From an uncultured Rubritalea sp. (GTDB taxonomy: Bacteria > Verrucomicrobiota > Verrucomicrobiia > Verrucomicrobiales > Akkermansiaceae), in NCBI GenBank assembly GCA_937923145.1, contig CALAJT010000027.1, positions 1 to 64,000 on the forward strand: a stretch of DNA of 64,000 bases. Reading direction: 5' to 3'. The notes below the pieces were generated by a model. That model did no database searches. It was not told the DNA's origin and saw only the letters and a list, made by a program, of their open reading frames with translations. This document shows, piece after piece, positions 1-64,000 of this stretch. The position numbers and the translations under genes were made by a program. The stretch's first letter is position 1; the number at the start of each line of letters is the position of its first letter.

Positions 1-53
1 TGATTTTAGGATAATAAGCTTTCGTATATGCTGAAATTTAATAGCGTAATCGA

Positions 54-839
54 ATGAAACGATTATTACTACTAGCTCCATTCATCCTAGCAAGCTGTGG
101 TGGTGGCTTATCAAGCGTCCCATCAGTAAGCTCCAATACCAAAGTGGGCGACATGCCGGTAGCTTACGATAATCCAGGGATATTCAAAACCTACAATGCT
201 AATGGAGACAGTGTGATGAACACGACCTGGACACGAAAGTTCGATGCCTCAGGAATCTCATTCAACGACAAAAGAACCTGCACACTCATCACCAGACAGC
301 ACGTAGTGATGGCATCACACTATAAGCGACCAATTCCCAGCTCAGTAATATTTCATGACCGCAACGGTAAACAACTCTCAAGAATTCTAGTATCAGCGCA
401 AAATGTCTCTGGTGACTGCGCAGTAGGTCTACTCAATCAACCCGTCCCATCTGGCTACAAAGTTTACCCTCTACTAGCACCAGAACCAACACTAGGAGAA
501 AAAATCAAAGGCGAATTCGTATTAGTCACTGATCAAAAAAAACGAGTATTCGTCCACGAAGTAAGAGGAGTTAGTAAGCAAGCGAATAACTACAGCATGA
601 TCTTCCTCAAATACGACGCCTCAAAGAAAACAGGCTACGGCAAAATGCTTATCAGCGGCGACAGCGGCAATCCCTCATTCGTCATGGTGAATGGGGAACC
701 TGTCCTCATTGAGACCCACCACACTGGCGGAGCAGGAGCTGGTCCATTCTACGGTGATGCTGATCTCCAAGCTAAACTCAGATCAGCTATCAAATCTATT
801 GGGGGAAGCGGAATGTTCCGCACTGTCAGATGGCGATAA
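54..839 (+). CDS. Exported lipoprotein with trypsin-like serine protease fold
   Basis: 261 residues starting with a lipoprotein signal (Lys-Arg, hydrophobic run, lipobox L-A-S-C with Cys15), so it should be lipid-anchored after export. The body has spaced signatures of a chymotrypsin-like (S1) protease: a histidine in VMASHY (His89), an aspartate in SGDCAVGLL (Asp121), and a GDSGNP serine motif (Ser204). I read these as a candidate catalytic triad from sequence pattern alone. The GDSG motif is strong; the His and Asp assignments are weaker. Substrate unknown. It stands alone and converges on a small membrane-protein gene. The start ATG follows the left window edge by 53 bases, so its promoter is only partly visible. 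Confidence 0.7.
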   Translation: MKRLLLLAPFILASCGGGLSSVPSVSSNTKVGDMPVAYDNPGIFKTYNANGDSVMNTTWTRKFDASGISFNDKRTCTLITRQHVVMASHYKRPIPSSVIFHDRNGKQLSRILVSAQNVSGDCAVGLLNQPVPSGYKVYPLLAPEPTLGEKIKGEFVLVTDQKKRVFVHEVRGVSKQANNYSMIFLKYDASKKTGYGKMLISGDSGNPSFVMVNGEPVLIETHHTGGAGAGPFYGDADLQAKLRSAIKSIGGSGMFRTVRWR

Positions 840-866
840 AGTGACTACCTTACAGGGCTAATAGGG

Positions 867-1070
867 CTAAATATAACCAATTAAATAGATTGTGAATAGC
901 ACAATAAAAGTAGCAATTATAACTTTCAAAATCAATCCAATGTGAAACGCAATGAGATTGAAAATAATGATCACCGCAAATAACGCCACAAGAATATGCA
1001 ACCAAGAAAAGACATATCCTTCGGTCGCAACATTAGCGAGAGTGAGGAGAAGATTTAGTGAATCATTCAT
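867..1070 (-). CDS. Small hypothetical membrane protein
   Basis: 67 residues from the ATG at 1070. An upstream in-frame ATG at 1163 exists, but it would add a charged, poorly structured leader and reach into the thrS upstream region, so I prefer the internal start. Two hydrophobic segments (about residues 16-38 and 43-65) predict two membrane helices. No family recognised. It is divergent from thrS and convergent with the serine-protease lipoprotein. Function unknown. Confidence 0.45.
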   Translation of the reverse strand: MNDSLNLLLTLANVATEGYVFSWLHILVALFAVIIIFNLIAFHIGLILKVIIATFIVLFTIYLIGYI

Positions 1071-1242
1071 CCGCTGATTATCGAAGATGATCAGCGATAG
1101 TAAAGAAGGCATTAAAAAATCTCTAGCATATCTAAAGTGCTGCGAAATTCCTCGTTTTTTCATTGCAAATCATAGCCTTGAATGGTTTCTAAGCATTGAT
1201 ATGTCAGAGAATGAAAGAAAAACATTAGAGGAGCGTCACAAT

Positions 1243-3078
1243 ATGAGTGACCTAGAGCGTTTGCGTCATAGTTGTGCACACGTTCTCGCAACCGCGATCC
1301 TACGAATCTGGCCAGATGCCCAGCTAGCTGGCGGACCTCCAGTAGACTCAGGATTCTACTACGACATGGAGCTAGAACATCGCATCACACCTGATGACTT
1401 CGAGCGTATCGAAGCTGAGATGAAGAAGGTAGTTAAAGAAAACTCACAGTTCGAACGCATGGTCGTCACTCGCGACGAAGCACTCGCTTTTGCAAAAAGC
1501 GGACGCCTCGGTGGAATATCCGAGCGTGATACAGAGAGCAAATTTAAATTAGACATCTTAGCTAAAATTCCTGAGGGCGAAGAAATATCCATTTTCAAAA
1601 ATAATGACTTCTGGGACCTCTGCGCTGGACCTCACGTAGGTAGAACAGGTAACTGCAAAGCGTATAAAGTGCTCAGCGTAGCCAGTGCATTCCACGAAGG
1701 TAATAAAGACAAAGAATCTCTCCAACGCGTCTACGGAACTTGCTTTAAAAACAAAACTGAACTCAACGATCACCTCGAAAAGCTGGAAGAAGCCAAGAAA
1801 CGTGACCACCGTAAACTCGGCCGTGAAATGGGACTCTTTCATATCGATGAAATGGTAGGGCAGGGGCTTATCCTCTGGAAACCAAAGGGTGCACTCATCA
1901 GACAAGAACTTCAGAACTTCATTTCAGCCGAGCTAGACAAGCAAGGCTATAGCCAAGTATTCACCCCACACATCGGTAAGCTAGACCTCTACCGCACATC
2001 CGGACACTTTCCATTCTACGAGGACAGCCAATACGCGGCAATCCCAGATCGTGCTGCACTCGACAAACTAGCTGACGAAAAGGCAACTTGTGGCGAGCTA
2101 GTCAACGGACTCAAGCTAGGCGAAATTGAAGGCTATATGCTCCGCCCGATGAACTGCCCACACCACATCAAGATTTACAGCAGTGAACACCGCAGCTACA
2201 GAGACCTACCAGTAAGACTCGCTGAATTCGGCACAGTCTATCGTTGGGAACAATCTGGAGAACTAGGCGGCATGACTCGTGTCCGTGGATTCACTCAAGA
2301 CGATGCCCACCTATTCTGTTTACCAGAACAGGTAGATGAGGAACTTCAAGGTTGCCTAGGACTCGTAAAAACAGTTCTCAAAACCCTAGGAATGGATGAC
2401 TACCGTGTCCGCCTCTCATTCAGCGATCCAGACTCAGATAAGTATGTCGGAGAAAGAGATGTTTGGGAAAAGGCAGAAGCCTCACTCGAAGCCGCAGTCC
2501 AGCAACTCGGGGTAGACTACACCATCGAACTCGGAGAAGCAGCATTCTATGGTCCTAAGATCGACTTCGTTGTCAAAGATGTCATCGGCAGAGACTGGCA
2601 GCTTGGCACCGTTCAGTTAGACTTTAACCTACCAGAGAGATTTAATCTCACCTACGTGGGCAGTGACAACAAGACTCACCGTCCCGTCATGATTCACCGT
2701 GCTCCATTCGGTTCACTAGAAAGATTCGTCGGGTTACTCATCGAGCACTTCGAGGGCAAGTTCCCAGTCTGGCTCTCACCAGAGCAAGCTAGAATCCTAC
2801 CTCTATCTGATAAATTCCTAGTGGAAGGGCAAGCCGCCGCTAAGCAGTTAGCAGATGCTGGAGTGCGTGTCAGTGTCGACCAAGCAGCAGAGAAGCTAGG
2901 CGCAAAGATTCGTCTTGCAAGATTAGACAGGGTGCCATATATCTTAGTCATCGGCGGTAAAGAAGCAGAGACAAACTCTGTATCTGTCCGTCACCGAGTC
3001 CATGGAGATCTCGGATCAATACCACTCGATGAATTTGTTTCAACCATATCTAAAGAAATCAGCGAAAAATCGCTCTAA
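1243..3078 (+). CDS. thrS: Threonine--tRNA ligase, form without TGS domain
   Basis: Charges tRNA-Thr in the cytoplasm. The start chosen is ATG 1243, preceded by GAGGAG with 9-base spacing; ATG 1201 is an in-frame alternative, and the longest open frame (from 1087) runs into the divergent gene. From 1243 the protein is 611 residues and begins directly in the editing (N2) region at LRHSCAHVLATAI, so the N-terminal TGS domain (about 60 residues in E. coli ThrS) is absent even with the 1201 start. Class II core signatures are present: PMNCPHH (zinc/active-site Cys and His), a motif 2 arginine in TRVRGFTQDDAH, and motif 3 near HRAPFGSLERFVGLL, followed by the anticodon-binding domain. infC lies 153 bases downstream, the classical thrS-infC order. 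Confidence 0.95.
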   Translation: MSDLERLRHSCAHVLATAILRIWPDAQLAGGPPVDSGFYYDMELEHRITPDDFERIEAEMKKVVKENSQFERMVVTRDEALAFAKSGRLGGISERDTESKFKLDILAKIPEGEEISIFKNNDFWDLCAGPHVGRTGNCKAYKVLSVASAFHEGNKDKESLQRVYGTCFKNKTELNDHLEKLEEAKKRDHRKLGREMGLFHIDEMVGQGLILWKPKGALIRQELQNFISAELDKQGYSQVFTPHIGKLDLYRTSGHFPFYEDSQYAAIPDRAALDKLADEKATCGELVNGLKLGEIEGYMLRPMNCPHHIKIYSSEHRSYRDLPVRLAEFGTVYRWEQSGELGGMTRVRGFTQDDAHLFCLPEQVDEELQGCLGLVKTVLKTLGMDDYRVRLSFSDPDSDKYVGERDVWEKAEASLEAAVQQLGVDYTIELGEAAFYGPKIDFVVKDVIGRDWQLGTVQLDFNLPERFNLTYVGSDNKTHRPVMIHRAPFGSLERFVGLLIEHFEGKFPVWLSPEQARILPLSDKFLVEGQAAAKQLADAGVRVSVDQAAEKLGAKIRLARLDRVPYILVIGGKEAETNSVSVRHRVHGDLGSIPLDEFVSTISKEISEKSL

Positions 3079-3111
3079 TAATGCACCACTTAATACATAA
3101 TAAGTAATATG

Positions 3112-3140
3112 TTAGTTGCATTTAAATGAATTAGTATAAT
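3112..3140 (+). promoter_or_regulatory. Candidate promoter upstream of infC
   Basis: TTAGTT at 3112-3117 and a perfect TATAAT at 3135-3140, 17 bases apart, within the thrS-infC gap. It would give infC its own transcript in addition to read-through from thrS. The -35 match is poor, so this rests mainly on the -10 box and spacing. Confidence 0.4.
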
Positions 3141-3217
3141 ATTTGAGTAGTAATCACTTTCCCTTAAAGACATGCACATTCTGTGTTTGTAATGAGGAAC
3201 ACATAAAATAAATAAAC

Positions 3218-3234
3218 AGGAGGATAAGACCATA
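3218..3234 (+). promoter_or_regulatory. Strong Shine-Dalgarno with rare AUA start codon of infC
   Basis: AGGAGG at 3218-3223 lies 8 bases before ATA at 3232-3234, which opens an IF3 frame (A-K-P-K-K-P-Y after the start). IF3 discriminates against non-AUG/GUG/UUG starts, and infC genes with AUU/AUC/AUA starts are known to be autoregulated this way. A strong SD with a near-cognate start is the expected architecture. The first ATG in frame (3271) has no comparable SD and would remove 13 residues. Confidence 0.75.
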
Positions 3235-3852
3235 GCTAAGCCAAAGAAGCCATACAAGAAACGCCGCGAGATGACCCGAGTCAATCAGTACATCCGCGCC
3301 CCCAAAGTCCGTGTAGTCATGGACAATGGAGACCAGCTCGGGGTAATGAGCTCAAACGAAGCTCTTCAAAAAGCGAAATCTCTCGGTCTTGATCTAGTAG
3401 AAATTACTGCTAAATCAGACCCTCCAGTTTGTAAGATCTGTGATTTTGGTAAGCATAAATACCAGCAGGCAAAACTCAAGAAAGGTAACGTCAACAGCGC
3501 TCCTAAGCTCAAGGAAATCAAATTCCGTGTGCGTACAGAGCAGCATGACTACAACCTCAAGTGCTCACGCATTGAGAAGTTCCTAGACGAAGGTAGTAAA
3601 GTCAAAGTAGGTCTCATGTTCCGTGGTCGTGAAAATGCTCACAAACAACTCGGCATCGAAGTGCTCAAACGTGTCGTCGCAGACATGGAAGGCATGGCAA
3701 ACGTCGACCAGCCACCTAGATTAGCAGGCAGAAACGTCGGCATGCTCCTTTCACCACTCCCAGCAGAACAACGCGTCCGCAAGTTTACCGCCCACGATGA
3801 CGGTGAACTCATCGAAGCTGATGACGAACCAACTGCAGATGAGGAAGAATAG
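3232..3852 (+). CDS. infC: Translation initiation factor IF-3
   Basis: 206 residues from the AUA at 3232. IF3 binds the 30S subunit, prevents premature 50S joining and proofreads initiator tRNA and start codon. The N domain contains the family motif around V-N-Q-Y-I-R-A-P-K-V-R-V and the linker helix; the C domain carries KEIKFRVRTEQHDYNLK and the RGRE segment. The C-terminus extends beyond the usual end with an acidic tail (ELIEADDEPTADEEE). The start was extended upstream of the first ATG because the basic residues before it are coding-like and an ideal SD precedes the AUA. rpmI and rplT, which often follow infC, are not present downstream; a terminator follows instead. Confidence 0.93.
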   Translation: MAKPKKPYKKRREMTRVNQYIRAPKVRVVMDNGDQLGVMSSNEALQKAKSLGLDLVEITAKSDPPVCKICDFGKHKYQQAKLKKGNVNSAPKLKEIKFRVRTEQHDYNLKCSRIEKFLDEGSKVKVGLMFRGRENAHKQLGIEVLKRVVADMEGMANVDQPPRLAGRNVGMLLSPLPAEQRVRKFTAHDDGELIEADDEPTADEEE

Positions 3853-3883
3853 GATCTAGCAACAAATTACCATTTTACTCAAC

Positions 3884-3912
3884 AGCGATTTCCTAACGGG
3901 AGTCGCTTTTTT
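3884..3912 (+). terminator. Rho-independent terminator after infC
   Basis: Inverted repeat AGCGATTTCC / GGGAGTCGCT with a 4-base loop (3884-3907), closed by G-U-tolerant pairing, followed by a run of six T (3907-3912). Ends the thrS-infC transcription unit. Confidence 0.8.
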
Positions 3913-3923
3913 AATTAAAAACT

Positions 3924-4167
3924 ATGAATGAATTTATTACAAATACAAGTGCAGTTGCCACTGCTGTTGGAGTCTTAATTGCGGCTTATCAACTCTACTC
4001 GTCAAGAAAGCAAGCAACTGTAGCTTTTGAAGATTCGTTTTCGAAAGAGTATCGTTAACTTGCAAATCGAATACCTAGCTAAGCATTTTTGGATAAGCCA
4101 TTATCAGATAAAAAATATAAAGATTGTTTCGATGAATTACACAGATATTTTGACCTTCGCAATGAAC
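3924..4167 (+). pseudogene. Decayed hypothetical gene, interrupted by an IS5-type element
   Basis: ATG 3924 opens a frame with a hydrophobic N-terminus (MNEFITNTSAVATAVGVLIA) that hits a TAA at 4056-4058 after 44 codons. Reading on in the same frame gives protein-like sequence (LSDKKYKDCFDELHRYFDLRNEQ) after one more stop near 4080, so this looks like one gene broken by nonsense mutations. Coding similarity fades at about 4165, where the left end of a dead insertion sequence begins. From memory the pattern resembles a small membrane-anchored family of unknown function found in many bacteria; the family name is uncertain. Confidence 0.5.
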
Positions 4168-5021
4168 AAGCATATTTAGCAATTAAAGTAACATTTTTCT
4201 GTAAATCAGCATGTTACATGCTACTTTTTGAAGTGAACAATAGAACTTACTTATCAACAGCCGATTGAAATCTCCTAAGTAAATATAATTTTAAGATCTG
4301 GTACTTCTAGACATGGAAGGGAGTGTGAAAATCAGAGGCTTAATATTGAAGCAATGATCTTTGTGCTGCGCATTGGTATTCCATGGCGCGATCTACCAGC
4401 TAAGTTTGGCAAATGATCTAAGGTTTATTCTCAATTCAGAAGATGGTGTATTAAAGGTGTGTGGGATGACGCTCTTCAGGAGCTTTATCTGGAATTTTCA
4501 GATTGCTAATATGTGATGATTGACAGCTCTATAATGCGTGTTTATCAGGATGGTAGTAATCCAAAAGGAGGTCAGTATAGGCAGGCTATGGGCAAGTCAA
4601 AGGGAGGACTTAGTTCTAAGATACACATGGCTTTTGATGCTCTAGGATACCCTTTGAGTTGTATTATTACGGGAGGGGAGAGGCATGATAGCACTCAAGC
4701 TACAGCTCTTCTAAAAAGGCATCTAAAACAAAATAGTTTTGCGTTGTTAGATGCAGGCTATGAGAGTGACGATATTCGTAAGTTTGTGAACAATAAGAAC
4801 TCTAACTCCGTCATAGCTTACCGCGAAATAGACTAAATATTCCTGAGTTTGACAAGCATATCTACAAGGAAAGGCATAAAGTAGAAAACCTCTTTCAAAA
4901 GCTCAAACGATTTCGAAGAATAGGAACGAGATACGAGAAAAACCACAATCTATTCAAAGCAATGGTTTCCTTAGCCTCGATTCTTCTATACATTGAGCAC
5001 TAATTAGCAAACATGCCCTAG
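4168..5021 (+). mobile_element. Degenerate IS5-type insertion sequence, copy 1
   Basis: Boundaries come from comparison with a second copy at 39988-40435. The right end is GCAAACATGCCCTAG at 5007-5021. The left end is a degraded counterpart (GCATATTTAGC at 4170-4180 followed by AATTAAA, matching copy 2). The interior encodes a dead DDE transposase. CTAG at the right end may be part of the terminal repeat or of a target duplication, as seen in IS5-related elements. Left boundary uncertain by several bases. Confidence 0.75.
4309..5003 (+). pseudogene. IS5-family transposase, inactivated
   Basis: Reading from 4309 gives typical IS5/IS427-like transposase text: RHGRE, FVLRIGIPWRDLPAKFG, then a TGA, then FRRWCIKGVWDDAL, then a TAA, then the DDE segment beginning IDSSIMRV (first Asp) with ALLDAGYESDDIRKF (second Asp). 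After a TAA at 4834 the frame shifts, and from 4836 the C-terminal part KVENLFQKLKRFRRIGTRYEK (catalytic Glu) runs to TAA 5001-5003. At least two nonsense mutations and one frameshift make it non-functional. An ATG at 4513 opens a 107-codon frame, but that is only the middle of the enzyme. Confidence 0.85.
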
Positions 5022-5123
5022 TGTTATAATTATCATTTAAGTTTGTCATAGGAAGAGAATTAAGATGATTAGTTGTAATCTTTGCTTTTCTCATTACCTT
5101 GCTGCCAACAATCAAGTTTATCT

Positions 5124-6014
5124 ATGGAATCTAACACAATTACTAATATCACTTCTATCGTGACGCACCCTGGTGGCGCACATAAGGACGATTTTCTAGC
5201 ATGTAGCGTGATGCTGCATTATATCTCAGTCCCTATTTTTCGTAGAGAACCTACTCCCGAAGATCTGAGTGATCCTACTACTTGTGTGATCGATGTCGGC
5301 GGCGAACATACCCCTGAGTTAAATAATTTTGATCATCACCAGTTCCCACGTGATTACGTGCCTACTTGTGCGCTCTCTCTAGTTCTTAGACATCTAGAAC
5401 TCTACGATGACGCACGGATGTTCTGTGATTGGTTAGAGACTGCAGAGTGGTTTGATACGCGTGGTCCAGTGAAGACGGGTAAATGGCTCGGTGTTGAGCG
5501 TGATGCAATGGCGAAGCTGAACTCTCCGATAGACATTACCTGCCTCAGGCAGTTTGCTAGCCATAGTGAGCTGCAGCCTGGGAATGTGATCTGGGAAATT
5601 ATGAACTTGATAGGTAGTGATCTGGTGAACTTCGTTCAGAGTGCTCGCCAGAGAATGGACTTTATTGCCGAAAATCATGAAATTTGGGAATTAGGTGATG
5701 ACTTAAAAATAATCTTCATGCCAAGAACTGAACCTATGGCTGATGATGCATCTGGCGGTCTGGGTAAATACATCGAGACTGTAGTATCAGCACGGGGATG
5801 TGTCGGTATGGTTTATCCTGATAGAAGGGGAGTAGGCTATGGCTTAAACCGCTTTAATGATGATCTGCGTCTGGAGTTTACTAAGGTTGCTGAGTGTGAA
5901 GACGTGCACTTTGCACACAATGCAGGATTCATTGCTAAAACTTCCGCAACTGAGAAACAACGTCTGCAAGAATTGTTAAAAATGTCTTGGGATAGTAGTA
6001 AACCCAAGATTTAG
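5124..6014 (+). CDS. MYG1-family (UPF0160) predicted DHH-type phosphoesterase/nuclease
   Basis: 296 residues from ATG 5124 (a TTG at 5082 in frame would add 14 unlikely residues). The N-terminus THPGGAHKDDFLA matches the MYG1 signature (T-H-x-G-x-x-H-x-D-D), and NNFDHHQ supplies a DHH-like metal motif; HNAGFIAK near the end is also characteristic. Eukaryotic MYG1 is a 3'-5' RNA exonuclease; the bacterial role is not established, so I name only the fold. It lies just downstream of the dead IS and is convergent with selB, 21 bases between stops. Confidence 0.8.
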   Translation: MESNTITNITSIVTHPGGAHKDDFLACSVMLHYISVPIFRREPTPEDLSDPTTCVIDVGGEHTPELNNFDHHQFPRDYVPTCALSLVLRHLELYDDARMFCDWLETAEWFDTRGPVKTGKWLGVERDAMAKLNSPIDITCLRQFASHSELQPGNVIWEIMNLIGSDLVNFVQSARQRMDFIAENHEIWELGDDLKIIFMPRTEPMADDASGGLGKYIETVVSARGCVGMVYPDRRGVGYGLNRFNDDLRLEFTKVAECEDVHFAHNAGFIAKTSATEKQRLQELLKMSWDSSKPKI

Positions 6015-6035
6015 ATTCAGAGCTAATCTAGTATG

Positions 6036-7943
6036 CTAGGACTTTAAAGTCCGGTAATCATCCGTCCTAACAGTGATTCCTTCATCATCTAGTCTCTCTA
6101 GTAATGGCATGAGGACTTTACGAGTAGTGCCTATCTGCTGGCGGATGTCGCTGGCGGTGCCCTTGGTTGTAGTCGTTAGATAGCTTATGACTGCTTGCTT
6201 AGCGGCTTCGTAGTGGGATGCTTCAAGTAGTGCTTTGGGATCCAGCTCGATTACTTTTCCACTACGGATTAGGAATGTGAGCGCCTGCTGAGCTTCTGTA
6301 GTAGGAGCTAGATCGACTCTAGCAGGTGGGGTGAGGTTAGCGGATTTTAGATCTGTTAGGATTCTAGATGCAAGTATCTCTAGGTGAACTGGTAGCTCCA
6401 GCGAGTGATCCGCATTAGCTATTCCGTCCTTAATCTTGCTATAGCCGTTATCTGTTAGATGCTTTTCAATATGATCTGATAGTGATGGGTGTATCCCTTC
6501 ATCGACCATACTAGAGCGCCATGTTTCGATAGGCATAGTTGGTGTATCTGGCTCTTTAATATGGAAGCTGTCGATGATGCTAGCCGCAAGATCGATAGCT
6601 GACTTCCATCCTTTAGGATCGATGATGTTGTCGCCACGCTGGGTGACTTTCTTTTCCTTGATCAGCTTAGCTATCGTTTGTTCAGTGTACTTGTTATTGT
6701 AAGGGGAGTTTACGATAGGTTGTGTGCTAGAAAGGATTGGCTTTTTAGTAAGCTCGGTGAGGATGATTTGACGTAGATTATCTATAGACTCTGCACGATC
6801 TGTTAGAAATGATTTACGTCTATCAGAGCGGAACTGTCTAGGCTCAGCGAGGGCGTCTAGAATAATGCCGCCGCCTAGAGTTCCTTGCTGTGCGCCATCT
6901 CGGATGACGAAGCGGTCTCCGACACAGGCTGTAATAGGAGTTTCTAGTCGGAGCTGGGCATAAGAGTCTTCTCCAGGAGCTAGCTGAGACGTAGAATGCA
7001 ATATAACTCTAGCTCTAGTACGTGAGGTTCCGTGGTGGAGGATCACGGTCTCAGTGTGCTTTAGAGGACGCTTAGTGGCTGACTGACCTGTGATAGATCG
7101 GTCTTGGCGACTGAGTGAGATATCTAGCGTGGAGGTCGGAATGAGTGAGTTAGTTTTCGTAATCACTGAGCCTCGCTGGACACCAGGTTTACCGCGTTCA
7201 TTTAGTGTGAGGTCTGGGACATTGAGTGCTGTGCGCATACCGTGCGAGGCGGTTTCTACTTGTGTAGAATGATTTTGGATCCCGCGTATGTTAGAGCTGA
7301 TTTTTTCTGGCATACAGTAGATTGTATCACCTTTGCTGATGCTTCCTCCTGTTAGTGTACCGGTAACTACGGTGCCAATTCCTGTAGGGGAGAAGGTACG
7401 GTCTACTGAGAGTCTTGGAATATGGTTTTTAGGCTGCTTTTTTAGAGTCTTGATACGCTCTAAAATTTCCGCTTTTAAATCATCTAATCCAGCTCCAGTG
7501 TGAGAAGATACAGGAATCATTGTGACGTCTTCAAGTGTAGTGCCAATGAGATCTTCCTTAACCAATTCCATGGTGAATTCGATGTCTTCCGCTATGTCGG
7601 CTTTTGTAAGAGCGATGATTACATTTTCTACTCCTAGGAAATTTAATATCTGTAAGTGTTCCTCTGACTGCGGCATCCAGCCATCATCGGCAGCTACGAT
7701 AAAGATGGCTATATCGAGAGATCCTACGCCTGCGACCATGTTGTTGACAAAGTCAGCATGCCCTGGGACATCGATAATACCTAGCTCGTGATCTCCAATA
7801 GTGAGGTGGGCGAAACCTAGCTCGATCGTGACGCCTCGCTTCTTTTCCTCAGGTAGTCGGTCTGGATCAGTGCCGGTAAGCGCTTTGATGAGTGAGGACT
7901 TGCCGTGATCGATGTGACCAGCTGTTCCAAGTATGATGTGCAT
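6036..7943 (-). CDS. selB: Selenocysteine-specific translation elongation factor SelB
   Basis: 635 residues. The GTPase domain opens with [13 protein letters not shown] (G1), then [10 protein letters not shown] (G2), DVPGH (G3) and TKAD (G4), the SelB variant of the EF-Tu pattern. The C-terminal third contains the winged-helix repeats that bind the SECIS hairpin in mRNA. SelB delivers Sec-tRNA to UGA codons next to a SECIS element. Together with selD at 12026-13078 it shows selenoprotein synthesis; selA and tRNA-Sec are not in the window. The infA-like gene lies 48 bases upstream on the same strand and is probably cotranscribed. Confidence 0.95.
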
Positions 7944-7991
7944 TAGTTAGATTTGAAATGATTGATAGGATTTAACACATAGGAGCTTATC

Positions 7992-8207
7992 TTACGCAGA
8001 ATATTCCACTATACGTCCTTTTTCGAAATCAAATGGGGTCATTTCTAGGGTTACGCTGAATCCGTCTTTTATCTCATCACGCACTTCCGCAAGTTTTTTA
8101 GGGGTGTGGCCGATGATGAGTTTGCCATTTTTTAGTTCTACATTAAATGTGCGGTCGTCTCTACGGTTGATCACTTTTCCCTGAGTCACTATTGGTGCGT
8201 CTTTCAT
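7992..8207 (-). CDS. infA: Translation initiation factor IF-1 homologue
   Basis: 71 residues, the usual IF-1 size. An S1-like OB fold is suggested by GKVINRRDDRTFNVELKNGKLIIGHTPKKL and by the C-terminal signature VTLEMTPFDFEKGRIV, close to the IF-1 consensus VTVELTPYDLTKGRI. It binds the 30S A site during initiation. The middle is divergent from standard IF-1 (it has GHTPKKLAEVRDEI where many have AHISGKMRKNYIRI), so it could be a paralogue rather than the sole infA. It precedes selB in the same direction. Confidence 0.82.
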   Translation of the reverse strand: MKDAPIVTQGKVINRRDDRTFNVELKNGKLIIGHTPKKLAEVRDEIKDGFSVTLEMTPFDFEKGRIVEYSA

Positions 8208-8267
8208 GCTGGGAAGGTGGGGCAGTCTTGCTTAATTGTCCAGTAGGGATGATAGCAGAATAGAAAA

Positions 8268-8297
8268 AAGCTGAGGCACTTGAAAGTGACTCAGCTT
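8268..8297. terminator. Strong bidirectional hairpin terminator
   Basis: A 14-bp stem with one mismatch (AAGCTGAGGCACTT / AAGTGACTCAGCTT) and a 2-base loop, flanked by an A-run on the left and T-rich sequence on the right. No gene ends directly before it on either strand: the infA-like gene starts at 8207 and reads away. It may therefore insulate the selB unit, or it may be a leftover of a lost gene. Confidence 0.6.
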
Positions 8298-8302
8298 TAA
8301 TT

Positions 8303-8362
8303 GGGAGGGGGGAGGGTTGGGAGGGTTGGGAGGTTAGGAAGTTGGAGGGTTCAGGGAGGGGG
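8303..8362 (+). repeat. G-rich low-complexity tract, potential G-quadruplex
   Basis: A near-continuous series of GGG runs separated by A, TT or TTA (GGGAGGGGGGAGGGTTGGG and onward) in an otherwise AT-leaning intergenic region. It has more than four GGG runs with short loops, so it fits the simple quadruplex pattern on the + strand. It lies about 150 bases before the DUF5069 gene. The remaining gap 8363-8511 is AT-rich and I see no gene in it. Confidence 0.75.
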
Positions 8363-8511
8363 CTCGTGGCTTCAAATTGTCTATATTACCCCTTTAGACA
8401 CACGATATTCATATAGAGTCACAAAATTATTATTTTATTCTGAAATTAATTTTTGAGCAGTGTAAGAGGCTCGATTCTTGACCTCCGCAAAATCTGGGTA
8501 ATGATGTGCGC

Positions 8512-8937
8512 ATGTCAGACGATATTATATTTCCATGTAGTCCCCAGGATGAGGTGTTAGGGATTCCCTACTTCGCTAGGATGTGCCACAAGATCAGGCT
8601 AGAGCGAGATGGTGACCTAGATAAAGATTACCAACCTAATTTAGGAAAAGGCTTCGATAAATGGATCTGTGAGCTATTAGAAATCGATTATGCCGATTTA
8701 GTGAAAATCGTGCACATGGAGAATAGCAATGAGACGGTTCTATACTGGGCTTATGAAAATGGTATAAAGCCAGAGTCTCCTAAGCTAGATTGGTGGCTTA
8801 GCTATATGCGCAATCGTGGTCATAATGATGATCTAAGTGAGAAACTAGAGAAGCGGAAAGTGGATGCAGGATTCGGTGGCAGAGATGACATTGCTTCTTT
8901 TTTTGATTTCATTGATGCAGAAGAAGGTAGAGACTAG
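8512..8937 (+). CDS. DUF5069 domain protein
   Basis: 141 residues from ATG 8512 (GTG 8506 in frame adds two residues). The N-terminal FPCSPQDEVLGIPYFARMCHKIRL and the central DKWICELLEIDYADLVKIV match the DUF5069 pattern, a small soluble protein family common in Verrucomicrobiota and Planctomycetota. Function unknown; no signal peptide or membrane segment. It ends 15 bases before pyrC, so cotranscription is likely, without a clear functional link. Confidence 0.7.
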   Translation: MSDDIIFPCSPQDEVLGIPYFARMCHKIRLERDGDLDKDYQPNLGKGFDKWICELLEIDYADLVKIVHMENSNETVLYWAYENGIKPESPKLDWWLSYMRNRGHNDDLSEKLEKRKVDAGFGGRDDIASFFDFIDAEEGRD

Positions 8938-8952
8938 CCAAGAACAGACGTT

Positions 8953-9966
8953 ATGAAAGAAATTACTCTCAAATCTCCACTAGACATGCATCTTCACCTT
9001 CGCGATGAAGAGATGCTGAAGCTGGTCACTCCACTGACTACGCAGACTTTTGCAGGGGCAGTTATTATGCCTAATCTGGTGCCTCCAGTCGATACTCTTG
9101 AGGCTCTTGTTTCCTATCGCGAGCGTATTACCGCAGCTCTAGGAGATGATGTTTTTAAACCCTACATGGCACTATTTTTTCGTGATTACTCAGAAGCTGA
9201 ATTAGCCGCTGCTAAGGATGAAATGATAGGTATCAAGCTTTATCCAGCTGGAGCCACTACTAATAGTGAGGCTGGAGTGAAAGCTCTCGATGCCGTAGAG
9301 CCTACATTTAAAATGATGGAGGAGATGGGCATTCCCCTCATGGTGCACGGTGAAACGCATGGCTTCGTAATGGATCGTGAAAAAGAATTTCTAGCGAGCT
9401 ACGAATATCTAGCGAAAAAATTTCCTAAACTACAGATTACGATGGAACACATCACTACTGCAGACGCTGTAGATCTAATGGGCAAATATGAGAACCTAAG
9501 AGCCACAGTGACTCTTCAGCACCTTATCATCACACTGGATGATGTAGCGGGTGGTATGCTTAATCCTCACCTGTTCTGCAAGCCAATAGCCAAGCGTCCA
9601 GAAGACCGTGAAGCACTTTTACAGGCAGCTTTAGACGCGAATCCTAGTCTGATGTTCGGCAGCGATAGTGCGCCGCATCCATTAAGCAAAAAAGAATGTT
9701 GTGGCTGTGCTGCTGGTGTTTTTACAGCACCTCTAGCTCTCGCCCGTTTAGCTCAGTTATTTGATAAACATGACAAACTAGAGAATCTTCAAGATTTCGT
9801 GTCGGGGAATGCTCAGCGACTCTATGGAATTACACCTTTGGAAAAAAAGGTGAAGCTAGAGAATACTCCATTCGAGGTTCCCTCTGCCTACACAGGCCAT
9901 GGTCAACATGTAGTCCCAATGCATGCTGGCGAAACTTTAGATTGGTCAGTCACTCATATTTCATAA
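8953..9966 (+). CDS. pyrC: Dihydroorotase
   Basis: 337 residues, the size of the E. coli PyrC type. Catalyses reversible ring closure of carbamoyl-aspartate to dihydroorotate in pyrimidine synthesis. The N-terminal DMHLHLRD supplies two zinc-binding histidines, [17 protein letters not shown] carries the carboxylated lysine, VHGETHG and MEHITT supply further ligands, and [13 protein letters not shown] holds the catalytic Asp. moaA begins 9 bases after its stop. Confidence 0.96.
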
Positions 9967-9975
9967 ATTCTTAGT

Positions 9976-10983
9976 TTGGACACTCTAGATCAGCTTAAAA
10001 GACCGCTTAGAGACTTGCGGATATCGGTCACGGATCGATGTAATTTCCGTTGTCGCTACTGTATGCCAGTGGAGGTCTTTGGGGCAGATTATCAATTTCT
10101 ACCTAGAGAAGAAATATTACGATTCAGTGAGATAGAGCAGATAGCCAGATCATTTGTTTCTCTGGGTGTGAACAAACTTAGAATCACTGGTGGTGAGCCT
10201 CTATTACGTAAGGATCTAACAGATCTAATCGCTAAACTTTCGCAGTTAGAAGGTGTAGATGATATAGCGATGACTACTAATGCAGCTCTCTTAAAAAAGT
10301 ATGCTGTAGGGCTTAAAGAAGCAGGACTTCACCGAGTTACAGTTTCGCTTGATTCATTAGACCCAGAGATTTTCGCAGCTATGAATGGCGTAGGTGCTAA
10401 GCCCGCGAAAGTGGTAGAGGGTATCGATGCTGCTCTAGCTGCTGGGCTGAAGGTTAAGCTCAACACAGTGGTCAAGAAATCTGTGAATGAGCATGGGGTC
10501 ACTGATCTAGTAGAGTTCGCTAGTGAGAGGGCAATACCTATCAGATTTATCGAATACATGGATACTGGTAATGTGAACGGATGGAAAATGGATGAAGTCG
10601 TTCCTTCTACTGAATTGTTAGAGGCTTTGATTAAGGATTTCCCGCTTATTCCAAGAGATAATAAACTGGGGTCGACTGCAAAAAATTATCATTTAGAAAC
10701 TCAGCAAGACGGATTCGAAGTAGGTTTCATAAGCTCAGTCACGCAGCCGTTTTGTAGTGATTGTAATCGTGCTAGACTTTCAGCCGATGGACACGTCTTT
10801 ACCTGTCTATTCGCAAGCCTAGGAGCGGATGTGAAAGGTCTACTTAGAAGAGGTGCTACGGAGGCAGAATTGCTAGATTTTCTCAGCGCTATTTGGAATA
10901 AGCGAACTGACCGCTACTCCGAACTTCGCAGTGATTCTACTGTGGATTTACCTAAGGCAGAAATGTCGTATTTGGGAGGCTAA
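9976..10983 (+). CDS. moaA: GTP 3',8-cyclase MoaA (molybdenum cofactor biosynthesis)
   Basis: 335 residues from a TTG start at 9976, the only sensible start after the pyrC stop. Radical SAM enzyme for the first step of molybdopterin synthesis. CNFRCRYCMP holds the first 4Fe-4S cluster (CxxxCxxC), LRITGGEPLLRKD the SAM-binding GGE motif, and QPFCSDCNRARLSADGHVFTC the second, GTP-binding cluster. The C-terminus ends in MSYLGG, the double-glycine tail required for activity in this family. Its presence implies molybdoenzymes elsewhere in the genome. Confidence 0.96.
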   Translation: MDTLDQLKRPLRDLRISVTDRCNFRCRYCMPVEVFGADYQFLPREEILRFSEIEQIARSFVSLGVNKLRITGGEPLLRKDLTDLIAKLSQLEGVDDIAMTTNAALLKKYAVGLKEAGLHRVTVSLDSLDPEIFAAMNGVGAKPAKVVEGIDAALAAGLKVKLNTVVKKSVNEHGVTDLVEFASERAIPIRFIEYMDTGNVNGWKMDEVVPSTELLEALIKDFPLIPRDNKLGSTAKNYHLETQQDGFEVGFISSVTQPFCSDCNRARLSADGHVFTCLFASLGADVKGLLRRGATEAELLDFLSAIWNKRTDRYSELRSDSTVDLPKAEMSYLGG

Positions 10984-10992
10984 AAATGTGGC

Positions 10993-11020
10993 TTGCTAGC
11001 TGTGTTTTATTGGCTAATAA
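10993..11020 (+). promoter_or_regulatory. Candidate promoter of phoH
   Basis: TTGCTA at 10993-10998 and TAATAA at 11015-11020 with a 16-base spacer. The ATG of phoH begins 9 bases after the -10 box, implying a very short leader. Judged by eye only. Confidence 0.35.
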
Positions 11021-11028
11021 TTTAGCTC

Positions 11029-12024
11029 ATGGAAAGTGTCGTTACAAATGAAGATGAAGCTAGTGTGGAACTTAAACTAGATTTTGAGACTCCACAGTTT
11101 TTACATGCTTTGTTTGCTAATGAAGCTAAGGAACTTAATTACTTAAAAGAGAAGCTAGGAGTCTCAGCCGTCACTCGCGAAGGCTGGATGTTACTTAAAG
11201 GTGACAAAGAAAGCGTTGAGAAAGCTAAGCAAGCATTTAGCGATCTAGAGGAGGCGCGAAGGAGTGGGAATGAACTGACGGTGAAAGAATTTAGAATGGC
11301 AGTGGACGTCGTTGCTAGAGGTGGAAAGACAGGTGTTTCGGCTATGACTAAGCTCAAGCTGTTAGGTAATCGTGGGCGTAAGCCTGTGGTGCCGAGGACT
11401 CCACAGCAGTCTAAGTATCTGCAGGCGATGTTAGAGAATGATGTGGTCTTCGGACTTGGTCCAGCGGGTACAGGTAAGACCTATTTAGCGATGGCTATGG
11501 CTCTTCATATGCTCAAGGAAAAGCTAGTCAGCCGAATTATACTCACACGACCAGCTGTGGAAGCAGGGGAGGCACTAGGGTTTTTACCAGGTGATTTACA
11601 AGAGAAAGTGGCACCTTATCTAAGACCTCTCTATGATGCCATGCATGATATGTTAGATCCTGATACAGGGAAGCGATACATGGAGGACGGGACTATTGAA
11701 ATCGCACCGCTTGCTTATATGCGAGGCAGGACATTAGCGAATAGTTTTGTGATTCTTGATGAAGCGCAGAATACCACTCCTGAACAGATGTTCATGCTTC
11801 TGACTAGAATCGGTGAAGGCTCCCACTGTGCAGTTACAGGAGATAGCTCACAGATCGATTTAAAGAAGGGGGTGCGTAGTGGATTATTGGAGGCGCAGGA
11901 AGCTTTGGTAGGTGTTAAGAGCGTTGAGTTCATACACTTTAAAGCTGAAGACGTGGTCCGACATCCTGTCGTAGCTCGGATTATCCAAGCATACGACAAG
12001 CACCGTGAATCTAAGGTTCTGTAG
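11029..12024 (+). CDS. phoH: PhoH family ATPase
   Basis: 331 residues. An N-terminal RNA-binding-like region (about 1-110) is followed by a PhoH ATPase core with Walker A GPAGTGKT, a Walker B-like VILDEAQN and the family motif RPAVEAGEALGFLPGDLQEK. PhoH proteins are cytoplasmic ATPases, often next to ybeY, linked to ribosome/RNA quality control. A ybeY gene does not follow here: the stop is one base from the convergent selD stop. A second PhoH-type protein with a PIN domain is at 41029-42552. Confidence 0.9.
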   Translation: MESVVTNEDEASVELKLDFETPQFLHALFANEAKELNYLKEKLGVSAVTREGWMLLKGDKESVEKAKQAFSDLEEARRSGNELTVKEFRMAVDVVARGGKTGVSAMTKLKLLGNRGRKPVVPRTPQQSKYLQAMLENDVVFGLGPAGTGKTYLAMAMALHMLKEKLVSRIILTRPAVEAGEALGFLPGDLQEKVAPYLRPLYDAMHDMLDPDTGKRYMEDGTIEIAPLAYMRGRTLANSFVILDEAQNTTPEQMFMLLTRIGEGSHCAVTGDSSQIDLKKGVRSGLLEAQEALVGVKSVEFIHFKAEDVVRHPVVARIIQAYDKHRESKVL

Positions 12025-12025
12025 T

Positions 12026-13078
12026 CTATCTAAGAACGATCGACTTCTCCCCACGCTCGACCATCTGACCGATTTCTACTGCGCAAAGTGAGTTATGCTG
12101 ATAAAGTATGTCTAATACTTGAGACTTGTTTTCTGGTGCTACAGAGAGCAATAGTCCACCTGATGTCTGCGCGTCTGCTAGAAGCATCTGGATATCCTCT
12201 GTGGTATCGCCTATGTCTAAGTATGAGCTAACATTTATTAAGTTTTTCTTAGACCCTCCTGGGACGAACCCTTGGTCGATGAACTGATAGACTTCATCTG
12301 ATAGAGCTGGAATAGAGCTACAGTTCAGAACTGCTGTCGCGTTAGAGCTATCGCATATTTCACGAAGGTGTCCGAGTAAACCGAAGCCTGTGACGTCAGT
12401 ACAGCCATTGACTAGATCCTTCTCAGCAAGCTCAGCACCTGAAGTATTAAGAGTGATCATAGATTTAATAGATAAGTCGCTAAGAGCCTCCGAGCATTTA
12501 TCCTTTTTAACCGCAGTTGCTATAATTCCTGTTCCTAGTGGCTTAGTGAGGATGAGAACATCTCCCACCTGAGCGTGTGCATTGGCAGTAAAGCGATCTG
12601 GATGGACGATACCTGTGACTGATAGCCCGTAAATGGGCTCAGGATTCTTGATAGTATGTCCACCTACTAATGAGCAGTTTGCTTGCTTCACCATTTCGGC
12701 TCCGCCTTTAAAGATAGCCTGGATGTCATCGAGACTGATTTTGTCATCAGGCATCCCCGCAATAGCCATCGCAGTGATCGGCTTGCCTCCCATGGCGTAA
12801 ACATCTGATAAAGAATTAGCTGCCGCTATCTGTCCGAAGAGATAAGGATCATCTGCTATAGGGGTGAAGAAATCAAGCGTCTGAACGAGAGCTGTCGTCT
12901 CATTGAGTAAATAAACACCAGCATCATCCGCTGTTGCAGATCCAACTAGAAGGTTAGGGTCATTATTACTAGGCAGGTCGCGCAAAACTTGCGAGAGGGA
13001 TGCCGGATCTAGTTTAGATGCTCATCCTCCGCAGGAGGCCAAAGAAGTGAGTTTTACCGATTGATTTAATGATTTCAT
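12026..13078 (-). CDS. selD: Selenide, water dikinase SelD, itself a UGA-encoded selenoprotein
   Basis: Makes selenophosphate from selenide and ATP, the Se donor for Sec-tRNA. A conventional ORF finder starts at TTG 12985, but the true frame begins at ATG 13078 and runs through an in-frame TGA at 13024-13022. The N-terminus then reads KLTSLASCGGUASKL, placing the TGA-encoded residue (codon 19) at the position of the catalytic Cys/Sec of SelD, with the conserved downstream Lys (Lys22). Full length is 350 residues, the normal SelD size. The remainder has the AIRS-like ATP-binding pattern (SATADDAGVY, VGGHTIKNPE, TDVTGFGLLGHL). selB at 6036-7943 supplies the decoding factor. Confidence 0.93.
12981..12993 (-). 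promoter_or_regulatory. Candidate bacterial SECIS hairpin in selD
   Basis: On the coding strand CGCAA-GTT-TTGCG forms a perfect 5-bp stem with a 3-base loop beginning with G-U. The loop G lies 34 bases after the UGA, within the 16-37 base range I recall for bacterial SECIS elements, whose apical loop typically carries a G. The hairpin is short, so a longer imperfect stem may exist. Confidence 0.55.
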
Positions 13079-13183
13079 AGTATTTAAAGTTAGAATTGAA
13101 ACATATTAATCTTATTACATTGATTTTTGCTAGTTCAAATGATTATTTCATTTTTGTAAAGAAACACGAAATATATAAAATTT

Positions 13184-14062
13184 ATGTCAACAACTTCTGT
13201 AATCGAATGTAAACCATCTAAGTGGTTCAAAATACGTGCCGTTTTAATCTTGCTGATGCTGGCGTTCTTCTGCGCTTGGTTCTTAAAAGACGGCTATTCT
13301 GGCTATCGTGAGAAGAACTTACACTTTGTCTCTAAGCAGCTGTTCAACGAGAAAACCGGAGGTCAGGCCGACTACGTTGTAAATGTTCAGGATGTATTTA
13401 ACGAGGGTAGTTACACAGAAGAAAGCTGGAAGGATTTTGCAAGTAAGCAGATTTTATCAACTCCTGCGGAAGAGCGCGGTCTAATGCCAAGAGACTATGA
13501 TTTTAGTTCTTATTGGCCTGAAGAAATAGTGAATGGCTACGAATCTCTTAAGGCTGATAAAGCACATGAAATCTGGAGAGAATATTCTGGGCGTATGAAA
13601 TGGGATATCGATGGACCAGAAAAGCTTTATGATGAAGGGAAAATAAGAGAGCAGTTCATCACAGCTGGTGTTTGTGGCATACTTTTATTAATAGCTGCAT
13701 TCATCTGTGTCAGAACGATGAGTCGCTCTATGATAGTCACTGAAAATTCATACATAGCGCCTGGTGGGAAAGAAGTCCCTTATACAGCCATGAAAAAAAT
13801 CGATATGCGTAAGTGGGATAATAAAGGAATCGCAGTCATTTCTTATGATGACGAAGGGTCTACTAAAAAAGCTAAAGTTGACGGTATGGTATACGGACAA
13901 TTCAAACCAGAGAATGGAGCTCCTGCGGACAAGTTATTTGCCTATATCAAAGAAAATTTCAAAGGAGAACTGATAGAATATGTGTCTGATGACGACGAAG
14001 ACGATAATGAACAAGCCACTGAGCCTTCTAGTGATAACGATTCTAAAGAAACAAAATCCTAG
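13184..14062 (+). CDS. Hypothetical two-helix membrane protein
   Basis: 292 residues. Hydrophobic segments at about 17-36 and 158-177 predict two membrane helices with a roughly 120-residue extracytoplasmic loop between them. The C-terminal part (after about 180) is soluble and beta-rich and ends in a strongly acidic tail (DDDEDDNEQATEPSSDNDSKE). No family recognised. It is divergent from selD with 105 bases between starts and lies 92 bases before acpP. An envelope role is only inferred from topology. Confidence 0.75.
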   Translation: MSTTSVIECKPSKWFKIRAVLILLMLAFFCAWFLKDGYSGYREKNLHFVSKQLFNEKTGGQADYVVNVQDVFNEGSYTEESWKDFASKQILSTPAEERGLMPRDYDFSSYWPEEIVNGYESLKADKAHEIWREYSGRMKWDIDGPEKLYDEGKIREQFITAGVCGILLLIAAFICVRTMSRSMIVTENSYIAPGGKEVPYTAMKKIDMRKWDNKGIAVISYDDEGSTKKAKVDGMVYGQFKPENGAPADKLFAYIKENFKGELIEYVSDDDEDDNEQATEPSSDNDSKETKS

Positions 14063-14080
14063 TTTTTCTAAAATTCGTGA

Positions 14081-14108
14081 TTGCCAAAGCAGATCAGATC
14101 ATTATTGT
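14081..14108 (+). promoter_or_regulatory. Candidate promoter of acpP
   Basis: TTGCCA at 14081-14086 and TATTGT at 14103-14108, spacer 16, about 46 bases before the acpP ATG. Plausible for a highly expressed gene; identified by eye. Confidence 0.4.
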
Positions 14109-14154
14109 AATCCCAATCGTTAATCAAAATTAACAAAACTTAAACAACTACCAA

Positions 14155-14391
14155 ATGTCTGATTCAACCGAACAAAAAGTGAAAGATATCATCGTTGAGC
14201 AACTCAACGTGACACCTGACCAAGTAACTAAAGAAGCTAAATTCATCGATGACCTCGGTGCTGACTCACTCGACACTGTTGAGCTTGTAATGGCTTTCGA
14301 AGAGGAATTCGATATCGAAGTTCCTGATGAAGAAGCTGAGAAGCTCCAGTGTGTTAACGACATCGTTACATATATCGAGAAGGTTTCCTAA
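14155..14391 (+). CDS. acpP: Acyl carrier protein
   Basis: 78 residues, acidic. Carries growing acyl chains on a phosphopantetheine arm. The attachment motif [21 protein letters not shown] contains the modified serine (Ser38). Monocistronic: own promoter candidate upstream and a terminator 40 bases downstream. Its enzyme partners fabF (44956) and accA (16039) are elsewhere in the window, so the fatty-acid genes are dispersed rather than clustered. Confidence 0.97.
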
Positions 14392-14430
14392 ATTTCTTCA
14401 TTAGAGACTAATATGTCTCAATCAATCTTA

Positions 14431-14465
14431 AAGGTGGTTCATTTTAGGTGAAGCCACCTTTTTTG
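14431..14465 (+). terminator. Rho-independent terminator after acpP
   Basis: AAGGTGG...CCACCTT stem (14431-14460) with inner TTC/GAA pairing and a loop of about ten bases, followed by a T-run to 14465. Confidence 0.8.
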
Positions 14466-14545
14466 ATTTTAAATTTTAGCTATTTGTATAGAGTAGCCCC
14501 GTAAATACTTAGCCAGTAAAACTACTGAAGAAAAAGACTGATTTC

Positions 14546-15076
14546 ATGCAACCGCCCAAGCCTGATGACATAGAATATGCGATGGAGAATACTCACGTCC
14601 TTCGCGAGCCTGACCGTCGTATTGATACGTTTGGTAGCACTCGCTTCCGCTATATAATTATCAGTGAAGTGATGGATTCTGTTGGCAGAATTAAAGTGCG
14701 AAGGGGTGAAGTGGATGCGCATAAACCACAGATTATCCGTCCAGCTAGCTATAGCACTGTGGAGCTAGAAGGTTTCGAAAGCAAGGCGCAGGAGTATCTT
14801 GACTGGCTGAAATCCAAAGGAATGGAACCTGTTTTTTTTAAATATGGCTTCAGTTTTAAACGCACTGAATCTACTGAGGAAATGATCGCAGACAGCATTG
14901 GCTCTGTGAAAGAAAAAATCCTAGATGAGGTTTATGGGGAAGATAATCCGATGATGGCGGTCATAGAGGGAATAGACAATGCGTGGGAAATAGCTTTGCT
15001 TAAATTTGCTATCGATATGATTCAGAAATCCTCAGAGATAAATCAATTCGACTATAAAAGAAAGGGCCTTATCTAA
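14546..15076 (+). CDS. Conserved hypothetical soluble protein
   Basis: 176 residues without signal or membrane segment. The N-terminus (PPKPDDIEYAMENTHVLREPDRRIDTFG) looks strongly constrained. I recall similar proteins in other Verrucomicrobiota but no assigned function. It ends 2 bases before the next gene, so the two are translationally close and probably form a functional pair with the LysM protein that follows. Confidence 0.75.
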   Translation: MQPPKPDDIEYAMENTHVLREPDRRIDTFGSTRFRYIIISEVMDSVGRIKVRRGEVDAHKPQIIRPASYSTVELEGFESKAQEYLDWLKSKGMEPVFFKYGFSFKRTESTEEMIADSIGSVKEKILDEVYGEDNPMMAVIEGIDNAWEIALLKFAIDMIQKSSEINQFDYKRKGLI

Positions 15077-15078
15077 GA

Positions 15079-15999
15079 ATGAAATTAAGCACTCTTATTA
15101 AAATTGTTGCAGCGTTCATCGTCATGACTGTGCTCACTTGCACTTTGATCGTAGTGAATCATTATTTCGGTAGTGGATCTAAGTCTAAAAGCAAATCTGT
15201 TCAGAAAATCACCAATCTAGCTCCTGAAAAAGATGAAACTCAGTTAGTCGAAATCGATGAGCTTAAAAAACGTATTTCTCGTAGGAGCAGTCCAGAAATC
15301 GTTCTTGGAGCACCGGCTCTTCGCAAAGCTAAACAGATACTTTCAGAAGAAAATTTTGACGATGCTAAGGTTTTGTTAGAAGAGATCGTAGTGAACTACG
15401 AGGATGCTCCGGCAGCAATCGAAGCGTATCGAATTTTAGGTGAAATGAATTTAGATGAGCTATTTGAAATCCGCGAGAATGATGATCGATTCATTAAATA
15501 TACTGTGAAACGTGGGGACACATACTTAGGTATAGTGCAGGATCATAAAACGAACTTTGATCTCATGATGTTGATCAATGATATGACATCTAAAAACACG
15601 AGTGGTTTACAGCCTAAGCAAGAGTTGTTACTGATGCCCCTGAATTTTTCTTTGAGAATAGTACCTCGTAAGAACCAACTTTTCCTGATGGGGACTAATG
15701 GAGAAGTGATCAAAATGTATGAACCTATCATAGACATGACTATTCCTAAGAAAAATGGAAAGTTAGAAACTGTAATGAGTGGAACTGCTGCCTATTTCAA
15801 TGGTAGTCGTGTAAATGCGACGCGTGGAAACTACCGTGAATCTAACAAGACGATCAAAATTCAGAATCCATCGATAGAGATCACCGGTGAAACTTCTTCT
15901 ATACCAAATAGTTTTAAAGGAATCGTCCTATCTAAAATAGATATGGAAGAGCTTGTCTTGCTTCTACGTAGTGGAAACAAGGTAGAAATACTTTATTAA
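15079..15999 (+). CDS. Membrane-anchored LysM protein with degenerate YkuD-like domain
   Basis: 306 residues: N-terminal membrane anchor (about 5-27), a helical repeat-like region (74-135), a LysM domain (about 139-187; YTVKRGDTYLGIVQ...LQPKQELLLMP) and a C-terminal beta-rich domain (191-306). The C-terminal domain follows the layout of L,D-transpeptidases (YkuD): EITGETSSIP at the HGT site and KGIVLSKIDMEELVLLLRSGNKVEIL at the SHGCIRM...EELYDLLPVGTxV site. The catalytic His and Cys are missing, so it is probably a non-catalytic peptidoglycan-binding protein. Paired with the upstream conserved protein. Confidence 0.75.
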   Translation: MKLSTLIKIVAAFIVMTVLTCTLIVVNHYFGSGSKSKSKSVQKITNLAPEKDETQLVEIDELKKRISRRSSPEIVLGAPALRKAKQILSEENFDDAKVLLEEIVVNYEDAPAAIEAYRILGEMNLDELFEIRENDDRFIKYTVKRGDTYLGIVQDHKTNFDLMMLINDMTSKNTSGLQPKQELLLMPLNFSLRIVPRKNQLFLMGTNGEVIKMYEPIIDMTIPKKNGKLETVMSGTAAYFNGSRVNATRGNYRESNKTIKIQNPSIEITGETSSIPNSFKGIVLSKIDMEELVLLLRSGNKVEILY

Positions 16000-16038
16000 A
16001 CATTTGCCTAAAACAGGGAAAATCTACACAATATCACT

Positions 16039-17007
16039 ATGAGTATGAAGCCATTGGAATTTGAAATACCGATCGCAGATCTGGAGAATGAGATCTACAA
16101 TCTGAAACAGAAATCAGACACTCAAGACATAGATCTGAGCTCTGAAGTCGCTGCCATGGAGGCAAAATTGAATTCGCTTAAAGACGAAATCTATGATAAT
16201 CTATCTCCCTGGCGACGTGTTCAAATAGCACGTCATACTAACCGCCCATTTATGCTAGACTATCTTGCTCACAGTTTTGAAAACTTTGTAGAACTCCACG
16301 GAGATCGCCATATAGGTGATGATCATTCTATGCCAGGTGGCTTTGCTACTATCGGAGGTCATAAGGTTGTTGTTATTGGTCATCAAAAAGGTCGTGACAT
16401 GAAGGAGAACTTGAAGCGTAACTTCGGAAGTGCCCACCCTGAAGGGTACCGTAAAGCACTTCGCTTGATGAAGCTAGCTGAGAGATTCGATCTACCTGTG
16501 ATCACCTTGATCGATACTCCTGGAGCATTCCCTGGTATCGGCGCAGAAGAGCGTAATATTGCAGAAGCAATTGCTTTTAACCTCAAAGAAATGATGAATC
16601 TGAGAGTTCCTATCATTGCTTGTGTATTAGGCGAAGGTGGTTCTGGAGGAGCTCTGGGTATCGGAGTCGCTGATAAAGTTCTCATGATGGAGAATGCATA
16701 TTATTCAGTAATTAGCCCTGAAGGCTGTGCCGCCATTCTCTGGAAGCACCGCCAACATGCTCCGGAGGCAGCCGAAGCGATGAAAATCGCAGCTCCTGAT
16801 TTAAGTGAGCTTAATTTGATCGATGGAGTAGTGCCAGAGCCTCGTGGCGGAGCACATCATGATCACCAGCAATCAGCACAAAATTTTAAAGAAGTAGTTC
16901 TCTCACATCTAGCCGAAGTTGAATGCTTAAGCACTGAGCAGATGTTAGAGCAACGCTACATGAAATTCCGCCAGTATGGTGAATGGAATGGCGAAAATAT
17001 TGCTTAA
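16039..17007 (+). CDS. accA: Acetyl-CoA carboxylase carboxyltransferase subunit alpha
   Basis: 322 residues, standard AccA length. With AccD it transfers the carboxyl group from biotin to acetyl-CoA, the committing step of fatty-acid synthesis. The N-terminal coiled coil (DLENEIYNLKQK) and crotonase-like core with GDRHIGDD, LIDTPGAFPGIGAEERNIAEAIA and GEGGSGGALGIGVADKVLMME are all typical. accD is not in the window. The next gene starts 35 bases after its stop. Confidence 0.97.
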   Translation: MSMKPLEFEIPIADLENEIYNLKQKSDTQDIDLSSEVAAMEAKLNSLKDEIYDNLSPWRRVQIARHTNRPFMLDYLAHSFENFVELHGDRHIGDDHSMPGGFATIGGHKVVVIGHQKGRDMKENLKRNFGSAHPEGYRKALRLMKLAERFDLPVITLIDTPGAFPGIGAEERNIAEAIAFNLKEMMNLRVPIIACVLGEGGSGGALGIGVADKVLMMENAYYSVISPEGCAAILWKHRQHAPEAAEAMKIAAPDLSELNLIDGVVPEPRGGAHHDHQQSAQNFKEVVLSHLAEVECLSTEQMLEQRYMKFRQYGEWNGENIA

Positions 17008-17042
17008 TCAGATTGATTGAAAAATCTACAAGTTGTTCAGTT

Positions 17043-17948
17043 ATGAAAAATAAAGTACTCGTCGTGGCGATAGGTATCTGTCTCCCAACATTCTATCTTA
17101 CTCAAGCATCAGGAGATGAAGATAAGAAACCAGCAAAGAAATTCACTGAAGAGCAGAAGATTTCTAAGGCAATAGGTGAGAAAGCGAGTGAGACAGCAGT
17201 GAAGCCTAAGCAGAAGCGCACCTTATTGGTATTTTCTCGTACCATGGGATACCGTCATAAGTCCATTAAGATAGGCAAAAAGGCATTAGCTATTCTTGGC
17301 AAGCAGACAGGTGCATTTAACGTAGTGATTAGTGATGATTTAGAGAACTTTGAGAAACCACAGATTGATGAATTTGACGCGATCTGCTTTTTAAACACCA
17401 CTCTTGAGGTGTTCGATGGCTCTGGAGATAAGGAACCTATGTTGAAACAAAATCTACTAGACTTCATTTCAAATGGTAAAGGTTTCGTAGGTATTCATGC
17501 CGCTACTGATACTTTCTATAAATGGGAAGCATTTGGCGATATGTTAGGAGCTTATTTTTTAAATCATCCTTGGACTTCAGATAAGGAAGTAGTAATCGAT
17601 GTTGAGAAGGGAACAGAAAATAATGTATTCAACAAAGGAATCCAAGATGGAAGAATGAGCTTTAAAGAAGAAGTTTATCAATTTAAGGCTCCGTATGATT
17701 CTAACAAATTTAATATTTTAACAAGACTGAACACAGAGCTTTCTGATATGAAGGTGAAGGGGATCAAGAGAACGGACAATGACTTTGGTGTTAGTTGGTA
17801 TAAAAGTTATGGTGATGAGGATAAAGGAAGAGTTTTCTATTGCTCACTCGGACACAATGACCATATTTATTGGAACCCAAGCGTGCTAAGCCACTACCTA
17901 GCTGGCATTCAATATGCGCTAGGTGATCTTGAAATACCGGCTGAATAG
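17043..17948 (+). CDS. Exported ThuA-domain protein
   Basis: 301 residues from ATG 17043 (an in-frame upstream ATG at 16983 overlaps accA and is rejected). Signal peptide about 1-23 (VVAIGICLPTFYLTQASG). A ThuA-like glutamine-amidotransferase-fold domain runs from about 53 (TLLVFSRTMGYRHKSI) through GFVGIHAATDTFYKW, MLGAYFLNHPW and a C-terminal RVFYCSLGHNDHIYWNP. ThuA domains are associated with sugar metabolism, but catalysis is unproven; exported versions are abundant in Planctomycetota and Verrucomicrobiota. No neighbouring sugar genes, so substrate unknown. Confidence 0.85.
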   Translation: MKNKVLVVAIGICLPTFYLTQASGDEDKKPAKKFTEEQKISKAIGEKASETAVKPKQKRTLLVFSRTMGYRHKSIKIGKKALAILGKQTGAFNVVISDDLENFEKPQIDEFDAICFLNTTLEVFDGSGDKEPMLKQNLLDFISNGKGFVGIHAATDTFYKWEAFGDMLGAYFLNHPWTSDKEVVIDVEKGTENNVFNKGIQDGRMSFKEEVYQFKAPYDSNKFNILTRLNTELSDMKVKGIKRTDNDFGVSWYKSYGDEDKGRVFYCSLGHNDHIYWNPSVLSHYLAGIQYALGDLEIPAE

Positions 17949-18039
17949 TCAGTGAAGTTGACTAAAAGTCTAGTATTCTAATTTTCAAAAGTTTATTCTT
18001 AACTTGCAATGAGTAGAACTTTCAGTAATATTTGAAAAT

Positions 18040-18579
18040 ATGAACGCAACGGAAGATTTTGAAAGTGCTAAGGATGAGTTTATCGCTCAGTGGGGAGCTC
18101 TAGGATCAAGCTGGGGCATAAGCCGAACTATGGCTCAGGTACACGCTTTACTCATGATCAGCCCAGAGCCTCTGAGCACAGATCAGTGCATGGCGGAACT
18201 TCAGATTAGTCGCGGAAATGCGCATACTAATCTTAAGGAACTTGTTGGGTGGGGTTTAGTAAAAATCGTAGTTAAGAAAGGGGAGCGCAAAGAATTTTTT
18301 GAAGCAGAGAAGGATGTCTGGAAAGTATTTACCATCGTATTACGTGAGCGTAAGCGTAGAGAAATAGACCCAGCACTCACTTTACTTCAAGACTGTGCAG
18401 AGCGTAGTAAAGCGGTCAAAACTGTGGAGGGAAAAGCATTCCATCATCAGATGCAAGAGCTGGAACAGTTCTGCAAGTTTGCATCCAAGGTGGGAGAGAA
18501 AATTAGCCATCTCAAGTATGGACCAGCAGTGAAATACGCTGATAAATTCCTCGGGTTACTACCTAAACAGAAGGATTAG
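18040..18579 (+). CDS. GbsR/MarR-type transcriptional regulator
   Basis: 179 residues. Winged helix-turn-helix at about 25-85 (ALLMISPEPLSTDQCMAELQISRGNAHTNLKELVGWGLVKIV) of the GbsR-like MarR subgroup, with a long C-terminal helical dimerisation region. GbsR of Bacillus represses choline/glycine-betaine genes; here no osmolyte genes are adjacent, so the target is unknown. Located between the ThuA protein and tRNA-Phe. Confidence 0.85.
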   Translation: MNATEDFESAKDEFIAQWGALGSSWGISRTMAQVHALLMISPEPLSTDQCMAELQISRGNAHTNLKELVGWGLVKIVVKKGERKEFFEAEKDVWKVFTIVLRERKRREIDPALTLLQDCAERSKAVKTVEGKAFHHQMQELEQFCKFASKVGEKISHLKYGPAVKYADKFLGLLPKQKD

Positions 18580-18632
18580 TTTTGCAGCGATAAGGTTTAA
18601 TGAAAAAAATTCGTGAAAAGGACATTTTAATA

Positions 18633-18661
18633 TTGTCAAATCGCCTATGAACATCTAACTA
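18633..18661 (+). promoter_or_regulatory. Candidate promoter of tRNA-Phe
   Basis: TTGTCA (18633-18638) and TAACTA (18656-18661), 17-base spacer, about 58 bases before the mature tRNA 5' end. Confidence 0.4.
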
Positions 18662-18719
18662 TGCGCACCGCAACGAAGATGATCTTTAACGAGCTCAACT
18701 TAGTTGAAGTTTCAAAGTT

Positions 18720-18795
18720 GGCCCAATAGCTCAGTTGGTAGAGCAGCGGATTGAAAATCCGCGTGTCCTTGGTTCGAATCCGAGTTGGGCCACCA
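18720..18795 (+). tRNA. tRNA-Phe (GAA anticodon)
   Basis: Cloverleaf by inspection: acceptor stem GGCCCAA pairs with TTGGGCC, D-arm GCTC...GAGC, anticodon stem GCGGA/TCCGC around TTGAAAA (anticodon GAA), T-arm with TTCGAAT loop, discriminator A and genome-encoded CCA ending at 18795. A terminator follows within 5 bases. Confidence 0.97.
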
Positions 18796-18799
18796 CTTT

Positions 18800-18826
18800 A
18801 ATCCCTTATTTATAAGGGATTTTTTG
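18800..18826 (+). terminator. Rho-independent terminator after tRNA-Phe
   Basis: AATCCCTTAT...ATAAGGGATT stem with a two-base loop followed by six T. Confidence 0.85.
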
Positions 18827-18873
18827 GTTTCAAGATTGTGACGTTTTTGTTGTCTTCTTTTCGGGTATACACG

Positions 18874-18902
18874 TTGACAATAGTTTTCTCTGGCTTTATC
18901 AG
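18874..18902 (+). promoter_or_regulatory. Candidate promoter of the troA-like gene
   Basis: Perfect TTGACA at 18874-18879 and TATCAG at 18897-18902, 17-base spacer. The ATG at 18909 is only 6 bases beyond the -10 box, so a transcript from this promoter would be leaderless or nearly so. Confidence 0.45.
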
Positions 18903-18908
18903 GCTATC

Positions 18909-19853
18909 ATGAAATTAATACATAAAGTAAGTCTATTTGTCGCAGTAGCTAGCACGTTACTAGCCTCTAGTTGTAATAAGAAAAATAAGGTCATTTGGAA
19001 AACCGATGATAAAGTTAAAGTCGTTGCAACGACCACGATGGTTACTGATCTAGTGAAGCAGATCGGTGGCGATAAAGTTGAAGTCTATGGTTTAATGGAT
19101 GAGGGCGTCGATCCACACAGTTATGAAGGTAAACCTACTGATACCATAGCGACTAAAACAGCAGATCTAGTAGTCTACTCTGGTCTCCATCTAGAACATA
19201 AACTTGCAGATATGTTAGAGAAGATGGATAAGTCTGTGGCAGCCACTACAGAGATGGATAAGAAGTCTCTCATCACTCCTGAGGAAGAACTCAGCCAATA
19301 CGCTGACCCTCACGTATGGGGAGATCCTCAACTCTGGGCAAAGGCTGTAAAACCTGTAGTTGAGGCACTTAGTAAGACAGATGCTACAAATGCTGACTAC
19401 TACAAAAAACGTGGTGATGTTTACCTAGTAGAATTGAATAGACTCTATGTATGGTCAAAGAAAAGGCTAACTGAAATTCCTGATGAGCACCGTGTTTTAG
19501 TAACGAGCCACGATGCATTCATGTATTTCTCCCGTGCTTATGGTCTAGAAGTAAAAGCGATTGATGGACTAGCTCCAGATGACAAAGCTGGTCCCAAAAA
19601 AGTGAAGGATTTGATTCAATTCATTAAAGATCGTAAGCTTAAGATGATCTTCTCTGAGCATGCCGTAAATGCGAAGAGTGTGAAGTCTATAGCGCAAGAC
19701 GCAGGAGTAGCTATTTCAGAAAAAGAACTTTTCTCTGATGCTACTGGAATCTCTGGTGAAATGGAGACTGTAAATGGCGAAACTTATGATCTAGGAACTT
19801 ACATCGGTATGCAGAAGCATAATGTGAATGCAATCGTAGGAGGTCTTAAGTAA
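18909..19853 (+). CDS. Metal ABC transporter substrate-binding lipoprotein, TroA/ZnuA family
   Basis: 314 residues. Lipoprotein signal with lipobox ASSC (Cys22) anchors it on the periplasmic side. The four expected metal ligands can be placed: His in DPHSYE, His in DPHVWGD, His in SHDAFMYF, and Asp in LFSDATG, the His3-Asp set of TroA-type binders. There is no His-rich loop as in many ZnuA proteins. It probably captures Mn, Zn or Fe; the sequence does not settle which. First gene of a transporter locus with an ATPase and two permeases. Confidence 0.88.
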   Translation: MKLIHKVSLFVAVASTLLASSCNKKNKVIWKTDDKVKVVATTTMVTDLVKQIGGDKVEVYGLMDEGVDPHSYEGKPTDTIATKTADLVVYSGLHLEHKLADMLEKMDKSVAATTEMDKKSLITPEEELSQYADPHVWGDPQLWAKAVKPVVEALSKTDATNADYYKKRGDVYLVELNRLYVWSKKRLTEIPDEHRVLVTSHDAFMYFSRAYGLEVKAIDGLAPDDKAGPKKVKDLIQFIKDRKLKMIFSEHAVNAKSVKSIAQDAGVAISEKELFSDATGISGEMETVNGETYDLGTYIGMQKHNVNAIVGGLK

Positions 19854-19869
19854 AACTATCTCGGATAGA

Positions 19870-19911
19870 ATTTGAGATTTGAGATTTGAGATTTGTAATT
19901 TGAGATTTGTA
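19870..19911 (+). repeat. 7-bp tandem repeat (ATTTGAG units)
   Basis: Six consecutive 7-bp units, ATTTGAG four times with two ATTTGTA variants, in the 75-bp gap between the troA-like gene and the ATPase gene. Copy number may vary and would change the spacing ahead of the ATPase start at 19929. Confidence 0.85.
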
Positions 19912-19928
19912 ACTATAGTAATGAAGCG

Positions 19929-20693
19929 ATGATTGCTCTCGAAACTCATGATTTAACTGTCACCTACCACAAACGCCCTGTGCTTTACGGAGTAGATGTG
20001 GAAGTAGAGGAGGGGAGTCTGGTCGGAATCATTGGACCCAATGGTGCAGGTAAATCTACATTGATCAAAACCATCATGGGAGTAGTTCCTAACTCAGGTG
20101 GCTGGGTGAAGGTCTATGGTAAACCGATTTCTGAAAACCTTCACCGTGTAGGTTATGTTCCCCAGCGTGAGAGTGTCGACTGGGATTTTCCTGTGACGGT
20201 CATGGATGTGGCTCTGATGGGCACTTATGGAAAGCTAGGCTTATTTGGCAGAGTAGGTAAAAAGGAAAAGATAATAGCCTCAGAAGCACTGGATAAAGTA
20301 GGTATGTTACCTTATGCTAAACGCCAGATCGGTAACCTTTCAGGAGGTCAGCAACAACGCGTTTTCCTAGCCCGAGCTCTAGCTCAGGATAGTGACCTCT
20401 ATTTTATGGATGAACCATTCACTGGTGTCGATGCTGCTACAGAATCAGCGATCATTGAGCTTCTTAAAGAAATGAGAGCCAACGGTAAGACTGTGCTGGT
20501 AGTGCATCATGACCTACAGAGTGCTAAAGATTATTTTGATCATCTTTTATTACTTAACATGCGCCTCGTAGCTTATGGAAAAACAGAAGATATGTACAAC
20601 ACTGAATTACTCCAAAAAACTTATGGTGGGAGATTGACTATCCTTGATGAAGTCGCTGGCAAGGCGGCTCGAATTCCTGAGGCGAGGCATTAA
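19929..20693 (+). CDS. Metal ABC transporter ATP-binding protein (TroB/ZnuC family)
   Basis: 254 residues. Walker A GPNGAGKST, Q-loop YVPQRESVDWDFPVTV (the WDFPVTV stretch is typical of the Mn/Zn family), ABC signature LSGGQQQR, Walker B LYFMDEPFTGVD and H-loop VVHHD are all present. It energises import through the two adjacent permeases. Starts 75 bases after the troA-like gene; the permease begins 8 bases after its stop. Confidence 0.93.
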   Translation: MIALETHDLTVTYHKRPVLYGVDVEVEEGSLVGIIGPNGAGKSTLIKTIMGVVPNSGGWVKVYGKPISENLHRVGYVPQRESVDWDFPVTVMDVALMGTYGKLGLFGRVGKKEKIIASEALDKVGMLPYAKRQIGNLSGGQQQRVFLARALAQDSDLYFMDEPFTGVDAATESAIIELLKEMRANGKTVLVVHHDLQSAKDYFDHLLLLNMRLVAYGKTEDMYNTELLQKTYGGRLTILDEVAGKAARIPEARH

Positions 20694-20701
20694 ATTTGAT
20701 T

Positions 20702-22048
20702 ATGTTAGATCTCTCCACTATCACAGACTCCTTTCTAGGTAACCTCGCGCTTACATTGAGCCAGAAGGCTCCAATAGCTGCGATCTGTGTGGGGATTTGC
20801 TGTGGTCTGTTAGGAGCTTTTGTTGTAGTTCGCCGTGTTGCTCTTGTGGGCGATGCACTATCGCATGCGGTTTTTCCTGGGGTCGTAGCTGGCTTCATGT
20901 GGAGCGAAGAACGTAGCCCTGGAGTCATTTTTGCCTGCGCTGCAGTAGCTGGCTTGTTAGGCGTAGCAGTGGTTCAGGCGATAGTGAAAAGCACCAGGCT
21001 TAAATCTGATGCAGCTTTAGGTATCGTCCTAGCCTCATTTTTCGCCTTTGGTGTCTTCTGGAATTCCACGGATTCACAATCTGGAGTCACTGACTTTCTC
21101 TACGGAGATCTTACTACAATCACAGACTCAGATCTATGGTTAATGGTTGCATCCACTTTCGTAGTGAGCACTTTAGTATGGATTTTCCTCAGACCATTTC
21201 GTGTGCTTAGTTTCGATGAAGGATTCGCAGTAGGATTAGGCTACCCAGTAAAACTGCTCAACGGATTATTCTACGGTCTCCTTGCATTTGCAGTAGTCGT
21301 GGCGATGCAGGCAGTAGGAGTTATCCTCGTCTCCGCTATGCTCATCACTCCAGCGGCTACAGCATACTTATTAACTGACCGTATTCAGAAAATGATGGTC
21401 ATTTCAGTTGCTCTAGGAATTGCATCTGCTCTGGGCGGCTGGTGGATTGCTAATCTCGATGTCAGGTTCCAATCAGGACCTATGATCACCCTATTCGGAT
21501 CGACTCTTTTTGGACTCGTCTACTTCTTTGCCCCTCGCCACGGCATCATGGCTAAATTCCTCCGTAGGGCAGGGCAGAAATCTCGTGTCCATCGTGAGAA
21601 CACTCTCAAGGCAATTTATCGTATTATCGAACGTAATGGCTTCAAAGGTGCGGGAGTAGGAATAGAACAACTAGCCTCGAGCAGAAAACTAACCATCGAG
21701 AGAGTAGAGAAAGATGGAGCGAGTCTTGTTAGAGCGGGTGAGGCAACATGGGAAGAAGGGAACTCAGCGATCTATCTCACATCCTCCGGCTGGAGACGTG
21801 CTGTAGAAATCGTCAGAAATCACAGACTCTGGGAACTCTACCTAACAGATCAAGCCAACTATTCACCAGACCACGTGCACGATGATGCGGAGAAAATAGA
21901 GCACATCTTAGGAGCCGACATGGTGCGTAAGCTAGAGCGAGATCTAGACTTCCCTGAATACGATCCACACGGTAGCCCGATCCCGAGCTTAGAAGCGACT
22001 ATGCAGCTAGAAACGGTAGCTGGAAAACAGGAGGAGACTGGCTATTAA
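20702..22048 (+). CDS. Metal ABC permease fused to a DtxR-like regulator domain
   Basis: 449 residues from ATG 20702. Residues 1-285 are an ABC-3 family permease with about eight membrane helices (RRVALVGDALSHAVFPGVV is the family motif). Residues about 300-449 are soluble: a winged-helix-like segment (RIIERNGFKGAGVGIEQLASSRKLT) followed by SGWRRAVEIVRNHRLWELYL and PDHVHDDAEKIEHILG, the dimerisation/metal-sensing signature of DtxR/MntR repressors. In Treponema the regulator TroR is a separate gene of the tro operon; here it appears fused to TroC. Whether the domain still binds DNA while membrane-tethered is unknown. Confidence 0.88.
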   Translation: MLDLSTITDSFLGNLALTLSQKAPIAAICVGICCGLLGAFVVVRRVALVGDALSHAVFPGVVAGFMWSEERSPGVIFACAAVAGLLGVAVVQAIVKSTRLKSDAALGIVLASFFAFGVFWNSTDSQSGVTDFLYGDLTTITDSDLWLMVASTFVVSTLVWIFLRPFRVLSFDEGFAVGLGYPVKLLNGLFYGLLAFAVVVAMQAVGVILVSAMLITPAATAYLLTDRIQKMMVISVALGIASALGGWWIANLDVRFQSGPMITLFGSTLFGLVYFFAPRHGIMAKFLRRAGQKSRVHRENTLKAIYRIIERNGFKGAGVGIEQLASSRKLTIERVEKDGASLVRAGEATWEEGNSAIYLTSSGWRRAVEIVRNHRLWELYLTDQANYSPDHVHDDAEKIEHILGADMVRKLERDLDFPEYDPHGSPIPSLEATMQLETVAGKQEETGY

Positions 22049-22109
22049 ACGATTTTATATTTAGTTTAAATAGGATTGAATTAAACAATTTTTGTGGTAA
22101 ATTATATTT

Positions 22110-22358
22110 ATGAGTAGTTCAACGATGTCGAAAAATAATCAAACCACGATTCCTAAGGAAATACGTGAAAAGCTAGGGCTACACCCAGGAGGTAAGATTA
22201 AGTATGAAATAGTGGATGATGTAGTCGTGCTAAAATCTGTACCTAGCGTTATGGATTTAGCAGGGATTTTACAGATACCTGATGATAAAAAGAATATACC
22301 TTTCAAGGTGGTACGTGAAGTAGCCAGAAAAGAATGGGTGAAACAAGCAATTAACTAA
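22110..22358 (+). CDS. AbrB/MazE-type antitoxin (VapB-like)
   Basis: 82 residues. The swapped-hairpin AbrB fold is recognisable in TIPKEIREKLGLHPGGKIKYEIVDDVVVLK. The C-terminal part (residues about 45-82) would bind and neutralise the toxin. The toxin gene begins 7 bases after its stop. Together they form a type II toxin-antitoxin module placed inside the metal-transport operon. AT-rich sequence upstream (22049-22109) could hold its own promoter. Confidence 0.85.
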   Translation: MSSSTMSKNNQTTIPKEIREKLGLHPGGKIKYEIVDDVVVLKSVPSVMDLAGILQIPDDKKNIPFKVVREVARKEWVKQAIN

Positions 22359-22365
22359 ATTTGAG

Positions 22366-22779
22366 ATGTTAATAGACACTAACACAATTGTTAGATTTGT
22401 TACTAGAGATCCAGAAAAGCAATTTCTGCAAGTAGAAGTGGTTTTAAAGGATGCTGCTGAAGGGAAGATACGACTTCATCTACTCCCGATGGTTTTAGCT
22501 GAAAGTGTCTATGTATTGCATTCATTTTACGAGTTATCTAGAATAGACATCAGTAACGCTTTGATCGCATTTGTCAGTTCAGCAGAAATAGTTACAGATG
22601 ATCCTAAGGTATTAACTGCTGCATTAGATTTTTTTGGCAAAACTAAATTAGATTTTGTAGACTGTTATTTAGCTGCAAACGGACTTGTTCATTCGGCTCA
22701 AGTTCTCTCTTTCGATAAAGACTTTGGTAAGGTTAATGGTCTTGATTGGATAAACCCAAGCACTTACAAGAGGCAGTAA
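22366..22779 (+). CDS. PIN-domain toxin (VapC-like ribonuclease)
   Basis: 137 residues. PIN-domain acidic residues: Asp3-Asp/Thr in MLIDTNTIVRF, Glu in AESVYVL, and Asp residues in KLDFVDCYLAA and LSFDKDFGKV, so the active site looks complete. VapC toxins cleave tRNA or rRNA. Its TAA stop overlaps the ATG of the following permease (TAATG at 22777-22781), which ties expression of the second permease to translation through the toxin. Confidence 0.87.
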   Translation: MLIDTNTIVRFVTRDPEKQFLQVEVVLKDAAEGKIRLHLLPMVLAESVYVLHSFYELSRIDISNALIAFVSSAEIVTDDPKVLTAALDFFGKTKLDFVDCYLAANGLVHSAQVLSFDKDFGKVNGLDWINPSTYKRQ

Positions 22780-23678
22780 TGATTACTACTTTTGACCCTT
22801 GGGGATGGATGATGCTGCAGAGCTTTTTGGTGGCATTGCCATGTGCGTTGCTGGGATCTTATTTGATTCTGCGTAGAATGTCGTTGGTGGGTGATGCTAT
22901 TTCTCATAGTGCGCTGCCAGGAATTGTAGTGGCATTTGCGTTTGTGGGTGACTTGGCTTCTCCTTGGTTACTAGTGGGGGCTGCGGTTGCTGGAGTTTTG
23001 GTTACATTTTTGATTGAACAGATTCATCGTCGGACACGTATTAAACAAGATTCTGCTATCGGGATTGCATTTACATCTTTGTTCGCTCTTGGATTGGTGC
23101 TTATAAGGTTTCTGTTAGGGGATAAAGTTCATTTGGATCAGGATGCTGTATTGAAAGGTAATCTCTCACATGTTGCCTTTGCTCCTAAAGTTTCTTTCCT
23201 TGGAGCTGAAGTTCCTGATCTCTTATTCACTTCTGCTATAGTAACCATCGTTACGATAATTCTGTTAGTTATCTTTTATCGTGTGCTCACATTGAGCTCT
23301 TTTGATGCAGGTCTAGCGGCATCGTTTGGATATAGACCTGGAGTGGTGCATTATTTATTAATGGCAGTGCTCTCTGTGGTCGTAGTAGCTGCATTCGGAG
23401 CAGTTGGAGCTATTCTTGTGATCGCGCTTTTGATCTTGCCTGGAGCTACAGCCTACCTTTGCACACATCGTTTAAAACTGATGTTAATTCTCTCGGGAGT
23501 TCATGCTTTGATTTCGTCGATTTTAGGAATCTATATTAGCATTTGGTTCGATGGCAAAGAGTCTGCGGCTATAGTGGTAGCAGGAACCTTGTTATTCTTA
23601 CTAGCATGGTTATTCGGACCAGCTGATGGGGTCGTAGTGAAAGCGATACACAGACGTATCAATACCAGCCCGATTTAG
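22779..23678 (+). CDS. Metal ABC transporter permease, second subunit (TroD/ZnuB family)
   Basis: 299 residues from ATG 22779 (an earlier in-frame start at 22746 lies inside the toxin gene). ABC-3 family permease with about eight helices; RRMSLVGDAISHSALPGIVVAF is the family motif and AFGAVGAILVIALLILPGATAYL a conserved helix pair. It pairs with the permease at 20702. Start codon overlaps the toxin stop. Its 3' end overlaps the convergent GTPase gene by 4 bases. Confidence 0.92.
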   Translation: MITTFDPWGWMMLQSFLVALPCALLGSYLILRRMSLVGDAISHSALPGIVVAFAFVGDLASPWLLVGAAVAGVLVTFLIEQIHRRTRIKQDSAIGIAFTSLFALGLVLIRFLLGDKVHLDQDAVLKGNLSHVAFAPKVSFLGAEVPDLLFTSAIVTIVTIILLVIFYRVLTLSSFDAGLAASFGYRPGVVHYLLMAVLSVVVVAAFGAVGAILVIALLILPGATAYLCTHRLKLMLILSGVHALISSILGIYISIWFDGKESAAIVVAGTLLFLLAWLFGPADGVVVKAIHRRINTSPI

Positions 23679-25474
23679 CGGCCTATATTCAGTAGTGTCT
23701 TAGCAGCATTTAGCTTAGGATTATTAATCACTAGGCGCACTTTATTCGTTCTGATTCGTTCATCAATAGCACCGGAGATGCGTTGTTGTATTTCAGCTGA
23801 TGCTCGTTTTACTCTTCCTTTACTACAGGTGCAGTGCATGACGATCATTGAAATAATTCCAGCTGGGATGAGCGATAGCATGAAGCTTGTGAGCCATAAT
23901 GAAGCTGGTGGGGAAGGATATTCATTCCAGTGATGAGTAAGTGACTTAGCAGTGTCGCTCAGAGTGCTGAAGTAGTCAGTGTAGAGAGCTATAGCAGGGC
24001 CTAAAAGCATCGCCCAGAAAACAGTGAAAGCGATGATACCTCCGAGCCACAATGTCATTCCTGAGATACGACTTTTATTTATCACGTTTGCAATGATTTC
24101 TTGAGATTCGATTTCGATACCTGTGAGTCCTTGAATATCGATGATCTCTGAAGATTCATTTAAGACTGTAGTATCGTTATCATTAGTGACTGCATCTAGA
24201 GCATGTGAGAAATTCCTGATGTCGTCACGATAAGCATCGTTAATTAATGAACGGATTCGCTGTCTAGATTGATCACGGAGAGTATTTTCAAAGTCTCGTG
24301 TTTTAGTCCATGACTTTACTGAATGAAATGCGGTCATTACTAATGAAGGAACACTTCCTAAGGTAGTAAAAATCAGTCGATCCCAAGCTCCTTGAGTTAA
24401 ACCTAACAGACCGATCAATGATCGATACGGAAATAGCAGGGCAGGCGTGCGCTCGATAGCATCCGCACGGAATCGTGAACGGATTCCAATATTTAGCTGA
24501 GCTGGGTCGCCTATCACTTCCTTCTGCACGATCTCTGGTAAGGTTGCAGAAAGCTGATCCAGACGCTCAACAGGTGTGCCGATACGATTACGGAAGCCAT
24601 CTAGAGCCTGAGCTAATTCCACACGTGTTCGCTCCATGCGTTGTTCTAGTTGAGATTCCCTATGAGCGAGAAGGGTTTCAGGTTTTTCGATCAAAGGTGA
24701 TAGTGTTGCGGAGAGCTGAGTGCGTGTGATTTGACGTGCCGCTTCATCTCCAGCTATACCAGCATCTGGAACGAAAATAGCGGGGAGAATAGTAGCAGAA
24801 GGAGCATGCTTTTCCCATTTCTCCATTTCCATGATACAGTCATTTTTCACTGCATCTGTTGGAGCTAGAGAATCTCCCTCTGGTCTAAACCTGACTATCG
24901 GAAGGATCAGGGAACCATCCATAGAGCCTACGAATTGTGCTAGCGATGAGTCTCTAATATGTGAAGCTGAAGTGGCTAGTAATTTAATGTTAGACGACAT
25001 CAATGCCATACTAGAAAGAGTCTCTAGCGAAGGATCATGATCAGAATATCCAGGTGTGTCAGCTATTAAATAAGCAGCTCCTAAGTCTAACAGATTTTGT
25101 GGAGAGAGCTTAATAAATCGCTCTCTATCACTTAGGTCACCAAAGGCATGGTGAGACCCTATCCATGTGAGGTTCATACTGCGATCAGTCGCATTCTGAC
25201 CAGATTGAATGAGCTGCATTACTTCCTCAGTAGATTCATTCTCATTGATAAATGTTCGAGCTAGCCAACTCTTGCCTTCACCCACACGACCCACTAGGGC
25301 AAAAGTCGTAGGACCAGCTGATTGGCCCCTATTAATACGCTTCACATCCTGACGGAGAGCATCAGTGATATCACCCAAAGCCCGAGTAAGCGGAGCATCA
25401 TGACCAAATAGCTGATGCACTGCCTTATCAGCTCTATCAGCAAGGTCTACAGGGGGGGTATGGCGGTCTGTCAT
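23675..25474 (-). CDS. Large P-loop GTPase-like protein with two C-terminal membrane helices
   Basis: 599 residues from ATG 25474 (ATG 25483 also possible). G1/Walker A GRVGEGKS at 62-69 and G3 DTPG at 139-142 identify a TRAFAC-class, possibly dynamin-related or Era-like GTPase. A helical middle region (about 270-460) precedes two hydrophobic segments (IIAFTVFWAMLLGPAIALY and LWLTSFMLSLIPAGIISMIVM), then a basic tail. This layout resembles bacterial dynamin-like or inner-membrane GTPases, but no named family is evident. A second protein of similar layout lies at 27400-29442, with an exported M23 peptidase between. Confidence 0.7.
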   Translation of the reverse strand: MTDRHTPPVDLADRADKAVHQLFGHDAPLTRALGDITDALRQDVKRINRGQSAGPTTFALVGRVGEGKSWLARTFINENESTEEVMQLIQSGQNATDRSMNLTWIGSHHAFGDLSDRERFIKLSPQNLLDLGAAYLIADTPGYSDHDPSLETLSSMALMSSNIKLLATSASHIRDSSLAQFVGSMDGSLILPIVRFRPEGDSLAPTDAVKNDCIMEMEKWEKHAPSATILPAIFVPDAGIAGDEAARQITRTQLSATLSPLIEKPETLLAHRESQLEQRMERTRVELAQALDGFRNRIGTPVERLDQLSATLPEIVQKEVIGDPAQLNIGIRSRFRADAIERTPALLFPYRSLIGLLGLTQGAWDRLIFTTLGSVPSLVMTAFHSVKSWTKTRDFENTLRDQSRQRIRSLINDAYRDDIRNFSHALDAVTNDNDTTVLNESSEIIDIQGLTGIEIESQEIIANVINKSRISGMTLWLGGIIAFTVFWAMLLGPAIALYTDYFSTLSDTAKSLTHHWNEYPSPPASLWLTSFMLSLIPAGIISMIVMHCTCSKGRVKRASAEIQQRISGAIDERIRTNKVRLVINNPKLNAAKTLLNIGR

Positions 25475-25618
25475 CGTTGGCATAGAAATAATGTAAACGA
25501 TTCATCTGGTATGGCAATCGACTATTTCGAGCATTTATCTGTTCCGAATTGTAAACACTTTCTACGAATAGCCAAATTTTAGCTTTCATCTTTCTCTGCT
25601 TGTAGGCAAAATATAACT

Positions 25619-26149
25619 ATGAAGTTACTATCACTTATTCTTCTTACAACCTTCACACTTTTGACGGCCAGTAGTCTCTTTGGAAAAGGGGGGAAGCGTC
25701 CGCCTCTATCGATCACTTTTCACCTAGAAGCCAACAGTGCCGAGGGACGAAAGTTGAGCATTCCTGTAGATACTAAAATGGGTAAAAAGTTTATTCAGAA
25801 GTCTCCTACATTTTCTACTAAAGATTTTGTAGCTTACCATACATTTGTCTCACCACACCCGAATGAAAATTACGGTGTGTCACTGCAGCTAAGCAAGACC
25901 GCAGCAAAAAGACTTACTTATGTCTCTGCTGAGAATAAAGGTCGCTACATTATCGCGAACATCAACGGAGCAGTAGCAGACATGATCTACATCGATAAAC
26001 AAATAGATGGAAGAGTAATTACTATTTGGAGAAACGTAGATCCTAAATTCATCTCGATCGTGAATCCAATACTCCCTAAGATTGGCGAGACGAAAGACGT
26101 TTGGAAGAAAAGACTTAAAGCAGAAAAAAAGCTTAGAAAAAATAAATGA
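25619..26149 (+). CDS. Hypothetical exported protein
   Basis: 176 residues with a signal peptide (about 1-22, LLSLILLTTFTLLTASSLFG) and a basic C-terminus. No family recognised. Its stop overlaps the start of the M23 peptidase gene by four bases (ATGA at 26146), so the two are translationally coupled and likely act together in the periplasm. Confidence 0.75.
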   Translation: MKLLSLILLTTFTLLTASSLFGKGGKRPPLSITFHLEANSAEGRKLSIPVDTKMGKKFIQKSPTFSTKDFVAYHTFVSPHPNENYGVSLQLSKTAAKRLTYVSAENKGRYIIANINGAVADMIYIDKQIDGRVITIWRNVDPKFISIVNPILPKIGETKDVWKKRLKAEKKLRKNK

Positions 26150-27270
26150 TATCGCTAAATTTCCTTTCTAGCCTAGGTAGAGGCTTTATATACACAGCTG
26201 TTACTATCTCTTGCTCCGTAGCAGTGAGTGCTGAGCAGCCAATGGGCTTAAAGTTACCCACTGTTAATAATTATCTCTTTACGAATACGCCGCAGAAATT
26301 CTACATGTACACTTATCGGAGCTTCGGAGGAACCACTACTAAGCCATGGACTGCTGGTAAATATGGCTATGTAAGAATACTTAGAAATACCTCTGAAGGT
26401 GTTCTCGCTACCAAATTTCATGAAGGAATCGACATTCGACCTATCAAACGAGATTCTGCAGGTCGACCACTTGATCTGATCAAGTCTATTGCAAAAGGTA
26501 AAGTCGTGCACATCAGTGCCTCAGCTCGTGGTAGTAACTATGGTAGGTATATCGTGGTCGAACATAACTGGGGTAGTGGTAAGTTTTATTCACTCTACGC
26601 ACACCTGGACACAATACAGTCGACTTTGGGTCAGCAAGTAAATGCTGGAACTGTGATTGGTAAAATGGGATATACTGGAGTAGGCATTAACCGTGAGAGA
26701 GCGCATCTACACCTAGAACTTAACGTCATGACTCAGCGAGGTTATGATCACTGGCATACTCACTATTTTGGCAGTGCTAATCGACATGGAGCATATAATG
26801 GTATGAACATGAGTGGCATGGATGTCTCGAAGGCTTTGATAAAAAGCCATTCTAATAAAGGTCTGAAAATCACTCAGTTTATAAAAACTATTCCTGTGTA
26901 TTTTAAAGTTACAATCCCGAGGAGGGGAACTCTCGATGTAGCATCTCGTTACCCATGGATTAGAAAAGGAAATCATAGTGCTGCTAGCGCCTCATGGGAG
27001 ATTAGCTATTCGGCTACTGGCTTTCCATTAGCCATAGCGCCTAGTATGCGGCGTGTTAGTAAGCCAATGGTGAGCTACGTGAAGCCTACGAAATCAAATC
27101 ATAAGTATCACACCAGAGGGATTATTACTGGAAAGGGAAACTCCGCTACACTTACGTCTAGTGGACTAAAGGCGGTTTCTCTACTTACAGGAGATTATCC
27201 ACGTAAGCCAAAAGTGATCAAACCTAAGATCAGCCCTGAGGATATTCCCAAGGCTATACCTGTTGAGTGA
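26146..27270 (+). CDS. Exported M23-family metallopeptidase (LytM-like)
   Basis: 374 residues with an N-terminal hydrophobic signal (about 11-29). The M23 zinc site is complete: His92 and Asp96 in FHEGID, a further His in YAHLD (His153), and HLHLEL (His187, His189). M23 enzymes cut peptidoglycan cross-bridges. The C-terminal 170 residues have no recognised domain. Coupled to the upstream exported protein and flanked by two membrane GTPases, suggesting cell-envelope remodelling; that link is inference. Confidence 0.87.
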   Translation: MISLNFLSSLGRGFIYTAVTISCSVAVSAEQPMGLKLPTVNNYLFTNTPQKFYMYTYRSFGGTTTKPWTAGKYGYVRILRNTSEGVLATKFHEGIDIRPIKRDSAGRPLDLIKSIAKGKVVHISASARGSNYGRYIVVEHNWGSGKFYSLYAHLDTIQSTLGQQVNAGTVIGKMGYTGVGINRERAHLHLELNVMTQRGYDHWHTHYFGSANRHGAYNGMNMSGMDVSKALIKSHSNKGLKITQFIKTIPVYFKVTIPRRGTLDVASRYPWIRKGNHSAASASWEISYSATGFPLAIAPSMRRVSKPMVSYVKPTKSNHKYHTRGIITGKGNSATLTSSGLKAVSLLTGDYPRKPKVIKPKISPEDIPKAIPVE

Positions 27271-27275
27271 AAATA

Positions 27276-27291
27276 GGAGGTTTTAACCTCC
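27276..27291 (-). terminator. Hairpin between the convergent M23 and GTPase genes
   Basis: Perfect GGAGGTT / AACCTCC 7-bp stem with a two-base loop. On the minus strand it is followed by TATTTT, so it could terminate the GTPase transcript coming from 27400. No T-run on the + side. Confidence 0.5.
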
Positions 27292-27399
27292 GTCAGGCTA
27301 CTTAATCAATACTTGGGGAAGTCTTGAACCTTCTCACACGCCACTTGCGCGACTAAAGGATACTCTGAGTTGGAATGTTCTCTCATAGAAAAACATAGT

Positions 27400-29442
27400 T
27401 TAATCCTTCTGATTATGGATTTCCCAGAGATGGTTGTCTGTTAAAGGTGTGATTGATTTAAAGTTAGGTAGTTCAGGTGATGAGCTAACTTTGTGGCTAG
27501 TTTTTTCACCACTTGGGTTCCTGAAACTAACCGTAGCTGGATGGCTAGGTATGTTTCTAGGTAATCTAAAGCAATCACACGCTATGCTAAACAAGCGTGA
27601 GAGGTAAGGTAAAGTGTTATCCTTTAAAAGCGTGTCTTTAAAACTTACCATGGCAGCTGCTGATCCTCCAGCTGTAACTGCTAAGGCTATTCCACTATTG
27701 ATAGCATGGGACACAGAAGTAGCTGCGTAGAATGTAGCTCCTCCATCTACTGCAAGCGTGGCTATGCCACAAACTGCAGCTAGACCACCTAACGTACCGA
27801 GAAGAGCCTTTCCACCAATCGTGAATTTCTGCATAAGCGAAAATCCATCCCAGTAGTCCTTAGACGAAGCGTCTAACAGCTCACTGTCAAAAGTTTCTAT
27901 TGGATGTTTTTGGAAGATTAGAAATGTCTCATTCCACGCTTTTTCTAGATCAGCAACCTCAATATCAGCAGGGCACCAGCGTTGAGTTTGCATTCTTCTA
28001 GAAAGAGATTCGCTACTCGCTAATTTAATAGATCCCAGTTTCAAATGTTGTTTAAGCTCACCCTCTAGATCTTCTACTTTGTCTTTGGCGAATGATTTTA
28101 GATTGAGAGAGCCTATAAACTTTCTGGTCGAATTTAGTGCTTTGTCGAATGGCTTGGCTAGCTTAAGAGGAAGCTTTAGAGCCATTGGTGCTGTTCTGAG
28201 AATACTTTGATGTAGAGCCTCCGCAAATTCTGGTGACATGATCTGTAGTGGCTCACCAGTATTCTCATCAGTCATCATTCCTTGGCAGCTAGTAAGAAGA
28301 CCGTCGTATTTCTCGATGATTTCTAGCTCTTCTTCGCTGACCCATTTGCGGATTAGTTTGTGAGCATCTGATAGATGTGCATCGAGTTCCTTCTGGTGAT
28401 CAGCTATTTTAATGCGCTGGATTTCAGCTGTGTCTAGACTTTCTGAAAGGCTTTGAAGATCAGAGGTAGACTTACTACCTTCAGTCAGAGGGTAAAATTG
28501 TGGACCTTCTGATTTGTTAAATTTCTCGATCAGTTTCATCGGTGTGAAATGACGCCAACCTGGTCTTTCACCACGGTCTTCAATCGCATAATCAAAGGCT
28601 CCATAGACATGATCAGCGGAGATGTTGAACTGCTCTAACAGACGTGTTACATCAGAGTCATTCATGGTCAAAGCTGGCTGTCCTTTCTCAGGGCGGATCA
28701 TATTTATGAGTAAGTATAGCGGGGCAGATGCCATGCGCTTACGGAGAGCATTGAGCATTATCTCAATGAGTCTATCACGGATCGCTGCACGACTCCAGAC
28801 TACGAGAAAAGCCGAACAGACTCGTGAGGCCGCTGTGAGGAAATCTAAGCGTGGGTTGTCTGACTCTGTTAGTCCTTTTTCAGAGTCTGAAATATCGTGA
28901 GTCTGAATATCAGGGCAGTCTAGTAGACCTGCACCGAGAGTATCTAACTGAGTGTCTCCTGCAATAAGTGGGATGGAAAGTGTGTTGAGATTATCTCTGC
29001 CACTACGGTATTGTTCAGCGGCTTTTTCAGGATCAGAGTCTAGAAATTCAACTCCATCTGGGTGTGCAGTGGCGATGAGATCTAACAGTAAAGATTTATA
29101 GTTACCATCATCCAGCCACGACTGCGGAACCCAGTAGACGAATCGGTGCGTACCGGTAGCACTAGATGATCCACGCGGCACTCGTTCTTTACCTTCTGGG
29201 CTGAGAAAACTAGCTACCACACTAGATTTACCAGAGTTCAGCTGACCAGTGACAGCTAGAATAGGGTGTTTACTTAGTTTTTCTGCAGTCTTAAGACTGC
29301 GGAGCGTTGCGGAGATATCATCAGCAAGCGACGAATGACCAGCAGCTTCGATAGTCTGCTTAAAGTTGAGAGCAGATCCATCGGCTGGCCAGACAGAAGT
29401 AAGGGCTGTAGTTTCTAATGAAATCTCATCGGCTTGGGACAT
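27400..29442 (-). CDS. Large P-loop GTPase-like protein, membrane-associated
   Basis: 680 residues. G1 GQLNSGKS at 66-73; a G3-like LLDCPDIQTHD follows at about 172-182, where the usual DxPG glycine is replaced. The middle is predominantly helical (about 330-530). A hydrophobic, glycine- and alanine-rich region at about 556-615 (GGKALLGTLGGLAAVCGIATLAV, SGIALAVTAGGSAAAMV) suggests membrane insertion. Layout resembles the GTPase at 23675-25474 although sequence identity looks low. Its upstream neighbour on this strand is the deletion scar of an efflux operon. Confidence 0.68.
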   Translation of the reverse strand: MSQADEISLETTALTSVWPADGSALNFKQTIEAAGHSSLADDISATLRSLKTAEKLSKHPILAVTGQLNSGKSSVVASFLSPEGKERVPRGSSSATGTHRFVYWVPQSWLDDGNYKSLLLDLIATAHPDGVEFLDSDPEKAAEQYRSGRDNLNTLSIPLIAGDTQLDTLGAGLLDCPDIQTHDISDSEKGLTESDNPRLDFLTAASRVCSAFLVVWSRAAIRDRLIEIMLNALRKRMASAPLYLLINMIRPEKGQPALTMNDSDVTRLLEQFNISADHVYGAFDYAIEDRGERPGWRHFTPMKLIEKFNKSEGPQFYPLTEGSKSTSDLQSLSESLDTAEIQRIKIADHQKELDAHLSDAHKLIRKWVSEEELEIIEKYDGLLTSCQGMMTDENTGEPLQIMSPEFAEALHQSILRTAPMALKLPLKLAKPFDKALNSTRKFIGSLNLKSFAKDKVEDLEGELKQHLKLGSIKLASSESLSRRMQTQRWCPADIEVADLEKAWNETFLIFQKHPIETFDSELLDASSKDYWDGFSLMQKFTIGGKALLGTLGGLAAVCGIATLAVDGGATFYAATSVSHAINSGIALAVTAGGSAAAMVSFKDTLLKDNTLPYLSRLFSIACDCFRLPRNIPSHPATVSFRNPSGEKTSHKVSSSPELPNFKSITPLTDNHLWEIHNQKD

Positions 29443-29499
29443 GCAAATAAACTATGGTAGAGATTTGCAATTCGCAAGCCGAGATCTCAATATTAGAGA

Positions 29500-29761
29500 C
29501 TATTCATCAGCAGGGTGGGGAGCCTTCGCTTTAACCCATTTTCTGACCATCGTATAGAACAGTGGAGCGAACTTCTACCTTCTCAGTAGCAGTAAATCTG
29601 CCAGTGTATGTTTCTGTTAGTTTAACAGTCTTCTGGATAGCTGTTGCTACTGGCACAGGCATCGGCGGTTGCTGTTGCTTCTTAGCTTGCTTGTCGTCGC
29701 CACTGCACGAGTTAAGCACCGTAGTTGCGATGATTATGGATAATGCAAAAATTGATTTCAT
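29500..29761 (-). pseudogene. Deletion scar: efflux membrane-fusion protein start joined to RND pump end
   Basis: From ATG 29761 the frame encodes a lipoprotein signal (lipobox LNSC) and PVPVATAIQKTVKLTETYTGRF, the typical opening of an RND membrane-fusion protein, but it ends after 76 codons. At about 29561 the sequence switches, in another frame, to FYTMVRKWVKAKAPHPADE and a TAG at 29502-29500, which looks like the C-terminal tail of an RND pump. The simplest reading is one internal deletion removing most of both genes. The surviving 76-codon frame is unlikely to be functional. Confidence 0.75.
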
Positions 29762-29787
29762 AAGAATATGTATTGAGAATTGTTAGA

Positions 29788-31194
29788 TTATTTAGAACCT
29801 TTGGTAAAGCCTCCACCTAGAGCTTGAATGAGTTGAACGGTGGCTTCGAATTGACGACCACGGGTGCGGACTGCTGCACGTTTTGCAGCGAGACGCTCAC
29901 GCTGAGCATCTGCTACATCTAGGTAACTTGTGACACCTTCATCGTAACGAAGGTTAGAGAGCTCATAGGTGCGTGAGGTAGCATCTACTGATGCTTTACG
30001 GGCACCAGCTTCTGCTCTTAGAGCACTCAGACTAGCGAGAGCACTTTCGACATCGGCAAATGCTGATAGAGCAGTTTTCTGATAATTAGCCAGAGCTTCA
30101 GCACGTTGAGCTTTAGTAAGGAAGATGTTAGATTGTATTTTTTTTCCTTGGAAAATAGGTAAGGTAACAGATGGACCTATGGAGTAAAACTGGCTCGACC
30201 ATTCTAGGAATTTAGAGGTAGAAATACTGCTCGTTCCTGCACCTCCAGTGAGAGATATTTTGGGGAATCGCTCAGCTTCTGCTACACCGATACGCGCTGT
30301 AGCCGCAGCGACTCTACGCTCGGCTACCGCTAGATCTGGGCGTCTGTAGAGTAGGGCAGATGGTATACCAGATGGGATGCTCGGTAGTGACCCTGTGTAT
30401 GACGCGCCACTAATATTAAAGTTTGATGGCTGTCGACCTAGCAGAACCGCGATAGAGTTTTCTAGTTGAGCGCGTGGTCCCTTCAGTGAAAAGAGCTCAG
30501 CTCTAGCGTTGGCTAGCTCGGCATTGGCTCTGGCAGTGTCTAGTTCAGATGTTAGACCTGCATCGAGACGTTCTTGAATGATCTTTACGTTGTCCTGGCG
30601 CGAACTCACTGCACTTCTCAATGTTGCCATCTCAGCATCTAGAAATCTTAGAGCGAAATACTGGCGGGCGAGTTGTGTTTGTAAAGCCACTCTAACATCT
30701 GCTATCGCATAGTCGGCTGCTTGCACATCTGCTTTGCCAGCAGATACTAGTTTGCGAACGCGTCCCCAGAGATCAAGCTCATAGGATAGGTTTGCTCCCA
30801 CTTGGTAATTATTGAAATATTCATCTAGCTGCGAACCACCGACACTTGACTGAGTAGCCTTATCACGAGTGGCACTACCAGATGCGGTTATCTGAGGAAA
30901 TACATCTGAACGGGCTATACCTAACTGCGCCAATGCTTGCTGACGACGAGAGTAAGCGACTGCGAGGTCTAAGTTCTGTGAAAGTAGCTGATTCTGTAGT
31001 GAATTGAGTTTGCTATCCTTGAAAGCATACCACCAAGAAGGGGAAATACTGTGGTGTGAACTAGTAGCTGTCTTGTAGTTCGCTGGCGGCTGAAACTGCG
31101 GTTTCGCATAGTCAGAGCTAGAGGTTTTGAATGTGCTACAGCTGACGCTAAGAAGTGCAGTAGTTAGAGCTAGTGAACGTGATAAATGTTTCAT
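29788..31194 (-). CDS. Outer-membrane efflux lipoprotein, NodT/OprM-type
   Basis: 468 residues, normal length for the family. Lipoprotein signal with lipobox SVSC (Cys19). Two repeated OEP domains contain the conserved PSWWYAFKDSKLN opening, LSYELDLWGRVRKLVSAGKADVQA, RRPDLAVAERRVAAATARIGVAEAERFPKISLTG and SNLRYDEGVTSYLDVADAQRERL. It would form the outer-membrane channel of a tripartite pump, but the matching fusion protein and pump genes downstream are deleted, so any function needs another partner. Confidence 0.93.
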   Translation of the reverse strand: MKHLSRSLALTTALLSVSCSTFKTSSSDYAKPQFQPPANYKTATSSHHSISPSWWYAFKDSKLNSLQNQLLSQNLDLAVAYSRRQQALAQLGIARSDVFPQITASGSATRDKATQSSVGGSQLDEYFNNYQVGANLSYELDLWGRVRKLVSAGKADVQAADYAIADVRVALQTQLARQYFALRFLDAEMATLRSAVSSRQDNVKIIQERLDAGLTSELDTARANAELANARAELFSLKGPRAQLENSIAVLLGRQPSNFNISGASYTGSLPSIPSGIPSALLYRRPDLAVAERRVAAATARIGVAEAERFPKISLTGGAGTSSISTSKFLEWSSQFYSIGPSVTLPIFQGKKIQSNIFLTKAQRAEALANYQKTALSAFADVESALASLSALRAEAGARKASVDATSRTYELSNLRYDEGVTSYLDVADAQRERLAAKRAAVRTRGRQFEATVQLIQALGGGFTKGSK

Positions 31195-31226
31195 GAGTTT
31201 ATAGAGTGATAATGTAAAATTAGGAT

Positions 31227-31242
31227 TAGACTAGTCAGTCTA
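31227..31242. promoter_or_regulatory. Second TetR-type inverted repeat, before the efflux channel gene
   Basis: TAGACT-AGTC-AGTCTA, an inverted repeat whose half-site resembles the TAGACC half-site of the palindrome at 31874. It overlaps the stop of the tetR gene and lies about 33 bases upstream of the channel gene start. Confidence 0.45.
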
Positions 31243-31866
31243 GACGGTAGTTGTTTGCAGGATGTTTTCTGTAACTGGGCTAACTAGAATAGCCTCGGCG
31301 ATGAAATCCACGGCACTACGGAGTAAATCTGTCTTCTGGTGGGATAGAGCCTGAGTCACTGCTCCTATCCAAAGTGAGTTCATCATCTGAGTGGTAAGTT
31401 TCGCGCTCCTGCTAGTAGAAATTTGACCGTTCTGCTGAGCTTCCTCGATTACTTCTTCGTAGAGAGCGTTAATTCTAGAATACGCGGCAGATATCTGAAG
31501 TCTCAGCGCAGGGCTTGAAAAACTAGACTCAGAAGCGAGTTTGATCAGTAAACATGGGCACTGACCATTGTTTTCAATGAACCTACATATCTTCAACTCA
31601 AAGTGAGCGATCACTCTCTGACGTGCATCTGGCTCGATCTCACGGTTCGATAGTATCTCAGTATAATTATATACCGTTTTTTCAGTGTAATGCTTTATAA
31701 GCTCTTCTCCAAAGTGTTCTTTAGAGTTGAAATGGTGATAAAAGCATCCTTTAGCAGTCTCAGTAGCTTTGAGAATTTCATTCAAGCTTACAGATTCAAG
31801 ACTCTTGTTTAACAAAAGATCTTCAGCTCCCTCGATGATGCGAACTTTGGTGGATAAGTCAGTCAT
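31240..31866 (-). CDS. TetR/AcrR-family repressor
   Basis: 208 residues. N-terminal TetR helix-turn-helix (about 5-50: RIIEGAEDLLLNKSLESVSLNEILKATETAKGCFYHHFNSKEHFGEELI). The C-terminal ligand-binding half resembles the LfrR/TetR_C subgroup with CPCLLIKLASES. It is the first gene of the efflux locus and a perfect palindrome lies 8 bases before its start, so it likely represses itself and the channel gene in response to a small molecule. Confidence 0.92.
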   Translation of the reverse strand: MTDLSTKVRIIEGAEDLLLNKSLESVSLNEILKATETAKGCFYHHFNSKEHFGEELIKHYTEKTVYNYTEILSNREIEPDARQRVIAHFELKICRFIENNGQCPCLLIKLASESSFSSPALRLQISAAYSRINALYEEVIEEAQQNGQISTSRSAKLTTQMMNSLWIGAVTQALSHQKTDLLRSAVDFIAEAILVSPVTENILQTTTV

Positions 31867-31876
31867 ACCTGATAAT

Positions 31877-31894
31877 TAGACCGATCGGTCTAAT
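31877..31894. promoter_or_regulatory. Palindromic TetR operator
   Basis: TTAGACCGATCGGTCTAA is a perfect palindrome that continues two bases on each side (31874-31895). This is the classical form of many TetR-family operators, and it sits immediately upstream of the tetR start at 31866. Confidence 0.85.
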
Positions 31895-31934
31895 TGGCGA
31901 GTGTAAACTTGAAATGTTTATTTGGAAAACTAGT

Positions 31935-32852
31935 TTAGCTGCGAGATCTTTTCGTTATAAGTAGCAGTGAACCAAAGCACAAAAGTAGACTTGAGCTTGG
32001 CTCAGGAACTGTCCCAGTAATTTCAAAATAGTTTTGAGTTGCGGTCCAGTTGGTCTGATTGTTGTTCTGACCACGATTATCGTAGAGGTAAACCGTCCAC
32101 TCAAATCCACCAATTTCTGTACCAGCCGCGAGACCTACATCATTATAGTCCATAAGACTATTACCATTAGTGTTAGTAAATCTTTCTTTTGAACCATTTG
32201 TACCTGACACAGTCATGTTAGAGCCTACTCCTGTTGTAGTTCCTGTGGAACCTGCTATCCACCAGCCTTGAGAAGGAGAATCCTGCTCTGCAGCAGGTGA
32301 ACCTGCATTGGCAGCTTGCCACTGGCTGTATGTTCCTACAAATGGCTGTGGTGTAAAATATGAACCATCTTTTTTGAGATAGGCTAGTTCAGTATGTTCC
32401 CAAGTGATCCCTCTTGTATTGAGACTAGTGAAGTCGGTTACGAAATTTTGAATCGAGAGGTGATTTGCAAATGATAGTCTAATTGTCTGCTTGATTAGAG
32501 TACCCGGGTTATTGGACGCTCCAGTAGCATAAGTGCTGGCAAATGTTTTTGAGAAACCGTGATTTGATCTTAGACCAGTTGATGCGATTTGAGCACTGGC
32601 TACAGCTCCACTAGCATTAGATGGAATTGTAGTGTTAATGCTGATTGTAAGGTCATCCAGGTCTCCATTATCTGAAGTAAGTTCAGCACCAGTAGAGTCG
32701 TCGATAATATTGTAGCTATTAGAACCTGAGATAGCTCCGTTAGTAAATGCATACTCAGTAAAATCAAAATTTAGATTGTTGAATATTTGACCGTTAGATT
32801 GATGAGTTAACATCAAACTAATAAGAGCTAGAGGGTATACTTGTTTTTTCAT
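31935..32852 (-). CDS. PEP-CTERM sorted exported protein
   Basis: 305 residues with a signal peptide (about 1-21) and a C-terminal sorting tail: VPEPSSS, hydrophobic LLLCFGSLLLI, then basic TKRSRS. PEP-CTERM proteins are processed by an exosortase, which must be encoded elsewhere. The body is rich in Ser, Thr, Asn and Gly and beta-rich, typical of surface or extracellular-matrix proteins. No enzymatic motif seen. Confidence 0.85.
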   Translation of the reverse strand: MKKQVYPLALISLMLTHQSNGQIFNNLNFDFTEYAFTNGAISGSNSYNIIDDSTGAELTSDNGDLDDLTISINTTIPSNASGAVASAQIASTGLRSNHGFSKTFASTYATGASNNPGTLIKQTIRLSFANHLSIQNFVTDFTSLNTRGITWEHTELAYLKKDGSYFTPQPFVGTYSQWQAANAGSPAAEQDSPSQGWWIAGSTGTTTGVGSNMTVSGTNGSKERFTNTNGNSLMDYNDVGLAAGTEIGGFEWTVYLYDNRGQNNNQTNWTATQNYFEITGTVPEPSSSLLLCFGSLLLITKRSRS

Positions 32853-32969
32853 CTTGTATGGGGGAATGATTTATTTATAAATACATAATATCTCAGTTAC
32901 ATTATATATTACCTAGCGCCATAGTCAACTTAAATTGAGTTTTTAAAAGTAGCAGTGATTTTTATTATT

Positions 32970-34280
32970 TTAAAATAAATCAAGTTTTCCAGTTGAGTCA
33001 CCAACTCGTCTAGCTGAAACATCCATTAGTTCTAATAGAGATAGATATAGGTTAGTAAGTGGTGTTCCATCAGGAGCAGAGAAGTGACGATTCGATTTGA
33101 TCATATCTCTGCCTCCGCCTCCACCAGCTAGAATGATAGGCAGGTCAGTGTGATTATGCCTGTTACCGTCTCCGATACAGCTACCATAGACAACCATTGT
33201 GTTATCTAGCAAAGAACCGTCGCCTTCTTTTGTTTGTTGCAGACTATTTAAGAAGTAAGCTAGCTGCTGAGTATAAAATTGATCGATTTGAGCAATTTGC
33301 CTTAATTTGTCTGGACTGTGGCGATGGTGCGATATCGCATGGTGCCCACCATTAACTCCTAGGTTACTAAATGACTTGTTAGAGCCTTCACCAGCTAACA
33401 TAAAACTAGCGATTCTAGTGCTATCTGTCTTGAACGCGAGTGCCATGACATCAAACATAGCACAGATATGTAATTCGTAGCTATTGGGGATTCCATCTGG
33501 TTTAGCTTCTATAGGATAGAGCTCTTTAAAATTCTCAGATTTTTCTATTTTCACTTCTACTTCACGGATCGAGGTGAGGTATTCATCGAGTTTGATTCTA
33601 TCTTCTGTGCTGAGCTTTTTTTGGAGCTTCTTTGCATCTTCTCCTACGAAATCGAGTATAGATTTACGCCGAGCCTGGCGCAGTGCATCTGCTTTGAAAT
33701 CTCCTGAGCCGAAGATCTTCTCGAAGGCACTACGTGGATCATACTCAGCAGGCATCGGAGTGGATTCATCTCTCCATGAGATATTATGCTGATAGATGCA
33801 GGAATAACCAGAATCACATGAGCCAGACTTACGAGCTTTAATAGTAGATAGCTCTAGTGAGGCTAGTTTAGTATGGTGACCTATCTGGCGAGCTGCGATC
33901 TGGTCCACAGATATACCGTTACGGATATTTGATCCAGCAGTCTTCTTTGCCTGGCAGCCAGTAAGAAATGTAGCGCTAGCTCTAGCGTGATCCCCAGCAC
34001 CATCACCATTAGACTTTGCTTTATCGTGGTCTAGTCCACTGATAACCTGGATTTTTTCTTTAAATGGATTTAGAGGGGAAAGGGAAGGCGAGAGCTTAAA
34101 CGCATCGTTACTGCCCAGTGCAGGTTTCCATTCCTTCAAGTTTACACCATTAGGTATATAGACAAATGCTAACCTGGAGGGAGCCTTTGCAACAGAGCTA
34201 GCAGTAGATCCAGCTAGGGATGTCATCTGTGGCAATGAGATACTTGCAGCTAGTCCTGTTAGAAATTTTCTACGTTGCAT
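32970..34280 (-). CDS. DUF1552 domain exported protein
   Basis: 436 residues. The N-terminus MQRRKFLTGLAASISLPQM has paired arginines and looks like a Tat-type or related export signal. Family features: AFVYIPNGVNLKEW, GDHARASATFLTGC, SVDQIAARQIG, GGHHAISHHRHS, VVYGSCIGDGNRHNHTDLPIILAGGG. DUF1552 proteins occur paired with DUF1592/cytochrome proteins in Planctomycetota and Verrucomicrobiota, and that pair is present here (13-base gap). Biochemical role unestablished. Confidence 0.9.
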   Translation of the reverse strand: MQRRKFLTGLAASISLPQMTSLAGSTASSVAKAPSRLAFVYIPNGVNLKEWKPALGSNDAFKLSPSLSPLNPFKEKIQVISGLDHDKAKSNGDGAGDHARASATFLTGCQAKKTAGSNIRNGISVDQIAARQIGHHTKLASLELSTIKARKSGSCDSGYSCIYQHNISWRDESTPMPAEYDPRSAFEKIFGSGDFKADALRQARRKSILDFVGEDAKKLQKKLSTEDRIKLDEYLTSIREVEVKIEKSENFKELYPIEAKPDGIPNSYELHICAMFDVMALAFKTDSTRIASFMLAGEGSNKSFSNLGVNGGHHAISHHRHSPDKLRQIAQIDQFYTQQLAYFLNSLQQTKEGDGSLLDNTMVVYGSCIGDGNRHNHTDLPIILAGGGGGRDMIKSNRHFSAPDGTPLTNLYLSLLELMDVSARRVGDSTGKLDLF

Positions 34281-34293
34281 AGGTCGAGAGTTG

Positions 34294-36696
34294 TTATTTT
34301 GATTTAAAATGTTTAGTCCTAGTCATCTGAAATGGTATGCTATTACAGACGGAGTGGATCAGAGTTCGGAATGAATGATTGTTATTTCTGGATTCATCCA
34401 TAATAAGGTCAATCGCTGGCTTATCATAATATTCAACGCCACGACCAATACTGTAGATAAGTAGCTTCTCAGTGAGACAACGCATAAACTCCTCTGACTT
34501 GTTAGAACGTAGCACACTTCTGAGCTCTGCGCCATCTTGAATATCCTCGCCACTGACTAGCTTTCCTGTGGTATCGATGACTTTGCCATTCGAGCGAGTG
34601 CGCCATTTGCCAATGCCGCTGAAATTCTGTAGAGCGAAGCCAAGGGGATCTAGAAGCTTATGGCAAGTTGCACATTCAGCTTTCTCTCGATGTGCTTCGA
34701 GTTGCTCCCTCAAGCTCACGTGCTTTTTCTTAGATTTCTTAGTCTCAAGAGCAGGTATGTCTTGGGGCGGTGGAGGTGTCGGGCTGCCGATGATGTTATC
34801 TAGCACCCATTTACCTCTTAGTACTGGGGACGTTCTGTCTGGATAGGAAGTTAGTGTCAGTATTGAAGCTTGTCCGAGCAGTCCACCTCGTTGCTTACGT
34901 TGCTGGGGACTAAGTGTTACTTTACGGAAATGATTGCCTTCTACATTCTCAATATCATAGAAATTCGCTAAATTTTCATTCAGATATGTATAGTCAGAAT
35001 CTAGACAATCAAGTGCACTAAGGTCGTTATTAATGAGGTTTTCAAGAAAGAGGTTAGTTTCTTTTATCGCATCTAATCTTAACGACTTACTCCATTGCGG
35101 ATAGAGTTTTGAATTAGGAGAATGCACATCAAGATCACGAAGTTGGAGCCATTGTCCGCCGAAGTTTTCGATGAATCTGACGGCTTTAGGATCATCTAAC
35201 ATACGATTTATTTCAGCACTTAGATTTTCGCGAAGCTGGTTGCTTTTAGCTTTCTCTAGTAATGTAGAATCAGGAGCAGACGACCATAGGAAGTATGATA
35301 AGCGAGAGGCTAGAGCATATTCAGTAATCAGGGTTTTTCCATTTTTAATATCTTCATTTATCAATGGATCACTATTTAGGTAAAGAAAGTGAGGGGAGAT
35401 CAACATTGCCTGAATCCCTAGCGAGATTTGTTCTTCTAGATCTTTTTCAGTCTCTACTTTAGGATCTATAAATTGATTATAGCTTTCGATCTCTTGGATA
35501 GAAACTTCTCTACGAAATGCCCTGCGAGCAAAATTTAACCAAACTTCCTGAGCATACATTTCAGGTGTCTGAGAGACAGTGCGCTGCGGGAAAAGTGCAC
35601 GATGTGTCGCTGGCTTCTCAGGTCGCCCTAAATCAGTGGGTCCTGTAAGGCTTACCATGTGAACTTTTAAATTACGATCTCTCTTGCTATTGTCTGGGTG
35701 GTCGGGATCGTATAAATCATTAGTGTAATTGATGGTTAAGTTGGATTTTTTATCTAATGGTAATGTCACTTTACAGAGCCTGTTTGACTCACCAGGGGGG
35801 ATAGTAAATTTAGCGATACTACGGTCAGCTAGTCTGATTTCGAGTATAGCATGCTCGTCACCAGCAGGTGTAGATGACGCTTCTATTTCTAATATATAGG
35901 TGCCTTTGGTAAGTCCTTGTAATGTTTCTTTTGGTAGCTGAGCAGAGCCGTTCACATAGAAGTGACCCTTGGTGATTCTCTTAGGCTCGTAGATGAGCTC
36001 GTCTAGCTTGAATGTTTGTTTATTCCATGGCATGTCGCCGATGATGGTGGCTTTGTTTAAAGCTGATTCTGCCGCACTGAGATACTTCTCTATGTGCGCT
36101 GATGACACTGTATGGACATCGCTAATAGTATCAAACCCATAGCCAGTATCATCTAGAGGAAGGATGGTTTCCACTTCAACCTCTACTCCTAACAGATCGT
36201 AAATAGTATTGCGGTATTCATTCCGATTAAGCCTTCTGATGACAACACTCCCTGGGTCTGGATTTTCACTATCAGTGTGGAATATCGTATTCTCGATCCA
36301 CTGGCTGATGAGCTTTGCCTCTTGTTGCTGAGGCTGATCCTCATCGAGTGGAGGCATGAGTTTTAGGTCTAGATGGTTCTTAATTTTGCCCCATGTTTCA
36401 CGATCCTGAATCATGCTAGCAAAGCTGGTGTATTGATCCATATCGAGGTCACCTTTATCAGACCCTTCACCATGACAATCATAGCAATAATGCTCCATCA
36501 ATGGCTTAACATCTTGTTCAAAGGTGACGAAGTGGGATTCAGGGTCTACTTCTTGGGTAGATGTTTGAGCCTCTATTTTAGGAATAGGATTAAATGCTGA
36601 CCCACCAATGACATAGCCTATAGCACTTATGAATATTAGCATGCTGACCTTGAGCCATACGCTAATCTTATTCTGGGCCTTTCTACGTCTTTTCAT
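34294..36696 (-). CDS. Exported c-type-cytochrome/DUF1587-1592-1588-1585 protein
   Basis: 800 residues. Membrane signal segment (about 13-30), then a Planctomycete-type cytochrome c motif (VKPLMEHYCYDCHGEGSDKGDLDM; heme CxxCH), then DUF1587 (VVIRRLNRNEYRNTIYDLLGVEV), a carbohydrate-binding-like beta region, DUF1592 (ARRAFRREVSIQEIESY; YALASRLSYFLWSSAPD), DUF1588 (RGGLLGQASILTLTSYPDRTSPVLRGKWVLD and ECATCHKLLDPLGFAL) and DUF1585 at the end. A second CxxCH at ECATCH is a DUF1588 hallmark. Probably an exported redox protein working with the DUF1552 partner downstream. Confidence 0.92.
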   Translation of the reverse strand: MKRRRKAQNKISVWLKVSMLIFISAIGYVIGGSAFNPIPKIEAQTSTQEVDPESHFVTFEQDVKPLMEHYCYDCHGEGSDKGDLDMDQYTSFASMIQDRETWGKIKNHLDLKLMPPLDEDQPQQQEAKLISQWIENTIFHTDSENPDPGSVVIRRLNRNEYRNTIYDLLGVEVEVETILPLDDTGYGFDTISDVHTVSSAHIEKYLSAAESALNKATIIGDMPWNKQTFKLDELIYEPKRITKGHFYVNGSAQLPKETLQGLTKGTYILEIEASSTPAGDEHAILEIRLADRSIAKFTIPPGESNRLCKVTLPLDKKSNLTINYTNDLYDPDHPDNSKRDRNLKVHMVSLTGPTDLGRPEKPATHRALFPQRTVSQTPEMYAQEVWLNFARRAFRREVSIQEIESYNQFIDPKVETEKDLEEQISLGIQAMLISPHFLYLNSDPLINEDIKNGKTLITEYALASRLSYFLWSSAPDSTLLEKAKSNQLRENLSAEINRMLDDPKAVRFIENFGGQWLQLRDLDVHSPNSKLYPQWSKSLRLDAIKETNLFLENLINNDLSALDCLDSDYTYLNENLANFYDIENVEGNHFRKVTLSPQQRKQRGGLLGQASILTLTSYPDRTSPVLRGKWVLDNIIGSPTPPPPQDIPALETKKSKKKHVSLREQLEAHREKAECATCHKLLDPLGFALQNFSGIGKWRTRSNGKVIDTTGKLVSGEDIQDGAELRSVLRSNKSEEFMRCLTEKLLIYSIGRGVEYYDKPAIDLIMDESRNNNHSFRTLIHSVCNSIPFQMTRTKHFKSK

Positions 36697-36748
36697 TACT
36701 CTTATGATAATATTACAGTACTATACGACACAGAGAACTGAAAGCCTA

Positions 36749-37867
36749 CTAAGAACCTTCAATCTCTTCTAGCCAAGCATCCATTCCACCCTCGATATTG
36801 ACCAACTGACTAAATCCTAGCCCAGCCAGTATAGCACAAGCTTTGGCACTTCGCATCCCAGCTTTACAGTGAATATAAAGTGGTTGATCTTTAGGTAAGT
36901 CTGAAGCAGCGTCTGCGACAGTTGGTAGGGGGATGAGCTTACTTCCAGAGATAGAGCATTCTGCATGTTCAGCAGGCATGCGGACATCGATGAGTAGTCC
37001 ATCGAGTCCATTATCTAATTTCTTCTTAAGTTCAGTTACGCTTATTTCGGTCATACTTTCTGGTGGTTTAGTACCACAAAAATCTTCGTAGTCGATTAAT
37101 ACTGTGACGGTCGGATTATCTCCACAAAGCGGGCATTGGGGGTCTTTCTTTAAATTGAATGTTCTAAACTCAGTATTGAGCGCATCGTAGTGAGTGAGCT
37201 TACCGAGTGGAGGTTTTCCAGCGCCTAACAGAAGTTTGATAGCCTCCATAGCCTGAAGCGACCCAATGATCCCTGGTAAGACTCCTAAAACACCAGCCTC
37301 TGCACAACTCGGAACAGTTCCAGGATCAGGTGGCTCAGGAAGCATACAGCGATAACAAGGTCCACCTAGGTGAGGTGCAAAGACACTCATCTGCCCCTCA
37401 AACCTAAAGATAGAACCATAGATATTTGGCTTTTTGAGTAGAAATGAAACGTCATTAGAGAGGTAGCGAGTGGGGAAGTTATCTGTCCCATCAATGATCA
37501 CATCGTAATCCTTCGCTATCACCATCGCATTCTCAGCTGTGAATTTAGCTGGGATTGTGACTACCTCGATATGAGGATTAATCTCTAACAGACGGGCTTT
37601 AGCAGATTCTAGTTTCGATTTTCCAATCCAAGATTCGCCGTGAATAATCTGACGCTGAAGATTAGAGGCTTCAACTTTGTCATCGTCTACAATACCGATC
37701 TGACCCACACCAGCGGCCGCTAAATAGAGTGCAACAGGGGAACCCAGCCCACCAGCGCCGATACACAGCACTGATGATGCCTTGAGCTTCTCTTGCCCCT
37801 CTGACCCTACTTCTGGTAGGGTGAAGTGTCTGGCATAGCGGTTCTTTTCTTCAGCTGAAAGTGACAT
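36749..37867 (-). CDS. MoeB/ThiF-type E1-like adenylyltransferase with C-terminal rhodanese domain
   Basis: 372 residues. N-terminal E1-like domain with nucleotide-binding GAGGLGSPVALYLAAAGVG, NLQRQIIH and adenylation Asp in DGTDNFPTRYL; zinc Cys pairs CYRCM and CPLCG. C-terminal rhodanese domain (about 265-372) with active-site Cys in HCKAGMRSA. This MOCS3-like fusion activates ubiquitin-like sulphur carriers (MoaD or ThiS) and transfers sulphur to them. With moaA elsewhere in the window, a role in molybdopterin synthesis is reasonable; thiamine is the alternative. Confidence 0.9.
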   Translation of the reverse strand: MSLSAEEKNRYARHFTLPEVGSEGQEKLKASSVLCIGAGGLGSPVALYLAAAGVGQIGIVDDDKVEASNLQRQIIHGESWIGKSKLESAKARLLEINPHIEVVTIPAKFTAENAMVIAKDYDVIIDGTDNFPTRYLSNDVSFLLKKPNIYGSIFRFEGQMSVFAPHLGGPCYRCMLPEPPDPGTVPSCAEAGVLGVLPGIIGSLQAMEAIKLLLGAGKPPLGKLTHYDALNTEFRTFNLKKDPQCPLCGDNPTVTVLIDYEDFCGTKPPESMTEISVTELKKKLDNGLDGLLIDVRMPAEHAECSISGSKLIPLPTVADAASDLPKDQPLYIHCKAGMRSAKACAILAGLGFSQLVNIEGGMDAWLEEIEGS

Positions 37868-37885
37868 TATATTTCGATAGTTAAG

Positions 37886-39592
37886 CTAGTGAGTGGCGTC
37901 TCCAGATCCCTTCGGATTATGAATCTTTGCTACCATCTTCTGAATGTCTTCAGGAGGAGCAGGAGTGAATGCTGAGACCACGAATGCTATGATGAAGTTT
38001 AGTAGCATCCCTACGAAACCGATTCCTTCAGGCGAAATTCCAAAGAAATATTGGTCTGAAGTTCCACCCATAAACTGGAAGTAGATGATGTAGAACAGCG
38101 TGAAACAGATACCAACGATCATTCCAGCAGTAGCTCCTTCTTTGTTCACCTTCTTAGAGAAAATACCCATGAGTAGAGTCGGGAAGAATGATGAAGCGGC
38201 AAGTCCGAACGCAAAGGCAACTGTTTTAGCGATGAAGGCTGATGGTGGATTAATACCGAACCAGCATGCAATGATTAGCGAGACTAGAGAGGCTATTCGT
38301 GCCCATTTGATTTCTTGTTTATCAGTGAGGTCTGGATTGATTATCTTCTTCATCAAATCATGTGAAATCGAGGTCGAGAGGACGAGCAGTAGTCCAGCGG
38401 CAGTGGACAATGCCGCTGCGATACAACCAGCCATCAGTAACGCAATGACCCATTGTGGAGTATCACCCATGTAAGGGTTAGCCATGACAATGATGTCAGC
38501 TCCAAATGTAAGTTCATTAGCTGCGATATTACCTTCAGCTCTATCTAGAGCAGAGTATTGCATAAGGCCATCGCCATTCTTATCTTCCCATTTCATTTGC
38601 CCTGATTTCTCAAATCGCTCGAACCAATCAGGAGCTTCTGCATGAGGAGTATTATTCAGTTTCTCCACTAGGTTAACTCTGGAGAAGGAACCTACCGCAG
38701 ATGCAGTGAGGTAAATGACCGCGATGAATGAAAGTGTCCAGCACGCAGACTTTCTAACTGCTTTAACGTCTTTCACTGTAAAGAATCTAACAATTACGTG
38801 TGGCAGACCAGCCGTGCCACACATAAGTGCTGCCGTGATACAAAACATATTGAGCTTACTAAGGTTCGAACTTGTAAACTCTTTAAATCCTAGTTCTGTA
38901 TTGATATTATTAATTTTCTCTAGGAAGGGAAGCGACTCACCATTTGCAGTGTAATCGCCTATGAGACCCAGTTGTGGAATGACATTTCCAGTAAGAGCCA
39001 TAGAGATGAATATGGCGGGTAGAGTGTAAGCAAAAGCCATCACGCAATACTGTGCAACCTGAGTATAAGTGATGCCTTTCATTCCTCCTAGCCCAGCATA
39101 GAAGAATACAATAGCAGCCCCAATAATTACTCCAGCCTCGATAGGAATTTCAAATAGCTGAGAGAAAACAACTCCAACTCCACGCATTTGCCCCATGATA
39201 TACGTAAGCGAGATAAAGAGGGCACAGATCACTGCTATAAAGCGTGTGAAGTTGGAATAGTAACGATCGCCAATGAAGTCTGGCACAGTTGATTTACCAA
39301 ATTTACGTAGGTAGGGTACCATGAGGATAGTAAGAAGGACGAAACCACCAGTCCACCCCATTAGGAATCGCGAAGCATCATAGCCAGTAAGAGCGATTCC
39401 ACCAGCCATTGAAATGAAGGTAGCTGCGGACATCCAGTCCGCCGCTGTTGCCATACCATTGGCTAAAGGAGAGACACCTCCACCAGCGGTGTAATATTCT
39501 TTAGTAGAAGTAGCACGGGATTTCAGCGCTATTCCGATGTATATAGCGAATGTAATCCCAATGAAGATAAAGTTTAGTGTGTCCTGGCTCAT
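37886..39592 (-). CDS. Sodium:solute symporter, large subunit (ActP-like)
   Basis: 568 residues, about 13 membrane helices of the SSS family. Typical stretches are [44 protein letters not shown] and [21 protein letters not shown] (sodium-site helix). It belongs to the branch that pairs with a small DUF4212 subunit, whose stop codon is directly followed by this ATG. Substrate uncertain: acetate, other short carboxylates and solutes are possible in this branch. Confidence 0.9.
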
Positions 39593-39895
39593 CTATTTAG
39601 CTTTCTTGTTAGAAGTTTCAGAATAGCCATGCTTCTCATCGAGTCTTCCCATAAGGATGGCATAAGCGATAAGAATAAGAACGAAGCAAATAATAGAACC
39701 CTGCTGAGACATCCAGAACCCGAGTGGAGCATTGCCCACACTAAAAGCGTCATCAAGCTGCTCACGGAACAAAATTCCACAGCCAAAACTGACAACAAAC
39801 CAGATGGTCAAAAGACTGAACAATATAATCAAACTAGCTCGTCTGTAGCCACCAGAAGTTCCGGTGGAGTTGTCGTCGGTGTGTTTTTCTTCCAT
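39593..39895 (-). CDS. DUF4212 small subunit of the sodium:solute symporter
   Basis: 100 residues with two membrane helices (about 24-46 and 66-83) and the family pattern SLLTIWFVVSFGCGILFREQLD...PLGFWMSQQGSI. The gene abuts the large subunit with no intergenic base. DUF4212 proteins are consistently found as the partner of ActP-like symporters. Confidence 0.9.
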   Translation of the reverse strand: MEEKHTDDNSTGTSGGYRRASLIILFSLLTIWFVVSFGCGILFREQLDDAFSVGNAPLGFWMSQQGSIICFVLILIAYAILMGRLDEKHGYSETSNKKAK

Positions 39896-39987
39896 AATGA
39901 ATTTCGTAGATAATGCCTAGAATGTATTAACAGTTCAAACTCACTCTCGACAAGGGTAAAGTGCATATCACATGACAAGGAACTAGA

Positions 39988-40435
39988 CTAGGGTTTGTTT
40001 GTTAATAGGTGCGAAATGTATAGAAGAATCCAGACTTAGGGAACCATAGCTTTGAATAGATTAAGATTTTTCTCATGCCTCGTTGCTATTCTTCGAAATC
40101 GTTTGAGCTTTTGAGAGAAGTTTTCTACTTTAACCTTTTCTTGTAGATGTGTTCGTCAAACTCAGGAATGTTTAGTCTATATTACTGGTAAACTAGGGTT
40201 GAATTCTACTTCTTGTTATTCAAGTGTCATTTTGAAATACGCAGTAGCCTGAGTCGGATCAGCCTATTTCCTCCAGTTAGAATACAACTCAAAGGTTACT
40301 CTAGAGAATATATTTTTTAGGAGGTTTTGATCGTCTGTTGATAAATAAGCTTTATTATACTTCTCCAAAAGTAGCGCTTAGTGTGTTGAGATACATATAC
40401 ATATAAATATTAATTTAATTGCAAATACGCCCTAG
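39988..40435 (-). mobile_element. Degenerate, internally deleted IS5-type element, copy 2
   Basis: Minus-strand relative of the element at 4168-5021. Ends are CTAGGGTTTGTTTG at 39988 and GCAAATACGCCCTAG at 40421-40435, which form inverted repeats of the family CTAGGGCRTRTTTGC. Inside, 40015-40193 matches the transposase C-terminus (including the IYKERHKVENLFQKLKRF segment), and 40240-40310 matches the middle (around the GYPLSCIITGG segment); the rest is deleted. Frameshifts and deletions exclude function. It fills most of the 617-base gap between the symporter and the next gene; 39896-39987 may hold the symporter promoter. Confidence 0.82.
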
Positions 40436-40512
40436 ATAAATTGCGAAGAAGGGCAAATCGAACTAGAAAAAGAACCTCTTGAAATCCCTCTAACAGACGC
40501 TATTTAGAAGTC

Positions 40513-40815
40513 ATGGAATTACTAGCAGTATACGAGGACAAAGATGATGCAGAAGCCGCCAAATCAAAGGTCACGGGAGCCCTCCGTCTAGCCAGCGACC
40601 GAGATGATAACCAAGTAGTCTACCGACTCTTCGCAACCCCAACATGGGCGAATTTCTATGCACTAGAAATGTATGAACTACCGAAGCTCAAGCACCTAGT
40701 AGACCAACGAAAATCAGGGGGGACTTATGATGCGGCTGAACATGAACGTCTTATCACTGGGCTAGGGATAGTAGTGAATACTTATGATCTGAAAATCCCT
40801 GATCATTGGTTGTAA
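40513..40815 (+). CDS. Hypothetical small soluble protein
   Basis: 100 residues, no signal or membrane segment, C-terminal VVNTYDLKIPDHWL. Codon pattern and protein composition look coding. No family recognised. It lies just after the dead IS, with 213 bases of AT-rich, apparently empty sequence before the next gene. Confidence 0.6.
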   Translation: MELLAVYEDKDDAEAAKSKVTGALRLASDRDDNQVVYRLFATPTWANFYALEMYELPKLKHLVDQRKSGGTYDAAEHERLITGLGIVVNTYDLKIPDHWL

Positions 40816-41028
40816 AAAAAGTTAAAGTTTTTCCTATGAAAGTATGACGTTCTTGTTCCTGAGAATGAGTAATTCATTTTGTATGCTTATCTGGTATTTC
40901 AGTAGAAGTCTGTTAGAAAATCACTCTCTAGGTTGATAGCCAAAAAAGTTTTATCTATGTTTTAGATTGCCAAAATAGAGGATTGGGAGATAGTTAGGTT
41001 AATTTAATTTTTTCAAACTCTAACATTT

Positions 41029-42552
41029 ATGATAAAGACACCCGAAAATAATAAGGATGAGAGCACTGGTGAAGTGAGTGGCTCTAGGGAGAAAGTTGGT
41101 TCTAATACAGCTGGAAGAAGTAGACTCAGTGAGTTTGGTCTGGAGGCTCCTACAGGTAATGCGAAGAACTTTGTGCTGGATACGAATGTGTTATTGCACG
41201 ATCCAGGTTGCTTAAATCGGTTCGGTGATAATCATATTTGTATCCCTGCGGATGTCTTGAGCGAGCTGGATAAATTTAAGACTGAGCAAACTGAGCGTGG
41301 GGCGAATGCTAGACGTGTGCATCGTAAACTGACGGAAATTTTTTCTGAGGCTGAGAGTGTGACTAAGGGCGTGGAGACTGATGGTGGAGGCACTGTGAGA
41401 TTGGTCATCTATGACCCTACTTTTTGTATGGAGAGTAGTGTAATACTTGCGCAGTTTTTAAGAATCTTCCCAGATAAGGCTCGGGTAGATCATAGAATTT
41501 TAGCGGTGACTCTATTGCTGACTGAGCATAATGAAGCTCCTGTGGTCCTAGTGACCAAGGACCTGAATATGCAGCTGAAAGCCAAGGCCGTTCATATCAA
41601 ATGTGAAGACTACCAGAATGATAAAGTAGATCCTGGTGAAGTAAGTAACTATGATATTTTTCCAGTGGATGTGGATGGTAATGAACTGCAGAGATTTGCC
41701 AGTAGTGGAGATTTGGAACTACCACATGAGCGCCGTCAGGGTGTGGTGCTGAATCAATATGTCCTATTGAAAGCGAGCGAGAAGCAGACTATGCCTGCTA
41801 GACTAGACGCGAATGGGATTTTCGTGAGACTTCAGATTCCTGAGGTGCTTAGGATTCCTGATGGTCATAATCTAAAGCCGCTGAACTTAGGGCAGAAGTG
41901 TCTGATCGATGCGTTATTGAACCCAGATATTTCGCTAGTGACTTGTTACGGTCAGGCTGGAACAGGGAAGACGCTGGTGGCTGTTGCTGCAGGTCTGCAC
42001 GAGATGTTTAACCGCCGCTATAATGGGATTACAGTCAGTAGACCGGTAGTAGCGATGGGGGAGCAGCTGGGATTCCTTCCAGGTGATTTGGATGAGAAAA
42101 TGCGTCCTTGGTTACAACCTATTTATGATGCGCTTGAGTTGCTAATGGCTCCACCAGTATCGAAGCAACAGCCCAAGAGGAAACAAGGGAAAGGGAGCGA
42201 AACTTCGAAGACTGCAAAGGTATACGATCATCTGATCGAGCAGGGTGTTGTAGAGATAGAGGCTCTGGCTTACATTCGTGGTCGCTCGATACCTAACAGG
42301 TTTTTCGTGCTAGATGAAGCTCAGCAGCTGACTCCGCAGGAAGCGAAAACGGTGGTGACGCGAATGTCCAGTGGATCGAAACTAGTGATGGTGGGCGATC
42401 CTGCTCAGATCGATAATCCTTATGTGGATAGTAGGAGTAATGGACTTGTCTACACTAGGAATCGCCTGAAAGGCCAGCCCTTCACTGCACATGTCTCGCT
42501 AAGTCGTGGTGAGCGTAGCCCGTTGGCAGAGGCTGGAGCTCAGTTAATGTAA
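41029..42552 (+). CDS. PIN-domain PhoH-like ATPase (PhoH2/YlaK type)
   Basis: 507 residues. N-terminal PIN nuclease domain (about 47-200: FVLDTNVLLHDP, VLSELDKFK, DHRILAVTLLLTEH, VLVTKDLNMQLKA) and a C-terminal PhoH ATPase with GQAGTGKT (Walker A), RPVVAMGEQLGFLPGDLDEKM and FFVLDEAQQLTP (Walker B). PhoH2 proteins are described as RNA helicase/ribonucleases. A basic insert (PKRKQGKGSETSKTAK) sits before the Walker B region. Unlike the shorter PhoH at 11029, it carries the nuclease domain. Confidence 0.92.
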   Translation: MIKTPENNKDESTGEVSGSREKVGSNTAGRSRLSEFGLEAPTGNAKNFVLDTNVLLHDPGCLNRFGDNHICIPADVLSELDKFKTEQTERGANARRVHRKLTEIFSEAESVTKGVETDGGGTVRLVIYDPTFCMESSVILAQFLRIFPDKARVDHRILAVTLLLTEHNEAPVVLVTKDLNMQLKAKAVHIKCEDYQNDKVDPGEVSNYDIFPVDVDGNELQRFASSGDLELPHERRQGVVLNQYVLLKASEKQTMPARLDANGIFVRLQIPEVLRIPDGHNLKPLNLGQKCLIDALLNPDISLVTCYGQAGTGKTLVAVAAGLHEMFNRRYNGITVSRPVVAMGEQLGFLPGDLDEKMRPWLQPIYDALELLMAPPVSKQQPKRKQGKGSETSKTAKVYDHLIEQGVVEIEALAYIRGRSIPNRFFVLDEAQQLTPQEAKTVVTRMSSGSKLVMVGDPAQIDNPYVDSRSNGLVYTRNRLKGQPFTAHVSLSRGERSPLAEAGAQLM

Positions 42553-42611
42553 TTACATGGTGCTTCTATTTAGAATTTACATGATGAGTTAGTTAGTCTA
42601 GCGTATGTCAA

Positions 42612-43364
42612 ATGTTAGAGCTTATTAAAGAGGGAGGTGATTTTGTCTGGGTTTTACTCGCACTGGCATTCATCGGAACGGTGATTGTGTTGGAGAGAAT
42701 TGTCTTCTTTCAGAGAACTAAAATCCATGTAGGAGATCTAATCCTAGGTCTTGCCAATCACGTGCGTAAAGGTGCCCATAATGAAGCTCTTCGCGAATCA
42801 GCTAGAGCTCCTGGCTCAGTAGCGCGTGTAGCTCACTCTACGCTCATGAGGCATTATCTTCCTAGAGCCGATCTTCGAGATATTGCCAAAGAAGCTGGGC
42901 AGTTAGAGGTTCCAAGAATAGAGAAAAACCTTCGAGGCCTCTACACGATAGCACTTATCTCTCCTATGGTGGGGATGATGGGGACTATCAATGGTCTTAT
43001 CGTTGGTTTTGTAGATATAAGTGAAAAGGGTGGACTGTCTGATAAGCTAATGGCAAAGGGAATATACGAAAGTCTTATCACGACAGGTTTAGGCTTGTTG
43101 GTAGCAGTTCCTGGCTACCTATTTTATTTATATTTCTACGGTCGTGCAAAACGTCTTGTTCACCGCATTGAGCGTGCTGGTATAGAGGTTGTAAATCTGA
43201 TCTGTGATCAACGCGAAGGCGGTGCTGATGTCGTCAGGCAAGGAACCTTAAGTGGAGCAAATAAAGTGAAGGACAAAAAGATCTACGACAAGATGCATAC
43301 GGCAGATAAGAAACCGACTAAAAAAATCAGCGGTCCTAAGTCTGAAAGTGAAGTAGCAAAATAA
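42612..43364 (+). CDS. MotA/TolQ/ExbB-type proton channel protein
   Basis: 250 residues, three membrane helices (about 10-30, 113-135, 150-172). The family signature is in LRGLYTIALISPMVGMMGTINGLIVGF and GIYESLITTGLGLLVAVPGYLFY. With the ExbD-like protein that follows it would form a proton-driven motor in the inner membrane. A Lys-rich C-terminal tail (KKPTKKISGPKSESE) is unusual in length. First gene of a four-gene operon. Confidence 0.9.
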   Translation: MLELIKEGGDFVWVLLALAFIGTVIVLERIVFFQRTKIHVGDLILGLANHVRKGAHNEALRESARAPGSVARVAHSTLMRHYLPRADLRDIAKEAGQLEVPRIEKNLRGLYTIALISPMVGMMGTINGLIVGFVDISEKGGLSDKLMAKGIYESLITTGLGLLVAVPGYLFYLYFYGRAKRLVHRIERAGIEVVNLICDQREGGADVVRQGTLSGANKVKDKKIYDKMHTADKKPTKKISGPKSESEVAK

Positions 43365-43382
43365 TTTACTAATAAAGTAACA

Positions 43383-43802
43383 ATGAAGCTAGAAATGACA
43401 CTGCCATCCCGTCCAGGCCTGATATATATGTTACCAGGTATGGATATTTTGGCACTCGTGCTTATTCTACCACTTATAGTATCATCGTTTAAATCGAACG
43501 CTGGGATAGAAATAGTGTTGCCTGATTCAGTGCATCGTCTTGCACTGCTAGAGCGTAGTGTCCAAGTTTCTATAAAAGGTGTTATAAATCCTAAAATATG
43601 GGTGAATAAACAGCAAGTGAAAGAGAAGGATTTACTCGAATTAATCGCCAAGGAAATTAGTTTTAAAGAAGGTGATGGGACAGTAGCTATCGCTCTTCAA
43701 GTAGATGTGAAAGTGCCTAGTGGATATAAACAGCGTATTATAGAAATGCTACAGATAGAACATTATCGTGTGTTTGATATGCTAGCCCCTGCGATGCGAT
43801 GA
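43383..43802 (+). CDS. ExbD/TolR-type transport protein
   Basis: 139 residues with one N-terminal membrane helix (about 17-35; GMDILALVLILPLIVSSF), Asp at the start of the helix as in ExbD, and a periplasmic C-terminal domain (VSIKGVINPKIWVNKQQVKEKDLLELIAKEI...). The stop overlaps the start of the next gene by four bases (ATGA). Confidence 0.85.
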   Translation: MKLEMTLPSRPGLIYMLPGMDILALVLILPLIVSSFKSNAGIEIVLPDSVHRLALLERSVQVSIKGVINPKIWVNKQQVKEKDLLELIAKEISFKEGDGTVAIALQVDVKVPSGYKQRIIEMLQIEHYRVFDMLAPAMR

Positions 43803-44629
43803 TACTATTCTCTAGAAAGAAAAAAATCCAACGAGACAGAAATGCGGGCCTAGTCTTTCGCTGGAGAGGCGGATACTCTGGTAACACTGGTGGTCTGACT
43901 CTAGCTATAATCTTAGCTACTTCTATTTTTGCTCTAGGGATGTTAGGTATCAAAGTCTACGTGAGCTCAGAGTCTCCTCCTAGTAGGTATAGATCTGAGA
44001 TTATACAAGTGTCCAAGATAGAACCTGGTTTGAGGTGGCAGTTAGAGAGGAACTCGCCTCATTTAAACTCTTGGGGTAACAATCAAAATGAGCTGGGAGT
44101 CATAGATGTTAGAGATAGAATGTATGATGCTATATATTCTTTAAGTGAAGATAGGATTTCATGGAATACTGTGTCATTTGATCAGCCTACTCTAGAAACT
44201 CCTAGGATTTATCAGGGAGGTAAGGTAACCCTTCCTAGTTTGGCTAGACTTGGATTTAGACATAGACATAGATTATCAAATGTCGCCCTACCAGATGAGA
44301 CAGATGAATTATCTAAGATAATATGGACCTTCGTTCTTTCCTCTAAAGATGAAGCGATGCTGTCAAGATTTCCCGATATGATAGAGTATCCTACTAATAA
44401 TAGAGAGCTATTAAATTACTTAGGGAAGACAGTTAAGTATACGGTTAACATAGATGAGAGAGGCAGCGTTGTCTCATGTTTACCTCTTGATTGGAATACA
44501 GAATCTGAGGTCAAATTGATTGAGAATTGGCTAAATACAGTCCAATTTAAAGAAGCTCAAAATGGTGCAGATGCTATTGAAACAATTATTGTATATGTGA
44601 CTTTAAACGGTAGAGAGGTAGCTGAATGA
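43799..44629 (+). CDS. Membrane protein with TonB-like C-terminus
   Basis: 276 residues: basic cytoplasmic N-terminus, one membrane helix (about 33-53), then a periplasmic region. The last 75 residues (YTVNIDERGSVVSCLPL...VQFKEAQNGADAIETIIVYVTL) follow the TonB C-terminal beta pattern (strand, G-x-V, long helix, LNTVQF, final strand). Its place after ExbB and ExbD supports a TonB-like energy-transducing role. The classical proline-rich linker is lacking, so this is tentative. Confidence 0.6.
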   Translation: MILFSRKKKIQRDRNAGLVFRWRGGYSGNTGGLTLAIILATSIFALGMLGIKVYVSSESPPSRYRSEIIQVSKIEPGLRWQLERNSPHLNSWGNNQNELGVIDVRDRMYDAIYSLSEDRISWNTVSFDQPTLETPRIYQGGKVTLPSLARLGFRHRHRLSNVALPDETDELSKIIWTFVLSSKDEAMLSRFPDMIEYPTNNRELLNYLGKTVKYTVNIDERGSVVSCLPLDWNTESEVKLIENWLNTVQFKEAQNGADAIETIIVYVTLNGREVAE

Positions 44630-44868
44630 TTGAGGTGAAGTTTGAAGAACTGGCTATTTTTGTTATAGCGAGTGTTTTTCTTTTTGTAGGATTCTTACAA
44701 TTCATTCACCGTTCCAGGGAGCGGAGCTATCGGAGGAAGCGACGTAATCAGATAGTCCAATGCCCAGTCTGCGGTGAAATATTTGAGGATAGAACTGCCG
44801 AGAAATTGCCTGCCTGCAGAGGCTGTGGAAGAAAAACTCTCAGAGGCAACGACCGTAGTTTAGGGTAG
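44626..44868 (+). CDS. Small membrane protein with a zinc ribbon
   Basis: 80 residues: N-terminal membrane helix (about 8-24), a basic patch (RSRERSYRRKRRNQ) and a four-cysteine ribbon (CPVCGEIF...CRGCGRKTL). Overlaps the preceding gene by four bases, so it completes the ExbB/ExbD/TonB-like operon. The ribbon would lie in the cytoplasm according to the positive-inside rule. Function unknown. Confidence 0.75.
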   Translation: MIEVKFEELAIFVIASVFLFVGFLQFIHRSRERSYRRKRRNQIVQCPVCGEIFEDRTAEKLPACRGCGRKTLRGNDRSLG

Positions 44869-44955
44869 TTAAACATCTCATGATGATCATGCTTGCCATG
44901 TTAAGCATTCTATTAATAATTAACTCCAATAACACAACTAAATCCAACACATTTT

Positions 44956-46203
44956 ATGAACGAACGCAGAGTAGTAATCACAGGTATAGGAGCTATTAGC
45001 CCGCTAGGTAATGATTTAGAAAGTACGTGGGAAGGTCTTAAGGCTGGGCGTAGTGGAATCGGTAAAATCACTAGCATGGATACTGATGGTTATTCAGTCC
45101 ACATAGCAGGAGAGGTCAAAGGATATGATCCTAAACCTTATTTTAATGACGCTAAAGACGCACGCAGAGCTGACGGGTATACGTTACTTGCGTTTGGTGC
45201 TTCTAAGATGGCTATGGAAGATTCTGGGCTAGATCCTGACGCAGTTGATAAGACGCGCGTAGGAGTCATGGTAGGTAGTGGTATCGGTGGTCTAGGCACT
45301 TTGGAAAGAGAGCACGAGAAGCTAGTAAAGCGAGGACCTTCTAAAGTCTCACCATTCGTCATTCCAATGATGATTTCAAATATCGCTAGTGGAATGATTA
45401 GTATGGAGTATGGATTCGGCGGACCTAATATGGTGATCGTGACAGCCTGTGCGACTGCAAATCACAATATTGGTGAAGCGTGGCGTATGATTAAATTTGG
45501 TGATGCAGATGCGTTCATCGCAGGTGGTGCAGAGGCTAGTATCCTCCCAATGGGACTGTCTGGATTTTCTAACATGAGAGCACTTTCCACACGCAATGAC
45601 GAACCTGAGAGAGCATCACGTCCATTTGACACAGGCAGAGACGGCTTTGTGATGGGTGAGGGAGCTGGTGTAGTAGTGATCGAAGAACTTGAGCACGCTA
45701 AAGCTCGTGGAGCTAAAATCTATGCAGAGCTCACTGGTTACGGTGTTAGCTCAGATGCGTATCACATGACTTCTCCTCATCCAGAGGGTGAGGGCGCTAG
45801 TCGCTGTATTGATATGGCATTAAAGCACGCTAAGCTGAATCCAGAAGATGTGACTTACGTTAATGCACACGGAACCTCCACACCTCTTGGCGACATCTGT
45901 GAGTCAAAGGCGATTAAGAAGAGCTTCGGTTCTCATGCTAAAGACGGACTCATCGTGAGTTCAACTAAGTCCATGACTGGTCACCTCCTCGGAGCGGCTG
46001 GTGGTGTAGAGCTTGCAGCATGTTTGATGGCTATGAAGGACAGTGTTATTCCACCAACTATTAATTTGGAAAATCAAGACCCTGAGTGTGATCTGGACTA
46101 TTGTGCTAATGTTGCACGAGAAGTTGAAGTGAAAGCAGCCTTGAGTAATTCATTCGGCTTTGGTGGACACAATGCGAGTTTGTTAGTCCAGAAATTTAGT
46201 TAG
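44956..46203 (+). CDS. fabF: 3-oxoacyl-ACP synthase II
   Basis: 415 residues. Condenses malonyl-ACP with acyl-ACP in fatty-acid elongation. Catalytic triad visible: Cys in VTACATANHNIG, His in NAHGTSTPLGD and His in SMTGHLLGAAGGVE; C-terminal NSFGFGGHNASLL completes the thiolase fold. acpP is not adjacent. A terminator follows 23 bases downstream. Confidence 0.97.
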   Translation: MNERRVVITGIGAISPLGNDLESTWEGLKAGRSGIGKITSMDTDGYSVHIAGEVKGYDPKPYFNDAKDARRADGYTLLAFGASKMAMEDSGLDPDAVDKTRVGVMVGSGIGGLGTLEREHEKLVKRGPSKVSPFVIPMMISNIASGMISMEYGFGGPNMVIVTACATANHNIGEAWRMIKFGDADAFIAGGAEASILPMGLSGFSNMRALSTRNDEPERASRPFDTGRDGFVMGEGAGVVVIEELEHAKARGAKIYAELTGYGVSSDAYHMTSPHPEGEGASRCIDMALKHAKLNPEDVTYVNAHGTSTPLGDICESKAIKKSFGSHAKDGLIVSSTKSMTGHLLGAAGGVELAACLMAMKDSVIPPTINLENQDPECDLDYCANVAREVEVKAALSNSFGFGGHNASLLVQKFS

Positions 46204-46226
46204 TCTTTTTAGTAAGATGATTTTTC

Positions 46227-46257
46227 AAAGCATCACGACCTTAGATCGTGGTGCTTT
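46227..46257. terminator. Bidirectional terminator between fabF and ldh
   Basis: AAAGCATCACGA...TCGTGGTGCTTT, a 12-bp stem with one G-U pair and a 7-base loop, followed by T on the right and preceded by TTTTTC on the left. It serves both convergent genes. Confidence 0.85.
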
Positions 46258-46268
46258 TTTTGGTTTAA

Positions 46269-47171
46269 CTACTTCTTCATACTTTCGTTTAAAGTTCTGG
46301 CAGATTTCTCTAACAGTTCTATTTCTCGGTCACTGAGAGGGGTTTCGTGGACTGCTACAACACCATCTTTACCGATTACCGCTGGCATACCAATGGGAAT
46401 GTTTCTGAGTGTCTCATCTTTAAAGTGTGGATAGTTTACTGAGAGCGGCATTACTTCGTGAGTATCATTTAGGATAGCACTGAGAATATGAATCGTAGAT
46501 GATCCTATGCCGAAATAGGTAGCACCTTTACCTTCTATAATATCATAGGCTTCACTGCGCACTGCTAGTTCCCATTTTTCTTTTTCTTCATCAGATAGAT
46601 TCAGTCTAGAATTTACTCCTGACCATGCTACGAACTCACTGTCTCCGTGTTCGCCGAGGACATATCCGTGGACATTATTTATATTGATACCAAGCTGCTC
46701 TGCGATACGCCATCTTAGTCTAGAAGAGTCTAGTAGTGTTCCTGAACCAAGAATCTGAGATTTAGGAAGGTCGAATACATCTTGAGCTATTTTAGTCATG
46801 ATATCCACAGGATTGGTAACCATGATAATAATTGTCTTAGGATTTAGTTTTCCAAGCTGGTCAGATATTGATTTAAGAATTTTCGTGTTCTTATCTAACA
46901 GATCTAATCGAGTCTCGCCCGGTTTTTGATTCGCTCCAGCTGTAATGATTATTACATCTAGCTCTTCAGCATTAAGTTGCTTAGCTTTGACGTGACTAAC
47001 TCGGCTATACTTTGAAAAGAGCAGTGTGTCCTTTAGATCTAAAGTCTGTGATTCTGTTAGATCATGATCTGGATCTAAAAGCTGAAAATGCGCTCCCAGA
47101 TTTTTCACTATTCCGCTCTGAGCGATATGTGCACCTACTTGACCGGCTCCGATGATTAATACTTGATCCAT
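46269..47171 (-). CDS. L-lactate dehydrogenase (LDH/MDH family)
   Basis: 300 residues. Rossmann GAGQVGAHIAQSG, catalytic loop GANQKPGETRLDLL where Gln occupies the specificity position (residue 102 in LDH numbering; malate dehydrogenases have Arg), the paired Arg in GTLLDSSRLRWRIA, and the catalytic His in GEHGDSEF. The Gln favours lactate over malate. Converges on fabF. Confidence 0.85.
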   Translation of the reverse strand: MDQVLIIGAGQVGAHIAQSGIVKNLGAHFQLLDPDHDLTESQTLDLKDTLLFSKYSRVSHVKAKQLNAEELDVIIITAGANQKPGETRLDLLDKNTKILKSISDQLGKLNPKTIIIMVTNPVDIMTKIAQDVFDLPKSQILGSGTLLDSSRLRWRIAEQLGININNVHGYVLGEHGDSEFVAWSGVNSRLNLSDEEKEKWELAVRSEAYDIIEGKGATYFGIGSSTIHILSAILNDTHEVMPLSVNYPHFKDETLRNIPIGMPAVIGKDGVVAVHETPLSDREIELLEKSARTLNESMKK

Positions 47172-47219
47172 GCTGAATAAATAGCATCTGAATCTGATAA
47201 TGCTAAGGGTTTTATGGAA

Positions 47220-47699
47220 TTATTCCCAAGAACTAAATGGAGACCTAGCTAAGCTAGCATTGGAATATCTACGGTCTGATGAAACACAATCTCCGATCCA
47301 GTCAGGGAGCGCAAACTTTTCATCTTCAGACTCTAGCTCGATCTCTGCGACAACTAATCCTGCATTGTCTCCTGTGAACTCATCAACCTCCCAAACTTTG
47401 CCAACATAAGTAATGAGATAGCGAAATTTCTCTACCACAGGGGAGTCGACATAATCTGTGATCATCACCTTGGCGTCTTCTAAAGGTATTTCGTATTCAA
47501 ATTCTGTTCTAGAGATACCACGCTCACCAGAAAGCTGTCCTTTTAAAGTTAGATAGGCGGATTCACCGACAATGCGAACTCTAACAGTAGTGCCTGAGTG
47601 GGTAGAAATGTATGCTTGCTTATACAGTTTCTTCTCTCCAGCTACCTTTTTCCAGTCCTGATTCTTGAGTAAAAACTTATGTTCGATTTCGTATGCCAT
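47220..47699 (-). CDS. CYTH-domain phosphohydrolase
   Basis: 159 residues, one CYTH domain. The N-terminal E-x-E-x-K motif is EIEHK; further conserved charges include VRVRIVGESAYLTLKG, FEYEIP and VWEVDEF, and AEIELES near the end. CYTH tunnel enzymes act on triphosphates (inorganic triphosphatase, thiamine triphosphatase or adenylate cyclase class IV); a lone short CYTH protein most often has triphosphatase activity. Substrate inferred only. Confidence 0.88.
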   Translation of the reverse strand: MAYEIEHKFLLKNQDWKKVAGEKKLYKQAYISTHSGTTVRVRIVGESAYLTLKGQLSGERGISRTEFEYEIPLEDAKVMITDYVDSPVVEKFRYLITYVGKVWEVDEFTGDNAGLVVAEIELESEDEKFALPDWIGDCVSSDRRYSNASLARSPFSSWE

Positions 47700-47722
47700 A
47701 AATTGGGGCAGAGATTAGAAGA

Positions 47723-48136
47723 TTAAGCGTCGACTAACTGCTCGATGATTTCCTGAAGTTCGTCAACTCCGTCTTTCCAGTCATCGTAATCCTCTGCTTC
47801 TTGCCAAATAGTAACTAGTTCTGAGTCACCAGCGAGAACCTTCTGCAGTGCTGCACTTGCTGTCTCAGGTAGGTCGGTGATGTCATCACACTCATTATCA
47901 CTAAGCCAGTCTTTAAGTTGCTCTGGAAGACCTTTACGCGGTTCGTCTAAGAGGGCTACGATGACCTCACACCCAGCCACAGCGATTACTGCTGTGTCGT
48001 AGTCAACATCATCGTCATCCTCAGGCAGGGTAATAGCTGAAAGGAGAAACTCCCTAGTTTCATCCGCCTCTACGAGTTCGGAAATCCAGTCTACTGCTGT
48101 GTCGTCTTCAAATGTTCTTGTGCCCCATGTTGCCAT
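47723..48136 (-). CDS. DUF4259 domain protein
   Basis: 137 residues from ATG 48136 (an in-frame ATG at 48211 adds 25 residues with no family support). Opens with MATWGTRTFEDDTAVDW, the DUF4259 signature. Highly acidic and helical, no signal. Function unknown; possibly related to immunity or regulatory small proteins, but I cannot support that from sequence. Lies 23 bases upstream of the CYTH gene on the same strand. Confidence 0.8.
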   Translation of the reverse strand: MATWGTRTFEDDTAVDWISELVEADETREFLLSAITLPEDDDDVDYDTAVIAVAGCEVIVALLDEPRKGLPEQLKDWLSDNECDDITDLPETASAALQKVLAGDSELVTIWQEAEDYDDWKDGVDELQEIIEQLVDA

Positions 48137-48266
48137 AATAGTCGTTTGGTAAAATCTTGGTTTTGAATATTGCTTAGGGACATCATGAAAAAGAAACCTA
48201 CGATGTGGCAAGAGGTAACTGCATTTTTTTTCATCTTATTTCAGGATTTTATCTAGAAACAAAAAA

Positions 48267-48294
48267 ATGCAGCGCCCTAAAACGAGCGCTGCAT
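48267..48294 (-). terminator. Rho-independent terminator after lpdA
   Basis: ATGCAGCGC / GCGCTGCAT 9-bp perfect stem with a 10-base loop; on the minus strand it is followed by seven T. Lies 48 bases after the lpdA stop. Confidence 0.88.
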
Positions 48295-48342
48295 GGAATA
48301 TTTGTCTCCTAACTTGTTAGAGTTAAGTTGCTAGAAGTTTTC

Positions 48343-49719
48343 TTAGAAGTGAATCGCATGACCATCTGCATCGAGAGTAGCTTCATGGATTGCTTCTGCA
48401 AGTGTAGGGTGTGCGTGGATAGTGCCGTGAATTTCATCAGTAGTGCACTCCATTTCCAGAGCTAGCCCCATCTCAGCGATAAGCTCAGTAGCGTTCTCTC
48501 CAATGATGTGAGCTCCGAGTAATTCTCCGTGTTCCTTGCCAAAGAGGAGCTTGACGAAGCCTTCTGTATCACCAGAAGCCTGCGCTTTACCGATCGCAGC
48601 GTAAGGGAAGTTACCAACCTTGTAGTCTACTCCTTCTTCCTTTAGCGCGCGCTCAGTCTTACCTACTGATGCTACTTGTGGGTGAGCGTAGGTGCAGCCT
48701 GGGAAGTTGCCGACTTTCTTCGGTGTGTAACCTTCCACGAACATGCCTTCGACACACTGAGTAGCTTCATAAGATGCTGTGTGAGCGAGCCATGGTGGAC
48801 CAGAAATGTCTCCACATGCGTAAACGCTAGGGATAGAAGTTTCATAACGGTCGCCGACCTTTATAAATCCACGGTCGAGCTCAGGTTCCATGCCGCCAGG
48901 TAATACTGGTGCCACTCCGATTGCTACGAGGCATACTTCTGCGGTGATTTCTTGGCTTCCTTTGGCATTTTCTACTGTGAGAGTGACTGAGTTTCCATTG
49001 TCCTGAGTAGCGACTACCTTGCTGTCAACCAGGCACTTGATGCCTTGCTTCTTGAATGATTTAGTAAGAGCAGCGCCGACTTCATCATCCTCTACAGGGA
49101 GAAGATTTGGCATCATTTCTACGAGCGTGACCTTAGTGCCGAATGCATTGTAGATGTAAGCGAATTCTACACCAATAGCTCCAGCTCCGATGATTACCAT
49201 TTCCTTAGGCTGGTTTTCTAGGATCATCGCTTCCTTTGAAGAAATAACTGACTTACCATTAAATGGAAGTGGCGGAAGAGCGCGTGACTTGCAGCCAGTT
49301 GAAATGAGAATGTTAGTTCCTTCTACGATGGACTGCTTGCCGTCCGCATCAGTAACCTCTACTTTATTAGGTCCTGCGATGCTGCCGTAGCCCTTTATGT
49401 AGTCGATCTTGTTCTTCTTGAAGAGGAATTCGATTCCTGATGCAAGACGAGTCGAAACCTTACGTGAACGACCTATTACTGTGGACCAATCATACTGAAG
49501 GTTATCGAATGAAAGACCGAACTCCTTGGCTTTCTTAGTGAGAGTCTGATATAGCTCTGCGTTCTTGAGCAATGCCTTGGTAGGGATACATCCCCAGTTA
49601 AGGCATGTTCCGCCTGCTCGCTCGACTTCTACACAAGCTACTTTTTTGCCTAATTGAGCTGCACGGATAGCGCCTACATAACCTGCAGGGCCTCCACCTA
49701 TTACTATAAGATCATACAT
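48343..49719 (-). CDS. lpdA: Dihydrolipoyl dehydrogenase (E3)
   Basis: 458 residues from ATG 49719, where MYDLIVIGGGPAGYVGAI begins the FAD-binding motif (an upstream in-frame GTG at 49749 adds 10 residues). Redox-active disulphide in GGTCLNWGCIPTKALL, NAD motif IIGAGAIGVEFAYIYNAFG, and the C-terminal dimer interface with HAHPTLAE supplying the catalytic His. E3 of 2-oxoacid dehydrogenase complexes; the E1 and E2 genes are not nearby. Confidence 0.96.
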   Translation of the reverse strand: MYDLIVIGGGPAGYVGAIRAAQLGKKVACVEVERAGGTCLNWGCIPTKALLKNAELYQTLTKKAKEFGLSFDNLQYDWSTVIGRSRKVSTRLASGIEFLFKKNKIDYIKGYGSIAGPNKVEVTDADGKQSIVEGTNILISTGCKSRALPPLPFNGKSVISSKEAMILENQPKEMVIIGAGAIGVEFAYIYNAFGTKVTLVEMMPNLLPVEDDEVGAALTKSFKKQGIKCLVDSKVVATQDNGNSVTLTVENAKGSQEITAEVCLVAIGVAPVLPGGMEPELDRGFIKVGDRYETSIPSVYACGDISGPPWLAHTASYEATQCVEGMFVEGYTPKKVGNFPGCTYAHPQVASVGKTERALKEEGVDYKVGNFPYAAIGKAQASGDTEGFVKLLFGKEHGELLGAHIIGENATELIAEMGLALEMECTTDEIHGTIHAHPTLAEAIHEATLDADGHAIHF

Positions 49720-49912
49720 ATAATTTGTGTGTTTTAGTGTTTGTGTCACTGAGCGTGTGATACCCAGTGCTATTGATGGCAGGAGACTTGGCTATTTTGG
49801 GGGAAAGTTCAAATTGATAATTATAAAAATGGGGTTTTTCTCATATCTGGTTCATTAGACTCATGACATGTTTACGATTGCGTATTTCTCAGTCGTTATT
49901 ATCCTAACGCAC

Positions 49913-50482
49913 ATGCCAGCATTTCCTAAGCCTATCCATCTTTCTCATCACTTCATTAGAGAAGCACTTAACGCTGGAGATACTGTCATTGATGCTACAT
50001 TAGGAAATGGTCATGACGCTCTATTTCTTGCGAAGTTGGTAGGTGAAAGAGGAGTTGTCTTTGGGTTTGATGTTCAAAAATCCGCAATCCAGTCATCCTC
50101 TGAACTAATGCAGAGTAGTGAAATTAGCCATGATAGATATCATTTTCTACATGCGGGACATGAAGAGATGAATGGCCATGTAGTGGATGAAGTCAGTGTG
50201 ATAATGTTTAATCTCGGCTATCTTCCGAATGCTGATAAATCAGTAATTACGACTGAAGACACTACTCTTCTAGCACTTGAACAGTCTTTAGGTCTGTTAA
50301 AAGTAGGGGGACTAGTAAGTATAATGTGCTATCCAGGTCATGATGGTGGCGATAGAGAAGCAGATGCTGTTAGGAAATGGTGCTCAGAACTAGCGCGTGA
50401 GAATTATAGAGTAGCGGAATACGGATTACTAAATGCTCCTAACAATCCTCCATTTTTAGTTCTCATCGAGAAAACAAAATAA
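49913..50482 (+). CDS. Class I SAM-dependent methyltransferase, YtqB/MnmM-like
   Basis: 189 residues from ATG 49913 (an upstream in-frame ATG at 49868 adds a hydrophobic extension without support). SAM-binding VIDATLGNGHDALFLAKLVG, then FGFDVQ and VSVIMFNLGYLPNADK, the motif of the rRNA-methylase YtqB family; YtqB of Bacillus has been reassigned as the tRNA wobble-uridine methylase MnmM. Either a tRNA or rRNA target is possible. Divergent from lpdA. Confidence 0.82.
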   Translation: MPAFPKPIHLSHHFIREALNAGDTVIDATLGNGHDALFLAKLVGERGVVFGFDVQKSAIQSSSELMQSSEISHDRYHFLHAGHEEMNGHVVDEVSVIMFNLGYLPNADKSVITTEDTTLLALEQSLGLLKVGGLVSIMCYPGHDGGDREADAVRKWCSELARENYRVAEYGLLNAPNNPPFLVLIEKTK

Positions 50483-50519
50483 TGTGTTAGAGTTTTGATT
50501 TTTATAGTCGAAGTGATCG

Positions 50520-51563
50520 TTAAATATAGTCTTCTAACAGAACATTTAAAGCCTTACGAAACGGACTAGGCATTGGAAGGTTTTCTAGTTCTGTTAGAGA
50601 GTGCCATTGCTCAATAAGCTCACTTTGGTTGTCTGCTTTTGGGAGCCTCTGTGGATCTGCCTGATAGACTCTTAAGCTCACTTTATGGTGGGTGATCGCG
50701 TAGCTTGTTTTTAATAGGAGAGGTAGAGCTTCGGTTTGTTGATATTTACGTAGTGGTAACTTCCACATGCCAGCTCTTCTGTTTTTAGAGGATTCCTGTT
50801 CTAGTAATATACCTTTATTCGGATCAATAGCAAAGAGAGCAAACTCATCTACCAAGACTGTTTTCTTGGCGGACTTTTTAATAGGGAGTAGCTCAGGAGA
50901 TTTAGTGTGGCAATATATGCTGATTACACATGCATCACATTTGGGTGATTTATTCGTGCATGTCTGCTGACCATGCTCCATGAGTGCGGAGTTATAACTC
51001 CTCGGGTAATTGTTAGAAAGTAATGCCTCTGCCCATTGCCAGAGTTGCTTAGTGCCTCCACCAGTATCCACGCGCTCTTTGAAATCAAAAATACGGCTAA
51101 ATATCCGCGCTACATTTGCATCTACGATAGGCTGCGGATCATCATAAGCGAAGGAGGCCACCGCCCCAGCTGTGTAACGCCCAACTCCAGGAAGATTTAA
51201 AATCTCTGGGTGAAGCTTGGGGAATTTTCCTCCGTGATCCTCACAGATAGCGATCGCTGCTTTCTGTAAATTTCTCACTCTACGATAATATCCGAGACCT
51301 TCCCAGGCACTGAGGATTTCGGCTTCGGAGGCTACTGCCAATTCTTTTGGAGTAGGGAACTTCTTTAGGAAATTTGTGAAAAAACCTTTGTTCAGAACAG
51401 TCGCAACCTGCGTCTGCTGGAGCATGATTTCAGAAATAAGAATAGCCCATGGATCAGTTGTCTGTCGCCACGGGTAGGGTTTTGCTACCTGCTCAAACCA
51501 ATCTACCAACGCGCGTTGAAATTTTTGCGGCTCATCCAGAGCGTTTCTCTTCTTAGTCATCAA
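50520..51563 (-). CDS. mutY: A/G-specific adenine glycosylase
   Basis: 347 residues. Removes adenine opposite 8-oxoguanine. Helix-hairpin-helix and catalytic region: QQTQVATV, GLGYYRRVRNLQKAA, LPGVGRYTAGAVASFAYDDPQPIVDANVARI (catalytic Asp). The 4Fe-4S ligands have the expected C-x6-C-x2-C-x5-C spacing in CTNKSPKCDACVISIYC. The C-terminal NUDIX-like domain (about 230-347) recognises 8-oxoG. Start at 51563 or 51560 (Met-Met). Confidence 0.96.
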   Translation of the reverse strand: MMTKKRNALDEPQKFQRALVDWFEQVAKPYPWRQTTDPWAILISEIMLQQTQVATVLNKGFFTNFLKKFPTPKELAVASEAEILSAWEGLGYYRRVRNLQKAAIAICEDHGGKFPKLHPEILNLPGVGRYTAGAVASFAYDDPQPIVDANVARIFSRIFDFKERVDTGGGTKQLWQWAEALLSNNYPRSYNSALMEHGQQTCTNKSPKCDACVISIYCHTKSPELLPIKKSAKKTVLVDEFALFAIDPNKGILLEQESSKNRRAGMWKLPLRKYQQTEALPLLLKTSYAITHHKVSLRVYQADPQRLPKADNQSELIEQWHSLTELENLPMPSPFRKALNVLLEDYI

Positions 51564-51639
51564 GCTGAAGTTGCTCTACACGAGCAACTTCGTCTATAGA
51601 TTTTTTTGACTATTGCAATCTATCATCATCTATCGCGGC

Positions 51640-51786
51640 TTATCGTTGTGGAGGACCACCTCTGCGATCGTCACCTTTTTGACCGCGCTCAGGCTCAGGA
51701 TCGATGCTCCCATCACCATCACCATCATGGTCTTCTCCTGCTAGGCTATTAGCATGGTTAAAATGAGAGTTGTTAGTTTTTCATAC
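51640..51786 (-). pseudogene. Remnant of a small acidic exported protein
   Basis: Two overlapping frames on this strand make sense only if joined: one reads KLTTLILTMLIA, a signal-peptide-like stretch, the other reads SLAGEDHDGDGDGSIDPEPE then a basic, Gly/Pro-rich end and a TAA at 51642-51640. The signal-like frame has no in-frame start because the A-run after ATG is one base short, and the switch between frames needs a second shift near 51742. DxDxDG repeats suggest a calcium-binding-like protein. Tentative. The neighbouring 51787-51897 shows nothing clear. Confidence 0.3.
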
Positions 51787-51897
51787 AGACGATATAGCCT
51801 CTCTTGTTAGAAAAAGCTTTTAATTCATTTGTATTATTAGTCTGGGTATTGGCTAGTCAGTCTAAAATTTAGTTGTTAGCATCTAACTGTGATCAGC

Positions 51898-52968
51898 ATG
51901 TTTGATAAGATTGATTTACCTGATCGTCTAGACCCGGTGACGGTGAAGGAACTACGGCAAGGCTTACGCCGTGGTAGTTTTCTGATTCCATTTGTCGCTA
52001 TCCATATCTTTGCCATCGCTGCGATGTTTACTGAGTTTCATTTAGACGATGCTCCTGCGTATGATTGACACACAGGATTGATGCAGATCTTTTTATTTTT
52101 TGATAATAGCCCATTCTGGTGGGTAGCAGGCATCATCTGTATGGTAGGAATGCCGCTTGGGGCACTCATGCTGATGACACCAGAAATGAAGGAGGGGAAT
52201 TACGAGTTGCTTCAGATGACACCACTATCTAGGTGGGAAATTGTTATCGGAAAAGTTATTGCCATGTGGTCGATCTGTCTCCTAACATTTTGCTCACTCA
52301 TACCTTACATGATAGTGCGTTACTTCGTGGGAGGAATGGAGGAATGGAGGAATTTTAGTATGGCTCTATCAGTTCTCTTTGTCTCAGCCATTATCTGTGC
52401 AGGGTCGTTAGCAGCATCATCTTATAAAGGAGCAGTGAAGCGTGGCTTGATAATGATTCTTTTCGCTACTTCTGCCATAGCCTCTGGAATGGTAGGTCTA
52501 GGCTTCTGTGCGACAGTCTCAAATGGTTGCGGACTTTTCTATCATCTCAACGCAATTTGCTTCATCCTTTGCTACACATTACTAGGACTCGTCATGGCTA
52601 GATCTAGAATTCGTCTCACTGTGCATCATTACGAAGTCAAGCCAAGCTGGATGATCATTTGTCTGCTAATTTTCACCCCTTTAGTAGTAGGCATGGCTAC
52701 ACTCATTTCCTTCGGCTGGTTCAGTTGCTTAGGCTTTATTGCTATGGGCATAGTGTCCAGATACGCCGATGTTTCACCTACAGCCTCTGAGTATAAAGGT
52801 CCAGCAGTAACCAATATTCCAGATAGTTCTCTTGATGAAGTAGTAAAAGTTTCACCTGCAAGGATTGAGGAGAAAGAGCTAATACTAGGTTTCCCAAAAT
52901 TAACTCCATTAAAACCAGTTATAAAGTATCCGAAGCTGAATAAAGACGAATACGATGGCTGGAAGTGA
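51898..52968 (+). pseudogene. ABC-2-type membrane protein gene split by an in-frame UGA
   Basis: ATG 51898 opens a frame (MFDKIDLPDRLDPVTVKELR, the usual start of this verrucomicrobial permease-like family as I recall it) that runs 56 codons to TGA 52066-52068 and continues in the same frame, without another stop, to 52968, 356 codons in all. The downstream part has about six membrane helices (PFWWVAGIICMVGMPLGALMLM, VIGKVIAMWSICLLTFCSLIPY and others) and a soluble tail. TTG 52078 could start only the second part. Probably a recent nonsense mutation; UGA recoding as Sec is possible in principle because selB and selD are present, but no convincing SECIS follows. Confidence 0.65.
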
Positions 52969-52985
52969 TTCGCTTATTTTTCTGA

Positions 52986-54266
52986 CTAGTAGGGTAAATA
53001 CAGTTTTTTCATAACCTCTTTGATTTCAGACTCCGTCTGAGGTCCTACCGTTGCAATCGCTAAATTCTCTTTTTTGAAAGTGACTAAAGCTAGTTCTTGG
53101 AGTTCCTCTAGAGTAGTAGAAGTTAGAAGTTCTCTAGATTCTTCAGGGGCGATGATCTTACCGAAGCAGCTGAGAGAGTCTCCCATCCAGCTCATGTGTG
53201 CTTGTGGGGTTTCTAGCGCGATGCGGCTTTGGCAGGTGGCGAAGTTTATGGCTTGTTCTAGTTCGGTGCTGGTGAAGCCTTCTTTACTTATTTGTAGGAT
53301 GATTTCTGAAATTACCTCGATACTTTCTTCGAGTCTGTTGGCATCTAGTCCAGCATGGATTTCGAAGGTGCCTGTGTCATCGTAGAGGCTGTAGTCAGTT
53401 GCGATGTGGTAGCATAGTCCACGTTGCTCGCGGAGTTCTTGGAAGAGCTTAGAACTCATAGTTTCTCCCATCATGAGGCTGAGGACGCGGAGAATGTGCC
53501 GAGTGTCTGAATGTCTGCCTTCGGTATGGAATGCGATAGCTAAGTGGGTCTGCTCGATATCTCGCTGATCATGAATGATAATAGGGTTGTTAGATTCTGT
53601 TAGGTTTTTCTTTAGCTCAGAATAAGACTTTTTTTTCTGCGATGTCTTTGGCAAGTATTTCTTAGCGAGAGTTAATACTTCCTCATGATTGACCCTGCCC
53701 GATACTGCGAGGGTCAGCCCTTCGCTGTGGTAGTGGTCTTGGGTGAATTTACGGAAGTCATCTGCATTCATTTTTGCGATAGATTCTTCAGTACCTGTGA
53801 TAGGTCTTCCTAGAGCATGGTCTGGCCAGAGTGCTACGGAGAGAATATCATGGAGGTGATCACCAGGGTTCTCCTGATACATGACGATCTCTTCTGCGAT
53901 GACTTCACGCTCTCGCTCGATCTCATCTGACTCGTAGCTGGAGTGCCACATCATGTCTGACATTATCTCTATGAGTAATGGTAGTAGCTCGGCAGGGCCG
54001 CGAGTTTCTAGGCAGGTTTGATCTTCTGTTGTGAAGGCGTTCATAGTGCCGCCAGCACCTTCGATCTGGAGCGCTATGTCGAGAGCAGAGCGTTTGTCAG
54101 TGCCTTTGAAAATCATGTGTTCCAGAAAGTGGGCTATACCGTTCTGCTCAGGAGTTTCATATCGGCTTCCCACCGGGATATAGAATGCTACAGAGACGCT
54201 CTCCATGTGTGGCATCTCGGCTGTAGCGACGTGGAAGCCGTTCAGATTGGTGTGTTTATATTCCAT
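52986..54266 (-). CDS. M16-family zinc peptidase
   Basis: 426 residues, one M16 pair of domains as in the bacterial processing-peptidase-like group. Inverted zinc motif HFLEH (HxxEH) at about 46-50 with the downstream Glu in REREVIAEEIVMYQENP; C-terminal domain with LREQRGLCYHIATDYSLYDDTGTFEIHAG. No signal peptide, so cytoplasmic. Last gene of a three-gene unit (zinc-ribbon protein, pdxA, this) with short gaps. Confidence 0.93.
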   Translation of the reverse strand: MEYKHTNLNGFHVATAEMPHMESVSVAFYIPVGSRYETPEQNGIAHFLEHMIFKGTDKRSALDIALQIEGAGGTMNAFTTEDQTCLETRGPAELLPLLIEIMSDMMWHSSYESDEIEREREVIAEEIVMYQENPGDHLHDILSVALWPDHALGRPITGTEESIAKMNADDFRKFTQDHYHSEGLTLAVSGRVNHEEVLTLAKKYLPKTSQKKKSYSELKKNLTESNNPIIIHDQRDIEQTHLAIAFHTEGRHSDTRHILRVLSLMMGETMSSKLFQELREQRGLCYHIATDYSLYDDTGTFEIHAGLDANRLEESIEVISEIILQISKEGFTSTELEQAINFATCQSRIALETPQAHMSWMGDSLSCFGKIIAPEESRELLTSTTLEELQELALVTFKKENLAIATVGPQTESEIKEVMKKLYLPY

Positions 54267-54281
54267 TCTGTTAGGTGAAAT

Positions 54282-55169
54282 TTATGAAATGAGCTCCGCA
54301 GCTAACTTGATAGCGTGGAGCATAGATTCGTGGCTAGCTATTCCTCTGCCTGCGATATCGAAGGCTGTGCCGTGGTCTGGACTAGTGCGTGGGATAGTAA
54401 GACCGAGAGTGGTGTTTACTCCTGTGTCGAAGTCTAACAGTTTGAGCGGAATGAGCCCTTGATCGTGATACATGCAGAGCACTGCATCGTATTCGCCATC
54501 GGCGGCTGGTCTGAATATTGTGTCTGGTGGATGAGGACCTGAGAATATGGGGTCACTTTTAGGGAGCTTGTAGATCTTATTGAGCATTTGTATGGCTGGG
54601 GTGATGATGTCGATGTCTTCTTTGCCGAAAGCTCCATTTTCACCAGCATGGGGATTTAGTCCGCAGACTGCAATCTTAGGTCGGTTACCTGTTCTACGGA
54701 AAGAAAAGTATTCTAACAGTCTGCCGATTCGGACGATCTCATCCTTACGTAGTAAATTAGGTACAGAGGCTATGGGTACATGGATAGTTACTAGAGCAAC
54801 TGTGAGATTCTCTCCAGATAGACACATAGCATAGTCTTCACAGTTGAGCTGATCTGCAAAAAATTCGGTTTGTCCTGGGTAATCAAATCCGACTCGGTGT
54901 AACCATTCTTTAGCTACAGGAGCTGTGACAATGGCATCTATCTCACCGTCTTTAGCTAAGCGGGTACTTTCTAAAAGGGCATCGTAAGATGCTCTCGCGG
55001 TGACAAGGTCTGGTTTGCCTGGGATTACAGGAACGGAACTACCGATGATATGGATAAGAGTGTCCTCAGGCACCCATTCCTTGAACCTTGGGTCATCCAA
55101 CGCTGCGTAGACTATTTCTGGACCGATTCCAGCTTGGTCACCTAGGGTGATGCCAATCGTTTTAGACAT
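54282..55169 (-). CDS. pdxA: 4-hydroxythreonine-4-phosphate dehydrogenase
   Basis: 295 residues. Opens with IGITLGDQAGIGPEI, the PdxA start motif; TAPVAKEWLHRVGFDYPGQTEFFAD, GLNPHAGENGAFGKEDI and MYHDQGLIPLKLLDFDTGVNTTLGL contain the phosphate- and metal-binding residues. Oxidises 4-phosphohydroxy-threonine in pyridoxal phosphate synthesis. Shorter than E. coli PdxA (329) but complete at both ends. M16 peptidase follows after 15 bases. Confidence 0.96.
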   Translation of the reverse strand: MSKTIGITLGDQAGIGPEIVYAALDDPRFKEWVPEDTLIHIIGSSVPVIPGKPDLVTARASYDALLESTRLAKDGEIDAIVTAPVAKEWLHRVGFDYPGQTEFFADQLNCEDYAMCLSGENLTVALVTIHVPIASVPNLLRKDEIVRIGRLLEYFSFRRTGNRPKIAVCGLNPHAGENGAFGKEDIDIITPAIQMLNKIYKLPKSDPIFSGPHPPDTIFRPAADGEYDAVLCMYHDQGLIPLKLLDFDTGVNTTLGLTIPRTSPDHGTAFDIAGRGIASHESMLHAIKLAAELIS

Positions 55170-55183
55170 TGGGGAAATATATT

Positions 55184-55414
55184 TTAGACTAAGTCTGAGG
55201 CAGTGACCGATGTTTTCTTACGTGTGCCAAGGAATATAGCCTGATCGACTACACGAGTATCGGAGTTATCAAAGCGATAGCCGTGACAATTAGGACACGT
55301 GGTGGAGCCTCGACCTACGATGGAGTCACATGCTTCACAAACTTTGTAGACAGAAGGATTAGATGCTATCTCTTGTGCTTTTTTAAGTCGTGTATTGTTA
55401 GTTGCTTTGCTCAT
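55184..55414 (-). CDS. Small zinc-ribbon protein
   Basis: 76 residues with CEACDSIVGRGSTTCPNCHGYRF, a CxxC...CxxC ribbon, embedded in a polar, basic protein. Fourteen bases before pdxA on the same strand. No assigned function; the ribbon suggests nucleic-acid or protein binding. Confidence 0.75.
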   Translation of the reverse strand: MSKATNNTRLKKAQEIASNPSVYKVCEACDSIVGRGSTTCPNCHGYRFDNSDTRVVDQAIFLGTRKKTSVTASDLV

Positions 55415-55516
55415 TATATGGTTAGAGAATGTACGAAAATAAAGAGTACTGCAAGGGGATTTTGTATGCCGATTGCATATTGACTATTGTCAACCATCGT
55501 GCGATAGGCATGGATA

Positions 55517-56809
55517 ATGAAAATTTTGAGCTATAAGGATGCTGGATACGAGAAATTTGTGAAGAAACTCAACCGCAAAGCAGTTCCTACAGATGAACTT
55601 TATGAGACTGTTGCAAGTATAGTCGCTGATGTCAAAAAGCGTGGAAATAAAGCGATTTTTGAATACACAGAGAAATTTGATAAACTCAAGCTGACAGCTA
55701 AAACTCTCTACGTCACTGAAACTGAACTAGCTAATGCTGAGTCTCAAGTTAGTGATAGCGTGAAAAACGCTATTGCCGCTTCCAAGAAGAACATCCATGC
55801 CTTTGCTAAGCGTAGCATGCGCAAGGACTGGCAGTTTAAAAATGCTCAGGGAGCAGAGGTTGGTGAGCGTTTTGTGCCTTATGATCGTGTCGGTGTCTAT
55901 GTGCCAGGTGGCAAAGCTCCGCTTATGTCTACAGCTCTTATGACCGCAGCATTTGCCCAGGCAGCTGGTGTGCCTGAAATTCTTGCCGCAACACCAGCTG
56001 GGGCAGATGGCAAAATTAACCCTGCACTACTCTATGCTCTAAAAGAATCAGGCGCCACACAGATCATCAAGGTTGGTGGTGCTCAGGCTATCGCAGCCAT
56101 GGCTCTGGGAACTCAGTCGGTGGATTCTGTAGAGAAAATCTTTGGTCCAGGAAATAGCTTCGTTGTAGAAGCTAAGCGTCAGTTGGTCGGAGCAGTATCG
56201 ATAGATTTACTCCCTGGACCTAGTGAGGTTCTAGTTATTGCAGATAAGTCAGCTAACCCTGCCTTCGTCGCTGCTGATCTACTAGCTCAAGCTGAGCATG
56301 GTGGTGACAGTGTCGTGGGATTTGTTACTAATTCCAAAGGTCTACTGACAAAAGTTCAAAAGCAGATAGATATTCAGATAAAGAAGCTTAGCCGTGCAAA
56401 CTATATCTCTGAAGTGCTCAAGAAAGGCACATTTGCACTAATCGTAAAGAATCTCGATGATGCGATGACGATTTGTAATCAATTCGCACCAGAGCACTTG
56501 TCATTGATAGTAGAGGATGAAGATAAGTGGCTAGATAAAGTCCGCACAGCAGGAGCTATCTATGTGGGTAATTTTGCAGCTGTAGCAGTGGGGGACTTCT
56601 TAGCTGGTCCTAGCCACACGTTACCTACTGGCGGATCTGGGAAGTCATTCTCAGGAATCCGTGCAGATCAGTTCCAGCGCAGAACTAGTATTGTGAGAAT
56701 GGATCAGAAAGCAGTTCAGAAATCTGAAGCTCACGTGCTAGAGTTCGCGCGAGTCGAAGGTCTAGATGCTCATGGAGCTTCAGTGACTATAAGAGCTAAC
56801 AGTAAATAG
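55517..56809 (+). CDS. hisD: Histidinol dehydrogenase
   Basis: 430 residues. Catalyses the last two steps of histidine synthesis. Conserved stretches: ERFVPYDRVGVYVPGGKAPL, FGPGNSFVVEAKRQLVGAVSIDLLPGPSEVLVIAD, LLAQAEHGGDS (zinc Gln/His), TICNQFAPEHLSL (catalytic Glu-His pair) and GPSHTLPTGG. ATG 55517 chosen; no other his genes are adjacent. A short TTGAC-N4-GTCAA inverted repeat lies upstream. Confidence 0.97.
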   Translation: MKILSYKDAGYEKFVKKLNRKAVPTDELYETVASIVADVKKRGNKAIFEYTEKFDKLKLTAKTLYVTETELANAESQVSDSVKNAIAASKKNIHAFAKRSMRKDWQFKNAQGAEVGERFVPYDRVGVYVPGGKAPLMSTALMTAAFAQAAGVPEILAATPAGADGKINPALLYALKESGATQIIKVGGAQAIAAMALGTQSVDSVEKIFGPGNSFVVEAKRQLVGAVSIDLLPGPSEVLVIADKSANPAFVAADLLAQAEHGGDSVVGFVTNSKGLLTKVQKQIDIQIKKLSRANYISEVLKKGTFALIVKNLDDAMTICNQFAPEHLSLIVEDEDKWLDKVRTAGAIYVGNFAAVAVGDFLAGPSHTLPTGGSGKSFSGIRADQFQRRTSIVRMDQKAVQKSEAHVLEFARVEGLDAHGASVTIRANSK

Positions 56810-57046
56810 TAACTATAACAGTAGCTGGCTGCTTGTATGAAAGCCGAAGATTATTCAACGATAAGCTTCTTTGATTTGTTCTCGGTGTTATAAGTGATCT
56901 TCATTTTAAGATAACAACCTTAGCCTTCTGCAAGAGCTGAGAGGTAAATCTGAGCAGGTGTTTTCTTAATTTTTTTGGAGAATCGAGAAATTACGCAATA
57001 GTATACTTGAGAAGATTAGTTTTTGAAAAGTTGTTATCTATTCTCT

Positions 57047-57910
57047 CTACCTACGGCGTCTCAATATGAGAGCGAATGATCCAAGACCTAACAGTGATGT
57101 GGATGATGGCTCTGGAACAGCCTCTAATGTGAACCCTATGTCTACCAAAGATTGACGGCTTGTTTCACTTAAAAATGTGTTAGCTTCAGTGGGAGCGGCG
57201 TATCCAGTCATGAGTTCATCTCTGAAGTCGCGCCCCATAGCATCGGTGATACCGGTAGCTGTTTGTCCGAAGTCGTCAGATTCATCCCAGTGACCATTTG
57301 CAGTTCCTGGTCCACCAGATTGTTCAATTGGAATAAATGTCGCAGCAGCGTCAAACTCTGCTTGATAAGCAGCTAGTGCATTTGCTCCGGCATATTGACC
57401 CACGATGCCCCCAGCTAAAGTCCGATTTCCAGTGCCTGTATCACCATCATTGTAAACTTCATTATCTTCCCAGAGAGTTCCTATGCCTAAAGTATGACCA
57501 ATCTCATGACGGATAGTGCTAGCAGTTACTGAACCAGCGGCTGGATTAGTATTGAATCTAGATCGTCCTCCTGATGCAATGATATATCTGCCGTCTGATG
57601 TATTTGCTCCAGCGACGACTCCTGAAAATGTTAAGCCTATTGGTCCTGCACTTCCAAGTGTAATAGATCCGTCTGGGTTAGCTGCTTGATTGAATGAATC
57701 GACTTCCAAGTTGAAATTACGATTAACATTATCCTGGTGACCATCTATCACGCTATCCCAAAAATCTATTCCATCTTGGAATAGTTGTTGCTCGGCAGCC
57801 GAGTAGTCAGCCATTGCTTGTGCAGTGAATGTTACCGAAAAAGTAATGGCGGCGTTACTGACCGTATAAATTGAAAATAATAATGCTGTAGAGGTTATTG
57901 CTCTTATCAT
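57047..57910 (-). CDS. PEP-CTERM leishmanolysin-like metalloprotease
   Basis: 287 residues: signal peptide (about 1-20), then a metzincin domain with HEIGHTLGIGTLW (zinc His, catalytic Glu), a third His in NGHWDE and a Met-turn candidate in DELMTGY, the layout of M8 leishmanolysin-like enzymes, and a PEP-CTERM tail (VPEPSST, hydrophobic LLGLGSFALIL, RRRR). Predicted to be exported and sorted by an exosortase. A close paralogue lies immediately upstream at 58007-58891. Confidence 0.87.
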   Translation of the reverse strand: MIRAITSTALLFSIYTVSNAAITFSVTFTAQAMADYSAAEQQLFQDGIDFWDSVIDGHQDNVNRNFNLEVDSFNQAANPDGSITLGSAGPIGLTFSGVVAGANTSDGRYIIASGGRSRFNTNPAAGSVTASTIRHEIGHTLGIGTLWEDNEVYNDGDTGTGNRTLAGGIVGQYAGANALAAYQAEFDAAATFIPIEQSGGPGTANGHWDESDDFGQTATGITDAMGRDFRDELMTGYAAPTEANTFLSETSRQSLVDIGFTLEAVPEPSSTSLLGLGSFALILRRRR

Positions 57911-58006
57911 GATCTTAAGTTACTTTAATTGGTGAAATGGTCAAGTAGTGAACTGCATATGCTAATAACTTTAGTTATAGTATATTTAGAACTAATAACA
58001 TGTATT

Positions 58007-58891
58007 TTATGTTCTTCGTTTTCTTCTACTAATCAATACCAATGATCCAATGCCTAGAAGTGCCGTTGAGCTAGGCTCGGGAACTGCTTCAAGGGTAAAT
58101 CCTATATCTCGTAGTGACTGAATGGTAGTATTACTTACGAATGAATCTGCTTCATTGCGCGAAGCCCAGCCTGTCATGAGTTCATCGCGGAAGTCTCGTC
58201 CCTGGGCATCTGTAATTCCAGTGAGACCTCCACCTCCATCGACTTCATTCCAGTGACCATATGCTGTGCCTGGTCCGCCTCCTTGCTCCACGGGTATGAA
58301 GGCTGCAGCAGCGTCAAATTCTGCTCGGTAAGCTGCTAATGCGAATTTTCCTGTGTATTGTCCTGGAATTCCGTCTGCATCAGTACGGTTCTGATTGTCG
58401 GCAATCCCATCATTTTGAAGTTCATTGTCTTCCCAGAGTCCTCCTATGCCAAGGGTGTGTCCTATTTCGTGAAGGATAGTGCTGTAGCGTAGCTCTCCAG
58501 CATCTGGATGAGTATTGAAACGAGCAGATCCATTTCCAGCTAAAATATAGCGCTCAAAGCTAGGACTGGCTCCTGCTATTTGTTCGGAGAAAAATAAATT
58601 TGTAGGACCTGCACTTCCTAGAAGCACGCTGCCATTATTTGCAGCTTGTGAGAGGGAATCAACTGTAAGGGTGAAGCTTCTGCTCACATTGTCTTGATGT
58701 CCATCAATAACGCTGTCCCAGTAGTTCATGCCATTGATGAAGAGTTGTCGTTCAGACTCAGTATAGCCCGTGTTGGCATCCATAGCTGCCGCAGTGAATT
58801 GCACATTAAAGTTTATCTGAGCGTAGCTAGAGCTTGCGCTGGCCATCAGTAATAATGAAAGCGATAGTTTAAGGGGATGATGTCTTTTCAT
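58007..58891 (-). CDS. PEP-CTERM leishmanolysin-like metalloprotease, paralogue
   Basis: 294 residues from ATG 58891 (the ATG at 58969 gives 26 extra residues before the basic signal start MKRHHPLKLS). Same organisation as its neighbour: signal peptide, HEIGHTLGIGGLW, YGHWNE, DELMTGW, and C-terminal VPEPSSTALLGIGSLVLISRRKRRT. The two share most of their length with obvious identity, so they arose by tandem duplication. Both zinc sites look complete. Confidence 0.87.
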   Translation of the reverse strand: MKRHHPLKLSLSLLLMASASSSYAQINFNVQFTAAAMDANTGYTESERQLFINGMNYWDSVIDGHQDNVSRSFTLTVDSLSQAANNGSVLLGSAGPTNLFFSEQIAGASPSFERYILAGNGSARFNTHPDAGELRYSTILHEIGHTLGIGGLWEDNELQNDGIADNQNRTDADGIPGQYTGKFALAAYRAEFDAAAAFIPVEQGGGPGTAYGHWNEVDGGGGLTGITDAQGRDFRDELMTGWASRNEADSFVSNTTIQSLRDIGFTLEAVPEPSSTALLGIGSLVLISRRKRRT

Positions 58892-59124
58892 TGGTGTAGT
58901 AGTTGTGACTCCTAAGTAGATACTATTTCTAAGTTGAGGTCGATCAGTTATTAAGGGTTTATTAAACATTTAGAATATATAATATATTACAGGTACGAAA
59001 TAAAAACTGGCTTGGATGCATAAATATTTTTTCTAACAAATTTATAAAGTATCTTGAGTGATAGCAATATGGTGGTTAGGTTTAGCCAACTGAGAACTCA
59101 CGAGCGAGTCATTGGTGAGATAAT

Positions 59125-60819
59125 ATGGCTATTAAACGAGTGAAATGGATGCTGAAAAAAGCGCCTGAGACAGAAATACAGTCACATGGTGAGCTTCCTA
59201 GCATACTATTACACTTACTAGCGCAGAGAGGTGTGGAGAGTAAAGATGCAGTGGATTTCTTCCTTCAGCCAAAGCTTCAAGACCTCTCAGATCCCTTTGA
59301 GCTACCAAATATGCTCCCAGCTGTGGAGCGTATTTTAGAAGCCGTTGATAAAGATGAGCGAGTTTTAATTTACGGTGATTATGATGTAGATGGCATTACT
59401 AGTGTGACTTTGATGCTTAAGGTCCTCGCTGAATACGGAGTGGATGCTGACTTTTATATACCTAAACGAGGTGAAGAAGGCTATGGCTTAAGCGAGTTAG
59501 CTATCGAGAGGTTGTTAGAGCAGTTCGGGATGATTGATTTATTGATCACCGTGGACTGCGGCACAGCTTCTATAGACGAAATCAAAACTCTTACTAATAA
59601 GGGGATTGATGTGATCGTGGTGGATCACCATGAGATGAGTGAACACGGCTGCCCAGAATGTATCGCAGTAGTGAATCCTAAGCTAGGTGATGATTTTCAA
59701 TATTTATGTGCTGCAGGCGTAGTCTTCAAGCTAGCTCATGCTCTAATGAAAACGCGTAGGCTACATGATTTTGACCTTAAGGAATGTCTTGAGATGGTTG
59801 CAGTAGCGACTATTTCTGATATTGTGCCTCTGATAGATGAAAACCGCTTACTAGTCAGGCATGGTCTCAGCCGACTTCCGATGACCAAGAATAAAGGTCT
59901 CATAGCTTTGCAGAAAATAGCAGAGATGAAGGGTCGTGTGACGAGCATGGATGTAGGATTCCGTATCGGACCTAGGATCAATGCAGCTGGACGAATGGAT
60001 GAACCTGAAGAAGCTCTAAAACTTCTGATGGCTGATACAGAAGCCATCGCAAGTGAGCTAGGTAATAAGCTCAATGATTTTAATGTCGAGCGACAACAGT
60101 TTGAAAAGCGCATCAGAGAAGAGGCAATGGCAATGCTAGAACAGAGATTTGACCCAGTGAATGACCCCGTCATCGTTCTCGGTTCTCGTGACTGGCACCC
60201 TGGTGTTGTTGGGATCGTGGCTTCTAGATTGATGCGTCTATATTATAAGCCTACATTTGTGATTGCGATCGACGATCATGGAGTCGGTAAGGGGAGTGGA
60301 CGAAGTGTCGAGGGTGTGAGTCTAGTGGAGGCGATCCGTGACAGTGATGAGTTTCTTATCTCTGGTGGCGGACATGAAATGGCTGCTGGACTTAGTATTC
60401 ATGAAGACAATCTAGATGCCTTCCGTGAACAATTTGGAAAATACGTGTTGGAGAATACATCTAAGGAAGAGCGTATACCGCGCATCCATGTAGATGCAGA
60501 AATTGATTTTGAAGTGCTATCACTAGAGTTTCTAGATAGCTACGAACTACTCCAGCCCTTTGGTAGCAAGAACCCTCAGCCAGTCTTTATGAGTAAGGGA
60601 GTTTGGTTGACTGAAGCACCTAGACGCTTGAAAAATCAACATTTAAAGCTCTTTATGAGACAAGGTGTGGTAGAGCGCGATGCTATATTTTTTGGCGGTG
60701 GTGATAGAGATCTACCTGATCCACCTTGGGATGTTGCATTCACTATCGATAGAAATACATTCCGTGGAGTAACCTCTCTACAGATGGTAATACAGGACAT
60801 ACGGGCAGCTCAGAAGTAA
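59125..60819 (+). CDS. recJ: Single-stranded-DNA-specific exonuclease RecJ
   Basis: 564 residues. DHH-family motifs: YGDYDVDGITS (motif I), VDCGT, VVDHHEMSE (DHH), VNPKLG and PRINAAGRMDEPEEAL; DHHA1 region SGGGHEMAAGLSI and a C-terminal OB-fold. Degrades ssDNA 5' to 3' in recombination and repair. recG starts 6 bases after its stop, so the two are cotranscribed. Confidence 0.96.
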   Translation: MAIKRVKWMLKKAPETEIQSHGELPSILLHLLAQRGVESKDAVDFFLQPKLQDLSDPFELPNMLPAVERILEAVDKDERVLIYGDYDVDGITSVTLMLKVLAEYGVDADFYIPKRGEEGYGLSELAIERLLEQFGMIDLLITVDCGTASIDEIKTLTNKGIDVIVVDHHEMSEHGCPECIAVVNPKLGDDFQYLCAAGVVFKLAHALMKTRRLHDFDLKECLEMVAVATISDIVPLIDENRLLVRHGLSRLPMTKNKGLIALQKIAEMKGRVTSMDVGFRIGPRINAAGRMDEPEEALKLLMADTEAIASELGNKLNDFNVERQQFEKRIREEAMAMLEQRFDPVNDPVIVLGSRDWHPGVVGIVASRLMRLYYKPTFVIAIDDHGVGKGSGRSVEGVSLVEAIRDSDEFLISGGGHEMAAGLSIHEDNLDAFREQFGKYVLENTSKEERIPRIHVDAEIDFEVLSLEFLDSYELLQPFGSKNPQPVFMSKGVWLTEAPRRLKNQHLKLFMRQGVVERDAIFFGGGDRDLPDPPWDVAFTIDRNTFRGVTSLQMVIQDIRAAQK

Positions 60820-60825
60820 GAGGTA

Positions 60826-62820
60826 ATGAGTGACACGAGTGCTAACCTATCTGGAGATGCGATACTTGCTGAGGCAGGGTTCTTCCCAGCTAAAGAAGTA
60901 ATTGCACTAGCAAGCGCTCAGGTGATGAGTGTGAAAAACCTGTTAGATAGAGTTCCTAAACGATACGAGGATCGTAGGAGGTTCGATACATTTCCCACTC
61001 AGGCCAGTAGTGAGCCAGTTTGTCTGAGAGGTCTGGTCACAGATGCGGGAAGGAAGTTTTTCGGTCGTGGTGGCATGTATGAGGTAGTCGTACAGGCGAG
61101 TAATGAAGTAGGATTCGGCGAGAATAGCATCACTTGCAGATGGTTTAATGCTCCCTATATAAGCAAAATTTTAGCCGTAGGAATGGAACTTATTCTTTAT
61201 GGGAAACCAAAAGACGTGAGCGGGAAATTAGTCATAGATCACCCTGAATTCGAAGTCATAAAGGCTGGTGATGGAAACCGTGCGAGTGTGCATGTGGAGA
61301 GGATAGTCCCAGTGTATAAAAACATCTCAGGGATATCTCAGCGCAGGCTTAGAGAAATGGTATATACTCTTCTAGAAAATGTCGATCCCGAGACTCTATC
61401 TGGTGAATTCACAGTAGATGAAAGCTACCCTAGGATCGATGCTTACCGTGAAGTGCACTTTCCTAATGAGATGGAACAGGTAGAAGCTGCTAGACGTTAT
61501 TTTGCGCTAGAGGAATTCGTCCAGCTACAACTTGAAGTTGGAAGAAGAAGAAAAAGATATCAGCAAGTTAAAGGGAGAGTCCAAGGCATGAAAATGGATC
61601 TGCTTCGTGAGTTCTACGAGAGTTTGCCATTTGATCTAACAGGTGCACAGAAACGTTGTGTAAAGGAGATCATAAGTGACATGCGTTCTGAACTGCCCAT
61701 GAACCGTATGCTGCAAGGCGATGTAGGATCAGGCAAAACCTTCGTGGCTCTCTGCGCTGCATTACTAGCAGTCAATAGCGGAGCGCAGGTCGCTCTCATG
61801 GCACCTACTCAGATCTTAGCAGAACAACATTATCTAACATTTCGTAAATGGCTCGATCCTCTAGAAGTAAGAGTAGGCTTGTTAACCTCTGATCGTTCTG
61901 AAGAAGGTGACATCACTTGGTCCAGAAAACCTCAGATTGTTATAGGCACTCACGCATTGCTTTTCAATGATGAGATATTCGATGATCTGGGGCTAGTGAT
62001 CATTGATGAACAACATAAGTTTGGAGTAGAGCAGCGAGCCAAACTAGTCAAAAAAGGTGTCATGCCAGATGTCCTAGTCATGACTGCGACTCCGATTCCA
62101 AGAACTTTAACTTTAACGATCTACGGAGACCTTGATGTCTCTATTATTGATGAACTCCCTAGTGGAAGAGGCGAAATAGTCACAGGTGTCCGCAAGAAGC
62201 CTAAAGTCACCGAAGTAACTAAATTTCTCAAAGAAAAACTCGCTGATGGCAGACAAGTTTACATTGTCTACCCACTAGTTGAAGAAAGCGAAAACCTTAA
62301 GGCTGAAGCTGCCACTGTAGAGGTAGAGAAGTGGCAGAAACGACTTTCTAAATACCAAGTAGGCATAGTCCACGGTAAAATGAATGCAGCGGAAAAAGAC
62401 AGAGTGATGACCGAATTTCGTGCTAATGACATTCAAGTTTTAGTCGCTACTTCAGTGATCGAAGTCGGAGTAGATGTGCCGAATGCTAACGTGATGCTCA
62501 TCTATGATGCGGAGCGCTTCGGACTCTCTCAGCTCCACCAGCTACGCGGAAGGATAGGGCGTGGTGAGCACAAGAGCTACTGCGTTCTCATGACAAAAGC
62601 GCCAAACCCTGAAGCCTTGGAGAAACTACAAGTGCTAGCAGATACGCGAGATGGTTTTAAAATCTCCGAGGCAGATCTCAGAATGCGTGGACCGGGAGAT
62701 GTGCTGGGTACGGAACAGAGCGGATTGGCTGATATGCGTTTTATAGAATACTTAGCTGACATGGAACTAATCCGTGAAGCCAGAAGAATCACAGAAGATA
62801 TCCTGAGTAAGGAAACTTAG
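60826..62820 (+). CDS. recG: ATP-dependent DNA helicase RecG
   Basis: 664 residues. N-terminal wedge/OB domain (about 40-150), then a superfamily 2 helicase core: QGDVGSGKTFVAL (Walker A), IDEQHKFGVEQR (DEQH box), MTATPIPRTLTLTIYGDLDVS (motif III) and QLRGRIGRG (motif VI). Remodels stalled forks and branched DNA. Shares a transcript with recJ. Confidence 0.96.
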   Translation: MSDTSANLSGDAILAEAGFFPAKEVIALASAQVMSVKNLLDRVPKRYEDRRRFDTFPTQASSEPVCLRGLVTDAGRKFFGRGGMYEVVVQASNEVGFGENSITCRWFNAPYISKILAVGMELILYGKPKDVSGKLVIDHPEFEVIKAGDGNRASVHVERIVPVYKNISGISQRRLREMVYTLLENVDPETLSGEFTVDESYPRIDAYREVHFPNEMEQVEAARRYFALEEFVQLQLEVGRRRKRYQQVKGRVQGMKMDLLREFYESLPFDLTGAQKRCVKEIISDMRSELPMNRMLQGDVGSGKTFVALCAALLAVNSGAQVALMAPTQILAEQHYLTFRKWLDPLEVRVGLLTSDRSEEGDITWSRKPQIVIGTHALLFNDEIFDDLGLVIIDEQHKFGVEQRAKLVKKGVMPDVLVMTATPIPRTLTLTIYGDLDVSIIDELPSGRGEIVTGVRKKPKVTEVTKFLKEKLADGRQVYIVYPLVEESENLKAEAATVEVEKWQKRLSKYQVGIVHGKMNAAEKDRVMTEFRANDIQVLVATSVIEVGVDVPNANVMLIYDAERFGLSQLHQLRGRIGRGEHKSYCVLMTKAPNPEALEKLQVLADTRDGFKISEADLRMRGPGDVLGTEQSGLADMRFIEYLADMELIREARRITEDILSKET

Positions 62821-62837
62821 ATCGTATTAAAAACGCT

Positions 62838-63554
62838 TTAAAATGGAGTCGTTTTAGAAATAGCCTCATGAAGTAATCGAGATGGCCATTGTCCTGGTGC
62901 AGTAGGTTTGTCACCCAGGTAACCGTAATTCAACACTGATCCCAGTTGAGCATAAAGTAATCTAGAAGTAGGAGCTAGAGGACCCATCCCCATTATTGAC
63001 ACTGCGATAGACTGGCTCTCCTGCAAAACTTTTGCACAGCTGAAAATATCTTCTACGCAATTATGGTAAACAGCTATCTTCGCTATATCTGCACCGCTAT
63101 CTGTAGCTTGATTTATTTTATCTCTCAGAACATCTGCATCTGGAGTGCGTTTAAAATCGTGAAATGAAGCAATCACCAGACTATTCATGCTTTGCGCGTA
63201 TTCAGCCGCCTCTCCCATAATTTCATAATTAGCTAGCTCAATATCTACAAAAGTAGCCAGAGGTGCCAAGCCTTTGATGAGTTGAGAGCGTTGCTCGATA
63301 GTCAGTTCATTGTCTCCACCCGCGCCTCCTTCATTATTGCACCTAGCAGTTATTAGAGTCTGGAGAGGGGAGTTCTTTAGCTTGAGTAAGACCTCCTTTA
63401 CTTTAGATAACTGTGGAACCAAGCCATCTAAGCGAAACTCGATGATATCAGATTCTGCCGCTGAAAAGGGGTAGTCTAGTAATGCTGCACTCGCTACGGA
63501 TGCTACTGTTTTAGGGCTTGTTGGTAGACTGGGATGTGATCTTCTTACGCTCAT
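62838..63554 (-). CDS. aroD: 3-dehydroquinate dehydratase, type I
   Basis: 238 residues. Third step of the shikimate pathway. Type I features: EFRLDGL near the start, LITARCNNEGG, VDIELAN, VIASFHDFKRTPD (catalytic His) and ADIAKIAVYHN (Schiff-base Lys). Convergent with recG with 17 bases between stops. Confidence 0.92.
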   Translation of the reverse strand: MSVRRSHPSLPTSPKTVASVASAALLDYPFSAAESDIIEFRLDGLVPQLSKVKEVLLKLKNSPLQTLITARCNNEGGAGGDNELTIEQRSQLIKGLAPLATFVDIELANYEIMGEAAEYAQSMNSLVIASFHDFKRTPDADVLRDKINQATDSGADIAKIAVYHNCVEDIFSCAKVLQESQSIAVSIMGMGPLAPTSRLLYAQLGSVLNYGYLGDKPTAPGQWPSRLLHEAISKTTPF

Positions 63555-63645
63555 TTCTATCGCTATAAAAACTTGTTTTTAGTCGCAATGTCAACCAGTA
63601 GAAGCAACTTCTAGCAGAAAAATGTAAGAAAGTTGGTTTGGAGGT

Positions 63646-63675
63646 TTGACATCATGTGTGAAAAAAGAGTTATAT
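63646..63675 (+). promoter_or_regulatory. Candidate promoter of the gene at the right edge
   Basis: TTGACA at 63646-63651 and TTATAT at 63670-63675, spacer 18. Downstream ATG at 63744. One of the better -35 boxes in the window. Confidence 0.45.
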
Positions 63676-63743
63676 AGTAATGAGCAGAACATAGTACCGT
63701 TTACCTACACACACCTACTTAACATCTTAATTTTTTATTGCTT

Positions 63744-64000
63744 ATGAGTGACGATAATAACAGACCTAATTCAAATACATCTAAAACGCAACCGATCAAG
63801 AAAACCTCAGCAGTTCCTCTCAGAAAAGAGACAGTTCGAGTAACTCTAAAAGCCCCAGGTGCTAAGCCAAGTGCAAAGATCACGTCAGCAGTTTCTACTG
63901 CACCTCTGCAATCTCCTAATATTCCAGCTCCCACCATTCCTCTAGGAAGTAGTATGGCACCTGCACCATCTGCACCATCTGCACCTAAAGCGATGACTCC
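63744..64000 (+). CDS. Pro/Ala/Ser-rich hypothetical protein, truncated by the window
   Basis: 85 codons visible, continuing past the right edge. Opens MSDDNNRPNSNTSKTQPIKK and contains KETVRVTLKAPGA, a motif I associate with verrucomicrobial low-complexity proteins, followed by repeats of APSAPSAP. Disordered and positively charged. No function can be assigned from the fragment. Confidence 0.65.
   Translation, partial: MSDDNNRPNSNTSKTQPIKKTSAVPLRKETVRVTLKAPGAKPSAKITSAVSTAPLQSPNIPAPTIPLGSSMAPAPSAPSAPKAMT

Follow-up and report, generated by a model that had tools for sequence, protein, structure and literature searches.

Results

A selD frame with a single in-frame TGA

We analysed a window of 64,000 nucleotides from an uncultured Rubritalea sp., taken from a genome assembly of 2.7 Mb in 53 contigs that is 92% complete. 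On its minus strand the window encodes selD (12026..13078). The frame runs from ATG 13078 to TAG at 12028-12026 and contains a single in-frame TGA at 13024-13022, that is, at codon 19. When this codon is read through as a residue, the product comprises 350 aa, begins with MKSLNQSVKLTSLASCGGUASKL and carries a predicted selenocysteine (Sec) at position 19. It scored 381.3 bits against TIGR00476 (cut-off 125) and 377.3 bits against NF002098 (cut-off 299), and its two domains correspond to PF00586 and PF02769 (Pfam).

The best solved relative of the product is E. coli SelD (PDB 3u0o, E 8e-80, residues 6-340). In this alignment U19 falls on Cys17 and Lys22 (13013..13015, minus strand) on Lys20, two residues with a catalytic role in the E. 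coli enzyme. Cys16 (13031..13033, minus strand) forms the first residue of a CxxU motif. E. coli SelD differs in having Cys17 for Sec19 and Gly14 for Cys16, while the Lys is common to both. The initial annotation had placed the TGA within SCGGUASKL of the minus-strand frame from ATG 13078, at the point where SelD enzymes carry their catalytic Cys or Sec; the read-through translation and the alignment with 3u0o both agree. It had also expected an automatic start at TTG 12985 that forfeits the active site. This is how the mechanical ORF list has the gene: selD begins there with 319 aa, the first 31 codons are dropped, and U19 and K22 are consequently both lost from the product.

The gene for the selenocysteine-specific elongation factor, selB (6036..7943, minus strand, 635 aa), was identified by TIGR00475 (300.3 bits, cut-off 242.25) and has a C-terminal SelB-wing_3 domain (PF09107, residues 594-633). 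The gene and the end of selD are 4.1 kb apart, as the initial estimate of about 4 kb had it. Between them, on the opposite (plus) strand at 8953-12024, lie pyrC, moaA (TIGR02666, 375 bits) and a phoH-like gene. A short plus-strand ORF at 4513-4836 gave the impression, on reading, of a piece of an IS5-type transposase.

SelD across the order

Our relatives set comprised 189 genomes of the order, the genome of the window included. SelD-like matches were listed down to an E value of about 4e-9, and 56 loci were read, counting the window copy. TGA was found in 51 of them, of which 38 belong to clade A (motif C-A/G-G-U-A-S-K-L) and 13 to clade B (motif T-C-G-U-A-A-K-I); four are single-domain loci with Cys, and one is a fusion-type locus with Cys. 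L065, a fusion-type locus whose frame spans 763 aa, is among the 56 but was kept out of the single-domain counts. Outside the 56 remained long fusion-type matches (G161:C148, G101, G130, G043, G152, G039 and G098) and two C-terminal fragments (G138:C12 and G178:C747). All seven SelD loci from titled relative records (uncultured Rubritalea, other Akkermansiaceae or Verrucomicrobiales MAGs, and Persicirhabdus sediminis) carry TGA. Two of these, L080 and L081, lie on contigs as long as G132:C29 and G163:C6, which thus seem to be the same ones over again, leaving five further loci.

The position of the UGA is kept across species among the 56 loci read, exchanging with Cys. This bears on the reading of the gene as a pseudogene or a sequencing error, in which a Cys codon was mutated or misread to TGA. 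Such a change needs a single base, and the window comes from an assembly in 53 contigs. Against it, 51 of the 189 genomes have a SelD with TGA at the codon 19 position among the matches listed, and so many separate assemblies refute an error. Furthermore, the matched SelD stretch is otherwise free of stops in the genomes with TGA-SelD, with the exception of G012, where a TAA stands ahead of the first Met. We regard this explanation as practically negligible. A frameshifted N-terminus lacking Sec in close relatives, which had been named as grounds for rejecting a selenoprotein, was not what we found, as the relatives carry the same in-frame TGA.

The relatives also speak to the possibility that the TGA is a true stop and that the working protein is a shortened SelD-like product from TTG 12985. 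The mechanical ORF finder does propose this start, but it removes the counterparts of E. coli Cys17 and Lys20. Moreover, clade A relatives with an overall identity of 43-72% retain about ten residues ahead of the TGA (KLTSLxSCxG or a close variant), and TTG 12985 is a conserved Leu codon, either TTG or CTG in every one of the 38 clade A rows, located where the 3' arm of the hairpin described below begins. We consider such a shortened product highly improbable.

Stop-free, long SelD-related frames of 749-806 aa were observed in seven selA genomes without TGA-SelD (G023, G039, G043, G098, G101, G130 and G152), and one of 772 aa accompanies a TGA-SelD in G161. The 749-806 aa frames appear to be oxidoreductase-SelD fusions of the kind reported in PMC2398784 (in excerpt).

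A hairpin downstream of the UGA

Downstream of the TGA, on the minus strand at 12978..12996, lies a predicted bSECIS hairpin with an eight-pair stem, seven pairs of which are formed in the window (one T-C mismatch), and the loop GTT at 12988-12986. The five-bp core CGCAA-GTT-TTGCG spans 12993-12981. The loop G, 12988, is 34 bases past the last base of the TGA, with 33 bases between them. According to the excerpt of PMC13188914, the bSECIS model has a 3-nt loop beginning with G, a spacing of 16-37 between UGA and loop, and a free energy of -7.5 kcal/mol or lower. The window hairpin fits this geometry in its GTT loop, five-bp core and spacing of 33. Its fold energy is -12.1 kcal/mol over 54 nt and -5.5 kcal/mol for the 27-nt hairpin alone, set against the model threshold of -7.5. 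Taken by itself, the window hairpin did not stand out: 38 of 200 dinucleotide shuffles folded at least as well (z -0.92), and synonymous recoding gave P values of 0.058 for pairs and 0.104 for energy. Rfam at the gathering threshold reported only the tRNA family, at tRNA-Phe, over the window, and no family on the SelD hairpin. The case for a SECIS element therefore rests on the family alignment. The initial description of this hairpin, with its loop G 34 bases downstream, agrees with these positions.

For the covariation analysis we used the 38 clade A loci among the 56 read (37 distinct), whose sequences can be aligned without a gap over 54 bases counted from the TGA. The eight-pair stem is paired in 97.3% of the 296 cells, and the loop is GTT or GTC with an invariant G. 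Five of the eight stem pairs have changes on both sides (33 cells versus 8.1 expected by shuffling). On four of five measures none of 500 shuffles came up to the observed value, and on the fifth (further pair types) two of 500 did, with the caveat that sequences of common descent can outscore shuffles even where there is no structure. When the stem partners were slid by 1-3 columns, pairing dropped to 24-60%, and RNAalifold predicted the identical stem from the clade A alignment. At columns 36 and 40, covariation joins third and first codon positions, linking Gln (CAA/CAG) with Leu (TTG/CTG), and is thus largely synonymous. When codons are recoded at random to synonyms, 5.3 pairs are expected in the clade A loci, which in fact form 7.8; singly, 28 of the 38 reach P < 0.05 and 10 miss it. 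The hairpin is a real feature of the clade A family.

The four Cys loci gave 5.3 pairs versus 4.8 expected in the same test. Two of them, the close homologues L030 and L033, form 5 and 4 of the 8 pairs, which is no more than chance would give, and their loop G is gone. L030 (genome G044) and L033 (G020) are Cys-SelDs of two genomes of one genus, in which selA and tRNA-Sec are kept.

The remaining 13 TGA loci (L052-L061, L063, L064 and L066), clade B, make up a second Sec-SelD group of the order with the motif TCGUAAKI. In these more distant loci, the clade A stem was absent when sought at the same place (3.5 pairs versus 3.9 expected under synonymous recoding). With 13 of the 51 TGA-SelD loci lacking it at this place, the hairpin cannot be called universal, and the SECIS of clade B SelD seems to lie elsewhere. 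Other hairpins fold in the clade B region downstream of the TGA.

Genes for selenocysteine synthesis and insertion

The genome encodes SelA (502 bits), a tRNA-Sec (60.6 bits, cut-off 47 bits; tRNA-SeC with anticodon tca according to ARAGORN) and a 2-selenouridine synthase (342 bits). With selA, selB, selC and selD it carries the complete bacterial selenoprotein set. Absence of selA and selC had been put forward as evidence that would count against a selenoprotein; selA and tRNA-Sec are both in the genome.

Across the order, selA was matched with an E value of 1e-40 or less in 60 of the 189 genomes, with the curated cut-off exceeded in 59. Such a match occurs in 50 of the 51 genomes with TGA-SelD versus 10 of the 138 others, with TGA-SelD scored among the matches listed. 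A Fisher test of this association takes related genomes as independent, so we set its P value aside. In G005, an 83% complete genome and the only one with TGA-SelD but no selA match, tRNA-Sec is present. With stricter filters, at which weak matches are lost, tRNA-Sec was found in 46 of the 189 genomes (38 of the 51 with TGA-SelD and 8 of the 138 others). The ten selA genomes without TGA-SelD comprise two with Cys-SelD (G020 and G044), seven with the long frames described above, and G048, a 75% complete genome without a clear SelD match.

We considered whether the UGA might be read as another residue, Trp or one inserted by a near-cognate tRNA, without SelB. We found nothing in favour of such read-through. 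It is at odds with the full Sec machinery and with the covarying hairpin and its invariant loop G, and Cys occupies this position in four of the four single-domain non-TGA homologues read, which makes it extremely improbable.

Elsewhere in the genome, a SelW-like gene (L072, G000:C15:85899-86090, minus strand) has an in-frame TGA within a CxxU motif (CSMU). The loop of the hairpin after this TGA is just 11 nt away, nearer than the usual 16-37. A SelW-like match with TGA was present in eight of ten relatives searched. This gene is a probable second selenoprotein of the genome, and SelD is therefore probably not the sole one. The formate dehydrogenase model gave four matches at E 1e-20 or better in the 92% complete assembly, none of which reaches the cut-off or holds a TGA; two of ten relatives searched (G134 and G166) have a match over the cut-off with TGA. 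Sec-decoding organisms without FdhA have Sec-SelD, as stated in the excerpt of PMC1794560, and the matches of our genome fit this statement.

A CxxU pair at the active site

All 38 clade A loci have a Cys at -3 from U, and none of the 13 clade B loci does; these have Cys at -2. Some Sec-SelDs can thus do without the CxxU pair. The close Cys-type homologues L030 and L033 keep the pair as CxxC. Two further Cys-SelDs, L062 (G002) and L051 (G025), are of the same family and order as the window SelD and occur beside a 2-selenouridine synthase. They differ from it in that Cys stands in place of Sec, position -3 holds no Cys, the stem does not exceed chance, and their genomes gave no match to selA at E 1e-40.

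CxxU is uncommon in single-domain SelD, with about 5.6% of single-domain Sec-SelDs in the GOS set (PMC2398784, in excerpt). When the phylum was searched with a DNA pattern of the CxxU form, 11 of 387 genomes gave a match, and the backward-read control gave four matches. Four of the 11 are SelD genes of the order already known (G000, G088, G091 and G132); since the control also gave four matches, the other seven are indistinguishable from chance.

The pair, strictly kept in clade A, is the least ordinary detail of this SelD and has some novelty. We tentatively suggest that the clade A active site may be a redox pair, Cys16-x-x-Sec19, and not a lone Sec, an idea that we consider possible but rather unlikely and against which the clade B Sec-SelDs, without Cys at -3, speak. 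If it were true, a Cys16-Sec19 selenenylsulfide could protect the Sec or help to accept selenium from a carrier.

Discussion

The window gene has a conserved in-frame UGA that aligns to Cys17 of E. coli SelD, a covarying family hairpin behind it, and a genome with the genes for the complete machinery. We put the probability at about 0.97 that it encodes a Sec-containing SelD, in which the UGA would be decoded via SelB and the hairpin and Sec19 would be used in selenophosphate synthesis. We infer the following course of events. A ribosome translating selD would reach the UGA at codon 19, where SelB, bound to the hairpin with its loop 33 bases downstream, would bring Sec-tRNA-Sec, and selenocysteine would be inserted. 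In the protein, Sec19 together with Lys22 in the N-terminal loop would convert selenide and ATP to selenophosphate, which would supply SelA for Sec-tRNA as well as 2-selenouridine synthase. At low selenium, translation would end at codon 19, so that making SelD would require the selenophosphate that it yields.

SelD with Sec has been known as a class for a long time, and this gene is a further member of it (PMC4561486, in excerpt). The initial annotation had said as much, in line with the excerpts of PMC4561486, PMC1794560 and PMC13188914. Bacterial Sec-SelD/SPS proteins, as described in the excerpts of PMC1794560, PMC4561486 and PMC2398784, are likewise single-domain, have Sec at the Cys position with a bSECIS-like hairpin just downstream, and occur with the Sec machinery; nothing essential differs here, where the active site has the CxxU form. 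Among 223 reference prokaryotes, 26% were reported to have SelD, with Sec in 19% of these SelDs and always at the same position (PMC4561486, in excerpt), and 28 Sec-SelDs are recorded from the Sargasso Sea set (PMC1088965, in excerpt). The string 'verrucomicrobi' is absent from the main text of PMC4561486, PMC1794560, PMC2398784, PMC1088965, PMC12013277, PMC13188914 and PMC5029168, and no title among the literature matches listed concerns verrucomicrobial SelD.

The value of the finding lies mainly in annotation: the gene start and the active site are fixed, where a plain ORF caller cuts 31 residues. Selenoprotein genes are usually misannotated (PMC4561486, in excerpt), and NCBI annotation was correct for 195 of 298 known selenoprotein genes in 20 genomes (PMC12013277, in excerpt); mis-annotation of this selD in practice is plausible. 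The initial annotation called it very likely by default, which holds for a mechanical ORF finder and otherwise outruns the evidence. As for the organism itself, selenium is very probably used in its proteins and probably in its tRNA, and its SelD would need selenium to make the very compound that it supplies.
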